A DNA stretch of 41,335 nt from Acidobacteria bacterium UBA7540 (GTDB lineage: Bacteria > Acidobacteriota > Terriglobia > UBA7540): positions 1 through 41,335 of the forward strand of contig DLMI01000009.1 of NCBI GenBank assembly GCA_002478145.1, read 5' to 3'. Numbering within the stretch: the first letter of the stretch is position 1; each line of letters opens with the position of its first letter. The position numbers and the translations under genes are program-made. The notes beneath the pieces are model-generated. The model saw only the letters and a list, made by a program, of their open reading frames with translations, was not told where the DNA came from and ran no database searches. Shown here piece after piece: positions 1 through 41,335 of the stretch.

Positions 1-158
1 CTGCCGTTTCCGAAGCTGCTGGCAACGCTCCAGCGTGAACGATAACCTCCAAGCTCTACGGCAGAGAGTTCTTTGGCCCGCGGCCAAGTCAGAGATTCGT
101 CGCCTGGTTATGAACCGCATCCCGCGCGGGGTTCACTGGACGGGCTGGAATTCCCCGA

Positions 159-518
159 CTAACCTTGTCCAAAGTCGTCTTGCCCGTTTTCGGGAAGGCG
201 ATTGCCATTCCCAGTGCTCCCGTGCTTGTTTTCGTTCTCCTTATAGATATAGCGGATGGCGGACTTCATGATAAGGAGGTTGGGTTCGTTCGCCCTGTGG
301 ACCTTGATGCAATTCTTGTCGTACCACTCGATGACGCCGTGGATGACTTCGTCCCCGCTGAGGACTACCACCACGGGTGTCCGCGCCTGCATTTGTTTTA
401 AGTAGTAGAAGTTCTCGGCGTTGGTTTGTTCAGGAGGAGCAGGCTTCTTGCGCGGCAGGCGCGCGCCCATTTGGTCCTGGACCTCGGACAGCGTTGGGCG
501 GATGAGTCGTCGGTTCAT
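159..518 (-). CDS. Hfq-like RNA chaperone (Sm fold), 119 aa
   Basis: This protein resembles Hfq, the ring-forming RNA chaperone that supports small-RNA regulation. The Sm1-like part is at about residues 48-75 (PVVVVLSGDEVIHGVIEWYD) and the Sm2-like part at about 81-92, reading LLIMKSAIRYIYK. Classical Hfq has a YKHA signature here; MKSA replaces it, so the usual histidine is absent. A 40-residue basic, proline-containing N-terminal extension and a polar C-terminal tail make it longer than the core Hfq domain. The ATG is preceded by AAGGAG at good spacing. It lies downstream of holB on the same strand with a gap of about 290 bp, so it may have its own promoter. The fold call is fairly secure; function as a true Hfq is inferred. 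Confidence 0.78.
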   Translation of the reverse strand: MNRRLIRPTLSEVQDQMGARLPRKKPAPPEQTNAENFYYLKQMQARTPVVVVLSGDEVIHGVIEWYDKNCIKVHRANEPNLLIMKSAIRYIYKENENKHGSTGNGNRLPENGQDDFGQG

Positions 519-809
519 GGTAGTTCACTCCTTCGGCCTGGTCTCCCGAGGCCTCAAGTTCAGAGCTTCTCCCTGTGGAATTCGTCCTCAGGTGCTCTAT
601 TAACTAGACGCTCGCTTTGGCACCCGGGTTTCTTCCCGGTCGGTAAAAGAGCCCTTCGAGGGACGAAGCCGCGAATACGCTACATGTTACCACGAAGTCT
701 TCGGACTCGCAATGGAGTCCATGGATTGTAAACGTTCATGGACGGTTTGCTTTCAGAACCAGGATGGAAAATCTCAAGCTGCGGCGAGGGAAGACTCTAA
801 TTGAGGCGT

Positions 810-1901
810 TTAACGCGCCCGGGCCTTGGACCTCGCCGAAACTTCTAATCCCAACGCCTCAAAGCCAAGTTGCTGGTTTACGTTGCGGATTTGCAGCCGG
901 TAGGCCTGGTCGAGGCCGGACTTTAAGAGTTCAATCCCCTGGAGCCCCAGGCCGGCCGCCCAAGCCTGAAGGCGCGGATGCACATCCACGTTGGTCACTT
1001 CGGTTCCCGGTCCTTGCAAGAGCACGTGAAGCAGGTCACGCAGAAGGGAATAGCCGATGTCGAGTGTGGCTTCGAAATCGTCCCGGCGTTCGGCGAGCGC
1101 CTTTGCGGAATCAAAAAGTGGCCGCCATTCCGCGCCACCGGAGGAAGCGGGAACACGGCGCGCTACGGCTTCCAGGAATTCCAACCAAGGCTTGCGACGC
1201 TGTTCATAGGCTGCAAGATCGAAGCTCCTGGCTTTGCTCACGCTGCCAGACGCCACACGCGCCGCGAGGAGCACGTGTGTTTTGGTCAAGCGTTCCTGCT
1301 TGGCCAGCAGTTCGAGGATGGCAGATTCATCCACGGGCTGAAAGAGAATCTGCAAACACCGGGAGCGGATGGTCGGGCGCAACTCGTAAGGATTGGAGCA
1401 AACGAGGATGAAGGAGGTGGTTTCGGGGGGTTCTTCGAGCACTTTCAGCAGAAGATCCACGGCCTGCCAGTGAATTGTTTGTGCGTCATCAATGATAAAG
1501 ACGCGTCGCGGGAACTGGAAAGGCCGGGTATAAGCCACATGGCGCAGTTGCCGGATTTGTTCCATCAGGATGAAGCGCGTGAGGGGTTCGAGGATCTGGA
1601 AATCGAAATAGACTAACCCTTCAACCCGTCTTGCCGCCTCTTTGATTTCCCGCCGGCGCGCCAGGTCCTCTTGCGCAGCGGTGAACATCTGCTCGGCCCT
1701 AAGGCAGCGTGCACAGGCATCGCAGAAGTCGCCATCACTTCGCTCGCACACCAACGCTTTGGCCAGCATCCGCGCCAGAGTTTTCTTGCCCACCCTGTCA
1801 GCACCCGAGAACAATAGCGCGCCAGGAACACGGCCGCCTGCCACCATCTCGCGCACGCTCGCGAGGGCTTTGGAGTTTCCGATGAATGAATCAAAAGGCA
1901 T
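810..1901 (-). CDS. holB: DNA polymerase III delta-prime subunit
   Basis: This is a clamp-loader subunit of the replicative DNA polymerase that helps load the sliding clamp. The AAA+ N-terminus has a Walker A-type loop (GADRVGKKT, residues 33-41) and a four-cysteine zinc module (C52, C60, C63, C66). It also has the segment VFIIDDAQTIHWQAVDLLLK followed by LEEPPE, and the sensor/arginine-finger motif SRC in IRSRCLQI. A variable helical C-terminal region follows, and 363 aa is normal for the family. It lies downstream of tmk on the same strand, a common bacterial pairing. The upstream gap is filled by a repeat, and the ATG sits directly against the repeat text. No clear Shine-Dalgarno is seen, because the repeat occupies its place. 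Confidence 0.9.
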   Translation of the reverse strand: MPFDSFIGNSKALASVREMVAGGRVPGALLFSGADRVGKKTLARMLAKALVCERSDGDFCDACARCLRAEQMFTAAQEDLARRREIKEAARRVEGLVYFDFQILEPLTRFILMEQIRQLRHVAYTRPFQFPRRVFIIDDAQTIHWQAVDLLLKVLEEPPETTSFILVCSNPYELRPTIRSRCLQILFQPVDESAILELLAKQERLTKTHVLLAARVASGSVSKARSFDLAAYEQRRKPWLEFLEAVARRVPASSGGAEWRPLFDSAKALAERRDDFEATLDIGYSLLRDLLHVLLQGPGTEVTNVDVHPRLQAWAAGLGLQGIELLKSGLDQAYRLQIRNVNQQLGFEALGLEVSARSKARAR

Positions 1902-2150
1902 TTTAGATTTTGGATTTTAGATTTTGGATTTTGGATTGCCCTCTCCCTTGCACCGACTGCTCAGCGTCTTCTGCCAACTGGGGCAATTTTGGATTTTAGA
2001 TTTTGGATTGCCCTTTCCCTTTCACCGACTGCTTACCGCCTTCTGCCAACTGGGGCGATTTTGGATTTTAGATTTTGGATTTTCCACCGGCTTCTGCTTA
2101 CCGATTTTGGGTGCAAGGGCGACAGCAATCCAAAATCCAAAATCTAAAAT
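1902..2150. repeat. 72-bp tandem intergenic repeat filling the tmk-holB gap
   Basis: The entire gap is built from units of AT-rich text (ATTTTGGATTTTAGATTT and variants) alternating with a conserved spacer containing CACCGACTGC and TCTGCCAACTGGGGC. Equivalent positions fall at 1938 and 2010, giving a 72-bp period. Two units are clear, and a third, diverged unit runs to about 2120. The left end touches the holB start codon. The right end supplies the TAG stop of tmk. An inverted, related copy occurs at about 3826-3920. Confidence 0.85.
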
Positions 2151-2800
2151 CTCTTCAGCCGCCGAGCCAGAAAAGCGTCAACGAGCTTGCGAATCTCCGC
2201 CTGGACTTCCGCCACCGGCCCGTCCGCTTGCACGACCTTCACCCTGCGGGGTTCCGTGCGCGCGATGGCCAGGTATGCGTCCCGAACTCTTTTGTGAAAT
2301 CTCAAGCCCTGCAATTCGAACCGTTCCTGCTTTGATTTCCGCCCTGATTCGCGTCCTTGGGCCCGCTTAAGAGAGAGACGGGGAGCAAGATCCAGAACAA
2401 TAGTCAAGTCAGGCTGGGTGCGAGCGCAGATGATGCGGTCGAACGCCCGGATAGTCTCCACGCCCAACTCTCGCCCATATCCCTGATAAGCGAGCGAGGC
2501 GTCATTATAACGGTCACTCACCACAATTTCGCCCTGGGCAAGCGCCGGCCGGATTACCTCCTGCAGGTGCTGCGCGCGGGCCGCGTAGATTAGAGCCAGC
2601 TCTGCCAGGGGAGCAAGCCGAGTGGTTGTCGAGGCCAAGAGGATTTTCCGAATGCGCTCGCCCACCTTCGTGCCGCCGGGTTCGCGAGTGACGCGCACCG
2701 CGAGCCCGCGCTTCTTCAAGTACTGAACGAGGAGACGGAGTTGAGTGCTCTTTCCTGTCCCATCTATTCCTTCCAGCGTGATGAAAAGGCCACGTTTCAT
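2144..2800 (-). CDS. tmk: Thymidylate kinase
   Basis: Thymidylate kinase phosphorylates dTMP to dTDP with ATP for DNA synthesis. The sequence shows the P-loop GIDGTGKST (residues 11-19), the REPGG motif (39-43), the DRYNDASLAYQG substrate-site motif beginning at D96, and an arginine-rich lid (RAQGRESGRKSKQERFE). The length of 218 aa is typical. The last codons run into the adjacent AT-rich repeat, and the TAG stop belongs to the repeat text, so the original C-terminus may have been slightly altered. Co-directional with holB, it probably heads a replication/nucleotide operon. Confidence 0.94.
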   Translation of the reverse strand: MKRGLFITLEGIDGTGKSTQLRLLVQYLKKRGLAVRVTREPGGTKVGERIRKILLASTTTRLAPLAELALIYAARAQHLQEVIRPALAQGEIVVSDRYNDASLAYQGYGRELGVETIRAFDRIICARTQPDLTIVLDLAPRLSLKRAQGRESGRKSKQERFELQGLRFHKRVRDAYLAIARTEPRRVKVVQADGPVAEVQAEIRKLVDAFLARRLKRF

Positions 2801-2808
2801 TTGGTTTC

Positions 2809-2875
2809 GTCCGTAGTCCGTGGGTCTTCACAAGCTCTGGCTGTAACTATGGACGACTGACCACGGACGACGGAC
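2809..2875. repeat. Inverted repeat upstream of tmk
   Basis: GTCCGTAGTCCGTGG at 2809-2823 and CCACGGACGACGGAC at 2861-2875 are reverse complements with one mismatch. They can form a 15-bp stem with a loop of about 37 nt just upstream of tmk. Neighbouring text (GGACAACTGACAA) recurs near 3948, so this is probably a dispersed intergenic repeat rather than a gene-specific regulatory site. Confidence 0.6.
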
Positions 2876-3037
2876 AACTGACAAGACAGGCATCGTACCA
2901 TTCGGAGTTACCCTCGAACAAGGGGCCTTCTTACAGGCTACTTTCACACAAACTCCTCAAGGCGGTCGAATGGTAGAATAACCTAATTTGGTGGCGGAAG
3001 TTGGGCGCTGCCAGAACGATGCTTGCGAGTTGTCGTT

Positions 3038-3730
3038 ATGGGTGTCAAGGAAAACGTGGCGCAAGTGCGGGAGCGAGTTGCCGCCGCGTGCCGGCGCAGC
3101 CGCCGTGGGCCGGACGACGTGAAGCTGGTGGCAATTTCAAAAACCTTCCCGCCGGAGTGTATCCGCGCGGCGTATGAGGCTGGGCTGCGCGATTTTGGTG
3201 AGAACCGTGTGCAGGAAGCTATGGCCAAGCGGCCGGTGCTTTCGGATTTGAGCATCACATGGCATTTGGTGGGTCACCTTCAGACCAACAAAGCCAAGGC
3301 CGCACGAGAACTGTTCCACTGGGTGCATTCCGTGGACTCGTTTCGACTTGCTCAGAAACTGGACCAGGCGGCGGTCGCCTCGGGTGCTGGCCGGTTGCCG
3401 GTGCTGCTGGAAGTCAACCTGGGCGAAGAGGCGAGCAAGGCGGGAGTTGGGGAGTCAGAAATAATCCCACTCGCCGAGCAGGTCAGTCGGCTTGGAACGC
3501 TCGAGGTTCGTGGCTTGATGGTTATCCCACCGTTCCTCGACGACCCGGAGCTGGTCCGGCCCTATTTCCGGCGCCTCCGGGAGCTGGCTCAGGAGATTGA
3601 ATCGAAAAACATCCCCAACCTCTCCATGCAGGAGCTCTCGATGGGCATGAGCCACGATTTCGAAGTCGCTATTGAAGAGGGGGCAACCATCATCCGAGTG
3701 GGAACCGCTATCTTCGGAGTGAGGAGCTGA
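3038..3730 (+). CDS. yggS: YggS/PLPBP-family pyridoxal-phosphate homeostasis protein
   Basis: This protein binds pyridoxal 5'-phosphate and is associated with vitamin B6 and amino-acid homeostasis; no catalytic reaction is established for the family. It has the alanine-racemase-like TIM barrel with the PLP lysine in VAISKTF (K35 from the chosen start), [20 protein letters not shown], and the C-terminal signature [28 protein letters not shown], which includes the phosphate-binding region. The ATG at 3038 is preferred over a TTG at 3023 because the family consensus begins there; neither has a strong ribosome-binding site. It is followed by a repeat-rich gap and then yggU, the usual companion in this neighbourhood type. 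Confidence 0.92.
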
Positions 3731-3735
3731 TTCGA

Positions 3736-3925
3736 AAAAGCAGAAAGTAGAAAGCAGAAGGCAGAAAGCAGTAGACAGAAGGTAGGGGTAGCGCAGGTCC
3801 CGCTCTCCGGACCTGCGGCTGTTCAAAGGCAGAAGGCAGTAAGCACAAGGCTAAAGCGGGTGGGTGCAAAGGAGGCGGGTAATCCAAAATCTAAAATCTA
3901 AAATCCAAAATCGCCCCAGCCCCTA
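3736..3925. repeat. Composite intergenic repeat between yggS and yggU
   Basis: A purine-rich stretch built from AGCAGAAGGCAGAAAGCAG variants (about 3740-3790) is followed by a hairpin (3792-3817). A second block from about 3826 reads GGCAGAAGGCAGTAAGCA, then an AT-rich run AATCCAAAATCTAAAATC ending in CGCCCCA. The second block is an inverted relative of the 72-bp unit in the tmk-holB gap. Confidence 0.75.
3792..3817. terminator. Hairpin downstream of yggS
   Basis: CGCAGGTCC and GGACCTGCG form a perfect 9-bp stem with an 8-nt loop. There is no T-run on either side, so it may be a REP-like hairpin rather than an intrinsic terminator, although its position about 60 bp after yggS would suit transcript-end protection. 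Confidence 0.4.
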
Positions 3926-3989
3926 GCCCCGTTCTTTCAACGGACCACTGACAACTGACAACTGACCCGCCGTGGCGGGACAATTGACC

Positions 3990-4301
3990 ATGCCCGACTT
4001 CAAAGTCGAACAAGAAACGGTCTCTTTCTGGCTCAAGGTTAAGCCTCGCTCCGCCCGCGAGCGCTTGGCGTATGACTCTACCGGAGAACTCCGCCTGGAG
4101 CTACATGCGCCACCCACCGAGGGCAAGGCCAACGAGGCCTGTATCTATTTTTTCGCACGTGCATTACGCCTGCCGCAAGCGTGTGTGGCTATTATCTCCG
4201 GGCGAAAATCGCGCCGGAAGCTCATTCGCATCACGGGCCGGTCAGCCGCGGAGACCCTCGCGGGTATCAAGGCGCTGGCAGCGCGTGACCAAAATGAGTA
4301 A
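3990..4301 (+). CDS. yggU: DUF167 / YggU family protein
   Basis: This is a small alpha/beta protein of the DUF167 family, whose molecular function is unknown. Visible family features are the FWLKVKPRSARERL beginning, the LRLELHAPPTEGKANEA core motif and the end segment IISGRKSRRKLIRI. The ATG at 3990 gives 103 aa, close to the family norm. A GTG at 3972 is in frame, but its codons overlap a repeat (ACTGACAACTGAC text), so the ATG is preferred. It follows yggS on the same strand, a recurrent pairing in bacteria. Confidence 0.85.
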   Translation: MPDFKVEQETVSFWLKVKPRSARERLAYDSTGELRLELHAPPTEGKANEACIYFFARALRLPQACVAIISGRKSRRKLIRITGRSAAETLAGIKALAARDQNE

Positions 4302-4314
4302 AGTGCCTAGCCCC

Positions 4315-4353
4315 TGTCATTCTGAGTCCCGACCTGTCGGGACGAAGAATCCC
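4315..4353. repeat. REP-like element with GTCCCGAC hairpin
   Basis: TGTCATTCTGAGTCCCGACC leads into a perfect stem, GTCCCGAC (4326-4333) and GTCGGGAC (4336-4343), followed by GAAGAATCCCTG. The same module occurs inverted at about 39012-39060, so it is a dispersed intergenic element. Confidence 0.7.
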
Positions 4354-4449
4354 TGCAGTTTCTTTGAACGGCAGGTCCGTCAACTGACGGATGCATGTTC
4401 CCTGCGATTTGATATACTTCCTTCTTGCCTTCAAAAACAGGGAGCACAC

Positions 4450-5604
4450 ATGAAAACGAGGTCCAAAAGGACAGTCTTTGGTATCGCGGGCCTTGCGTCG
4501 GCTTTTGCTTTGGTGATTCTGGTGGCGCAGGCGCAGACCGGACCGGCACAGTCAGTCCCGGCAGGACGCAAAATGGCGGAAGAGGCTTACAAGAACATCC
4601 AGGTTTTTAAGGGTGTTCCAGCCGATCAGGTGATTCCGGCAATGCAGTTCATCTCGGCCTCATTGGGTGTTGATTGCGAACACTGCCACGTCGAGCGCGC
4701 ATTCGATAAGGACGACAAGAAGCCGAAGCAGACGGCGCGGAAGATGATTCAGATGATGTTCGCCATCAACAAAGACAACTTCAACGGCCATCGCGAAGTC
4801 ACCTGCTATTCCTGTCACCACGGCGCGACCGACCCGGTCGGAACGCCCCTCATTGCCGACGAGGAGCCAAAACCGGAGCCACGCGGGGCGATGAACGCCG
4901 GCGGCACGAATCCCCTCGTTATGCCGACCGCGGATCAACTCCTCGAGAGGTTCGTGCAGGCGCTCGGCGGCGCGGACGCTCTCCAGAAAATCTCGAGCCG
5001 TGTCGAGAAGGGCACGCTCACAGGCTTTGGCGGCCGCCAGTTCCCCGTCGAAGTTTTCGCCAAGGCCCCGGACAAACGCCTCTCCGTGATGCACCTGCCG
5101 AACGGAGACAGCATCACGGCGTATGATGGTCGCGTGGGATGGCTTGGCATTTCCGGCAGGCCGCCGCGTGAGATGAGCGGCGGGGAACTCGACGGCGCAA
5201 GGCTTGACGCTGACTTCTACCTTCCTGTACACGTCAGGCACATCTTCAGCCAGCTTCGCGTGGAACGCCCGGAAAAGGTCGGCGACGAGGAAACCTACCT
5301 CCTCCTCGGCGAAAATCCGGGTGAGCCGCCGGTGAGGCTGTACCTCAGCCGGCAGTCAGGGCTGCTGGTGCGCTTGGTGCGCTACGTCGAGACGCCGCTG
5401 GGGCGCAACCCCATACAGATTGACTATGCTGACTATCGCGACGCCGAGGGCGTCAAGGTCCCCTTCCGTTGGACGCTTGCTCGGCCCGGTGGGCGCTTCA
5501 CTATTCAGGTGGACCAGATCCAACAGAACGTCCCCATCGACGACGCGAAGTTCGCTAAGCCCCCCGAGCCTCCGGCGCCGGCACTAAAGTTCACTTCGCC
5601 CTAG
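4450..5604 (+). CDS. Exported di-heme c-type cytochrome (CytoC_RC-like) with C-terminal beta domain
   Basis: An N-terminal signal segment (residues about 8-28, GIAGLASAFALVILVAQAQ) directs export to the periplasm. Two CxxCH heme-binding sites follow: CEHCH at 76-80 and CYSCHH at 119-124. The intervening KMIQMMFAINKDNFNG helix is typical of the photosynthetic-reaction-centre cytochrome-like family common in Acidobacteriota. Residues about 150-384 form a beta-rich domain resembling outer-membrane lipoprotein-sorting proteins (LPNGDSITAYDGRVGWLG; PFRWTLARPGG). It probably carries electrons or acts in the periplasm; partners are unknown. The ATG at 4450 has GGGAGC upstream. Longer in-frame reading to 4072 overlaps yggU and is not real. 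Confidence 0.88.
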   Translation: MKTRSKRTVFGIAGLASAFALVILVAQAQTGPAQSVPAGRKMAEEAYKNIQVFKGVPADQVIPAMQFISASLGVDCEHCHVERAFDKDDKKPKQTARKMIQMMFAINKDNFNGHREVTCYSCHHGATDPVGTPLIADEEPKPEPRGAMNAGGTNPLVMPTADQLLERFVQALGGADALQKISSRVEKGTLTGFGGRQFPVEVFAKAPDKRLSVMHLPNGDSITAYDGRVGWLGISGRPPREMSGGELDGARLDADFYLPVHVRHIFSQLRVERPEKVGDEETYLLLGENPGEPPVRLYLSRQSGLLVRLVRYVETPLGRNPIQIDYADYRDAEGVKVPFRWTLARPGGRFTIQVDQIQQNVPIDDAKFAKPPEPPAPALKFTSP

Positions 5605-5781
5605 CCGCGAATTGCACCCCACTGGGTTACGCCGCCGGGGGACAAATCGTTTGCGAGCGGGCGGGGTAAGCTCGTGACCGCTCACCCCGGAAGCAGCCAT
5701 TCCCGCGGAACTCCTAACGGCCCCACTTCGTACCAATAGGCTGAGCAGGCTGAGCTTTCGAGGTTAAGAAGGAGATCCTAA

Positions 5782-7083
5782 ATGCGAATTCATTTTGCGG
5801 GGATGCTCGCCGCAGTCCTGTTGGTGGTGGGGTCGGGTCATGCGCTGCAAGGAGACAAACCTGCAGAGAACACCGCCAGCAAGCCTTTGATCAGCACCGG
5901 AGTGACAGGCTCTATAAGCGCATCTGGCTTGGATGATCCTCAGTATGTTCTTTCGTTTGTACCGGTCCAACGCTTGATGCTTGACGCGGCACAGCATCCT
6001 CTTACGAAGGCAGAGGTAGAAAGGGGCTTGGCGGGAACGCCGGTGTCCCTCAATCATCTACTGCAGCTTGAGCTATTGCGACAGGACAAGGACACCTACC
6101 GGCTTAATTATCTTCTGCTGACCGTGCAGGATCAGCAAACCATCTATCGCGTCAGCGCGCGTTACGGCCAAAGCCTGGCGGATGCGTTCCGCGCGCACAG
6201 GGTGGAATTTGACCAGATTTTCAATCGCTACCCGAATGCGGCGTTGCGCCCCCAGTTGGCGTTTGGCCTGATTGCTGGCGCAGCGCTCAATTGGGGAGGG
6301 CTCGACCTTACCACCGAGCTCGGCTATCGAATCCAGCAGCCGCGCCATGCCAACGGCGACGTCTATTTCGTGCACTCGGCAGAGCAGGGAGCACACTTGG
6401 ATTTTGTGGGACTATACCTGGATAGCCAGACCGCACCTGGCTCCAAGATGAGCTTCTCGACCTTCGGTGATGGTGATTCTCTGCCTCGACTGCAGGGTTT
6501 GCCCGATGTATTCGACGGCCTTGAGAGCGCAACCGACAGTTGGCGGAAGACGCCGGACGTGTATGCGGCGCTTCGTTCCGAATATGTGACCTACATTCTT
6601 TTGGCAATGGATGATGCTGGCCAGGTGATGGACGCGATCGCCAACCGGACAGACACCGGCGCAGCACTCGCTAAAGCGCTTCCGATACCAGAAGGCCGCC
6701 AGAAAGCGACACTACAACTGCTCATGGCCACCGGCTATTTGCGCGAGACGGACCATCGGTATTCGGTGGGAGTTCCCCTTCTCACCGAGCGTGACAAGCC
6801 CCTGGTCGACGCGACTCTGAAATTGAGCCGCGCGATCATGGCTGAATGGCTTCGTCGGAATTACCCGCCCATCAAAGATGAGCTGACGGGGCTATCGCCC
6901 ATGCACAACGGCGTGCCATTCGCGCTTGCGTTCAGCGAAGTGTGGCATTACACGTTCGGGTTTGCCACCAAGTCCCTTGCTGAAGGCGGTTTCTATGCGA
7001 ATCCCCGAGCACCGGGGAACCGGTATGAAGGCTATGTCCCGCTCGTGTGGGCAAGTTCAGTATTAAAAACGCCCGGGAATTAA
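5782..7083 (+). CDS. Unrecognised exported protein with winged-helix-like segments, 433 aa
   Basis: I do not recognise the family. The ATG has an AAGGAG ribosome-binding site 7 nt upstream. A signal peptide is evident (MRIHFAGMLAAVLLVVGSGH), so the protein should leave the cytoplasm. Two segments have the helix-helix-recognition-helix-wing rhythm of winged-helix regulators: residues about 52-100 (LTKAEVERGLAG, VSLNHLLQLELLRQDKDTY) and about 305-340 (TLQLLMATGYLRETDHRY). This is unusual for an exported protein. The rest is mixed alpha/beta and ends with a tyrosine- and glycine-rich tail. It is monocistronic in appearance. It could be a lineage-specific periplasmic protein that reuses a winged fold. 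Confidence 0.7.
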   Translation: MRIHFAGMLAAVLLVVGSGHALQGDKPAENTASKPLISTGVTGSISASGLDDPQYVLSFVPVQRLMLDAAQHPLTKAEVERGLAGTPVSLNHLLQLELLRQDKDTYRLNYLLLTVQDQQTIYRVSARYGQSLADAFRAHRVEFDQIFNRYPNAALRPQLAFGLIAGAALNWGGLDLTTELGYRIQQPRHANGDVYFVHSAEQGAHLDFVGLYLDSQTAPGSKMSFSTFGDGDSLPRLQGLPDVFDGLESATDSWRKTPDVYAALRSEYVTYILLAMDDAGQVMDAIANRTDTGAALAKALPIPEGRQKATLQLLMATGYLRETDHRYSVGVPLLTERDKPLVDATLKLSRAIMAEWLRRNYPPIKDELTGLSPMHNGVPFALAFSEVWHYTFGFATKSLAEGGFYANPRAPGNRYEGYVPLVWASSVLKTPGN

Positions 7084-7256
7084 TCAACCACGGAGAACGA
7101 GCGAGTTGGAAAGAACGAGCCGAGGAGTGGCAGTGGTCGAGTGGGCACGATTGCACGGGAGGCCTGAGCGCAGGCGTCGGCGCGCATGGCATTCTGGCCA
7201 TCGATCGTGTACTGCTGCCGGCCGATGAACGGGGACGAATTTGAAGGAAAAGCCGC

Positions 7257-7280
7257 AGAGTCTCTGAAAAACGAGACTCT
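7257..7280. terminator. Perfect hairpin in the 343-bp gap before the GIY-YIG gene
   Basis: AGAGTCTC (7257-7264) and GAGACTCT (7273-7280) form an 8-bp stem with loop TGAAAAAC. No T-tract follows, so a terminator role is uncertain. The remainder of 7084-7426 shows no convincing coding sequence. Confidence 0.4.
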
Positions 7281-7426
7281 GGGCCACCTGCTGTCGCTCA
7301 CACAGCAAAAATGGCATAATATCGCTCGAAGGCTCGCCAACCGCCCCTATGCGGTTGGGTGCCCGCCCAGGCGGTCAAGCACGTTGAGCGCAATGCTCCG
7401 CTGCTGAGAGGAGCTGATTCAGAACC

Positions 7427-7810
7427 ATGGCATTGATAAGGGCACTCGGACTCATGTGGGAAGGGTATTACGGATATACCGACAAAAATGTCGATAAGTA
7501 CGCTCCCGCGAGATCCGGGGTGTATAAGATAGGCATCGTGCAAGAGGGTGGTCGTTTGAAGGTCCGATACATTGGACAGACAAATGACCTACAGAGGGCA
7601 CTCAAAGAACATCTGGATTTTGACAGCGAACAGAACGAATGTCTCCGGAGTCGTTTGGAAAAGTATGCTGCGAGATTTGCTTTTGCCGAGATTTCCGGAC
7701 AGAAGGGTAGAGACGGGGCAGAACGAGCACTCTATTACCATTATAGGCCCGTCTGTAATGACGAAGATTCAATTCCCACTGGTCCCGACGTCGTGATCAA
7801 TTACAGATAA
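7427..7810 (+). CDS. GIY-YIG nuclease-domain protein, 127 aa
   Basis: The protein is essentially one GIY-YIG domain. GVY is at residues 31-33, YIG at 48-50 in VRYIGQTNDL, the candidate catalytic arginine at R57 in DLQRALKEHL, and the metal-binding glutamate at E99 in AERALYYHYRP, followed by N111. All core positions of the nuclease fold appear to be present. Small single-domain members occur in repair and mobile-element settings, and the target here cannot be read from sequence. The ATG at 7427 has GAGGAGCTGAT upstream. Its 3' end converges on the PH-domain gene across a shared hairpin. Confidence 0.8.
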   Translation: MALIRALGLMWEGYYGYTDKNVDKYAPARSGVYKIGIVQEGGRLKVRYIGQTNDLQRALKEHLDFDSEQNECLRSRLEKYAARFAFAEISGQKGRDGAERALYYHYRPVCNDEDSIPTGPDVVINYR

Positions 7811-7840
7811 TGGGTTCGCAGGGGTGGGAAGCGGAAAAGC

Positions 7841-7865
7841 CCACGGCACAGCATCCGTGCCGTGG
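7841..7865. terminator. Shared hairpin terminator between convergent genes
   Basis: CCACGGCAC (7841-7849) and GTGCCGTGG (7857-7865) form a perfect 9-bp stem with a 7-nt loop, placed exactly between two convergent genes. It has AAAAG on its left and no T-run on its right. It could act in the minus direction, where the left side reads as CTTTT. Confidence 0.6.
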
Positions 7866-7875
7866 CTACTCGTTG

Positions 7876-8346
7876 TCAGGTAAGTTGGTCCTTCGAATGT
7901 CCCCTCTGGGAGTGTTCGTTGATGTGGTCCGCGATTTCCTGCGGCCGGTCGATTTGGGAAATTGTCAGCCTGCTCGCCTCGCCCGCGGTCTCAATCGAAA
8001 GATCGCCCACTCCGAAAATTCTTTGGCCGAGCCGCTGACGCACCGTCACATCCTGCACTCGCGAGATCAGGATGGTGCGCGTGGTCCTGCTCAGAAGGCC
8101 CGTTTCGTACCGCAGTCTGTCATCGAGGATCGTCATCTTGGTCAGGCGGTTGCGGAGATGGCGTATCAGCGGCCAGACCAGAAGGAGCGCGGGCAACCAG
8201 GGAATCCAAGGTCGCCATGGGGACGGAATCCAGGGCGGCCATTCGATGCGCATCATCGCAACGACCAAAGCCACCACGACCACAACCATCACCGCGTATC
8301 CGAATCGTATGAATTTCATCGTCGGACGGATGATCATTTCGGACAT
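7876..8346 (-). CDS. Membrane-anchored bacterial PH-domain protein (YdbS/bPH2 type)
   Basis: Two hydrophobic helices occupy residues about 12-30 (FGYAVMVVVVVALVVAMM) and 38-60 (WIPWLPALLLVWPLI). A PH-like beta domain follows: RLTKMTILDDRLRYETGLLS, then TILISRVQDVTVRQ and GVGDLSIETAG. This is the architecture of small bPH2 (DUF304-like) membrane proteins of unknown function. The start at 8346 is chosen because it has AGGAGGTGGGC immediately upstream. The 26 codons further upstream lack family resemblance. Confidence 0.85.
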   Translation of the reverse strand: MSEMIIRPTMKFIRFGYAVMVVVVVALVVAMMRIEWPPWIPSPWRPWIPWLPALLLVWPLIRHLRNRLTKMTILDDRLRYETGLLSRTTRTILISRVQDVTVRQRLGQRIFGVGDLSIETAGEASRLTISQIDRPQEIADHINEHSQRGHSKDQLT

Positions 8347-8753
8347 GCCCACCTCCTGTGACCCGTACGCACTATTGTACCGCGACGGGGCCAGAACCCG
8401 CGCCGTTGGAGAAAAGTAGCGCAAGGCTCGCTCGCAAGCCCGCCGATCTTAATGGTGGGCGGCTTTTCCGCCGCGCCGTGGCTTTGACGGCAGTTGGACG
8501 AACGCTGAGAGATTCGATGAACTCATCGAATGTTCTCGGGGATGGCAAGACTGGCACCAAACTGCCCGAAATCGGCCAATGGCTGGCTGAGATCGGCCAC
8601 AGTCCGTTCCCGTCTTCCGGCAGGCAACGTGCCCCAGCACTAACCCGCACATAAAACAGGTGATAGATTTCTGGCTGGGAGCTTTGTTTGGCAACGCGCT
8701 TGCGTCCCACCAAGTTGGAATTACTGGGGGTGCTCGAAGCACGGACGTGTGCC
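8347..8753. other. 407-bp intergenic stretch
   Basis: No supported gene lies here. Short open frames on both strands lack recognisable domains or ribosome-binding sites. The stretch separates two divergently oriented genes and should hold their promoters, but no clear -35/-10 pair stood out. Confidence 0.5.
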
Positions 8754-9578
8754 ATGAAAAGAGGATGCCTGTTGAAAGCCATTCCTCGTTGCCAGTCAGC
8801 CGTCGTTTTCGCTGGCTTCTTGTGGGCTGCAACTATAGCCTGCGCGGCTCCAGACCAGGCTCAAACATCCGCCAAGCCGGACGCTGCCACGCCCCCGCAG
8901 ACTGAAGTCCAGGCAGCGCAAAACACGCCGATGAAGAAACCCGTCAAATCGGGTGCGTGGCATCACTTCGGCGAGAGCGATAACGCCTCCGTGGCGGGGC
9001 AAAGTCAACCGGGCGTCTGGCATCCCTTCGGTCCGAGCCATGGCACACCGAAGGTTGGTCCCGGTGAAACGGCTCCCCAGCCAAACTTTGGCGCGAACCG
9101 CATGGCCGATTTGGAAAGGCAGATGTGGGCGCTCGTCAACCACGAGCGCTTGGATCCCGAGACCTCCGCCGAGACTGGTGGCCGAGCGCAGCCCCTGAGG
9201 TGGAACGAGAACCTGGCTGCGGTGGCGCGAGCGCATTCCCGCCACATGCTCGAGCAAGGATTCTTTGACCATGTTGACCCGGAGGGTAGGACCCTTTCGA
9301 CGCGAATAAACGGGGCCGGGATTCCTTGGCGGGCTGCGGGAGAGAATATCGCCATCGACGGAACCGTTCTGGGCGCGGAAGCCGCATTTATGAACGAGCC
9401 CCGTTTCCAGCACAATCATCGGGCAAACATCTTGAACGCGAATTACACTGACGTGGGAATTGGGATCGTGAAAGGGCCGGATGGTAGCCTTTACATCACG
9501 GAAGATTTCGTTGCAATTCCGCCCGGGCTTGCACCTGGGACTCCGGGGTCGGGCCGCGGGCGGGGAAGTGGAGGGTAG
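8754..9578 (+). CDS. Exported CAP/SCP-domain protein
   Basis: A signal peptide is followed by a low-complexity proline/alanine linker. The linker carries two similar short segments, SGAWHHFGESDN and PGVWHPFGPSHG, which are an internal repeat of unknown role. The C-terminal half is a CAP (SCP/PR-1) domain: MWALVNHERL, LRWNENLAAVARAHSRHM, FFDHVDPEGRTLSTRI, AAGENIA, HRANILNANYTDVGIGI. The conserved cavity histidines, glutamates and the HRxNILN motif are present. Bacterial CAP proteins are secreted, and their activities are mostly unknown. The ATG at 8754 is picked because it begins the signal peptide; the ribosome-binding site is weak. Confidence 0.87.
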   Translation: MKRGCLLKAIPRCQSAVVFAGFLWAATIACAAPDQAQTSAKPDAATPPQTEVQAAQNTPMKKPVKSGAWHHFGESDNASVAGQSQPGVWHPFGPSHGTPKVGPGETAPQPNFGANRMADLERQMWALVNHERLDPETSAETGGRAQPLRWNENLAAVARAHSRHMLEQGFFDHVDPEGRTLSTRINGAGIPWRAAGENIAIDGTVLGAEAAFMNEPRFQHNHRANILNANYTDVGIGIVKGPDGSLYITEDFVAIPPGLAPGTPGSGRGRGSGG

Positions 9579-9745
9579 CTGCGAGCTGAAAGGCCCGGAA
9601 ACAGGCCAAAACTCGCTCTGCCCCCTGGTACAATAATCCAGGGCCCCGTAGGGACTCCCGGCAAGTTACTCTCCTCATGGAGGGGAATTACTGGAGCAGG
9701 TTGCTCATCCCTGAGCAAAGGAACTCAAAAAGGAGGAACTGAAAA

Positions 9746-10675
9746 ATGCTGAACGGAAGGATGAGAAAAACAAAGTTCACGATTCGATGCATTGCCGCCT
9801 CTTCCGCACTCTTTTTTGCGGCGGAGCTATTCACTGCTGCGTCGTTTGCGCAAGCGCCGCCTTCCTATCCGCCGCAGGAGTTAGACAGGTTGGTATCCCC
9901 CATTGCCCTGTATCCCGATCCATTGCTCGCGCAGATTCTCACCGCGTCGACCTTTTCTAACGACATTCCCGACGCCGCGCAGTGGGCGGACGAGCACCAT
10001 TACCTTACCGGCGACGCCTTGGCCCAAGCCATCACGGCCGACCAACTGCCCTGGGACCCAAGCGTGCAGGCGCTCTTACCCTTTCCTTCGGTCCTCGATA
10101 TGATGGCTTCCGACATGGGCTGGACGCAGGAGCTGGGTGATGCCGTCCTGGCGCAGCGCCCCGACGTGATGGACGCGGTGCAGAGGATGCGCAGGAGAGC
10201 CGCGAACTATGGCTATCTGAGATCGAATCCGTCGATTATCGTGGGGATGGGGCCGTACATTACTATCATGCCGGCGAACCCTGCGTTCATCGTGGTGCCC
10301 TCCTACAGTCCCGCCATCGTGTTTGCCGCTCCCCGGATCGGCTTCGCCGTGGGTGCCGCGATCCGCTTCGGTTTTGGCGTCGCTATTGGTCTCGCGTTTC
10401 GTCCTTGGGGATGGGGCCTGACCCGCTTCAACTGGGGCGGTCACGCTGTCATCGTCAATAACGTGCCCTGGGGCAGGACTTGGGCGAATCGCGCTACCTA
10501 CGTGCATCCCTACAACGTCCGGCGCTTCGCGGCGTCGGCGCCTCGCCCGCCGGAACGGCATGAACTGGTAAAACGGTCGCCGCGCGAACGGGAAGATGCC
10601 AAAGCAGGGCATGCCGTAAAGGAAGAACACAGCAAAGCGCCCAAGCGCGAGAAAAACCGCGATGAACACCGCTGA
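9746..10675 (+). CDS. DUF3300-domain exported protein
   Basis: After a signal peptide ending near AASFAQA, the protein shows the DUF3300 hallmark region: LDRLVSPIALYPDPLLAQIL, ASTFSNDIPDAAQWAD, LPWDPSVQALLPFPSVLDMM, MGWTQELGDAVLAQ and VMDAVQRMRRRA. A glycine/aromatic segment and a charged lysine/glutamate-rich tail follow. The function of DUF3300 is unknown; members are envelope proteins. The start has AAGGAGGAACTG upstream. It appears monocistronic and is the last clearly intact chromosomal gene before the decayed region. Confidence 0.88.
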   Translation: MLNGRMRKTKFTIRCIAASSALFFAAELFTAASFAQAPPSYPPQELDRLVSPIALYPDPLLAQILTASTFSNDIPDAAQWADEHHYLTGDALAQAITADQLPWDPSVQALLPFPSVLDMMASDMGWTQELGDAVLAQRPDVMDAVQRMRRRAANYGYLRSNPSIIVGMGPYITIMPANPAFIVVPSYSPAIVFAAPRIGFAVGAAIRFGFGVAIGLAFRPWGWGLTRFNWGGHAVIVNNVPWGRTWANRATYVHPYNVRRFAASAPRPPERHELVKRSPREREDAKAGHAVKEEHSKAPKREKNRDEHR

Positions 10676-10677
10676 GA

Positions 10678-10809
10678 TGCCGCTTCGAATTTAACGACTA
10701 TTTTCAATATTCTAGCAGCGTCAGCCGCGAGCAAGTGGCGCGGCTGGCCGCGCGGCACGGATTGGCGGCTGCGTGGACGCGGTTCGAGGCGAGGTTCCTG
10801 AATGACTGA
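10678..10809 (+). pseudogene. C-terminal fragment of an unrecognised protein
   Basis: The frame ending at the TGA at 10807 reads RFEFNDYFQYSSSVSREQVA, continues with a helical arginine-rich segment and ends TRFEARFLND. It has no start codon and is cut off just after the DUF3300 stop. Its stop overlaps the start of the next small gene (AATGACTGA), as in a translationally coupled two-gene operon. It is probably the 3' remnant of that operon's first gene. Confidence 0.45.
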
Positions 10810-11017
10810 AACGCGCAAACTGTTGGAGCGCCAAGCCGCATGGCAAAAGCGGCGCGCGGCGCTGACGTGGCCTGAGAAAGTTCACATGGCCGAAGCCGTT
10901 CGCGAGTCCGCGGCACAACTCAGCCGGGCTCGGTCGTCTACGACAACCGGTGTTTCGGGGTCGAGACGCCCTGGGACTGGTGAAGTCACGACCCGCCAAG
11001 CCAAGAACGACAACTGA
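10802..11017 (+). CDS. Small hypothetical protein, possible toxin-antitoxin partner
   Basis: The 71-aa product begins MTETRKLLERQAAWQKRR and continues LTWPEKVHMAEAVRESAAQL, a helical segment like short second-gene products of two-gene nucleotidyltransferase or toxin-antitoxin modules. The C-terminal third (SRARSSTTTGVSGSRRPG) is low complexity and may be read-through past a frameshift. The start codon overlaps the stop of the truncated upstream frame. Family assignment is tentative, and the gene is likely non-functional without its partner. Confidence 0.45.
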   Translation: MTETRKLLERQAAWQKRRAALTWPEKVHMAEAVRESAAQLSRARSSTTTGVSGSRRPGTGEVTTRQAKNDN

Positions 11018-11204
11018 AACCACAAATGTGCTTTCATCGCTCCGCATAGGGGGGTAAGCCAATACCCTTGTCCGGAGCTATCAGGATGAGGGTGTCCCGT
11101 CCCGGCGGAGGTAAGTTCTGGCCGGAGATCGGAACCGACTCTGTGTCCCTTGACAGGCGGCGGCAGATAGGCTAGGATGGTAGGTGGGGTTGGGGAAGAA
11201 AAAT

Positions 11205-11225
11205 GCTGAATTCTGAATTATGGAT
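11205..11225. repeat. GCTGAATTCTGAATTATGG repeat, copy 1
   Basis: The copy begins GCTGAATTCTGAATTATGG. A longer version with an inserted TTTGAATT lies at 11603-11630. It resembles the AT-rich runs seen in the tmk-holB gap in style, but not in sequence. Confidence 0.6.
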
Positions 11226-11388
11226 TGTGAGTTTTCTTCTTAACTTCTCGTCACCGCCGACTGCCTACTGCCGACCGCACTTGAGGGAGGCGGGACGGAG
11301 AGGGCTCTTGGCAGGCATGGCAGCCCCAGACAAGATGTCACCGTCGACAGGGAAAGATAAAACTAGTAAGTTTAAAAAGTGAAGGCAC

Positions 11389-11525
11389 GAAGCGGGGATG
11401 TCTATGAAAACAAAGGGTCGGCTTTCCACGGGCAGTGACAAAGCGGGAATGTTATAGAAAACAAATGTAGTTACGGGTCGAAAGCGGGAATGTTGTTGAA
11501 AAGAATGGTAGTTAGGGTCGGGTAG
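11389..11525. repeat. Three-copy degenerate repeat with AAGCGGGAATGTT core
   Basis: Copies start near 11389 (AAGCGGGGATGTCTATGAAA), 11440 (AAGCGGGAATGTTATAGAAA) and 11481 (AAGCGGGAATGTTGTTGAAA). Each is followed by an AC- or AG-containing spacer and then GGGTCG. Spacings are about 51 and 41 bp. In reverse complement the core reads TTTCTATAACATTCCCGCTT. Confidence 0.65.
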
Positions 11526-11602
11526 GTGGTAGGTGAGGAAGGAAGACTGGGTTCGGGTGCCGAGTGTCAGGTGCCAAGTCATGGGTGCTGGGGTCGGGCA
11601 AG

Positions 11603-11630
11603 GCTGAATTCTGAATTTTGAATTATGGAT
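11603..11630. repeat. GCTGAATTCTGAATT repeat, copy 2
   Basis: This is the second copy of the element at 11205, with one extra TTTTGAATT block before ATTATGGAT. Confidence 0.6.
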
Positions 11631-11933
11631 CGTTGATTGGGAGCTTTGTTCAGTTGCGAATGGGTCCCTCCACAGCCCTGATTAAGGCAATCAGTACTTT
11701 GGTGCTCTCGACGCATTGGGAATTGTAGCGTAACTATCAACGCAGGTAATCCCCGCCGGAGGATGGGGTGATGGGACACTGGAGTGGCCTCCGTGCTGAG
11801 AACTTAACCGGGATACCGCTGACCGTGGCCGTTGTGGGAGCAGCCGCACAGTCAGATGCGGAGTTCCTTTGAAGCGAAATAACTCAAGCGATTTGAACAC
11901 ATACTCAGCACCATTAAGCTCTATTGCAGTTCG

Positions 11934-11958
11934 CTTAAGAGCTTAAGAGTTACGTAAC
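11934..11958. promoter_or_regulatory. Palindrome cluster upstream of the FIMAH gene
   Basis: CTTAAG occurs at 11934-11939 and again at 11942-11947, followed by the perfect 10-bp palindrome GTTACGTAAC at 11949-11958. The cluster lies 45-70 bp before the ATG at 12003, where an operator would be expected. No regulator can be assigned. Confidence 0.35.
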
Positions 11959-12002
11959 ATCTGGCCACTTTCTGACGAGAGAGATTGCTGCGAGGAGGAA
12001 TC

Positions 12003-13262
12003 ATGCCGCCGTTTTCCGAGGTTCTTATCAATCAATTAAATGACCTGGAGGTGAACTTCAAGATCCTGGCAATGCGCCTTCCAGAGGCCGGTGAACTACT
12101 GGAGAGTTTGGGACGTCCCGTGCCCCAAGAGCTCCTTCAGGAACTTGCGAATTCTGCGGAACGGTTTGAAGAGATTAAGAGGGAGGTGCTCAAGCTCTCG
12201 GAGTCAGTTGCTGGACTTCCTCAGACATCAGAGCTTGGCTCGATCAGAGACCTTCGGTCATTCATGGAGATTCTGTCGGATGTAATCGAGGAACAAACTG
12301 CACACCGGAACATTCAGCAAGCAGCCAGCGGCGTTTTGGAAAAAGTCCTCTCTATCACCCACGTAGATGGCGTTGAGTTTGCCGCACTACTTCAGTGTCA
12401 GGAAAAAGCGCGAGAATTGCGCAGCAGTATCGCCGAAACAGCTTGGCCTAACATACATCCGGACGCCGACGCCCTTGCTCGGGGGCAGCACATCTTCTCG
12501 GAGTTTGTGAAGCTCGTCAGTTTTCACGACAGGCTGGAAGATGAGGAGTGGGGACGGCTCCAAGACCTCGTGAACCATTCGTTGGGCAAGCCTTTGGGGG
12601 TTGCCGCTTCCCGTGGAAAACTTATCATATCTACCTCTGCCCCTCCTATACCACAAGTCCCCGTTTCTGTTGCCCAACAGGCGTCTGCGACGGGGCCAAA
12701 AGAAGAAATAGTCCCAACAGAAAAGATGGCGACTGGTGGAGTCCCTGCAGCTCCCATTGAGGACCAGGGTGAGGACTTCCACAGAGGAGAGAGCTCAGCC
12801 CCTGTTGACCTAACGACTGACCAGTCTTCCCAAATGCCGCCTGTGACTGGCGGCGAGGCTTTCACTGAGCTGGATTACATCGAAGTCTCAAGAGGACTTG
12901 CACATGAGCCTGTTGGGTTACCCAGTCCCATCGGCGCAACATCCACTTACCAACTCCCATACTCTCCGGCTCCGGAGTCATCAGGAATTGTGACCATGGT
13001 TGCGACGTTTCAGGGCACGCTCGACGACATCAACAACACCTTGGCCCTGGGCCTGATCGCCAACAAAGGCATTGCGAAGGCCCTTTCAAGCAATATCAAT
13101 GCTGCTTCGATTGCCGCCGCCGGAGGAGACAAGAAAACGGCAGAAAACATCCTGAATGCTTTTGTCAACCAGGTGAATGCCCAGACCGGAAAGCATATCT
13201 CTGGAGTTGCACCACAACTGTTGCTGGCAGATGCAAATTGCCTGCTGGATCAACTTCAGTGA
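12003..13262 (+). CDS. Coiled-coil-rich protein with C-terminal FIMAH domain
   Basis: The start is ATG at 12003, with GAGGAGG 5 nt upstream. Residues 1 to about 220 are acidic, helical and probably coiled-coil (LINQLNDLEVNFKILAMRLP; SRGKLIISTS). I do not recognise this part. A serine/threonine/proline-rich linker follows (about 225-330). The last 85 residues form a FIMAH-type helical repeat domain: GTLDDINNTLALGLIANKGI, NAASIAAAGGDKKTAENILN, AFVNQVNAQTGKHIS, LLLADANCLL. FIMAH domains are usually at the C-terminus of secreted proteins, but no signal peptide is visible here. The gene may therefore be a fusion made by deletion. It is followed directly by an integrase remnant. Confidence 0.7.
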   Translation: MPPFSEVLINQLNDLEVNFKILAMRLPEAGELLESLGRPVPQELLQELANSAERFEEIKREVLKLSESVAGLPQTSELGSIRDLRSFMEILSDVIEEQTAHRNIQQAASGVLEKVLSITHVDGVEFAALLQCQEKARELRSSIAETAWPNIHPDADALARGQHIFSEFVKLVSFHDRLEDEEWGRLQDLVNHSLGKPLGVAASRGKLIISTSAPPIPQVPVSVAQQASATGPKEEIVPTEKMATGGVPAAPIEDQGEDFHRGESSAPVDLTTDQSSQMPPVTGGEAFTELDYIEVSRGLAHEPVGLPSPIGATSTYQLPYSPAPESSGIVTMVATFQGTLDDINNTLALGLIANKGIAKALSSNINAASIAAAGGDKKTAENILNAFVNQVNAQTGKHISGVAPQLLLADANCLLDQLQ

Positions 13263-13309
13263 GGTGTCGGAAATCCTAGGCCGTGATGTGGATTGATTTC
13301 ATGCTCTAT

Positions 13310-13468
13310 GCGCTGGCTCGTATCGCCGGCCACGCGAGCATCATCGTAACCCAGCGGTATGTACACCCACAGGCTGAAGCAATTGAGCAAGCCTTTGCCA
13401 GACTCACCGGAAGTCAAAAAGCGGTCATAGATGGTGGTCAGAGTCAATTGGCGCCTACCACGCGGTAG
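13310..13468 (+). pseudogene. Tyrosine recombinase (integrase), C-terminal remnant
   Basis: The frame reads LARIAGHASIIVTQRYVHP and then QAEAIEQAFARL. This is the last catalytic box of phage-type integrases, with the HxxR-type histidine region (GHASI) and the nucleophilic tyrosine in QRYVHP. All upstream catalytic and DNA-binding parts are missing. It lies 40 bp before a tRNA 3'-half, the usual integrase-att arrangement. Confidence 0.8.
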
Positions 13469-13507
13469 GTTTTCCTTGTCTGTAATTGTTTGATGCAGCG
13501 TGGGTTA

Positions 13508-13553
13508 TGGTGGACCTGGAGAGGTTCGAACTCTCGACCTCATGACTGCCAGG
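13508..13553 (-). other. 3' half of a tRNA-Ala(GGC) gene: att-site remnant
   Basis: On the minus strand the sequence runs from an anticodon loop CTGGCAG (anticodon GGC) through a variable region to a perfect T-arm, GAGAG-TTCGAAC-CTCTC. It ends with the acceptor strand CAGGTCC, discriminator A and CCA. The T at acceptor position 70 fits the G3:U70 identity pair of tRNA-Ala. There is no D-arm or 5' acceptor strand, and the anticodon stem has a mismatch at its loop end. This is therefore not a working tRNA but the duplicated target segment of an integrative element. Confidence 0.75.
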
Positions 13554-13670
13554 CATGTCGAAGTTGTACCCGGTGTTGATTCTTAAGGCCCTTGGTTGGC
13601 TGCTAACGGCCTGTTTTACCCCGTATTCCCGCGCAGTTGTGGCCCAGATGTGGCCCAATGCCTTGCTCAT

Positions 13671-14977
13671 TCACGTGTCACGCCAAGGTCCTCCGGGCGG
13701 CCAGCGCATTGCTGGTTTCAGGCTGCGTATGAGTGCAAGTGTCGGAGGCATCAGGAACTCATTCAAGGCCACAGTAACCTCTGGAAACGCAGTCTGGTCT
13801 GACGCCAACCCGGCCTTGCGGACGAACGCTTTCCACTGCGCTAGCTTATCGGGGCTGGCCGAGAATTCCGGAGTCAGAGCGGGAGGAGTTTGTGTCGGCA
13901 CGGCGGTTCTTCGTCGAGTGAAGGTGCCCTTGATAGCTTGGCTGAGCAGCAGGCCGCTGAACTCGAATCTGCGCGACAGAAACCAGAGGTCGTAGCAATC
14001 TCGCATCCTGCTGTTTGCAATGCCCAGCATCACCATCGCCTGAAACTTTTCCGCCACGACAGTCTCCCGACGATAGGCTCGCAGGTGAGGAGCCGGAAAC
14101 CCAAGAATTGTGGGGAATTCGACGTCCTCCGGTGGCGGAGTGACGGCGTCCCCGAAGCCGACGTCCACCTGAATTTGGATTCGGGCCTGCTCCAAGTGGG
14201 CTATCAGAATAATGCGCACGCCAAACTCGAGATCCTCTCGGATATCATTCACCACGTTGCGCAGGTCGAAAGTCCCCAGGAAATCGCGGAGTTTCTGCAG
14301 GGTTGATTCCCGCAAACGCTGCGGCTTGCCGTCCGGCTGGTCCCCCAGCCGGTCGCGCAGGTGGCTCACCAGCTCCAGCAGCGAGGCCCGCATCACCTGC
14401 TGGATCTCGCTACAGGCTTCCGACATTGCCACCACGGCCTTTTCGCGTTCCTCTTGGAAGAATTGGGCCGAAATCTCTCGAAGCTGTTCCGGCACGCCAT
14501 AGCTGACGTATTGCCACTGAAGGTGAAGTGGGAGCGCACCTCGTCTACGGGTGGGTAGTCAGCTGGGTTATAGAGCGTGCGCAGCCGCCCAGCGGCTTCT
14601 TGGCAGAGGCGCGGATAGGCGCTGAGAAACGACTCCACCAGCTCGCCTCGTCTATCCTTGAACTCGTGCAGCCTCTCGTCCACCGTCTCCACCAAGCCCA
14701 GCGGCAAGAGGTGAATGCCGACCTCGAAGGGCAAGCACATGTCGTACAGGAAATGACGGATGTCGCCATCGAGGGTGCGGATGGCTTGCAACTCCGGCGA
14801 GTCGAGCAGAGTCTTGGAGACGCGAATTAACGCCTTGTCGGCATCAACTGCGACCTGAGAGGAGCTGACCTTTCGACTGTTGCCCAGCAAGCCGAGATGA
14901 AGTTTGATGAAGACTGTTTTCCTGGCAAGGTCTGCGCCAGGTTCCTGGATATCCAGGATTGGTAATGCTGTGGCCAT
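13671..14977 (-). pseudogene. DUF3150-like gene, frameshifted and fused to an AbiEii nucleotidyltransferase remnant
   Basis: The start is ATG at 14977 after AAAGGAGGATGAA. The first segment (RKTVFIKLHLGLLGNSRKVS, SSQVAVDADKALIRVSKTLL, ETVDERLHEFKDRRGELVES) looks like a DUF3150-type protein of integrative elements. At about 14513-14518 one base is missing: FTFS should continue WQYVSYGVPEQLREIS, but the frame shifts there. The rest of that protein runs in the second frame to about 14240. It then passes in frame into the C-terminal part of an AbiEii/AbiGii-type nucleotidyltransferase toxin (AHLEQARIQIQVDVGFGDAV; YRRETVVAEKFQAMVMLGIA; SRMRDCYDLWFLSRRFEFSG). Neither parent gene is intact. Confidence 0.75.
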
Positions 14978-15122
14978 TTCATCCTCCTTTGTGTAGTGGA
15001 AATTCTTATGACGGTACGCAGGTTTGGCGTTGGAAGGAAGACTTCGCGATTTGTGAAACTCTTCCGCGCTTCCAAGCGTACTAATCCTCAGAGCTATGGA
15101 TTCCCGGCGAAGGGAGGGAAGC

Positions 15123-15401
15123 GTGATACTCAAGATGAACGGCCCATTTCGGATTGATAATCTTCGGCGTTACCCGTCAGAGACGGTCGAAGCGCTGCGC
15201 AGCGCACTGGTGGCCGGGGTGACCTCCACTGCCGACCATCATCGCAAGAATTTCTACGACCTCGAAGCCGGGGATAACGTCTTTTACATCCATTTGAGCC
15301 CAACCGGAACCGTGCTCTTGCTCGCCTGCTGGGGGAAAGAGCCTGCGCACCAAGCCATCCCGCACGAAGCGCCGCTCCCCGAAGCGAGGGCGTACTGCTG
15401 A
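15123..15401 (+). CDS. Small conserved hypothetical protein, 92 aa
   Basis: The GTG start at 15123 is chosen because AGGGAGG lies 7 nt upstream; ATG codons at 15096 and 15135 are alternatives. The product contains ETVEALRSALVAGVTSTADH and the core KNFYDLEAGDNVFYIHLSPT followed by GTVLLLACWGKE. This looks like a compact beta-rich domain and is shared in my memory with other small proteins of integrative elements, but no function is known. It is divergent from the DUF3150-like gene and convergent with the AAA+ ATPase gene. Confidence 0.65.
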   Translation: MILKMNGPFRIDNLRRYPSETVEALRSALVAGVTSTADHHRKNFYDLEAGDNVFYIHLSPTGTVLLLACWGKEPAHQAIPHEAPLPEARAYC

Positions 15402-15454
15402 TGGGGAAACTCGTACCCCCCTCCCCGACACGCTGATGAGGCTGGCCCAACAAG

Positions 15455-16993
15455 TCAGGCCTCGGAATTCGAGGGTGGCATGACGGTGAGCGGCCCATCC
15501 AGATCCCGCATGACGCGTCGCCGGGATGCGGGCGGGTTCTCCTGGTACTGGTAAACGCCCGGTGTCGAGGCGCTGATAAACTTCCCTGACGCCATTTGGC
15601 GCAGTGCCTTGATCTGCTCAGCCGCGGAACGTGAAACCGGCACGATGTAGCGCGCGGCCTGCAGGAGAGTTATTCCCAAGCGATGCGCCTTCCGGCAGCA
15701 CTCTTTGATTTCCGCGCCTGTCCAGCCTTCGTCGTTGGGTAGGTCGCCTGACACGTTGTACTTCTTGAGATAGATTCCCCAGATCGTCTCCCGCTCCTCC
15801 TCCGAGGGCAGGTCGAAGAAGAACGTGCCCAGCGTGAAGCGCCTGCGCAGCTCGGGAGGCAAGCTCGCGATGGAATTGCAAGTCGCAATGAACAGCATCC
15901 TCCCTTGCGAGACCGCGTCAATGATCTGGAGCGCCGTACGCAAGCGTTCGGTCGAAGCACCCACCAGAGAACTCTCCATGGCCGGCAAGTCGAAAGCAAT
16001 CGTGGGGATGCCTGCAGTACTGCCCGTGGCCTTTGCTGCTGCACTCTTGGCAGCCCCCGCTGGACCGACAAACACAATTCCATCCGCCTCACAGTCCTGC
16101 ATGTACGTCAGGATGGTCCCGGTCATCTCCGTCTTTACACCGGAGAGGTCGGTACCGGTTCCTGCAAACGCCTTCTCAATCTCATCAATGAACACGACAA
16201 CGCGTGGAGGATCAACACCTCGAAGCACTGCCCGCAGGAAGCTCTTGACGTTCTCGACCCCGCCAATATCCTCAAAGGTCTCACCGCCTCGCCACACCGA
16301 CAGGCCCTGTGTCTGCTCAATGATTTGGCGCTTGCCCTCCCAGAGGTCTTCCGTATCGAGCTGGCGCTTGACCAATGAGATCGCCAGTGCCTGTTCCGCC
16401 GGGAATGCAGCTAGGCCAATCAGGGCGTCAACCGCCTTATCGATCACCTGGCGCTCGGGCTCATCCAGCTTGGCCGCGTTGAAAGTCTCCCGAACAATCT
16501 GCTCCAGGTGAGTGGTGGAAGGCAGAGGCTCGTCAAGGACGAGAACGTCCTGGCCCAATTCCTGCGGCAAGGTCGCGCCGGGAACTGTTAGCAGGACCAG
16601 CGTCCTGCCCGTCGCCCTGAAGGGGTCTCGCAGGTCCCAGATCCCTTGCATCACTCCGGGGTCATTCCAGAAGCGGTGAGCGTTCGAGTAAAGCAGGAGG
16701 CCATCCTCGCCAAGCTGCTGAGCCAAAAGCAGGGCATCGACCGGCCCAATCGTCGCAGCCTGACGTTCACCAAGCACGCGCGCCAGTTCCTCGCCGCTGT
16801 CCCGGCCGATCGCATAGAGGCCGCGGACCACTTCCCACCCGAGCAGCGGTGGAAGCTCGCGGCCTTGCTTGAGAGTCTCGATGATGAAATGGGTTGTGCT
16901 TGCTGGGTCGGCAGTGCGTACCGCCACAAGCAGCGTCGAGACACACCGCGCGGCATGGAACGCCGACGCAAACTCCTCCATAGATCGAATCAT
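15455..16993 (-). CDS. AAA+ ATPase with Walker B placed before Walker A (Ycf46-related)
   Basis: The 512-aa protein has an N-terminal region like Ycf46-type AAA+ proteins (GLLLYSNAHRFWNDPGVMQG, TLPQELGQDVLVLDEPLP, residues about 95-160) and the entry motif TFEDIGGVENVK at 239-250. Next comes the Walker B strand RVVVFIDEIEKAFAG (264-278) with helix TGTILTYMQD. Only then comes the P-loop GPAGAAKS (310-317), followed by SSLVGASTERLRTALQIID. Sensor 1 (MLFIATCNSI, 366-375), PPELRRRF and a sensor-2-like GAEIKECC close the core. In normal family members Walker A precedes Walker B, so the two segments are exchanged. The P-loop also has alanine in place of the last glycine. The ATG at 16993 has AAAGGAGC upstream. 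It is part of the decayed element. Confidence 0.85.
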   Translation of the reverse strand: MIRSMEEFASAFHAARCVSTLLVAVRTADPASTTHFIIETLKQGRELPPLLGWEVVRGLYAIGRDSGEELARVLGERQAATIGPVDALLLAQQLGEDGLLLYSNAHRFWNDPGVMQGIWDLRDPFRATGRTLVLLTVPGATLPQELGQDVLVLDEPLPSTTHLEQIVRETFNAAKLDEPERQVIDKAVDALIGLAAFPAEQALAISLVKRQLDTEDLWEGKRQIIEQTQGLSVWRGGETFEDIGGVENVKSFLRAVLRGVDPPRVVVFIDEIEKAFAGTGTDLSGVKTEMTGTILTYMQDCEADGIVFVGPAGAAKSAAAKATGSTAGIPTIAFDLPAMESSLVGASTERLRTALQIIDAVSQGRMLFIATCNSIASLPPELRRRFTLGTFFFDLPSEEERETIWGIYLKKYNVSGDLPNDEGWTGAEIKECCRKAHRLGITLLQAARYIVPVSRSAAEQIKALRQMASGKFISASTPGVYQYQENPPASRRRVMRDLDGPLTVMPPSNSEA

Positions 16994-17132
16994 GTACGTG
17001 CTCCTTTCGAGAAAGGACTCTTAACCCACATTTCCATTTTTTGGTTGCACCTTTGAATCTTCGAATCGTCGCCGTCATCACTATTCATGCGGGTGTGAAC
17101 GCGATGAAGACGCTCCGGAGGTCTTGTACGCA

Positions 17133-17462
17133 ATGGGTGAGATACAAAACCGGCCCTTTCAGCTCTCCTTCAACGCCCCTCTCAAGGTAGATTTCCAAGG
17201 TTCCCGCGTCACTTCCGACGGCGGCTTAGTTCTGGTGCGGGAATTCGACAAGCAACTCGGCTTCGGAGAACTCATCGAGCAGCACCTGAAGGTCGGCAAG
17301 TGGTCACTCACCAGCTTGCAGCAGAGGCTGGTGAAGGCGGGCGGTCGCCTGCTGAAACATACCCGCTACTACTGGCTGCTGCTGGCGGAGAGCCTTCTGA
17401 CGCGGCGGCTCCTCGGAGCCATGCTGGGCAGGATCGCGAGGCTGCCGGTTCCCACGGGGTAA
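17133..17462 (+). pseudogene. IS1380-family transposase with large internal deletion
   Basis: The first 52 codons are the N-terminus of an IS1380 transposase (NRPFQLSFNAPLKVDFQGSR, VTSDGGLVLVREFDKQLGFG, ELIEQHL). The last 55 are its C-terminus (WSLTSLQQRLVKAGGRLLKH, ARLPVPTG). The whole DDE catalytic core between them is missing, with the junction at about 17286-17297. The reading frame is kept across the junction. It is a non-autonomous or dead element. The 3' flank to about 17650 resembles IS1380 downstream sequence. Confidence 0.8.
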
Positions 17463-17816
17463 CCCCGGCTTGGGTAGTGGGAATGCGGATGAAAACACCC
17501 CAGGACGCTGCGGTGTCTGAAATACCGATGGAGCACGCGACGACTGCAGGCGTTCAGGACTCGCGGAAGGCAGAAGAGAGTCGTTCGGACCATCTCGGAG
17601 AGTCAAAATGCACCGAAAGGGCTCGGTTGGAGACAACCGGGTGTATACTCTGACGTACTGGAACGCCAAGAAGCGAATGCCGGTTTCCATGTTCTCGTAT
17701 GGCGACCTGATGGGACGCGAAATCAAAACGCCAAGTAGCTGTGCCAGAGTGCGGAGGGCATTTATAATCGCGGGCTCGACAAGTTTGATTCTGTATTCAT
17801 AATTTTCGGGGTATTC
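17463..17816. other. 354-bp stretch: IS1380 3' flank and upstream region of the GH106 gene
   Basis: There is no supported gene. The left part continues the insertion-sequence tail. The right part contains a candidate promoter for the following gene. Confidence 0.45.
17776..17803 (+). promoter_or_regulatory. Candidate sigma-70 promoter for the GH106 gene
   Basis: TCGACA (17776-17781) and CATAAT (17798-17803) are separated by 16 nt. The ATG lies 13 nt after the -10 box and no Shine-Dalgarno is visible, so the message could be nearly leaderless. This rests on pattern matching only. Confidence 0.3.
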
Positions 17817-20800
17817 ATGATGAAAATGACGCGGCGAGATTTTCTGGAGGTCACCGGAGCCGGTTTGGGCGGCTTGGCGCTGAAAGAGGGTTCCATGTTT
17901 TCGGCCCAGCCGGCGGAACTCTCTGGCGGGGTGGCGGCGCTTTACGAAAAGTTTCTCGATCCGGACAGGAAATACAGCATCCGGCCGTTTTGGTTTTGGA
18001 ACGGCGCCCTAACGGGCGAGGAGCTGGGACGCCAAATTCGCCAAATGGTTGAGCACGGCGTTTACGGCGCCTATGCCCACAATCGCGACGGTCTTCAGAC
18101 TCGTTATATGTCGGAAGAGTGGTGGCAGGCACTGGGCGGAGCCTTGCAGGCCTCCAAGGACGCGGGATTTTGTCTCTGCATGGTCGACGAGTTTGAGTGG
18201 CCCAGCGGTGAGGCTCGCGATTATTGGATGCCGGGGACCAACAAGAGCCACGTGGTCGAAGCCAATCCCGAATTCCATTCGCGACGCATGCGGTCAACGG
18301 AAAGTATCGTCCAGGGGCCGAAGCGGTGGAGTTCGCCCCTCACAGAGAAAACGGTTGCGGTGGCCGCCGGAAAACGCCTGGGGCCAGACCGCTTGGATGG
18401 CAATACCCTGCAAGCAGTAGCTTGGGAAAAGGGCGCCAAGGAAGTCTCCTGGGACGTGCCCGAAGGAGAGTGGCTCATCACCGCTTACGACCTGGTACCG
18501 GCGATGCCCAACGGGGGTACGGTGGACCTGATGAACCGGGAGGCGATTGGCGCATTTATCAAGCTCTATTACGAGGAGTTCTATAAGCGATATAGCCAGT
18601 ACTTTGGCAACGCCATGCCCGCCACCTTTGCCGATCACGAGGGCTCTTACGGAGACAAGCTGCCGTGGACGCCCCTCCTTTTCGAAACCTTCCGGCGCAA
18701 GGTGGGTTATGATCTCATTCCCTACCTTCCCGGCCTCATCTACGAGATTGGCCCCAAGACGGAGAAACTCCGCTGCGATCTCCTGGACACGATCAGTGAA
18801 TTGTACTCCGACAACTTTTGGAAGCAGGTCAGCGACTGGTGCGGCCAGCACAACATCTATCATTCGGGGCATGTTTGGGAAGAGTCGCTCTTCTGGGGGG
18901 CCGCGTGGCAAGGCGACTTCTATCGTATCCTACGTTCCATGAGCATTCCAGGCTGCGACACATTGATGGAATGGGCGCACGAGTCGGTTTGGCTGAGGGA
19001 GGTCGCTTCCGTTGCCGCCTTCGAGGGAAAACACGTGGTTTGCGAGAATCAGGGCGTGCAAGGCAGCGATTCCTACTTGAGCCCCGAAATGATGCGCCGA
19101 GTTTCCAACTGCCTGGGCGCCTGGGACATCGGTGAGTTCGTTCCGCACGCCTTCAATTATGATCTGGCGCGCACCAACTATCCGCCGGACTGGTTCCGCG
19201 GGCAGCCGTACCTGCCCTGGTTTCGTTTCTACGCGGACCAGATGCGGCGGATCAGCTTCGTCAATTGCGAAAGCCAGCGCCTGTGCGATATTGTTGTGCT
19301 TTATCCACAAGTGTCCATTTGGGGACAATCGTCATCGGCATTCCGTAACGACGATTTCACCCACCTGTTAGGGAACGCCGACTGGAGCCCCGACGCGGTG
19401 GAGACCAGTGAGCAATACGCTGATCTCAAAATGCGCCTTACCGAAGCGCGTTACGACTTTATGGTCGCGGATGATTACTACCTCGCAAAGAGCGAGCTGG
19501 GCGGCGGCCGCCTGCGCATCAACAATTCGGAGTTTCAGGTTTTGATTCTTCCGCCCATGTCGACCACGCGGCGGAGCACGGCCATGCGGGTGCGCGACCT
19601 TTACCAGGCGGGTGGGACGGTTATCGCTCTGCGCCGCCTCCCCTATACCTCGGTGGAGTCCGGCCGCGAGGACCCGGAGTTGAAAGCGATTTGGGAGGAA
19701 GTATTCGATCTTCATCCCAACGTTGAACCTTACGCTATGCGCAAGAGCGCAAGCGGCGGGCGCTCTTATTGGGTGCCAGGTCATGTCACCGACCTCGTGG
19801 AGATTATTCGTGAGGTATTGGATCCTGACATCGAACTGGTGGAAGGGCCGACCGACAACCTTTACGTATTGCACAAGCGGAACGCCGGTGTTGATCTCTA
19901 CTGGGTTGTCAATGACAAGGCCGAGGCTCGCACCCACATGCTGCGATTCAAGGCGAAGGGCCGGCCGGAAAAATGGGAAGCGCCAACGGGCAAGCGCTCA
20001 CCCCTCTTCTATGAAACGCAGGGGGACAAAACTCTCGTACGGCTGGCCCTGGGATCTTGGGATGCCGCGTATGTGGTGTTTGATCCCACGGGCCCGGCCC
20101 AACCCCTGGCGCTCGCGGCGACAAACCTGGAAGAGTTTCATGTGTTGCGCGCCGACGAGAAGCAAGTGGTGGTGCATGGACGTGGGGCGCCCGGCGATAA
20201 AACGGGGTACGTGGAATTGCAGAAGGGCCAGACCCGCTACCGGGGAGAGTATCACTCCAAGAGTGCGCTCCCGCTTGAAATCTCGGGCGAGTGGAACGTC
20301 ACGGTGGAAGCACCATCCATCGACTCGCCCTATGCCCAGGTGCGCGAGGATCCTACGGGCCGAGGCCTGAAGGAGCGCTGGTACGCCAAGACCGGCGACA
20401 AGGCGAGTTGGAATCCCCTTTGGCTTGCTCCGCAGATGCGCTCGATCCAGAAGTGGAATACGATTGGCCTGTTCCCCAACCCCGACGACCACGGCTTGGA
20501 GGAAGCGTACGCGCCGGAGAGCGACGAACGCATCGATTATGGCAAGGATTACATCGGCAAAGATGGCCAGCAACTCCACTGGGTGGAATTCAACTCTGCT
20601 GACGATTCCATTGTGCCCCTGGCGTCCACATGGAATGGAACCATCAAGGTGGCAGGCGGGCCTTACGGTCCGGACTGCTACGTGGTCGACTATGGCCGTG
20701 TGCTGCGCGCCCCCGTGATGCAGGGAACGGTTTACCTGCAAACCAACGTTTACCACCCGAAAGGGGGCCTGGCGGTTATGCTGCTGGGAGCGCCTCACCC

Positions 20801-21659
20801 CACCACCGTTTTCGTGAATCATGAGAAAGTCTACTCGCGCTTCATGCGCCCCCTCTATTTTGACCCTATCGATGGGTTTGCGACACGCATTCCGCTTACC
20901 CTCAAGAGCGGATGGAACAGCATTCTGATCAAGTTCCTCCACAACAGTCCGGATGACGGCAAGGCGCCGCAATGCACTTGCCGCATCGAACAGGCCAATG
21001 GGTCCGCCATCGAAGGCCTGGTGTCGAATTCGAGAATTGTCAGTGATCCGCAGACAGCGCCGCAAGGCTATGGCTGGCTGAGCTTCGCGATTCCACGCGT
21101 TGCACGTGCGTTGCGTGTGCCTCCGTTGCGGGATGAGTACCTCGTGTTTGTCGGTGATAAACAGGTTCCCGCCGCAGCGGAAATCCCTCTTCCCCGTGGC
21201 GCGCGCACGGTGACCTTGCGGGTCAGCGCGCGGGAAGTGCTCGATCATCCCTTTGCTTTTTCCACGGCCTCCGCGGTGCTTCCGCTTGGAACATGGAAAG
21301 TGCCGGGGCTGGAACACTTCTCCGGGTCGATGGTCTACGAAATGTCCGTGGATGTACCGGCGCTGCTGCTGGCGGAGCGCGTCATCCTGGATTGCGGCGT
21401 GGTCGGGGTGTGCACAGAAGTCTGGGTGAATGGCAAGGCCGTCGGAAAGCGGCCGTGGGGGCCGTTCGTCTTCGACGTGACGGAACAACTCCACCTCGGG
21501 AAAAACCAAATAAAGGTCCGGGTGGTCAATACCGAGGCCAACGCCCGCGCCGTGGGGACTTGGCTCGACCATCTCGCGAACATCGATGTAGACGGCTGGC
21601 ACGGACCGGCCCGTCTGGTACCGTTCATCGAGCGAGAGATCACCTGTTCGCCGGTCTGA
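17817..21659 (+). CDS. Tat-exported GH106-type alpha-L-rhamnosidase-like glycoside hydrolase, 1280 aa
   Basis: The N-terminus TRRDFLEVTGAGLGGLAL is a twin-arginine signal, so the folded enzyme is exported. Residues 50-75 (YSIRPFWFWNGALTGEELGR, QIRQMVEHGVYG) match the start of the GH106/rhamnosidase-like TIM barrel. Further barrel features are CMVDEFEWPSG, PATFADHEGSYGDKLPWTP, FRRKVGYDLIPYLPGL and GHVWEESLF. The C-terminal 400 residues contain beta-sandwich, galactose-binding-like modules (VFVNHEKVYSRF; CTEVWVNGKAVGKRPWGPFV). The likely substrate is an L-rhamnose-containing glycan, though family specificity is broad. It sits between two broken mobile genes and is intact, so it is probably the cargo of a later insertion or rearrangement. 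Confidence 0.82.
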   Translation: MMKMTRRDFLEVTGAGLGGLALKEGSMFSAQPAELSGGVAALYEKFLDPDRKYSIRPFWFWNGALTGEELGRQIRQMVEHGVYGAYAHNRDGLQTRYMSEEWWQALGGALQASKDAGFCLCMVDEFEWPSGEARDYWMPGTNKSHVVEANPEFHSRRMRSTESIVQGPKRWSSPLTEKTVAVAAGKRLGPDRLDGNTLQAVAWEKGAKEVSWDVPEGEWLITAYDLVPAMPNGGTVDLMNREAIGAFIKLYYEEFYKRYSQYFGNAMPATFADHEGSYGDKLPWTPLLFETFRRKVGYDLIPYLPGLIYEIGPKTEKLRCDLLDTISELYSDNFWKQVSDWCGQHNIYHSGHVWEESLFWGAAWQGDFYRILRSMSIPGCDTLMEWAHESVWLREVASVAAFEGKHVVCENQGVQGSDSYLSPEMMRRVSNCLGAWDIGEFVPHAFNYDLARTNYPPDWFRGQPYLPWFRFYADQMRRISFVNCESQRLCDIVVLYPQVSIWGQSSSAFRNDDFTHLLGNADWSPDAVETSEQYADLKMRLTEARYDFMVADDYYLAKSELGGGRLRINNSEFQVLILPPMSTTRRSTAMRVRDLYQAGGTVIALRRLPYTSVESGREDPELKAIWEEVFDLHPNVEPYAMRKSASGGRSYWVPGHVTDLVEIIREVLDPDIELVEGPTDNLYVLHKRNAGVDLYWVVNDKAEARTHMLRFKAKGRPEKWEAPTGKRSPLFYETQGDKTLVRLALGSWDAAYVVFDPTGPAQPLALAATNLEEFHVLRADEKQVVVHGRGAPGDKTGYVELQKGQTRYRGEYHSKSALPLEISGEWNVTVEAPSIDSPYAQVREDPTGRGLKERWYAKTGDKASWNPLWLAPQMRSIQKWNTIGLFPNPDDHGLEEAYAPESDERIDYGKDYIGKDGQQLHWVEFNSADDSIVPLASTWNGTIKVAGGPYGPDCYVVDYGRVLRAPVMQGTVYLQTNVYHPKGGLAVMLLGAPHPTTVFVNHEKVYSRFMRPLYFDPIDGFATRIPLTLKSGWNSILIKFLHNSPDDGKAPQCTCRIEQANGSAIEGLVSNSRIVSDPQTAPQGYGWLSFAIPRVARALRVPPLRDEYLVFVGDKQVPAAAEIPLPRGARTVTLRVSAREVLDHPFAFSTASAVLPLGTWKVPGLEHFSGSMVYEMSVDVPALLLAERVILDCGVVGVCTEVWVNGKAVGKRPWGPFVFDVTEQLHLGKNQIKVRVVNTEANARAVGTWLDHLANIDVDGWHGPARLVPFIEREITCSPV

Positions 21660-21713
21660 TCCTCGTTCCCCGGCCCGCCCTGCTGTGCACGGCGGCATGG
21701 CACGGGCAGTCCA

Positions 21714-22328
21714 ATGGTTCTCAAGATCTTCATCGGCGCCGTCAAACCAGAAGCGCTGAGCTGCGCCCCGGTGAATGCCCAGCGGCCCACGGATGGCATT
21801 GCCGTACCTGCCGGACTTCAACGCATCGTGCTTGGGAAAGACCTCGACTCCTTCCCGCCCCCTGCCTCCCTTGACCGGGATACCCAACCGCAGGGCAAGA
21901 CCGCAAACGTAGATCCGGCAGTCCCGCGCTGGGAGCGGCTCCGCCAGGAACATCCGGAGATATCCGCCCCGATGACTCTTCTCAAGAGCCGACTCCACCC
22001 CATCCTGCCTGAGGTAGAAGCCGAGCTTCAGGAGATCCGTAAGCGAATCCTGATAGTCCGCGTCGACGGCCACCCACTTCGAGCACTGGGTGGCGGGGTT
22101 GATCGAGTAGAGGCCGATGGTGATTTCGCCCTCGAGGTGGCGGCGGATTGTGTCAGGTGTCAGGCTGAGCCCCTGGCCGGTTTTGTTGTCCTTGGGACGG
22201 TAGTAGTAATGCCGGGCGCTTTCCGGGTGGGGTCGGTTGGACTGGATGGTGTAGGCCCGACGGTTGACGAAGAGGCGAAAGTAATCCGCCACCACACTGG
22301 CCGGCGCATTTAGACGAAGCATCCGCAT
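21714..22328 (-). pseudogene. Archaeo-eukaryotic-type primase of TOTE conflict systems, truncated
   Basis: The start is ATG at 22328 after GGGAGGAGAGA. About 205 residues match the AEP primase domain: the catalytic D89/D91 pair in KWVAVDADYQD, the SHRGGYLRMF motif (118-127), VEVFPKHD (161-168) and the RYGNAIRGPLGIHR loop. Upstream of these are FRLFVNRRAYTIQS and the YYYRPKDN region. Homology stops at about 21714, 55 bp from the end of the convergent GH106 gene. The helicase or nuclease part normally following the primase is missing. An open frame continues antisense through GH106, but it has no primase-like content. Confidence 0.8.
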
Positions 22329-22438
22329 TCTCTCCTCCCTGAAGTCAGGTGGACAGCACCGCTACTTCATGTTGGTGGTGAAATGATGATGGTGCTCAGT
22401 CAGATGGGACTTTTGGCTGTAGGCATCCAGATTGACGA

Positions 22439-22470
22439 CATGCAGTTTTCGCACCCATGCAGTTTTCGCA
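22439..22470. repeat. Direct repeat CATGCAGTTTTCGCA x2
   Basis: The 15-mer occurs at 22439-22453 and 22456-22470 with a 17-bp period. It lies in the gap between the truncated primase and the next gene, about 115 bp before that gene's start. Confidence 0.7.
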
Positions 22471-22584
22471 GTTGACGCCATTTGCGTCCAAGGCTAGAAT
22501 TTTGCCGACGTCTTTAGTCGAACCAGGCGGCATTTTCCGGTGCCTGTTTATACGGAAATAACCTACTTAGAAAGGATAATACAC

Positions 22585-23061
22585 ATGAAGGCATCCCTTC
22601 TTGCTGGCGCTGCACTCCTCGCCATAACCATAGCTGCTTTTGGCCAGGGGCCCCCTGGCAGCGTTCCCGCCAAGGTTGGCCATGCCAGCTTCAAGTTTGG
22701 CAGCTCCCAATTCAGTTATGACAAAGTAACAGGCGATTTCATGCAGTCTTATGGTTTCTCGGTAGTCATGCTCAACTTTTCCAAGGACGGCAAGCCGGCC
22801 AGCGATCACCTTACGGTCTCGGTCATGATTCAAAAGGCTGGCGCTGTTGACCTGAATCAGCCCATGGGCAATGGCATTGGCTACTTTACGGGGGGCAAGG
22901 TCTTTGACTACGAGAAGGGGAAGAGTCAGTGCACGATGAATGTGACAAAGCTGACCCCCACATCGGTTGAGGGCAATGCCGAATGTCCGGTGGTTAACGA
23001 CAAATTCGGCCAGGGGAAGAACTCTCTCACCGCAGTAAAATTCTCCGCATCGACCAACTAA
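22585..23061 (+). CDS. Small exported protein of unknown family, 158 aa
   Basis: The ATG at 22585 has AGAAAGGA upstream and begins a signal peptide (MKASLLAGAALLAITIAAFG). The mature part is beta-rich and contains SFKFGSSQFSYDKVTGDF, VVMLNFSKDGKPASDHLTVS and two late cysteines (SQCTMNVTK; GNAECPVV) that could form a disulfide. I do not recognise a family. It appears complete and has no obvious operon partner within the decayed region. Confidence 0.7.
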   Translation: MKASLLAGAALLAITIAAFGQGPPGSVPAKVGHASFKFGSSQFSYDKVTGDFMQSYGFSVVMLNFSKDGKPASDHLTVSVMIQKAGAVDLNQPMGNGIGYFTGGKVFDYEKGKSQCTMNVTKLTPTSVEGNAECPVVNDKFGQGKNSLTAVKFSASTN

Positions 23062-23227
23062 CCCGTTGATGAGGTACTTGAACCGCATGATGAATCTCGC
23101 TTGACCCCGCCGGAGGGTGAGTGCATCATTCCGACTACCGCGCTGAAGCAGCTTAAGCGTCCGAAACATAGGACCGAGTGAGTTGAAGTGGTGTCGGGCA
23201 CGGTGTGGGAAAGAAAGAAACTCTTGG

Positions 23228-23659
23228 TTATCGAGCCGTGCCCGCGAGGGCTGACGCCATGAGCTCAGTAGCCGCCCGCAGTTTCGGGATATCGGCTTCC
23301 GTCATGCGGCCAACATCGCCGTACTTGAAGGTGCCTCCACTGGCCCATTCCACCACTTCACCGATAGCTTGCTTCTTGGCTGTGGCAACACGGCGTGCCG
23401 CCGTCAGGAACTCGTTGCGGAGTTGGTTAAATCTCGAACTTCCCGCCGACCCGTTACCATTGTTGGGCACAGACGAAGAGGGGGTCTCACAGGCGTGTGG
23501 TTTGGCAAGCCCGTTCCCGCCAGAAACCCTGGAACCGTTCCCAGGAGACCCAGTCTCACCCAGCGGGTTCGACGGAGCGCTGCCAGGAGTTGTCTCCGTG
23601 TGGGTTTCAATAGTCTCATCCGTAGCCACGGACTGCCACGGCGAGCCATCCTTCTTCAC
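23228..23659 (-). CDS. Small protein downstream of an XRE regulator, 143 aa
   Basis: The GTG start overlaps the stop of the upstream XRE remnant (GTGA-type coupling). The first 75 residues are disordered and rich in Thr, Ser, Gly, Pro and Asn. The last 65 form a helical domain (FNQLRNEFLTAARRVATAKK, QAIGEVVEWASGGTFKYGDV, GRMTEADIPKLRAATELM). The conserved-looking tail suggests a real protein, possibly co-functional with the regulator. The function is unknown. Confidence 0.6.
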   Translation of the reverse strand: MKKDGSPWQSVATDETIETHTETTPGSAPSNPLGETGSPGNGSRVSGGNGLAKPHACETPSSSVPNNGNGSAGSSRFNQLRNEFLTAARRVATAKKQAIGEVVEWASGGTFKYGDVGRMTEADIPKLRAATELMASALAGTAR

Positions 23660-23940
23660 TCACGTTTGCATTTCCGTTTAACCAAGTCACGGGGTACCGA
23701 TATCAGCAACGATCTATCTTCGACGGGCATCTGGCCGAAGAGTCCCAAGAGGGTCTGCTCCTGGGGCCCAATCGGAATCCTTTCCGGGAGCTTAGGAGCT
23801 TCCGGCTTCCCGTCCCCAACAAAGAAAAGCTGGTATAGCTCAACGTCCAGGGCTTTCGCCCATCTCTCTAGGACCGCGAGCGATGGGGTCACATGCCCGT
23901 TTTCCACTCGGGAGATGCGAGAGGGAAGTCGGGGTACATC
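23656..23940 (-). pseudogene. XRE-family regulator, N-terminally truncated
   Basis: The frame contains the second half of an HTH_3 domain (SRISRVENGHVTPSLAVLER, WAKALDVELYQLFF) followed by a linker and helical tail (PIGPQEQTLLGLFGQMPVED). The first helices and start are missing. The upstream DNA instead encodes the N-terminus of an integrase in another frame. Confidence 0.7.
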
Positions 23941-23983
23941 GTATCCCCCCTGGCCGTCGAGACGGTTGGCGCCAGCGTCTCTC

Positions 23984-24284
23984 TGATTGCGCCTTTCTGT
24001 CGGAGCCAAGCCAGAAGGCGGTTCAGGTTAGTGACATCGCCGTGCTTTACTTCCCCGTGGTGTTCCAAGTAGCGCGCCACATGCTCCGGTGTAATCTCCT
24101 GCAAGGCTATTCTGCGGTGCTTGAGCCATCTACTGAACTGAGCAATTCGTCGGAGCAGTACGCGCCCAGAGATCCTCGTATAGTTGAGATCGCAGAGCTG
24201 CTGCGCGAACAGATCGATATATTCCTTCAATGGACCCGAGCGCATTCGACGCAAGGCTTTGGGGTCGGTGAAAAATCGTTCCAT
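23984..24284 (-). pseudogene. Site-specific integrase, N-terminal fragment
   Basis: About 100 residues from ATG 24284 (AAAGGAAG upstream) match the SAM-like, core-binding N-terminus of tyrosine recombinases: PLKEYIDLFAQQLCDLNYTR, RIAQFSRWLKH, ITPEHVARYLEHHG, NRLLAWLRQKGAI. The sequence then runs out of homology at the junction with the XRE remnant, and the catalytic domain is absent. Confidence 0.65.
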
Positions 24285-24353
24285 AAGACACTTCCTTTCA
24301 CCAGAAGGTGTCACGAAACAAATCCAAAGACTATGCCGAGTTCTGAAAGACGG

Positions 24354-26591
24354 TCACTCAAAGAGTACAAGCTGGCGGGCACAGCGAATCGGTTCGACCC
24401 TGGGGATGGAATAGAGGGTTGGCTCCTCGCTCGGCATAGTCTTCGGCCCGGAATAGTGGAAGCTATTCCGTTCTCGGAATAGCTTCCACACCGCGTCCGC
24501 ACTCTCCCCGATGCCCTTCTCCGTCACCAGTTCCCGCGCCATCGCCATCAGGATGTCATCACCTTCGTCGATCGCCTGCAGGCCGTCAGTTGCGAACTTC
24601 CCTTCCAACGCCAGCGAGACCAACAGCTTCTTCCCCATCAGCCTCAGACATGCTTCCTGCATGGTGCCGGTGTAGTAGAAGAACTTAACGTTGACGTTCG
24701 ACCACTGTCCAATCCTCCAGGAGCGCCGGCTGGCCTGCCGCAGGGTGTAGATGGAATAGCCGGTCTCGTAAAAGAAGATGTCCGGGAAAGACCACAGGTC
24801 GAGTCCCGTCTGAACCAGACGCGGGTGTGCGATCACGACCTGAACGCCCGCCCGAAGTTGCCTCTCGTACCAGGACTCACGCTGCTCCGGGGCAACCTCC
24901 GTGGTCAGCACCGCAACCCTGATCCCCTCTTTGGCCAATATCCTCTCCAAGCGCCGTGTCACGTCGCGCTTCTGCGTATGGACCGCGTAAACCTGCACCT
25001 TCCAGCCGCGCTCAAGCGAGGCTTTGACTTCCTCCACCAGCCGCCGCTCCTTGGTATAGACAAAGTCCTCATCCAGGTCACGCGTAGCTGCGATCAGGAA
25101 CGGCTCACGACGCTGGGTTTCGGGATTGAACTCACGCCCAATCAGGTCCCCGAAACCGAAAGGCCGGTCGGGATAAGCGAGGAGAGCATTCAAGGCGACG
25201 CTCGCGACCGACTGGTTGCCTCGATGCTCGCGCAGGGCCTTCTTGATGTCCTGTTCTAGGTCCTCGTAAGCCTTCTGCAAAGGCTGATCCATCTCCACGC
25301 TGACAACTTCTTCCTGGTAGGGAGGAAGAGCATCGGAGATATCTTCCAGCGACACAAAGGCACCAAGACTCATCAAGAAGCGGCCGAACAGCAGGGGTGA
25401 GGCTCCTGGCCGATGGCGGAGCCGGGTGGTGACGCGGGCCTCAGAACAGGCGTTGTCGGCCGGCTCAATCACCGTGATCTTCTCCAGCAGCCCATAGGTT
25501 TCGGTAAAGGCTCGAACACCGGCTTCCCCGTATTCAAAGCCTTCTTCTAGCATTCTGGGGGATTCAAGACGAAACAGAATGTTGAAGAGTTCGTCTGCGT
25601 AGCCCCCGAGCAGTGTGCCGGTGAGCACCGCAATCTGGCGGGCGGACGATGCCAGTGTGCCTAAAGCGTTCCCCTGGGCCGTATCCCCTCCCTTCAGCTC
25701 GTGAACTTCGTCAGCTATGGCGTAATCGAAGAACCCGTCCATGTACCGGCCGATGAAGTCGACGGGTGCAAAGCGTCGAATCTTCTTCCCATCTGCCTCC
25801 CAAAGCGCGCTGTAGAGCGGCCGGCGGGCATGGTTGGTTCCATCACCTTGACCGAGCGTTTCGCTGAGCTTCACCTTCTTGAAGTCCATCGCCAACAGCC
25901 GTTCGCCTTCTTTCCCGAGGTAGACCGGAGCCCCACTGTCAGGATTGACGACGCTGCCCTGATAACGCCCGCACCGGGCGACCTGGTAGGCGTGCTTCCA
26001 GAAATACCCGAGCTTGGCGCGATCCCGGCCGACCACGAACAGCGCCGGAGAAGAGCAAATGGAATCCCAACGCTTACGAGCCGAAGGTGAGGTCCTGCGC
26101 AGGCGCAACTCGCTCAAGCTAGTCCGCAATCCCTCGCGCAGGATGCGTTTGTTTCGCAGCTTGACTTCGTTCACGCCGTGGTGACTGTTGGAGTTGGTTG
26201 GGGTCCGTAGCCCGTCGACGATGAACACGCGAACACGCGGAAGCGTGAGGATCGCTTCTCGGCACCATTTCTCGACCAATTGCGGCGGAACCATCGCGAG
26301 AGCCGTAAAGGGCCGGTCCTCAGCGTGGGTTTGAACGGCACCCAGTGAGATCAGCGTCTTGCCTGTACCGCACTCCGCAATCACAGCACCCGCGCGGGCC
26401 TGCTGCCAACGTCGGACCAGACCCATGATGGCGAGGGTCTGGGCCGGGTAGGGCTTCCGCAGGAGCTTGCTGATCAGGGGTGACGGTGGGTCGTCGATGG
26501 AATGCAACGGCGGGTATGATTCAACGATCCTCTCACCCAGTTCCGACGAGCACATCCTGAGGTAATCACCGATCGACTCCGGTATGGGCAC
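24354..26591 (-). CDS. SNF2-like superfamily 2 helicase/ATPase, 745 aa
   Basis: The GTG at 26591 is chosen because AAAGGAGAAGACT stands before it; a TTG nine codons upstream lacks such a site. Motif I is AECGTGKT (72-79), motif II DEVH (294-297) and motif III LTGT (323-326). The C-terminal RecA domain has VQVYAVHTQKRDVTRRLERI, RLVQTGLDLW and motif VI QASRRSWRIGQ (619-629), the SNF2 signature. About 200 residues separate motifs I and II, including a variable insertion (GYFWKHAYQVARCGRYQGSV). It probably translocates on DNA in the replication or defence function of the integrative element. It is intact, unlike most neighbours. Confidence 0.87.
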   Translation of the reverse strand: MPIPESIGDYLRMCSSELGERIVESYPPLHSIDDPPSPLISKLLRKPYPAQTLAIMGLVRRWQQARAGAVIAECGTGKTLISLGAVQTHAEDRPFTALAMVPPQLVEKWCREAILTLPRVRVFIVDGLRTPTNSNSHHGVNEVKLRNKRILREGLRTSLSELRLRRTSPSARKRWDSICSSPALFVVGRDRAKLGYFWKHAYQVARCGRYQGSVVNPDSGAPVYLGKEGERLLAMDFKKVKLSETLGQGDGTNHARRPLYSALWEADGKKIRRFAPVDFIGRYMDGFFDYAIADEVHELKGGDTAQGNALGTLASSARQIAVLTGTLLGGYADELFNILFRLESPRMLEEGFEYGEAGVRAFTETYGLLEKITVIEPADNACSEARVTTRLRHRPGASPLLFGRFLMSLGAFVSLEDISDALPPYQEEVVSVEMDQPLQKAYEDLEQDIKKALREHRGNQSVASVALNALLAYPDRPFGFGDLIGREFNPETQRREPFLIAATRDLDEDFVYTKERRLVEEVKASLERGWKVQVYAVHTQKRDVTRRLERILAKEGIRVAVLTTEVAPEQRESWYERQLRAGVQVVIAHPRLVQTGLDLWSFPDIFFYETGYSIYTLRQASRRSWRIGQWSNVNVKFFYYTGTMQEACLRLMGKKLLVSLALEGKFATDGLQAIDEGDDILMAMARELVTEKGIGESADAVWKLFRERNSFHYSGPKTMPSEEPTLYSIPRVEPIRCARQLVLFE

Positions 26592-26671
26592 AGTCTTCTC
26601 CTTTCGCTTTGAGTGCAACGAGTAAATGCGATTCGTGTGGCGCCGGACCCGCGCGAACAGGTGGGTGATTC

Positions 26672-27893
26672 TTGGTGGGTCAGACGTGGGTGGTCAAAGC
26701 GCCGGTACCCTTGAACGGCAGAAACTATACCGACCTGATTGAGCTGGTTCCGGGGTCGGTGTCCGGCGGGGTCTTTTTCGGTACGGCGGGCGGTCATAAC
26801 TACAACGTGAGCGGCATGACTTACACGCAGAACAGTTATTTGCTCGACGGGATGAATGCCAACGAGGAGTTTTTCAAGCAATTCGGGATTCAACCCTCGA
26901 TCGACGCCATCCAGGAATTCAAGGTCCAAACCAACGTTACCTCCGCAGAGTATGCAGCAATGGAACCTGGCCGTACAGCGTCAGTTCGCGAGTGATTTGA
27001 TGCTGGAAGTCGATTATGTCGGGAACGAGGGGACAAAAATGCCGTTGTGGTGGAGTCCGAACATCGCCCTTCCAGGCCCTGGCCCGGTCCAACCTCGTCT
27101 GCGTTGGCCCCAATGGCAAAGTAGTTTCACGGACTTTAGCAACGCCACGTCCAACAATTACAGCGGCTTGCAAGCCAGACTGGAGAAAAGGTTTTCCCAC
27201 GGGGTCCAATTCCTCGCCACCTATGCCTGGGGACATACCCTGGGTGTGGCGGGTCAAAGTGGTCTCGATGGCGCTCCAATGAATTCGCGGGACTTTGCCC
27301 AGGACTACGGTGACGCGAATATTGATATCCGCCAGATTTTCACTGCGAGCTACATCTATCAGTTGCCCTTCGGACGTGGCCAACGCTTTCTTTCTAGTCC
27401 CAACGGCATCGTGAACCAGGTAATCGGAGGTTGGGAACTAACGGGGATCACCCGCTACAACAGTGGCAGTCCCTACACGGTGGGTATCGGCATTGACCAA
27501 GCGAACGTCGGGACGACCAATCAACGACCCTCTGCCGTCCCGGGCGTACCCGTGTTTCTTTCCACAACCAACAAAATAAATTCAGGGCTCAATCCGGCCG
27601 CCTTTGCGATGCCAGCCCTGTATACTTGGGGCACCCTGGGACGGAACACGTTAAGGACTCCAGGCTACTCGAACTGGGACATAGGCCTGTTCAAGAACTT
27701 CCCGTTGCACGGCGAGAAGGAGACGCTCCAGTTCCGAACCGAATTCTTCAACGCCTTCAACAACGTAAGCATGGGGGGGCCGAACTCGACTTATTGCCAG
27801 CCTCTTCCGGCTTGCAATGCCCAGTTCGGGCTCATTAGTGGCACCCAGAGCACCCCGCGCGAGATCCAGTTCGCACTGAAGTTACTTTTCTAA
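26672..27893 (+). pseudogene. TonB-dependent Oar-like receptor, 5'-truncated and internally deleted
   Basis: The first part carries the plug-domain signature (PLNGRNYTDLIELVPGS, YNVSGMTYTQNSYLLDGMNA, IDAIQEFKVQTN). At about 26948-26953 the sequence jumps, with a frame change, to the C-terminal barrel (QQWNLAVQRQFASDLMLEVD, YVGNEGTKMP, LQARLEKRFSHGVQFLATYA). It ends normally with FRTEFFNAFNN and the terminal aromatic LKLLF. Several hundred residues are missing between these parts. The 5' half ends near 26660, beside the helicase promoter region. Confidence 0.85.
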
Positions 27894-27918
27894 ACGGGCG
27901 CGCAGCCCGCCCCTTCGC

Positions 27919-29340
27919 AGTCTGTGTGGCAACTTGGGGATCAGGTCGCATAAGAATTCATTTTGGCGGCGCTGAGGTTGTGCAGGGGTTGTTTCGAGTG
28001 TCTGTGCCGGTCACTTGGACCGGCTTTTTGCGCTCCACCTCGGGTTAGCCCGAGAGTCTTTCCTCGACCTGCGTTTTTTGGAGCAGTGCTGTGCGCCACA
28101 TTCGGGTCAAATTGAACGCCGTCGCTGCCAGGGTGACTTCCACCGCCACCTTCGCCAAGCCGCGCATCCGAAAACGTCGCAGGTCGCGTTGTTGTTTGAG
28201 CACCCCAAACACCGGTTCGATGATGGCCTTGCGGCGTCGATAGACGGCTTGCCCGGGGGGCCTGCGCAGTTTCTGCACCATGCGTTGATGCTCGGGCTTT
28301 CGCCAGCGCCGTCGCCGCCCACCACGCCCCAGGTTCAATTCCCGCGCCTCGTAGGGGTCGGGCACGTAGCCGTCGATGCCGCGCGTCTCCAGTCCCACCA
28401 GGTTCTCGTCCGAGTACAAGCCGCTATCCCCGCTCACCCGCTCGGGCCACTCCCCGCAGCGTTCCATCGCCCCATCCACAACCGGCAGGAGCAGTTCATT
28501 ATCGCTGCTCTCTTGTCCCACTCGCTGCTCCACAATGAGATGATCTTCTGTGACCGCCATCGCCACCGTATAGCCCAGCGTGAAACCGCGCCCTTGCTTC
28601 AAAAAGCGACTGTCCGGGTCGGTGCGCGAAACCTGCTTGAGCCCCGTCTTCTTCAAGACCTGCAGCCGGCGGGGGATTTCTTCCAGACGCTCTTCCAGAG
28701 CCTGCACATGTTGCGCCGCCACTTGCGTCCCCGGCGTTTCATTCGGATCCCTGGCGTCGCAGGCCTGCTGCCAGTGGCGAATCTGCCGGCGGATCTTCGC
28801 CCGTTCCGCCCGCAACTTCTTCACCGAATCCACCCGATGCCGCGAAGCGTTTGCCCCTACCCGCGTGGTGTCGATGGCCACGTGCCCCAGCTTCCCCATC
28901 CCCAGTCGCCGCGCCCCTTCCACCACCTGCGTGAACACGTCGTTCAGCGCTCGGCGGTGCCGCCGCCGAAAGTCGTTCAACGTCCAGTAATCTGGCTCCG
29001 CTCCCCCCGCCAGATACCGAAACGCCAAGTCCTCGCGCACCCGCTCCTCCAAACGATGCGACGAGGTCATCCCTAACGCGTAGGCGTACAACCACACCTT
29101 CACCATCAGCGCCGGAGCATACGCCCCCCGCCCTTCCTCGACGTAGTCCTCTTCCAAACCGCTCAAGTCTAATTGCTCCACTACCCGGTGGATGAAAAAG
29201 CAGAGATGGTTCTCTCCCAACACATCCTTCACGCTCGGCGGCAGCAAATACGCCTGCTCGGGGTTGTAAGGCAGAAATCTCATCGCGACCCTCCTGCCCT
29301 CATCTCATGCAACTCAACTGCCAGAGTTTTCACACAGACT
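27919..29340 (-). mobile_element. IS1182-family insertion sequence
   Basis: The element is bounded by imperfect terminal inverted repeats. The left end reads AGTCTGTGTGGCAACT. The right end, read inward on the opposite strand, is AGTCTGTGTGAAAACT. It encloses one complete transposase gene. Its right end directly abuts the stop codon of the ISNCY transposase remnant, suggesting insertion at the edge of that element. Confidence 0.7.
28045..29283 (-). CDS. IS1182-family DDE transposase, 412 aa
   Basis: This transposase belongs to the DDE group. The N-terminal DUF772-like part (YLLPPSVKDVLGENHLCFFI, LMVKVWLYAYALGMTSSHRL, DYWTLNDFRRRH) is followed by the catalytic region. Acidic residues are visible in VAIDTTRVGANAS, VSGDSGLYSDEN and AIIEPVFGVLKQQRDLRRFR (YRRRKAIIEP box). 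The frame is uninterrupted, and the ATG has AGGAGGGTCGCG in front. It is likely active or only recently inactive. Confidence 0.9.
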   Translation of the reverse strand: MRFLPYNPEQAYLLPPSVKDVLGENHLCFFIHRVVEQLDLSGLEEDYVEEGRGAYAPALMVKVWLYAYALGMTSSHRLEERVREDLAFRYLAGGAEPDYWTLNDFRRRHRRALNDVFTQVVEGARRLGMGKLGHVAIDTTRVGANASRHRVDSVKKLRAERAKIRRQIRHWQQACDARDPNETPGTQVAAQHVQALEERLEEIPRRLQVLKKTGLKQVSRTDPDSRFLKQGRGFTLGYTVAMAVTEDHLIVEQRVGQESSDNELLLPVVDGAMERCGEWPERVSGDSGLYSDENLVGLETRGIDGYVPDPYEARELNLGRGGRRRRWRKPEHQRMVQKLRRPPGQAVYRRRKAIIEPVFGVLKQQRDLRRFRMRGLAKVAVEVTLAATAFNLTRMWRTALLQKTQVEERLSG

Positions 29341-29341
29341 C

Positions 29342-30649
29342 TTAGGGCGAAGCGGAAGGCGAGGCCCACGTCGAGGCCGCGCCGCCGGGACCCCGCCAAG
29401 CCCCGGCTGCTACAGGCGCTAGGGCTCTAGGCCCTGGCCGGACGCCCTCTTCGGCAGCCCGCCTGCGGCCCCCGGGAGTCTTCCGGGCCGGTCCCGGCGG
29501 CTCACCCTGCGCCGTGTAGCGCCCCACCACGTGCGGCCCGTAGACGATACTCACGCCTCCCTCCAGGTGCTCGCCGATGGTCACGCGACAGCCCGCCAGC
29601 GTGCCTCGCCAGGGCGTCCGTTCAATCTGCCACGTCCGATCTCCCAGCCGCACCGTGTTGTCCTTGGCCACCGCCCGCTCGTGCTGCAGGGAAAAGATGC
29701 GGTCCAGGTCCTGCCCGCGCACCGGGACAAAGGCGTTTCCGGGCTGCGCAGCCGGCACGCTGAACTTCCGGTTCATCTCCCCGATGTAGTGCTGGCGCAG
29801 AAATCGGTTGGCTTCCTCCCGAGTGCCGATCCCCGCCAGGCGCAGCTCTTGCGGCAGCCGCCCTTGCCAAGTCCCAAATCGCCGCTCGCTGCGACCCCGC
29901 GGCTGCGGCGAGTAGGCCGGAATCATCTCGATCCCCAGTTCCTTCAGGGCTCGTCCCACCTGCGTCAGCCGCTCGCGACTGACCGGCCCACCCGGTGTGG
30001 GCGTCTCAAAAAAGTGGCTCGCCCGATCGCTGTAGAGCGCGCAGAACCGCCCCTTTCCCTCGACCACGGCGCGCAGCGCCCTCATCACCGTGCGCGTCGA
30101 TTCCTCCTCCACTAACTGCGCGTAATAGGTCTCGCTGGTGGCGTCGTCGACCACCTCGATCAGGTCATACCAGCGCTGGTCCTGAAACCACTGATGCCGA
30201 CTGCCATCCAGGTGGAGCAGCATCCCGGGCATCGGCCGACGCTCGCGCCGCTTGCGGTGCACCCCCCGCTTCCTCCCCTTCTTGACGAGCCCCGCGCCTT
30301 GCAGCGCCAGCTTCACCCAGGTGTAGCTGAGCTCGATGCCGTGCCCCTCCCGCAGCTTCTCGTGAAAGTGCCGCACGTTCAGGTCTGCGTACTTCTCCCC
30401 TTAGAGCTGCAGCACCTCCTCGGCCATCTTCAGCGGCACACGCTTCGGACTGGGCTGCCCCCGGCGCCGGTCGAACAGCCCGTCGTACCCATGCTCCTGG
30501 TAGCGCTGCTTCCACCGTCGCATGCTGCGGTCCGAGATCCCGATGATCTCCGCCGCCTGCCACCAAGTGAGCTCCTTCGCCATCGCCCGCAAAATCACCT
30601 CTTGGACTTTCATCGCCCGCTCCCAGGCGGTCGTTAAGTATTCTGGCAT
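29342..30649 (-). pseudogene. ISNCY-family transposase with an in-frame stop codon
   Basis: The N-terminal part starts MPEYLTTAWERAMKVQEVIL or at the internal MKVQEVIL and has a helix-turn-helix (TWWQAAEIIGISDRSMRRWK). At 30401-30403 a TAA interrupts the frame (EEVLQL-stop-GEKYADL) at a place where relatives usually have tyrosine or another residue. The same frame then continues with the rve/DDE core: LLHLDGSRHQW, CALYSDRASHF, RSERRFGTWQGRLP. The C-terminal arginine/proline-rich tail ends at the IS1182 inverted repeat. The element's own right end is near 30740 (GTTAGCATATGAAATGTCGG on the minus strand). Confidence 0.8.
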
Positions 30650-30916
30650 CCTGCCTCCTACCTTCAGGATGCCGCAACTCCCAACCGCCTCCAGCGGACA
30701 GATCACGTGCTAATTGAACCCGACATTTCATATGCTAACGACAAGATGTGAGGCATACCTTGAGCCCCGACGGACAACCTGATAACATGCCGCAGCAGAC
30801 CGCGCCAAGGTCGGCTTGACCGGGGCGCTGGACTTGTGGCAAGGAAGATTTCCCACGACGCTGGGCAACGCTCATCCGGTGAGCAAAGGCCCCGCGCAAT
30901 GCACTGGAGGCTCGAC

Positions 30917-33661
30917 ATGAAGATGAAGACCATGACACGCAGGAACTTCGTAAAGGTTAGCTTGGTTGGTGGCGGCGGTGCGGCACTGCTTGCGCCTGTC
31001 GGCGGTTTGTTGGCCAAGGCAACTGAGAGCAGCGGGGGTATATGTGTCACGCTCTGCAACCACTGGAGCTACACTGGGATTGGCTGGCAGTTGGGCATCG
31101 AGTCGTGCGTGCTGTCGGCGACCGACGCGATGGAAATGGCCGATCGAGCGCCGCACGTCAAGACCTGCCTCGAACTGGACGCGCTCGCCTATAAGTTGAT
31201 GGCCGAAAAATTCCCGGAGGTCGCTGCCAGGCTGAAGAAGTACCTTGCCGCCGATAAAGTCGAAGTGATCGGAGGCACTTATGGGCAGCCGTTAGGGACG
31301 ATGTTCAGTGGGGAATCGAACATCCGTCAGCTTGTGCACGGGCGGGAAACCATTCGCAAGGCGCTGGACTATGAGGTGGCGACCTTTCTCGATGAGGAAG
31401 AATTCTCTCATCCGCAGATCCCGCAGATCGCACTGGCAGCGGGCTACCGCTATGCCAGCCTGGCGCAAGTGGACACTTGGGGCCGTGCGGGAATACCTTA
31501 CTTGGAAGTCAACGCGTTCAAGTGGAAAGGGATGGACGGCAGCGAGATTCTGAGCACACCCAAAAACTCGCTTTTCGGTTATTCTCCAGACCTGAAGCAA
31601 CTGGCAACCTCGGAGGCCTTCAAGAAACTGCAAGCGCTGGGCAAGCCCCTCATTTTCACCTGGGAAGAGTTCGGATGGGAACCACCCGATGAGCCCGCCT
31701 ACCTGAAGACTCCCGAGAAGTACCAAAAGTTTGCCGAGGAATCTGCGGTCGAGTTCGTCACCTTGAAGGATTACCTCGACGAATACGGGAGTAGTGGCAA
31801 GCAGTCCATCTACCTGAACATGGACGCCTGGACCAAGCTGCTGACCTGGGGATTGGGCGGCGACCAATTGCGAGTCATGGACCGCAAGGTGGAAGGGACG
31901 TTGTTGGCGGCGGAGCGCTTCGATGCCATTGCCGCCAGCTTGGGCGCGAAAGACAAGGCGCGGTCGTTGGAGCAGGCCTGGAAACACTTGCTGACCTCGC
32001 AGAGCCACGACGTGGGGCTCTGCGAGTCCTCGCGCTGGCAAGGGGACCGGATGGCGCCGCTGGATCGCCTCGAGGACTACCACAACTTCACCTGGGGCGC
32101 GATCGGCTACATGCATCTGGACGCCGCCCAGAAGCAAGGGCAGGAAGCGCTGGACGCCTCACTCGGCCAGGTGGTTAATCACATCGGTTCAGAGGCGGGA
32201 AAGCACGGCCAACTCGCGGTTACGGTGTTTAATCCCTGCGCCTGGGAGCGGACCGACCTGGCCACCACGGGGCGCATCTATCCGATTCGCGAGAAAGCCA
32301 AGGACATCGTGGTGAAAGACCGTTCGGGTCGCGTGGTGCCTTCCCAGATCATCAAGAGTGACAAGGACAAACAGGGAAATTTGGTGGTTGCCGACTTGGC
32401 CTTCCTGGTCGAGAAAGTGCCGAGCGTGGGGTATGACACCTACTACCTGGAACTCACCCCCGGAACCGCCAATCCCGCCGCCACAGATTTGCGTATTGAT
32501 GAACAGCAACTGGAGCTCGAGAACGAATACTTGAAAGTCAAACTGAGCTCGAAGCACGGGGCCATCGTCAGCTTGTTGGACAAACGGACGGGGCGGGAAA
32601 TGCTGGACGCGGCGAAGAGTGCCTTCCCGGTGTTTAAAGGCAGACCTAATCAGGACTACTGCCTGCGGAGCGTTTTCATCCAGGAGAAGTATCACCGGCA
32701 AGGGTTAGCGATCCCAGCGCTGTTTGACAGTTCAACGTCGGAAGCCGTTTATGAGGGTACGGAGAAGATAACAGCCGCGTCTGGGGAAGGGGATTTTCGC
32801 ACCATTGTGAAATCCGCGATTCGCTGGATTGAGAAGGGTCCTCTGCGCGCCACCGTCAAGACGGGCCACCAATGGCCACTGCTGAAATTTGAGACTTACG
32901 TCACCCTTTGCGCGGGATTGCCCTGGGTGGAAGTCACCAGCCGGGTGCTGGCGGAAATCCCGCCGGCTCCCGACGCGCTGGGCCCCGACGATCGCTTCCC
33001 CGCCGAAATCAAGCAGGGTTACTGGCTGACCTTCGCGCCGGGCTTTCAACCGGCTTCGGTGGTGCGCGATTTTCCCCTGGGCATTGAACCCACGGAGCGT
33101 CAGAACTTCCAAGCCCGCACCTTCGTTGATCTGGCGGGAAAGGATGCCGGGCTGCTGGTGTTGCACCCCGGAACCCAGTACTTCAAGCGCGACAGCGACG
33201 GGGTGTTTTCAAACCTGGTCATGCGGGAGTGGGAGTCGTACTTTACCGGCGAGTACGGCTGGCCTCGCTACTCGGAGTACCACCACGCCTTGCTGCCCCA
33301 CGGGGGAAACATCACGAATGCCGAGCGGGTGCGGGCGGCGGAGGGGTTCAGCCAGAAGCTCGTCACGGTGGTGGGCCAGCCGCAAAGCGGAAGCCTGCCG
33401 CAGCGCAAGGGCTTCATCACCGTGAGGCCCGAAAGCGCCCATCTGATGGTTTTGCGCACGAAGGAGCGCCAGGGGTTCGAGCTCCGATTCGTGGAGGTTG
33501 AGGGCAAGAAAGGGTACGCTTCCGTCGAGTTGGCCGTTCCGATGACCAGGGCGTCGGAAACCAACCTTCTGGGTAAGAAGGTGGCGGAAGCCTCTTCAAG
33601 CGCTGGCAAGCTGAACTTCGAGCTTCAGCCTTGGCGGCTCCGGACCTTCGAGGTTATTTGA
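30917..33661 (+). CDS. Tat-exported GH38-like (alpha-mannosidase family) protein, 914 aa
   Basis: A twin-arginine signal (MTRRNFVKVSLVGGGGAALL) directs export. The GH38 barrel is recognisable by EVIGGTYGQP, the region FLDEEEFSHPQIPQIALAAG, where D159 aligns with the usual nucleophile, and SQSHDVGLCES. The central helical domain and C-terminal beta-sandwich domains are also present (AVTVFNPCAWERTDLA; LELENEYLKVKLSSKHGAIV). Active members hydrolyse alpha-mannosides with a zinc ion. The zinc signature HSHWD is replaced here by CNHWS (47-51), so activity or metal binding may differ. The ATG at 30917 has CTGGAGG upstream. It precedes a sugar-catabolic gene run on the same strand. Confidence 0.8.
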   Translation: MKMKTMTRRNFVKVSLVGGGGAALLAPVGGLLAKATESSGGICVTLCNHWSYTGIGWQLGIESCVLSATDAMEMADRAPHVKTCLELDALAYKLMAEKFPEVAARLKKYLAADKVEVIGGTYGQPLGTMFSGESNIRQLVHGRETIRKALDYEVATFLDEEEFSHPQIPQIALAAGYRYASLAQVDTWGRAGIPYLEVNAFKWKGMDGSEILSTPKNSLFGYSPDLKQLATSEAFKKLQALGKPLIFTWEEFGWEPPDEPAYLKTPEKYQKFAEESAVEFVTLKDYLDEYGSSGKQSIYLNMDAWTKLLTWGLGGDQLRVMDRKVEGTLLAAERFDAIAASLGAKDKARSLEQAWKHLLTSQSHDVGLCESSRWQGDRMAPLDRLEDYHNFTWGAIGYMHLDAAQKQGQEALDASLGQVVNHIGSEAGKHGQLAVTVFNPCAWERTDLATTGRIYPIREKAKDIVVKDRSGRVVPSQIIKSDKDKQGNLVVADLAFLVEKVPSVGYDTYYLELTPGTANPAATDLRIDEQQLELENEYLKVKLSSKHGAIVSLLDKRTGREMLDAAKSAFPVFKGRPNQDYCLRSVFIQEKYHRQGLAIPALFDSSTSEAVYEGTEKITAASGEGDFRTIVKSAIRWIEKGPLRATVKTGHQWPLLKFETYVTLCAGLPWVEVTSRVLAEIPPAPDALGPDDRFPAEIKQGYWLTFAPGFQPASVVRDFPLGIEPTERQNFQARTFVDLAGKDAGLLVLHPGTQYFKRDSDGVFSNLVMREWESYFTGEYGWPRYSEYHHALLPHGGNITNAERVRAAEGFSQKLVTVVGQPQSGSLPQRKGFITVRPESAHLMVLRTKERQGFELRFVEVEGKKGYASVELAVPMTRASETNLLGKKVAEASSSAGKLNFELQPWRLRTFEVI

Positions 33662-33849
33662 ATCTGGCGAAGCTGCCTCCCCCAGGTCTGCTCAAAGCGG
33701 CGAGAGCTGCCGTAGGTCGCCAGGTTCAACTAAGTCACCTGGGGTCGATTGACAAGTTGGCCGAACGGTCCGCAACGGGAATGCCGGGCCACGATGTCAA
33801 TATCTCCTGAGGAAAGCATAGGGGACTCATAGTAGAAAGGGAGGTGAGC

Positions 33850-34809
33850 ATGCCACTCGTGTCGGTGGGGAAGATGCTGGAGCGTGCGCGGTCGGTTGGC
33901 TACGGGGTATGTTATTGCGAGGCGTGGAATCTGGAATCATTGCAGGCCGTGGTGGCGGCAGCCGAAGAAGTAGAGTCGCCGATTATCACGGGGTTTAATG
34001 GTGGCTTCCTAATCCATGCCGGCAGAGCGCAGTCAGAGGATTTGGCTCTCTACGCGAGCATGGGCTTGGCGGCACTCCGTCGCAGTAATATTCCGGTGGC
34101 TTTTCTCTTAAACGAAACGGACAACCTCGCCCAAATTGAGGAGGGAATAGGTTTAGGGTTCAACGCTGTCATGGTTGAGAATGAGCACCTGCCGCTAGAC
34201 GAATATCGACAACTCGTAAAGTATGTCGTTAGGATCGCCCAGAGTCGCAACGTCTGGGTGGAGGCGCAAGTCGGAACGTTGCCGGATGGGTCGGGTCGTT
34301 CAGAGGCAGAGCTCACCGATCCTGCGACTGCACGGGCATTTGTAGAGGAAACAGGGATCGATGCTTTAGGTGTGGCGGTTGGGAATACGCATATCCTCAC
34401 TACGGGCAAGGCTCCAGTTGACTTTGACCGGTTGGGAAAAATCCACGATAAGGTAAAAGTTCCTCTGGTCTTACATGGGGGGACTGGGATTCCCCTCGAG
34501 CTCGCGCAAAGTTGCATCCGGTGGGGCGTTGTGAAGGTCAACTTTGGAACCGTGCTCAAGCAAGCTTACCTAGCCGCGATCCGCGAAAAGCTGGTAAATT
34601 ATCGAGAGCCGATGAATCCCCACCCGTTTCTCGGCATGGGCGGGAGAGATGACGTGCTGGTGGCGGGGAGAGAGGCGGTAAAGCGCAAGGTGAAAGAATT
34701 GCTCGAAGCGTTTGGTTCTGCGTGGAAAGCGCAGCAGCTTTTTGAGCCGCACTGCCAGGCGGCGTCACGTATGGGGGAGACTCTGAAAAATCGAGGAGAT
34801 CGCAAGTGA
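33850..34809 (+). CDS. Class II fructose-bisphosphate aldolase-like protein lacking the HLDHG motif
   Basis: The overall sequence follows class II (FbaA/GatY) aldolases: MPLVSVGKMLERARSVGYGV, NLESLQAVVAAAEEVESPII, VEAQVGTLPDG (E138), LTDPATARAFVEETGIDALG, VAVGNTHI (H181), PLVLHGGTGIP (H209) and VKVNFGTVLKQA. The catalytic/metal motif HLDHG, expected after PVA, is replaced by LLNET (86-90). The catalytic aspartate is therefore asparagine and one metal histidine is glutamate. It may cleave an unusual sugar phosphate or do another reaction. The ATG at 33850 follows GGGAGGTGAGC. Its stop overlaps the next start (GTGA). Confidence 0.8.
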   Translation: MPLVSVGKMLERARSVGYGVCYCEAWNLESLQAVVAAAEEVESPIITGFNGGFLIHAGRAQSEDLALYASMGLAALRRSNIPVAFLLNETDNLAQIEEGIGLGFNAVMVENEHLPLDEYRQLVKYVVRIAQSRNVWVEAQVGTLPDGSGRSEAELTDPATARAFVEETGIDALGVAVGNTHILTTGKAPVDFDRLGKIHDKVKVPLVLHGGTGIPLELAQSCIRWGVVKVNFGTVLKQAYLAAIREKLVNYREPMNPHPFLGMGGRDDVLVAGREAVKRKVKELLEAFGSAWKAQQLFEPHCQAASRMGETLKNRGDRK

Positions 34810-35354
34810 TTACCCAGCAACAATATGAATCTGTAATAGAACGCTCCGCACAAATGCTCGAACGCGCCGGGATTGTGCTCACGCCCGAGGAGCGAGCCCG
34901 TATCGAGGTGGCGGATTTCGGCTTGGGAGAACTCCAAAAGACTGGCCTCGAGATCATCACCTATATAAACACGGACCGTGTCTGTGCCAAGGAACTCGTG
35001 ATGTTGCCACATCAGACCTGCCCGGAGCACTGGCATCCCACGGTGGGCAGCAGGCTGGGTAAGGAGGAGACGTTCCGCTGTCGCTGGGGAACAGTCTATC
35101 TGTATGTGCCCGGCGCTCCGGCGGGCCAACCGGCTTGCCATCCGCCGGAAGGTTCCGAAGCTTATTACACGGTGGGCCACGAAGTCTGCCTGAAACCTGG
35201 CGAGCAATACACACTCTCTCCCGACACGCAGCACTGGTTCCAGGCGGGGCCGGAAGGAGCAATCGTCTCTGAATTCTCGACTTGCAGCACGGACGATCAA
35301 GATATCTTTACCGACCCGCGTATCAAGCGAATGCCGGAGATCTCGAAGGCTTGA
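34806..35354 (+). CDS. D-lyxose/D-mannose isomerase-like cupin
   Basis: This is a cupin of the D-lyxose ketol-isomerase family, which interconverts aldoses such as D-lyxose and D-mannose with ketoses. The metal-binding residues are visible: H75 and H77 in CPEHWHP, E88 in GKEETFR and H143 in TQHWF. VYLYVPGAP and LKPGEQYTLSPD complete the barrel. The length of 182 aa is a little shorter than E. coli-type members. The GTG start overlaps the upstream stop by four bases, so translation is coupled to the aldolase-like gene. With the kinase next door, a step from sugar to ketose phosphate is likely. Confidence 0.83.
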   Translation: MITQQQYESVIERSAQMLERAGIVLTPEERARIEVADFGLGELQKTGLEIITYINTDRVCAKELVMLPHQTCPEHWHPTVGSRLGKEETFRCRWGTVYLYVPGAPAGQPACHPPEGSEAYYTVGHEVCLKPGEQYTLSPDTQHWFQAGPEGAIVSEFSTCSTDDQDIFTDPRIKRMPEISKA

Positions 35355-35369
35355 GGAGGTAATGGTCGA

Positions 35370-36329
35370 ATGGCGGATGTGGTTTGTCTGGGAATCTTAG
35401 TTGCCGACATCTTCGGCAACCCCATCGCTTCCCTTCCAGCCGCGGGCGAACTGGCGCTGCTCGACCGCTATCTGCTGAGTGTCGGGGGATGTGCTGCCAA
35501 CACGGCGGCTGATTTGGGGCGTCTGGGCCGCACCACGAGTGTACTCGGCAAAGTGGGCAATGATCTTTTCGGGGAGTTTGTTCTGCAAGACTTGAAACGA
35601 TTGGGCATCGACACTTCTTTCATTCGACGCAGCCAGACCCATCCCACATCCTGCACTTTCATTGTTAACGTCCGGGGCCAGGACCGCCGGTACTTCCACT
35701 GTTTTGGCGCCAACGCCGATTTTTCGATCGCCGACATTGATGCGAAGGTCCTGGACGGCGCACGCGCATTGTACGTGGGAGGGTACCTCGCCATGCCGGC
35801 TTTTCGACCCGACCACCTCGTGGGGCTATTCCGGGAGGCCAAGCAGCACGGGTTGATTACAGCTCTGGATGTCGTAATTGCCGCAGGGTCCCCGTCCGCT
35901 TTAGAAGACATTCGGCAGGCTCTTCGTTACACAGACCTGTTCTTGCCCAATAAGGATGAGGCCCGCGCCTTGACGGGCTGCATTGACCCGCTCGAGCAGG
36001 CAGAAATCTTGGCCCGCTTCAATCCTGACGGAACCATTGTGATTACTCAGGGTAGTGCAGGAGCGCTGGCCAGGCGGGGGAGCGAGAAGCTGCGCGCGGC
36101 TGCCTTCCAGGTTGACTCGATTGACGAATCGGGAAGCGGAGACGCTTTTGACGCTGGCTTCCTGGTTGGAATGCTCGAGGGTTGGTCACTCGAAGACTCG
36201 CTGCGCTTTGCGAGTGCGGTAGGCGCCTCCTGCACGCGGGCCTTGGGATGCCACGATGGAGTTTTAGAGTTCGAGGAGGCCATGGATTTTGTGGCGAATA
36301 ATCACGTCGAAATCGCGCGAGTTGCCTGA
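35370..36329 (+). CDS. PfkB-family carbohydrate kinase
   Basis: This ribokinase-fold kinase transfers phosphate from ATP to a sugar. The N-terminal glycine motif is SVGGCAANTAADLGRLG (37-53), and the C-terminal signature is DESGSGDAFDAGF, with catalytic base D258. The usual DTTGAGD wording is thus changed to DESGSGD. FLPNKDEARALTG and IVITQGSAGALARR are family landmarks. The substrate cannot be read from sequence; ketohexose or ketopentose produced by the adjacent isomerase is the natural guess. The start at 35370 has AGGAGG about 11 nt upstream. It lies 15 bp after the isomerase gene in the same operon. Confidence 0.88.
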   Translation: MADVVCLGILVADIFGNPIASLPAAGELALLDRYLLSVGGCAANTAADLGRLGRTTSVLGKVGNDLFGEFVLQDLKRLGIDTSFIRRSQTHPTSCTFIVNVRGQDRRYFHCFGANADFSIADIDAKVLDGARALYVGGYLAMPAFRPDHLVGLFREAKQHGLITALDVVIAAGSPSALEDIRQALRYTDLFLPNKDEARALTGCIDPLEQAEILARFNPDGTIVITQGSAGALARRGSEKLRAAAFQVDSIDESGSGDAFDAGFLVGMLEGWSLEDSLRFASAVGASCTRALGCHDGVLEFEEAMDFVANNHVEIARVA

Positions 36330-36475
36330 CTCTTCACACAGGCGGAGGGGAAGGGTGAGGGGGGAAGGCGCTCCAACCCAGGGCGGTGAAATAATCCCAG
36401 CATGGCAAAGGCGGCCCTAGGCGACAATCATTCCCGCCCTTCCGCCATGGCGCCAGGAATCCCTGCCGTGCGTGG

Positions 36476-36493
36476 CCCCCGCTTTCGCGGGGG
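36476..36493. terminator. Strong GC hairpin between the kinase and methyltransferase-like genes
   Basis: CCCCCGC and GCGGGGG form a perfect 7-bp stem with a TTTC loop inside a gap of about 206 bp. Surrounding text (CATTCCCGCC, GGAATCCCTG) resembles common dispersed intergenic repeats. No T-run follows, so attenuation between the two operon halves is only possible. Confidence 0.45.
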
Positions 36494-36535
36494 TGACGGC
36501 TGAAAGCTGAAAGCTTCCTTTGGCAGGAGGAGCTG

Positions 36536-37621
36536 ATGAACCACAGAGAGCGTTTGCTGACGGCGATTAACCATGAGGAGCCCGATCGGGTTCCCATCTG
36601 CGCGTGGTACACACCCGAAGCGGAGAACGCCGTGTTGCGCCATCTCGGGGTGGAATCGGATCGGACCGAGACTTACAAGGCTGCGGGTGGCCCGCTTCCC
36701 ATCCTGATGGACCACGACTTTCTCATTTCCTGGGTCGGCCCATGTACAAGCTACTACGCGGATCCCGCCGACGAATATACCGATGAGTGGGGAATTGGCT
36801 GGAAATGGTTCAAGAACGCTGCGGGTGGCTCGTACACGGAAATGGTAAGGCGCCCCCTCGAAGACATCGTGGATCCGTCGGATTTTTCCATGCCGGACTT
36901 CACCGAAGAAGACCGTTATGGCGGCGCTCGCCGGTTGATTGCCGAATGCGGGAACGAGTACGGGATCATGGGCGGATGCGCTTGCACTCTCTTTGAACTG
37001 GCGTGGTATCTGCGCGGCATGGAAAAAGTCCTGATGGACATGGTGACGAACAAAGACTTCATGAACGCCTATCTCGACAAGCTGATGACCTGGATCGACG
37101 AGGCCGGAACCAGAATGGTCGGGCTGGGCGTGGACATTATCTGGATCGGGGATGACTTCGGCACGCAGGATCGAATGATGATTTCCCCGCAGCTCTTCCG
37201 AGAGTTCTTCAAGCCGCGCTACGCGCGACTTTTCAGCAAGTGGAAGGCTATCAACCCTCAAGTGAAGATCGCCTTCCATTCGGACGGCAACATTTATCCT
37301 ATTATTCCTGATCTCATCGAAGTAGGCCTTGATATCCTGAATCCTGTCCAACCGAAGGCGATGGATCCGGCCCGGCTAAAAAAGTCCTACGGAGACCACC
37401 TCACATTTTGGGGGACAGTGGATATTCAGGAAGTTCTGCCCTTCGGAACGCCCGAGGATGTGGCTAATGAGGTCAGATTGCGACTACGAACCGTAGGGAA
37501 GGGCGGAGGACTGATCATCTCGCCGGCTCACAATATCCAGTCGGAGGTGCCGCTCCGGAACATCCTGGCCTTTTACGAGACGGCGAAGACTTACGGACGC
37601 TATCCCATCCGTGACCAGTGA
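36536..37621 (+). CDS. Uroporphyrinogen decarboxylase-superfamily protein (corrinoid methyltransferase-like)
   Basis: This is a URO-D-fold TIM barrel: MNHRERLLTAINHEEPDRVP, PLEDIVDPSDFSMPDF, GVDIIWIGDDFGTQ, FREFFKPRYARLFSKWK, FHSDGNIYPIIPDLIEVGLD, LNPVQPKAMDPARLKKSYGD, FWGTVDIQEVLPFGTPEDVA. Members outside heme synthesis are mostly methyltransferases paired with corrinoid proteins, or catabolic accessory proteins of unknown role. This one sits in a sugar operon and lacks hemE neighbours, so heme synthesis is unlikely. No corrinoid protein gene is visible nearby. The ribosome-binding site AGGAGGAGCTG precedes the ATG. Confidence 0.82.
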   Translation: MNHRERLLTAINHEEPDRVPICAWYTPEAENAVLRHLGVESDRTETYKAAGGPLPILMDHDFLISWVGPCTSYYADPADEYTDEWGIGWKWFKNAAGGSYTEMVRRPLEDIVDPSDFSMPDFTEEDRYGGARRLIAECGNEYGIMGGCACTLFELAWYLRGMEKVLMDMVTNKDFMNAYLDKLMTWIDEAGTRMVGLGVDIIWIGDDFGTQDRMMISPQLFREFFKPRYARLFSKWKAINPQVKIAFHSDGNIYPIIPDLIEVGLDILNPVQPKAMDPARLKKSYGDHLTFWGTVDIQEVLPFGTPEDVANEVRLRLRTVGKGGGLIISPAHNIQSEVPLRNILAFYETAKTYGRYPIRDQ

Positions 37622-37704
37622 ATCCCATGTCCCAATCAATATGGGAGGCACCCAGCACCCAGCACCCATCAGCAATCGGCAATGAAAAAAGGAGGAAGGC
37701 AGCA

Positions 37705-38868
37705 ATGGCCGTGGCAATCAGGCTACCCGACATGGGGACGAATGTGGAGGAGTGCAAAGTCTTATCCTGGAGGATCAAGCCAGGTGAAGCGGTCAAGCGC
37801 GGCGATGTTCTGGCTGATATCGAAACCGACAAAGCGGTAGCAGAGCTGGAATCGACCGGGGAAGGAGTGCTGTTACAGGTTGTAGTGAAGGAGGGAGAGT
37901 TGGCCCGCACCGGAGATATCCTTGCCTATGTCGGGAAGCCAGGCGAGTCCGTGGCTGGTGAAGCTAAGGCTGTGGCAGCCCCTGCGGCGGCTCTCCCTCA
38001 CGGAACAGCGTCTCCCGTGGCGACTCCCTCCCACCTCGAAGGCGGCCCATCCCCCCGCGTCGCGCCTATCGTGCGGAACCTCGCTGCGAAGCTCGGCGTT
38101 GATCTTGGCCGTGTAAAGGGGACGGGCGCGGGAGGGGTCATCACCCGCGAGGACGTGCAGCGCGCCAGCCGTGAACAGGCCGCATCGGCGCTAGAAACAA
38201 CTCTTCCTGGAGAGCTGCTGCCGCGCGCTCAAGTCGCGGTAGCGCGTGCTGTGCAGAAGAGTTGGAAGGAAATCCCTCACCTCAGCATCACCGCGTCAAT
38301 TGACATGACTTCGGCGCAGGAGATGCGGGCAAGGAGTGATGTGAACGGCGCACGCCTTAGCTACGATGCGATTTTTCTAAAAGCCATGGCGCGGGCGGCG
38401 GAAACCCTGCCCCTGGTTGCGGCGAAGTTGGTTGGAGAGCGAATCATGCGGCCGCAGGGCATCCATATCGCGCTGGCCATCGGGCTTGATAACGAACTTC
38501 ACCTGCCTGTGGTGCGGGATGTTGAGAAGAAGGATCTGGTGAGCTTGCAGAAGGAGGTTGTCGACCTGGTTGCGAAGGTCAAAGCGCGCACCCTGCGGAC
38601 CGACCAGATGAGCGGTGGAAGCATGGCCCTCAGCAATCTGGGCAAGTACCCGATCGAAGCCTTTGACGGCATCATCTTCCCCGAACATAGCACTATCCTG
38701 ACGGTGGGCGCGATTCAACTGAAGCCCGTGATTCTGGAGGGTGAGGTTAAAGCTCGCCCCCTCGTTACCGTAAAACTTGCCACCGATCATCGCCTCATCA
38801 ATGGGCGGACGGCGGCGGCGTTTCTGAGCAAGGTTAAAGAGGTCATCGAGTCGGGGGAGATATTCTAG
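37705..38868 (+). CDS. 2-oxoacid/acetoin dehydrogenase E2 acyltransferase
   Basis: This is the core acyltransferase of a lipoate-dependent dehydrogenase complex. The lipoyl domain is at 1-80, with K43 in IETDKAVAELES. The peripheral-subunit-binding domain is at about 115-150 (RVAPIVRNLAAKLGVDLGRV, KGTGAGGVITREDV), and the catalytic domain runs from about 170. The active-site motif reads DHRLING (361-367): H362 is present, but the usual aspartate of HxxxDG is N366. The start at 37705 has GGAGG upstream; the earlier in-frame codons are not family-like. E1-alpha and E1-beta follow on the same strand. No E3 gene is in the window. Confidence 0.92.
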   Translation: MAVAIRLPDMGTNVEECKVLSWRIKPGEAVKRGDVLADIETDKAVAELESTGEGVLLQVVVKEGELARTGDILAYVGKPGESVAGEAKAVAAPAAALPHGTASPVATPSHLEGGPSPRVAPIVRNLAAKLGVDLGRVKGTGAGGVITREDVQRASREQAASALETTLPGELLPRAQVAVARAVQKSWKEIPHLSITASIDMTSAQEMRARSDVNGARLSYDAIFLKAMARAAETLPLVAAKLVGERIMRPQGIHIALAIGLDNELHLPVVRDVEKKDLVSLQKEVVDLVAKVKARTLRTDQMSGGSMALSNLGKYPIEAFDGIIFPEHSTILTVGAIQLKPVILEGEVKARPLVTVKLATDHRLINGRTAAAFLSKVKEVIESGEIF

Positions 38869-38889
38869 TGCTGAAAAACGCTTGCCCAC

Positions 38890-39066
38890 GCTGTCATTCC
38901 GATCCCTTCACTGTCATTCCGACCCAGAGCGGAGCGAAGGGGAGGAATCTCGCCCTGCCCGTTCAGGGTAAACTGCGCGAAGAATCTCGCTCTGGAAGCA
39001 CAGCACTTGCGAGATTCCTCGTCGTCCCGATCAGATCGGGACTCCTCGGAATGACGGACGTAGGCA
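38890..39066. repeat. REP-like inverted repeat cluster between E2 and E1-alpha
   Basis: Two outward copies begin TGTCATTCCGA at 38890-38925 and are followed by GGAGCGAAGGGGAGGAATCT. An inverted arm near 39010-39057 reads GAGATTCCTCGTCGTCCCGA, with the stem GTCCCGAT-CAG-ATCGGGAC (39024-39042), and ends CGGAATGACGG. The whole could form a long stem-loop inside the operon. It is related to the element at 4315. Confidence 0.75.
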
Positions 39067-39106
39067 GCTTTTTCGGCAACTGAGAGAACGTTGGAGGAGC
39101 AAAGCT

Positions 39107-40066
39107 ATGGGGCACGACAGGAAGTTTCTCATTTCGCTGTACCGGAAGATGCTGCTGATCCGGCAGTTCGAGGAACGGGTCAAATACCTGTTCCTCGAAG
39201 GGATCATGCCGGGCACCATTCACCAGTACCACGGGCAGGAGGCGATTGCCGTGGGCGTATGCAGTGCGCTGAACTCCGACGATCTCATCACCAGCACGCA
39301 TCGTCCGCACGGGCACGCGCTGGCCAAAGGACTGACGGTGGAATCCGTGATGCACGAGTTGTTCGGAAAGACCACGGGTTGTTGTCGCGGCAAAGGGGGC
39401 TCGATGCACGTGGGAGATCTGGAGAAGGGGATGGTGCCCGCGGTTGCGATCGTGGCGGGTGGAGTCCCGATTGCTACGGGGATTGCTTTGGCCTTCAAGT
39501 ACAGGGCGGAGCGGCGCGTGGCAGTCTCCTTCATGGGTGACGGCGCTGTTAACGAGGGAGCGTTTCACGAAGCTGTGAATATGGGCGCGATTTGGTCGCT
39601 TCCCGTAGTTTATGTTGTGGAGAATAATCTCTATTCCGCCTCCACGCCTATTTTCGAGATGGTGCGACTGAAGAGGCTTTCCGATCGCGCGGCAGGTTAC
39701 GGGATACCGGGTGTCACGGTGGACGGGAACGATGTCCTCGAGGTTTTCGACACTGCCCGCAAGGCCGTCGAGCGCGCCCGCGCCGGCGAAGGGCCGACGC
39801 TCGTTGAATGCATGACCTACCGGATCACCGGCCACTCACGCCGTGATCCTTGCAACTACCAACCCGAGGAAGAGCGGAAGGAGGCTCTCAAGAGGGAACC
39901 CCTGCGGCGGTTTGCTGAATATTTGCTGACGGGCGGGTTGATTGACGAGGCTGGACTTGACGGGATTCGCGCCGATGTCGACGCCGAAATCGAACGCGCC
40001 GTCGAATCGGCCATGGCAGCGCCGGACCCGAAACCGGAAGCGGCGCTCGAGGATGTCTTTATTTGA
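39107..40066 (+). CDS. Thiamine-dependent dehydrogenase E1 component, alpha subunit (AcoA/PdhA-like)
   Basis: The thiamine-pyrophosphate-dependent alpha subunit decarboxylates or cleaves the substrate of the complex. Visible landmarks are MPGTIHQYHGQEAIAVGVCS, STHRPHGHALAKG, GCCRGKGGSMH and the TPP motif MGDGAVNEGAFHEAVNMGA, ending with VVENN (171-174). The length of 319 aa, with a short N-terminus, is typical of acetoin- or branched-chain-like alpha subunits rather than the long pyruvate type. The ribosome-binding site GGAGGAGC precedes the ATG. Confidence 0.92.
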   Translation: MGHDRKFLISLYRKMLLIRQFEERVKYLFLEGIMPGTIHQYHGQEAIAVGVCSALNSDDLITSTHRPHGHALAKGLTVESVMHELFGKTTGCCRGKGGSMHVGDLEKGMVPAVAIVAGGVPIATGIALAFKYRAERRVAVSFMGDGAVNEGAFHEAVNMGAIWSLPVVYVVENNLYSASTPIFEMVRLKRLSDRAAGYGIPGVTVDGNDVLEVFDTARKAVERARAGEGPTLVECMTYRITGHSRRDPCNYQPEEERKEALKREPLRRFAEYLLTGGLIDEAGLDGIRADVDAEIERAVESAMAAPDPKPEAALEDVFI

Positions 40067-40081
40067 GAAAACGGGGGAAAT

Positions 40082-41101
40082 GTGGCTCACATGACAATTG
40101 CGGAGGCCCTTCGCCAAGGACTTCGCGAAGAGATGCTCCGCGATGAGCGGGTCTTTTGCATAGGTGAGGATATTGGTGTGCGAGGGGGCTGGGGCGGGGC
40201 ATTTACGGTCACTCTGGGATTGGAGAAGGACTTCCGAGCGCGCATCATCGACACGCCGATCTCGGAGGGGGGATTCTTCGGGCTGGCCCTGGGCGCGGCG
40301 ATCATGGGCCTGCGGCCGGTGGCGGACGTGCAATACGGCGACTTCCTCTTCTACGCTATGGATCAGGTGGTCAACCAGATTGCAAAGATGCATTACATGT
40401 CTGGAGGGAAGGTCCGTGTGCCATTGGTGATGCGGGCTCCCGTCGGCGCCACCGGGCGTGGCGCCCAGCATGGGCAGAACCTCGAGGCTATTTTCTTCAG
40501 CGTTCCAGGGATCAAGATTGCCTGCCCGGCAACCGCCTATGACGCAAAAGGATTGCTGAAGGCTGCTATTCGCGACGATAATCCGGTGCTTCTTTTCGAG
40601 CACAAACTCCTTTACGGGTCCAAGGGCGCGCGCACGGAGTCAGGAGCCGTAGATGCCTCAAGTGACATTCCCAACGAAGATTATGTGGTTCCGTTAGGCA
40701 AAGGCATTATGCGGAGGGAAGGGGACGACGTCACAATTATAGCAACTCTGCTCATGATGCACCGCGCCCTTCAGTCGGCGGAACGGCTCGCGCAAGAAGG
40801 CATCAGTGCCGAGGTCATTGACCCGCGCAGCCTGGTGCCCTTTGATTGGGACCTGGTGAATGCTTCGGTGATGAAGACCACGCGCGCGGTCATCGTGGAA
40901 GAAGGCCCGCGCCAGGGCGGGTGGGGCGCTGAAATCGCCGCCACCCTCTCCGATACCCTGAGTGATTACTTGACCGCACCGGTGAAGCGGGTCGCATCAC
41001 CCAATACCCCCGTTCCGTTCTCCCCTCCCATGGAGAATTTTTACCGGCCGGATGCGGAGCGCATCGTAGCAACTGTGCGCAAGATCGTTGGTGTCACGTA
41101 A
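40082..41101 (+). CDS. Thiamine-dependent dehydrogenase E1 component, beta subunit (AcoB/PdhB-like)
   Basis: The beta subunit pairs with the preceding alpha subunit. Landmarks are VFCIGEDIGVRGGWGGAFTV, IIDTPISEGGFFGLALGAAI, VVNQIAKMHYMSGG, MRAPVGATGRGAQHGQ, CPATAYDAKGLLKAAI and EVIDPRSLVPFDWD. The GTG at 40082 sits 15 bp after the alpha stop with GGGGGAAAT before it; ATG 40091 is the alternative. The gene order E2, alpha, beta with a downstream LsrF-like gene is unusual. Confidence 0.92.
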   Translation: MAHMTIAEALRQGLREEMLRDERVFCIGEDIGVRGGWGGAFTVTLGLEKDFRARIIDTPISEGGFFGLALGAAIMGLRPVADVQYGDFLFYAMDQVVNQIAKMHYMSGGKVRVPLVMRAPVGATGRGAQHGQNLEAIFFSVPGIKIACPATAYDAKGLLKAAIRDDNPVLLFEHKLLYGSKGARTESGAVDASSDIPNEDYVVPLGKGIMRREGDDVTIIATLLMMHRALQSAERLAQEGISAEVIDPRSLVPFDWDLVNASVMKTTRAVIVEEGPRQGGWGAEIAATLSDTLSDYLTAPVKRVASPNTPVPFSPPMENFYRPDAERIVATVRKIVGVT

Positions 41102-41135
41102 GCTTACATAAGAGGTCTCTCACCTGGCTTAGTAG

Positions 41136-41155
41136 GGGCGACCCTGTGGTCGCCC
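41136..41155. repeat. GGGCGACC hairpin after E1-beta
   Basis: GGGCGACC and GGTCGCCC form a perfect 8-bp stem with loop CTGT, preceded by AGTAGG. It lies 35 bp after the E1-beta stop and 32 bp before the next gene. It looks like a dispersed repeat and may also modulate transcription. Confidence 0.65.
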
Positions 41156-41186
41156 ACGATGAAACAATCTAAAGGAGAAAGAGAAC

Positions 41187-41335
41187 ACGGCTGACGTTGA
41201 TAACGTAAAAGAGACAAAGGAATTCTACCTGGATATTCCCGCCAACAACCAAGCGTTCTTCCTGAAGGGATCGGGAGCGCTGGACTGGGGAATGCAGAAC
41301 CGGCTGGCGCGCATTTTCAGCCCCAGCAGCGGGCG
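41187..41335 (+). CDS. LsrF-like class I aldolase/thiolase, partial at window edge, apparent ACG start
   Basis: The frame from 41187 reads [20 protein letters not shown], continues [20 protein letters not shown] and ends with FSPSSGR at the window edge. This closely resembles the N-terminus of LsrF/DhnA-type aldolases, where [15 protein letters not shown] is characteristic. LsrF transfers an acetyl group from a phosphorylated dione to CoA. An AAAGGAG site stands 9 nt upstream of ACG, where ATG is expected. The frame is closed by TGA at 41160, with no ATG, GTG or TTG between. The next in-frame ATG is deep in the domain (41290). Either ACG is used or the start is mutated. Confidence 0.72.

Follow-up and report, generated by a model that had tools for sequence, protein, structure and literature searches.

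The window, by which we mean the whole stretch of 41,335 nucleotides analysed here, encodes what is very probably a Ycf46-like AAA+ ATPase whose β3-α3 unit was transposed in a single event, and which would act with a DUF3150-like partner as an ATP-driven remodeller in phages and mobile DNA. Walker B precedes Walker A in this protein, and the same order is found in 429 of 476 related proteins. It is filed here as a segment-permuted subclass of the Ycf46-like AAA ATPases.

Motif layout of the window protein

The core strands of the window protein follow one another in the chain as β3-β1-β2-β4-β5, with the FIDE motif ahead of the P-loop (Table 1). The initial annotation had described exchanged Walker segments in an intact frame, and both its reading of the order and its positions for FIDE, TYMQD and GPAGAAKS are reproduced exactly in the ORF at 15455-16993. 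In the AlphaFold2 model described below, TYMQD (residues 296-300) belongs to the Walker B helix (286-300), the VGASTERLRTA helix spans residues 344-362, and the sensor-1 strand (366-372) comes directly after this helix, which follows β2. The arginine that we take to be the arginine finger, R385, is assigned by its position. Residues 1-235 contain no P-loop pattern.

The Pfam AAA family (PF00004) matches the protein with 46.4 bits against a cut-off of 21.2, in three separate stretches of which the best spans residues 306-358 only, and a sequence search of the PDB gave weak partial AAA matches only. Because Walker B precedes Walker A, profile searches see the permuted family in pieces.

Table 1. 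Features of the ATPase gene and its surroundings in the window
Feature	Position	Strand	Remarks
Further DUF3150-like piece	13671-14495	minus	other frame; runs into AbiEii-like remnant (~13797-14309)
5' part of DUF3150-like partner gene	14393-15133	minus	frame change; 15 bits, under Pfam cut-off of 24.9
Segment-permuted Ycf46-like AAA+ ATPase	15455-16993	minus	512 aa, ATG start
Sensor 1 (T371, N373), candidate arginine finger R385, lid	15539-15901	minus	residues 365-485
β1-α1-β2-α2	15902-16087	minus	residues 303-364; Walker A GPAGAAKS 310-317 at 16043-16066
Moved unit β3-α3	16088-16219	minus	residues 259-302; Walker B FIDE 268-271 at 16181-16192
Linker	16220-16288	minus	residues 236-258; FEDIGG motif and helix α0 (247-258)
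N-terminal domain, AAA-like	16289-16993	minus	residues 1-235; aligned with the D1 part of p97/Cdc48
Transposase fragment (PF13701)	17124-17462		upstream side of ATPase
Further transposase ORF	28045-29283		upstream side of ATPase

Conservation of the order among relatives

Relatives were gathered from a protein search (1852 among 7998 scored candidates, the best 120 used), a scan of viral contigs (best 80 of 218), a scan of genomes with one per species (best 80 of 212), a further viral scan that used a divergent alignment (best 80 of 258, largely the same contigs as in the first) and a search with a Nitrospira moscoviensis protein (at least 120 matches, mostly new). Since the scans retain the top of longer lists, the relatives sampled are the best-scoring parts of each.

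Motif order was called with separate HMMs for the four segments, which replaced a crude motif pattern. By these calls, 429 of the 476 proteins have Walker B first, 45 are canonical and two are undecidable truncations. The Walker B-first set comprises all 228 database proteins, all 80 viral loci of the first scan and all 80 of the second, 39 of the 80 genome loci, the cultured phage Tunturi_3 and the window, and the order occurs in phage contigs, Acidobacteriota, Nitrospira, Armatimonadota and others. One canonical call (L127) was a 205-residue truncated protein without the Walker B part, and its removal reduces the canonical, Ycf46-like relatives from 45 to 44, namely 38 genome loci (mostly Planctomycetota), two phages and four plasmids. 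The two groups also separate by similarity to the window protein: the 192 permuted loci of at least 430 residues score at least 308 bits with at least 35% identity, and the 44 canonical loci at most 218 bits with at most 34%.

The crude pattern had called 113 of the 120 best-scoring close homologues Walker B-first, two Walker A-first and five unscored, a first look only, since its first "Walker B" was often an N-terminal LDE near residue 150; both Walker A-first calls were caused by a spurious GxxxxGKS at about residue 61. Applied to 87 loci it gave 72 Walker B-first, seven Walker A-first and eight unscored, and one of the seven (L002) was a false call, the other six being canonical relatives.

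In whole genomes, permuted copies appear as a single profile match of about 490 columns, and the matches of other copies fragment, for example into columns 11-256, 303-361 and 364-498. Nitrospira moscoviensis carries two permuted copies and one with such a fragmented match, which we infer to be canonical in order. The gene looks accessory, because only two of 149 genomes in the phylum of one locus (L093), its own included, match at E 1e-30 when ten candidates per genome are scored.

Transposase pieces and broken genes adjoin the ORF in the window, as might be expected if a normal AAA gene had been locally rearranged in this contig by misassembly or misannotated. The probability of such an artefact is negligible, and the reading is already refuted, because independent homologues carry the Walker B-first order, in phage contigs, in the finished Nitrospira moscoviensis chromosome, in a cultured phage and in many metagenomes, and because the permuted proteins are under purifying selection. 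A homologue with near-identical flanks and the normal order, which that annotation had named as grounds for rejection, was sought among the 476 scored proteins and none was seen, the best canonical relative being 34% identical.

Residue conservation and selection

The classic AAA features, namely both Walker motifs, sensor 1 and a conserved arginine beyond it, are present and invariant or nearly so in the 364 permuted proteins that remain after removal of exact duplicates and a length filter. E271, K274, G310, K316, T371 and R385 show no variation at all, D270 is retained in 362, and G313 and N373 in 363 each. Residue 315 of the P-loop is alanine in 259 proteins, glycine in 65, serine in 29 and cysteine in 11, and because it varies, the AKS P-loop is a common variant outside the swap. 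The GAAKS loop that the initial annotation called unusual is a variable feature of the family. P-loops of the AKS type also occur in MCM and RavA proteins.

The core of the permuted ATPase is under purifying selection: in seven pairs, some of which share members, dN/dS is 0.024-0.082 over residues 236-400 (numbered by the first protein of each pair) and 0.050-0.132 over the whole gene. The earlier view that the swap is conserved and probably functional is thus borne out by conserved order, monophyly and purifying selection, together with the confident model and the coevolution described below.

A probable single origin of the transposed unit

A tree was built from the four segments, aligned apart and then concatenated (65 sequences, 53 permuted and 12 canonical, in 458 columns). 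It separates permuted from canonical proteins with a FastTree support of 1.0 and a branch of 0.69 substitutions per site; the same split is obtained from each segment alone (0.977-0.998) and from the two collinear blocks together (1.0). With Geminocystis as root, the nearest canonical group is mostly from Planctomycetota, followed by a Manganitrophus plasmid protein. The permuted proteins form one clade, consistent with one rearrangement event.

The junctions in a canonical protein (L130, segments shortened), 'KP-RGVLLLG...ADAMA-CILFVDE...SDH-VFFVGTSN', and those in a permuted one (likewise shortened), 'DPPR-VVVFIDE...MQDC-ADGIVFVG...AVSQG-RMLFIATCN', place the joins in loops just ahead of strands. 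The Walker B unit β3-α3 would have been transposed, once, ahead of the Walker A unit β1-α1-β2-α2, in an ancestor whose gene neighbourhood may already have held DUF1257-like, DUF2997 and DUF3150-like genes. A possible route is tandem duplication of the stretch from β1 to α3, after which the outer pieces would have been lost; among the 476 proteins, no duplication intermediate with two Walker B or two Walker A units above 8 bits was seen.

Predicted fold and coevolution

AlphaFold2 with 111 alignment rows predicts a fold like the usual AAA+ one, with a pLDDT of 92.8 and a pTM of 0.85; with 15 sequences only, the pLDDT is 54.9. The model matches the D1-D2 arrangement of p97/Cdc48, and VIA-align superposes it on p97 D2 (6g2v) over 198 residues at 2.6 Å with 25% identity. 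This alignment is preferred because the Foldseek matches to PDB entries give large rmsd values over whole two-domain chains. Against viral models, Foldseek places three phage proteins named ycf46 on top, with TM scores to the query of 0.59-0.71.

Direct coupling analysis was carried out on 363 sequences, with an effective number of 158 and shared ancestry handled by reweighting alone. Its top couplings tie the Walker B helix and strand to α2 (289-348, 265-362 and 297-359), and two, 265-362 and 264-363, bridge the ancestral α2-β3 junction. The AAA+ sheet has the spatial order 5-1-4-3-2, with parallel core strands and with the helix-to-strand loops along one edge. When the strands are assigned to slots, the canonical sheet by motif ranks first of 60 arrangements, with a close runner-up (13.41 against 13.37), and β4-β5, which are non-adjacent in the canonical sheet, are third of the ten strand pairs by coevolution.

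The moved β3-α3 unit probably retains its slot in three dimensions, and coevolution and fold matches alike fit a Walker B motif that adjoins the P-loop. Since the helix-to-strand loops share one edge of a parallel sheet, the transposition would need only three rewired loops, α0 to β3, α3 to β1 and α2 to β4, and the elements could stay in place in space. A truly changed fold, in which the strands take the AAA+ slots by chain order, with Walker B in the β1 position and the P-loop strand elsewhere, has chain order itself as its one argument and is most improbable, as slots by chain order rank 46th of 60 against first for slots by motif, the catalytic residues are retained and p97 D2 superposes as closely as given above.

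Coevolution is blind to whether contacts lie within or between chains, and the same couplings could arise if the moved β3-α3 completed the domain of a neighbouring subunit in a domain-swapped ring. There is a small chance of this arrangement, against which stand the confidence of the monomer model, with ten-residue blocks at 84-98 through most of the core, and the link of only six residues (259-264). Retention of the slot within one chain is the reading followed here.

Gene neighbourhood and state of the window copy

Neighbours were counted at loci with 4 kb on either side, thinned at 90% identity (82 permuted and 17 canonical), with HMMs built from the same neighbourhoods, so that the counts are descriptive. 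A DUF3150-like gene within 5 kb is the most constant neighbour (80/82 permuted and 15/17 canonical loci), followed by a DUF1257-like (Ycf35) gene (57/82 and 16/17), a DUF2997 gene (55/82 and 16/17) and a radical-SAM/4Fe-4S gene (16/82 and 1/17). Of the neighbours compared with Pfam, the one intact DUF3150 protein, both DUF2997 proteins, the one Fer4_12 protein and one of three DUF1257 proteins score above the cut-off, the other two of the last lying just under it. A small CDFC-motif protein is encoded at 8/82 permuted and 0/17 canonical loci (L003, L091 and L095 among them), and a conserved protein of about 200 residues lies near the ATPase at 11/17 canonical and 0/82 permuted loci (L133, L145, L153 and similar ones).

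The cultured phage Tunturi_3 (L081) carries the set as gp103 (AAA), gp102 (DUF1257-like), gp101 (DUF2997-like) and gp96 (DUF3150-like). Its gp96 (18693-19652) carries an HNH endonuclease annotation, and its match to the DUF3150-like family is at 1e-102. In the available parts of the main text of the Tunturi paper (PMC11924767), neither 'ATPase' nor 'AAA' occurs.

The window resembles another locus (L001) in DNA at 14250-14997, at the DUF3150-like partner. As the DUF3150-like gene is split, DUF1257-like and DUF2997 ORFs were not found in the window with the neighbourhood HMMs, and a transposase piece lies upstream, the window copy probably belongs to a mobile element that has decayed but in which the ATPase ORF is intact, and with its partner broken it may itself be a remnant. 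Where the initial annotation suggested use by integrative elements, the carriers seen here are for the most part phage contigs and scattered loci of an accessory kind, not demonstrated integrative elements.

Elsewhere in the window, an ORF at 19998-22328 (minus strand) has an AEP-TOTE primase domain that is confined to residues 33-206, and the gene looks truncated because the rest of the ORF overlaps a GH106 gene on the opposite strand. An SNF2/helicase-C ORF lies near it (24354-26618, minus strand), and the two are perhaps from one conflict system.

Relation to known ATPases

The permuted proteins share with Ycf46-like ATPases of phages, plasmids, Planctomycetota and cyanobacteria the N-terminal domain, a DIGG-like motif, the SLVG stretch, sensor 1, the lid and the neighbourhood of DUF1257-like, DUF2997 and DUF3150-like genes, and the HMM for their N segment matches all 12 canonical sequences of the tree. 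Around the canonical copy on a Treponema plasmid, this gene set was not seen. The permuted family differs in the reordered Walker A and Walker B units, in its identity of at most 34% to the 44 canonical relatives and in its separate clade on a long branch. PHROG 8638, a canonical Ycf46-like family, matches in pieces, and the profile positions fit the canonical order. Because its motif order departs from the canonical one that known members have, the family is a permuted sister clade and not Ycf46 itself.

In comparison with p97/Cdc48 D1-D2, it is the second domain that holds the permuted core. GxxxxGK[ST] occurs in the first 200 residues of only 6 of the 429 permuted proteins, and no alignment with p97 was obtained before residue 208.

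Among other P-loop NTPases, the parts available of reports on the circularly permuted GTPases YRG/YlqF, YqeH and cpRAS describe an altered motif order with the domain retained (PMC2430557, PMC2741578). Theirs is a circular permutation of the whole domain, whereas here the transposition concerns an inner AAA+ segment and leaves both ends where they were. ComM, compared with RadA, also has an altered chain order with the spatial arrangement retained, as far as the accessible text of PMC11612176 goes; the exchange in that case is between the Lon and ATPase domains as wholes, and the ATPase core is not described in that text as permuted. In the portions available of other candidate reports, PMC7824862 and PMC10853773 concern permuted methylases, PMC538276 and PMC7617512 have permutation terms in their references only and PMC7203096 has none. 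Searches of an open-access library turned up no paper that describes a permuted AAA+ domain.

Function and implications

We infer that the permuted ATPase hydrolyses ATP, probably in a hexameric ring, and that it would remodel or unfold proteins of phages and other mobile DNA. The DUF3150-like protein, whose gene is linked to that of the ATPase, may be its constant partner or adaptor. As for the relatives, a DUF2997-ycf35-fed7 cluster is reported for cyanobacteria of the Synechocystis type in the available part of PMC4284462, and Synechocystis that has lost Ycf46 shows a lower activity of the carbonic anhydrase EcaB (Jiang 2015, as told in the accessible text of PMC7496141).

A rival reading would make the family a defence ATPase against phages, akin to IetA, and not a protein of phages and mobile elements. 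In its favour, IetA scores best among the NCBIfam models for the window protein, which also matches no other PADLOC family. That assignment is very unlikely, given that the IetA matches are partial (residues ~355-441) with 31.8 bits against an NCBIfam cut-off of 510, and that the canonical Manganitrophus relative scores higher against IetA (58.5 bits), as general AAA resemblance would give. In IetAS defence, IetA is partnered by the adjacent subtilase IetS; among the neighbour families covered by the HMMs, the constant one here is the DUF3150-like gene.

A further-reaching proposal, which we offer tentatively and consider rather doubtful as a whole, is that the family has a distinct AAA+ topology of single origin, in which a Walker B helix tied directly to the P-loop strand would alter the coupling of hydrolysis to the pore loops, and that AAA, DUF3150-like, Ycf35-like DUF1257 and DUF2997 proteins might make up an undescribed phage machine.

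The AAA+ domain ranks with the most conserved folds, and its motif order is used for recognition. That a large natural clade carries Walker B ahead of Walker A suggests an AAA+ core tolerant of rewiring, and such a clade lets one ask, in a natural setting, on which connections allostery depends. The gene neighbourhood in phages has cyanobacterial and chloroplast relatives in Ycf46 and Ycf35, and the cultured phage Tunturi_3 is a possible system in which to study it.
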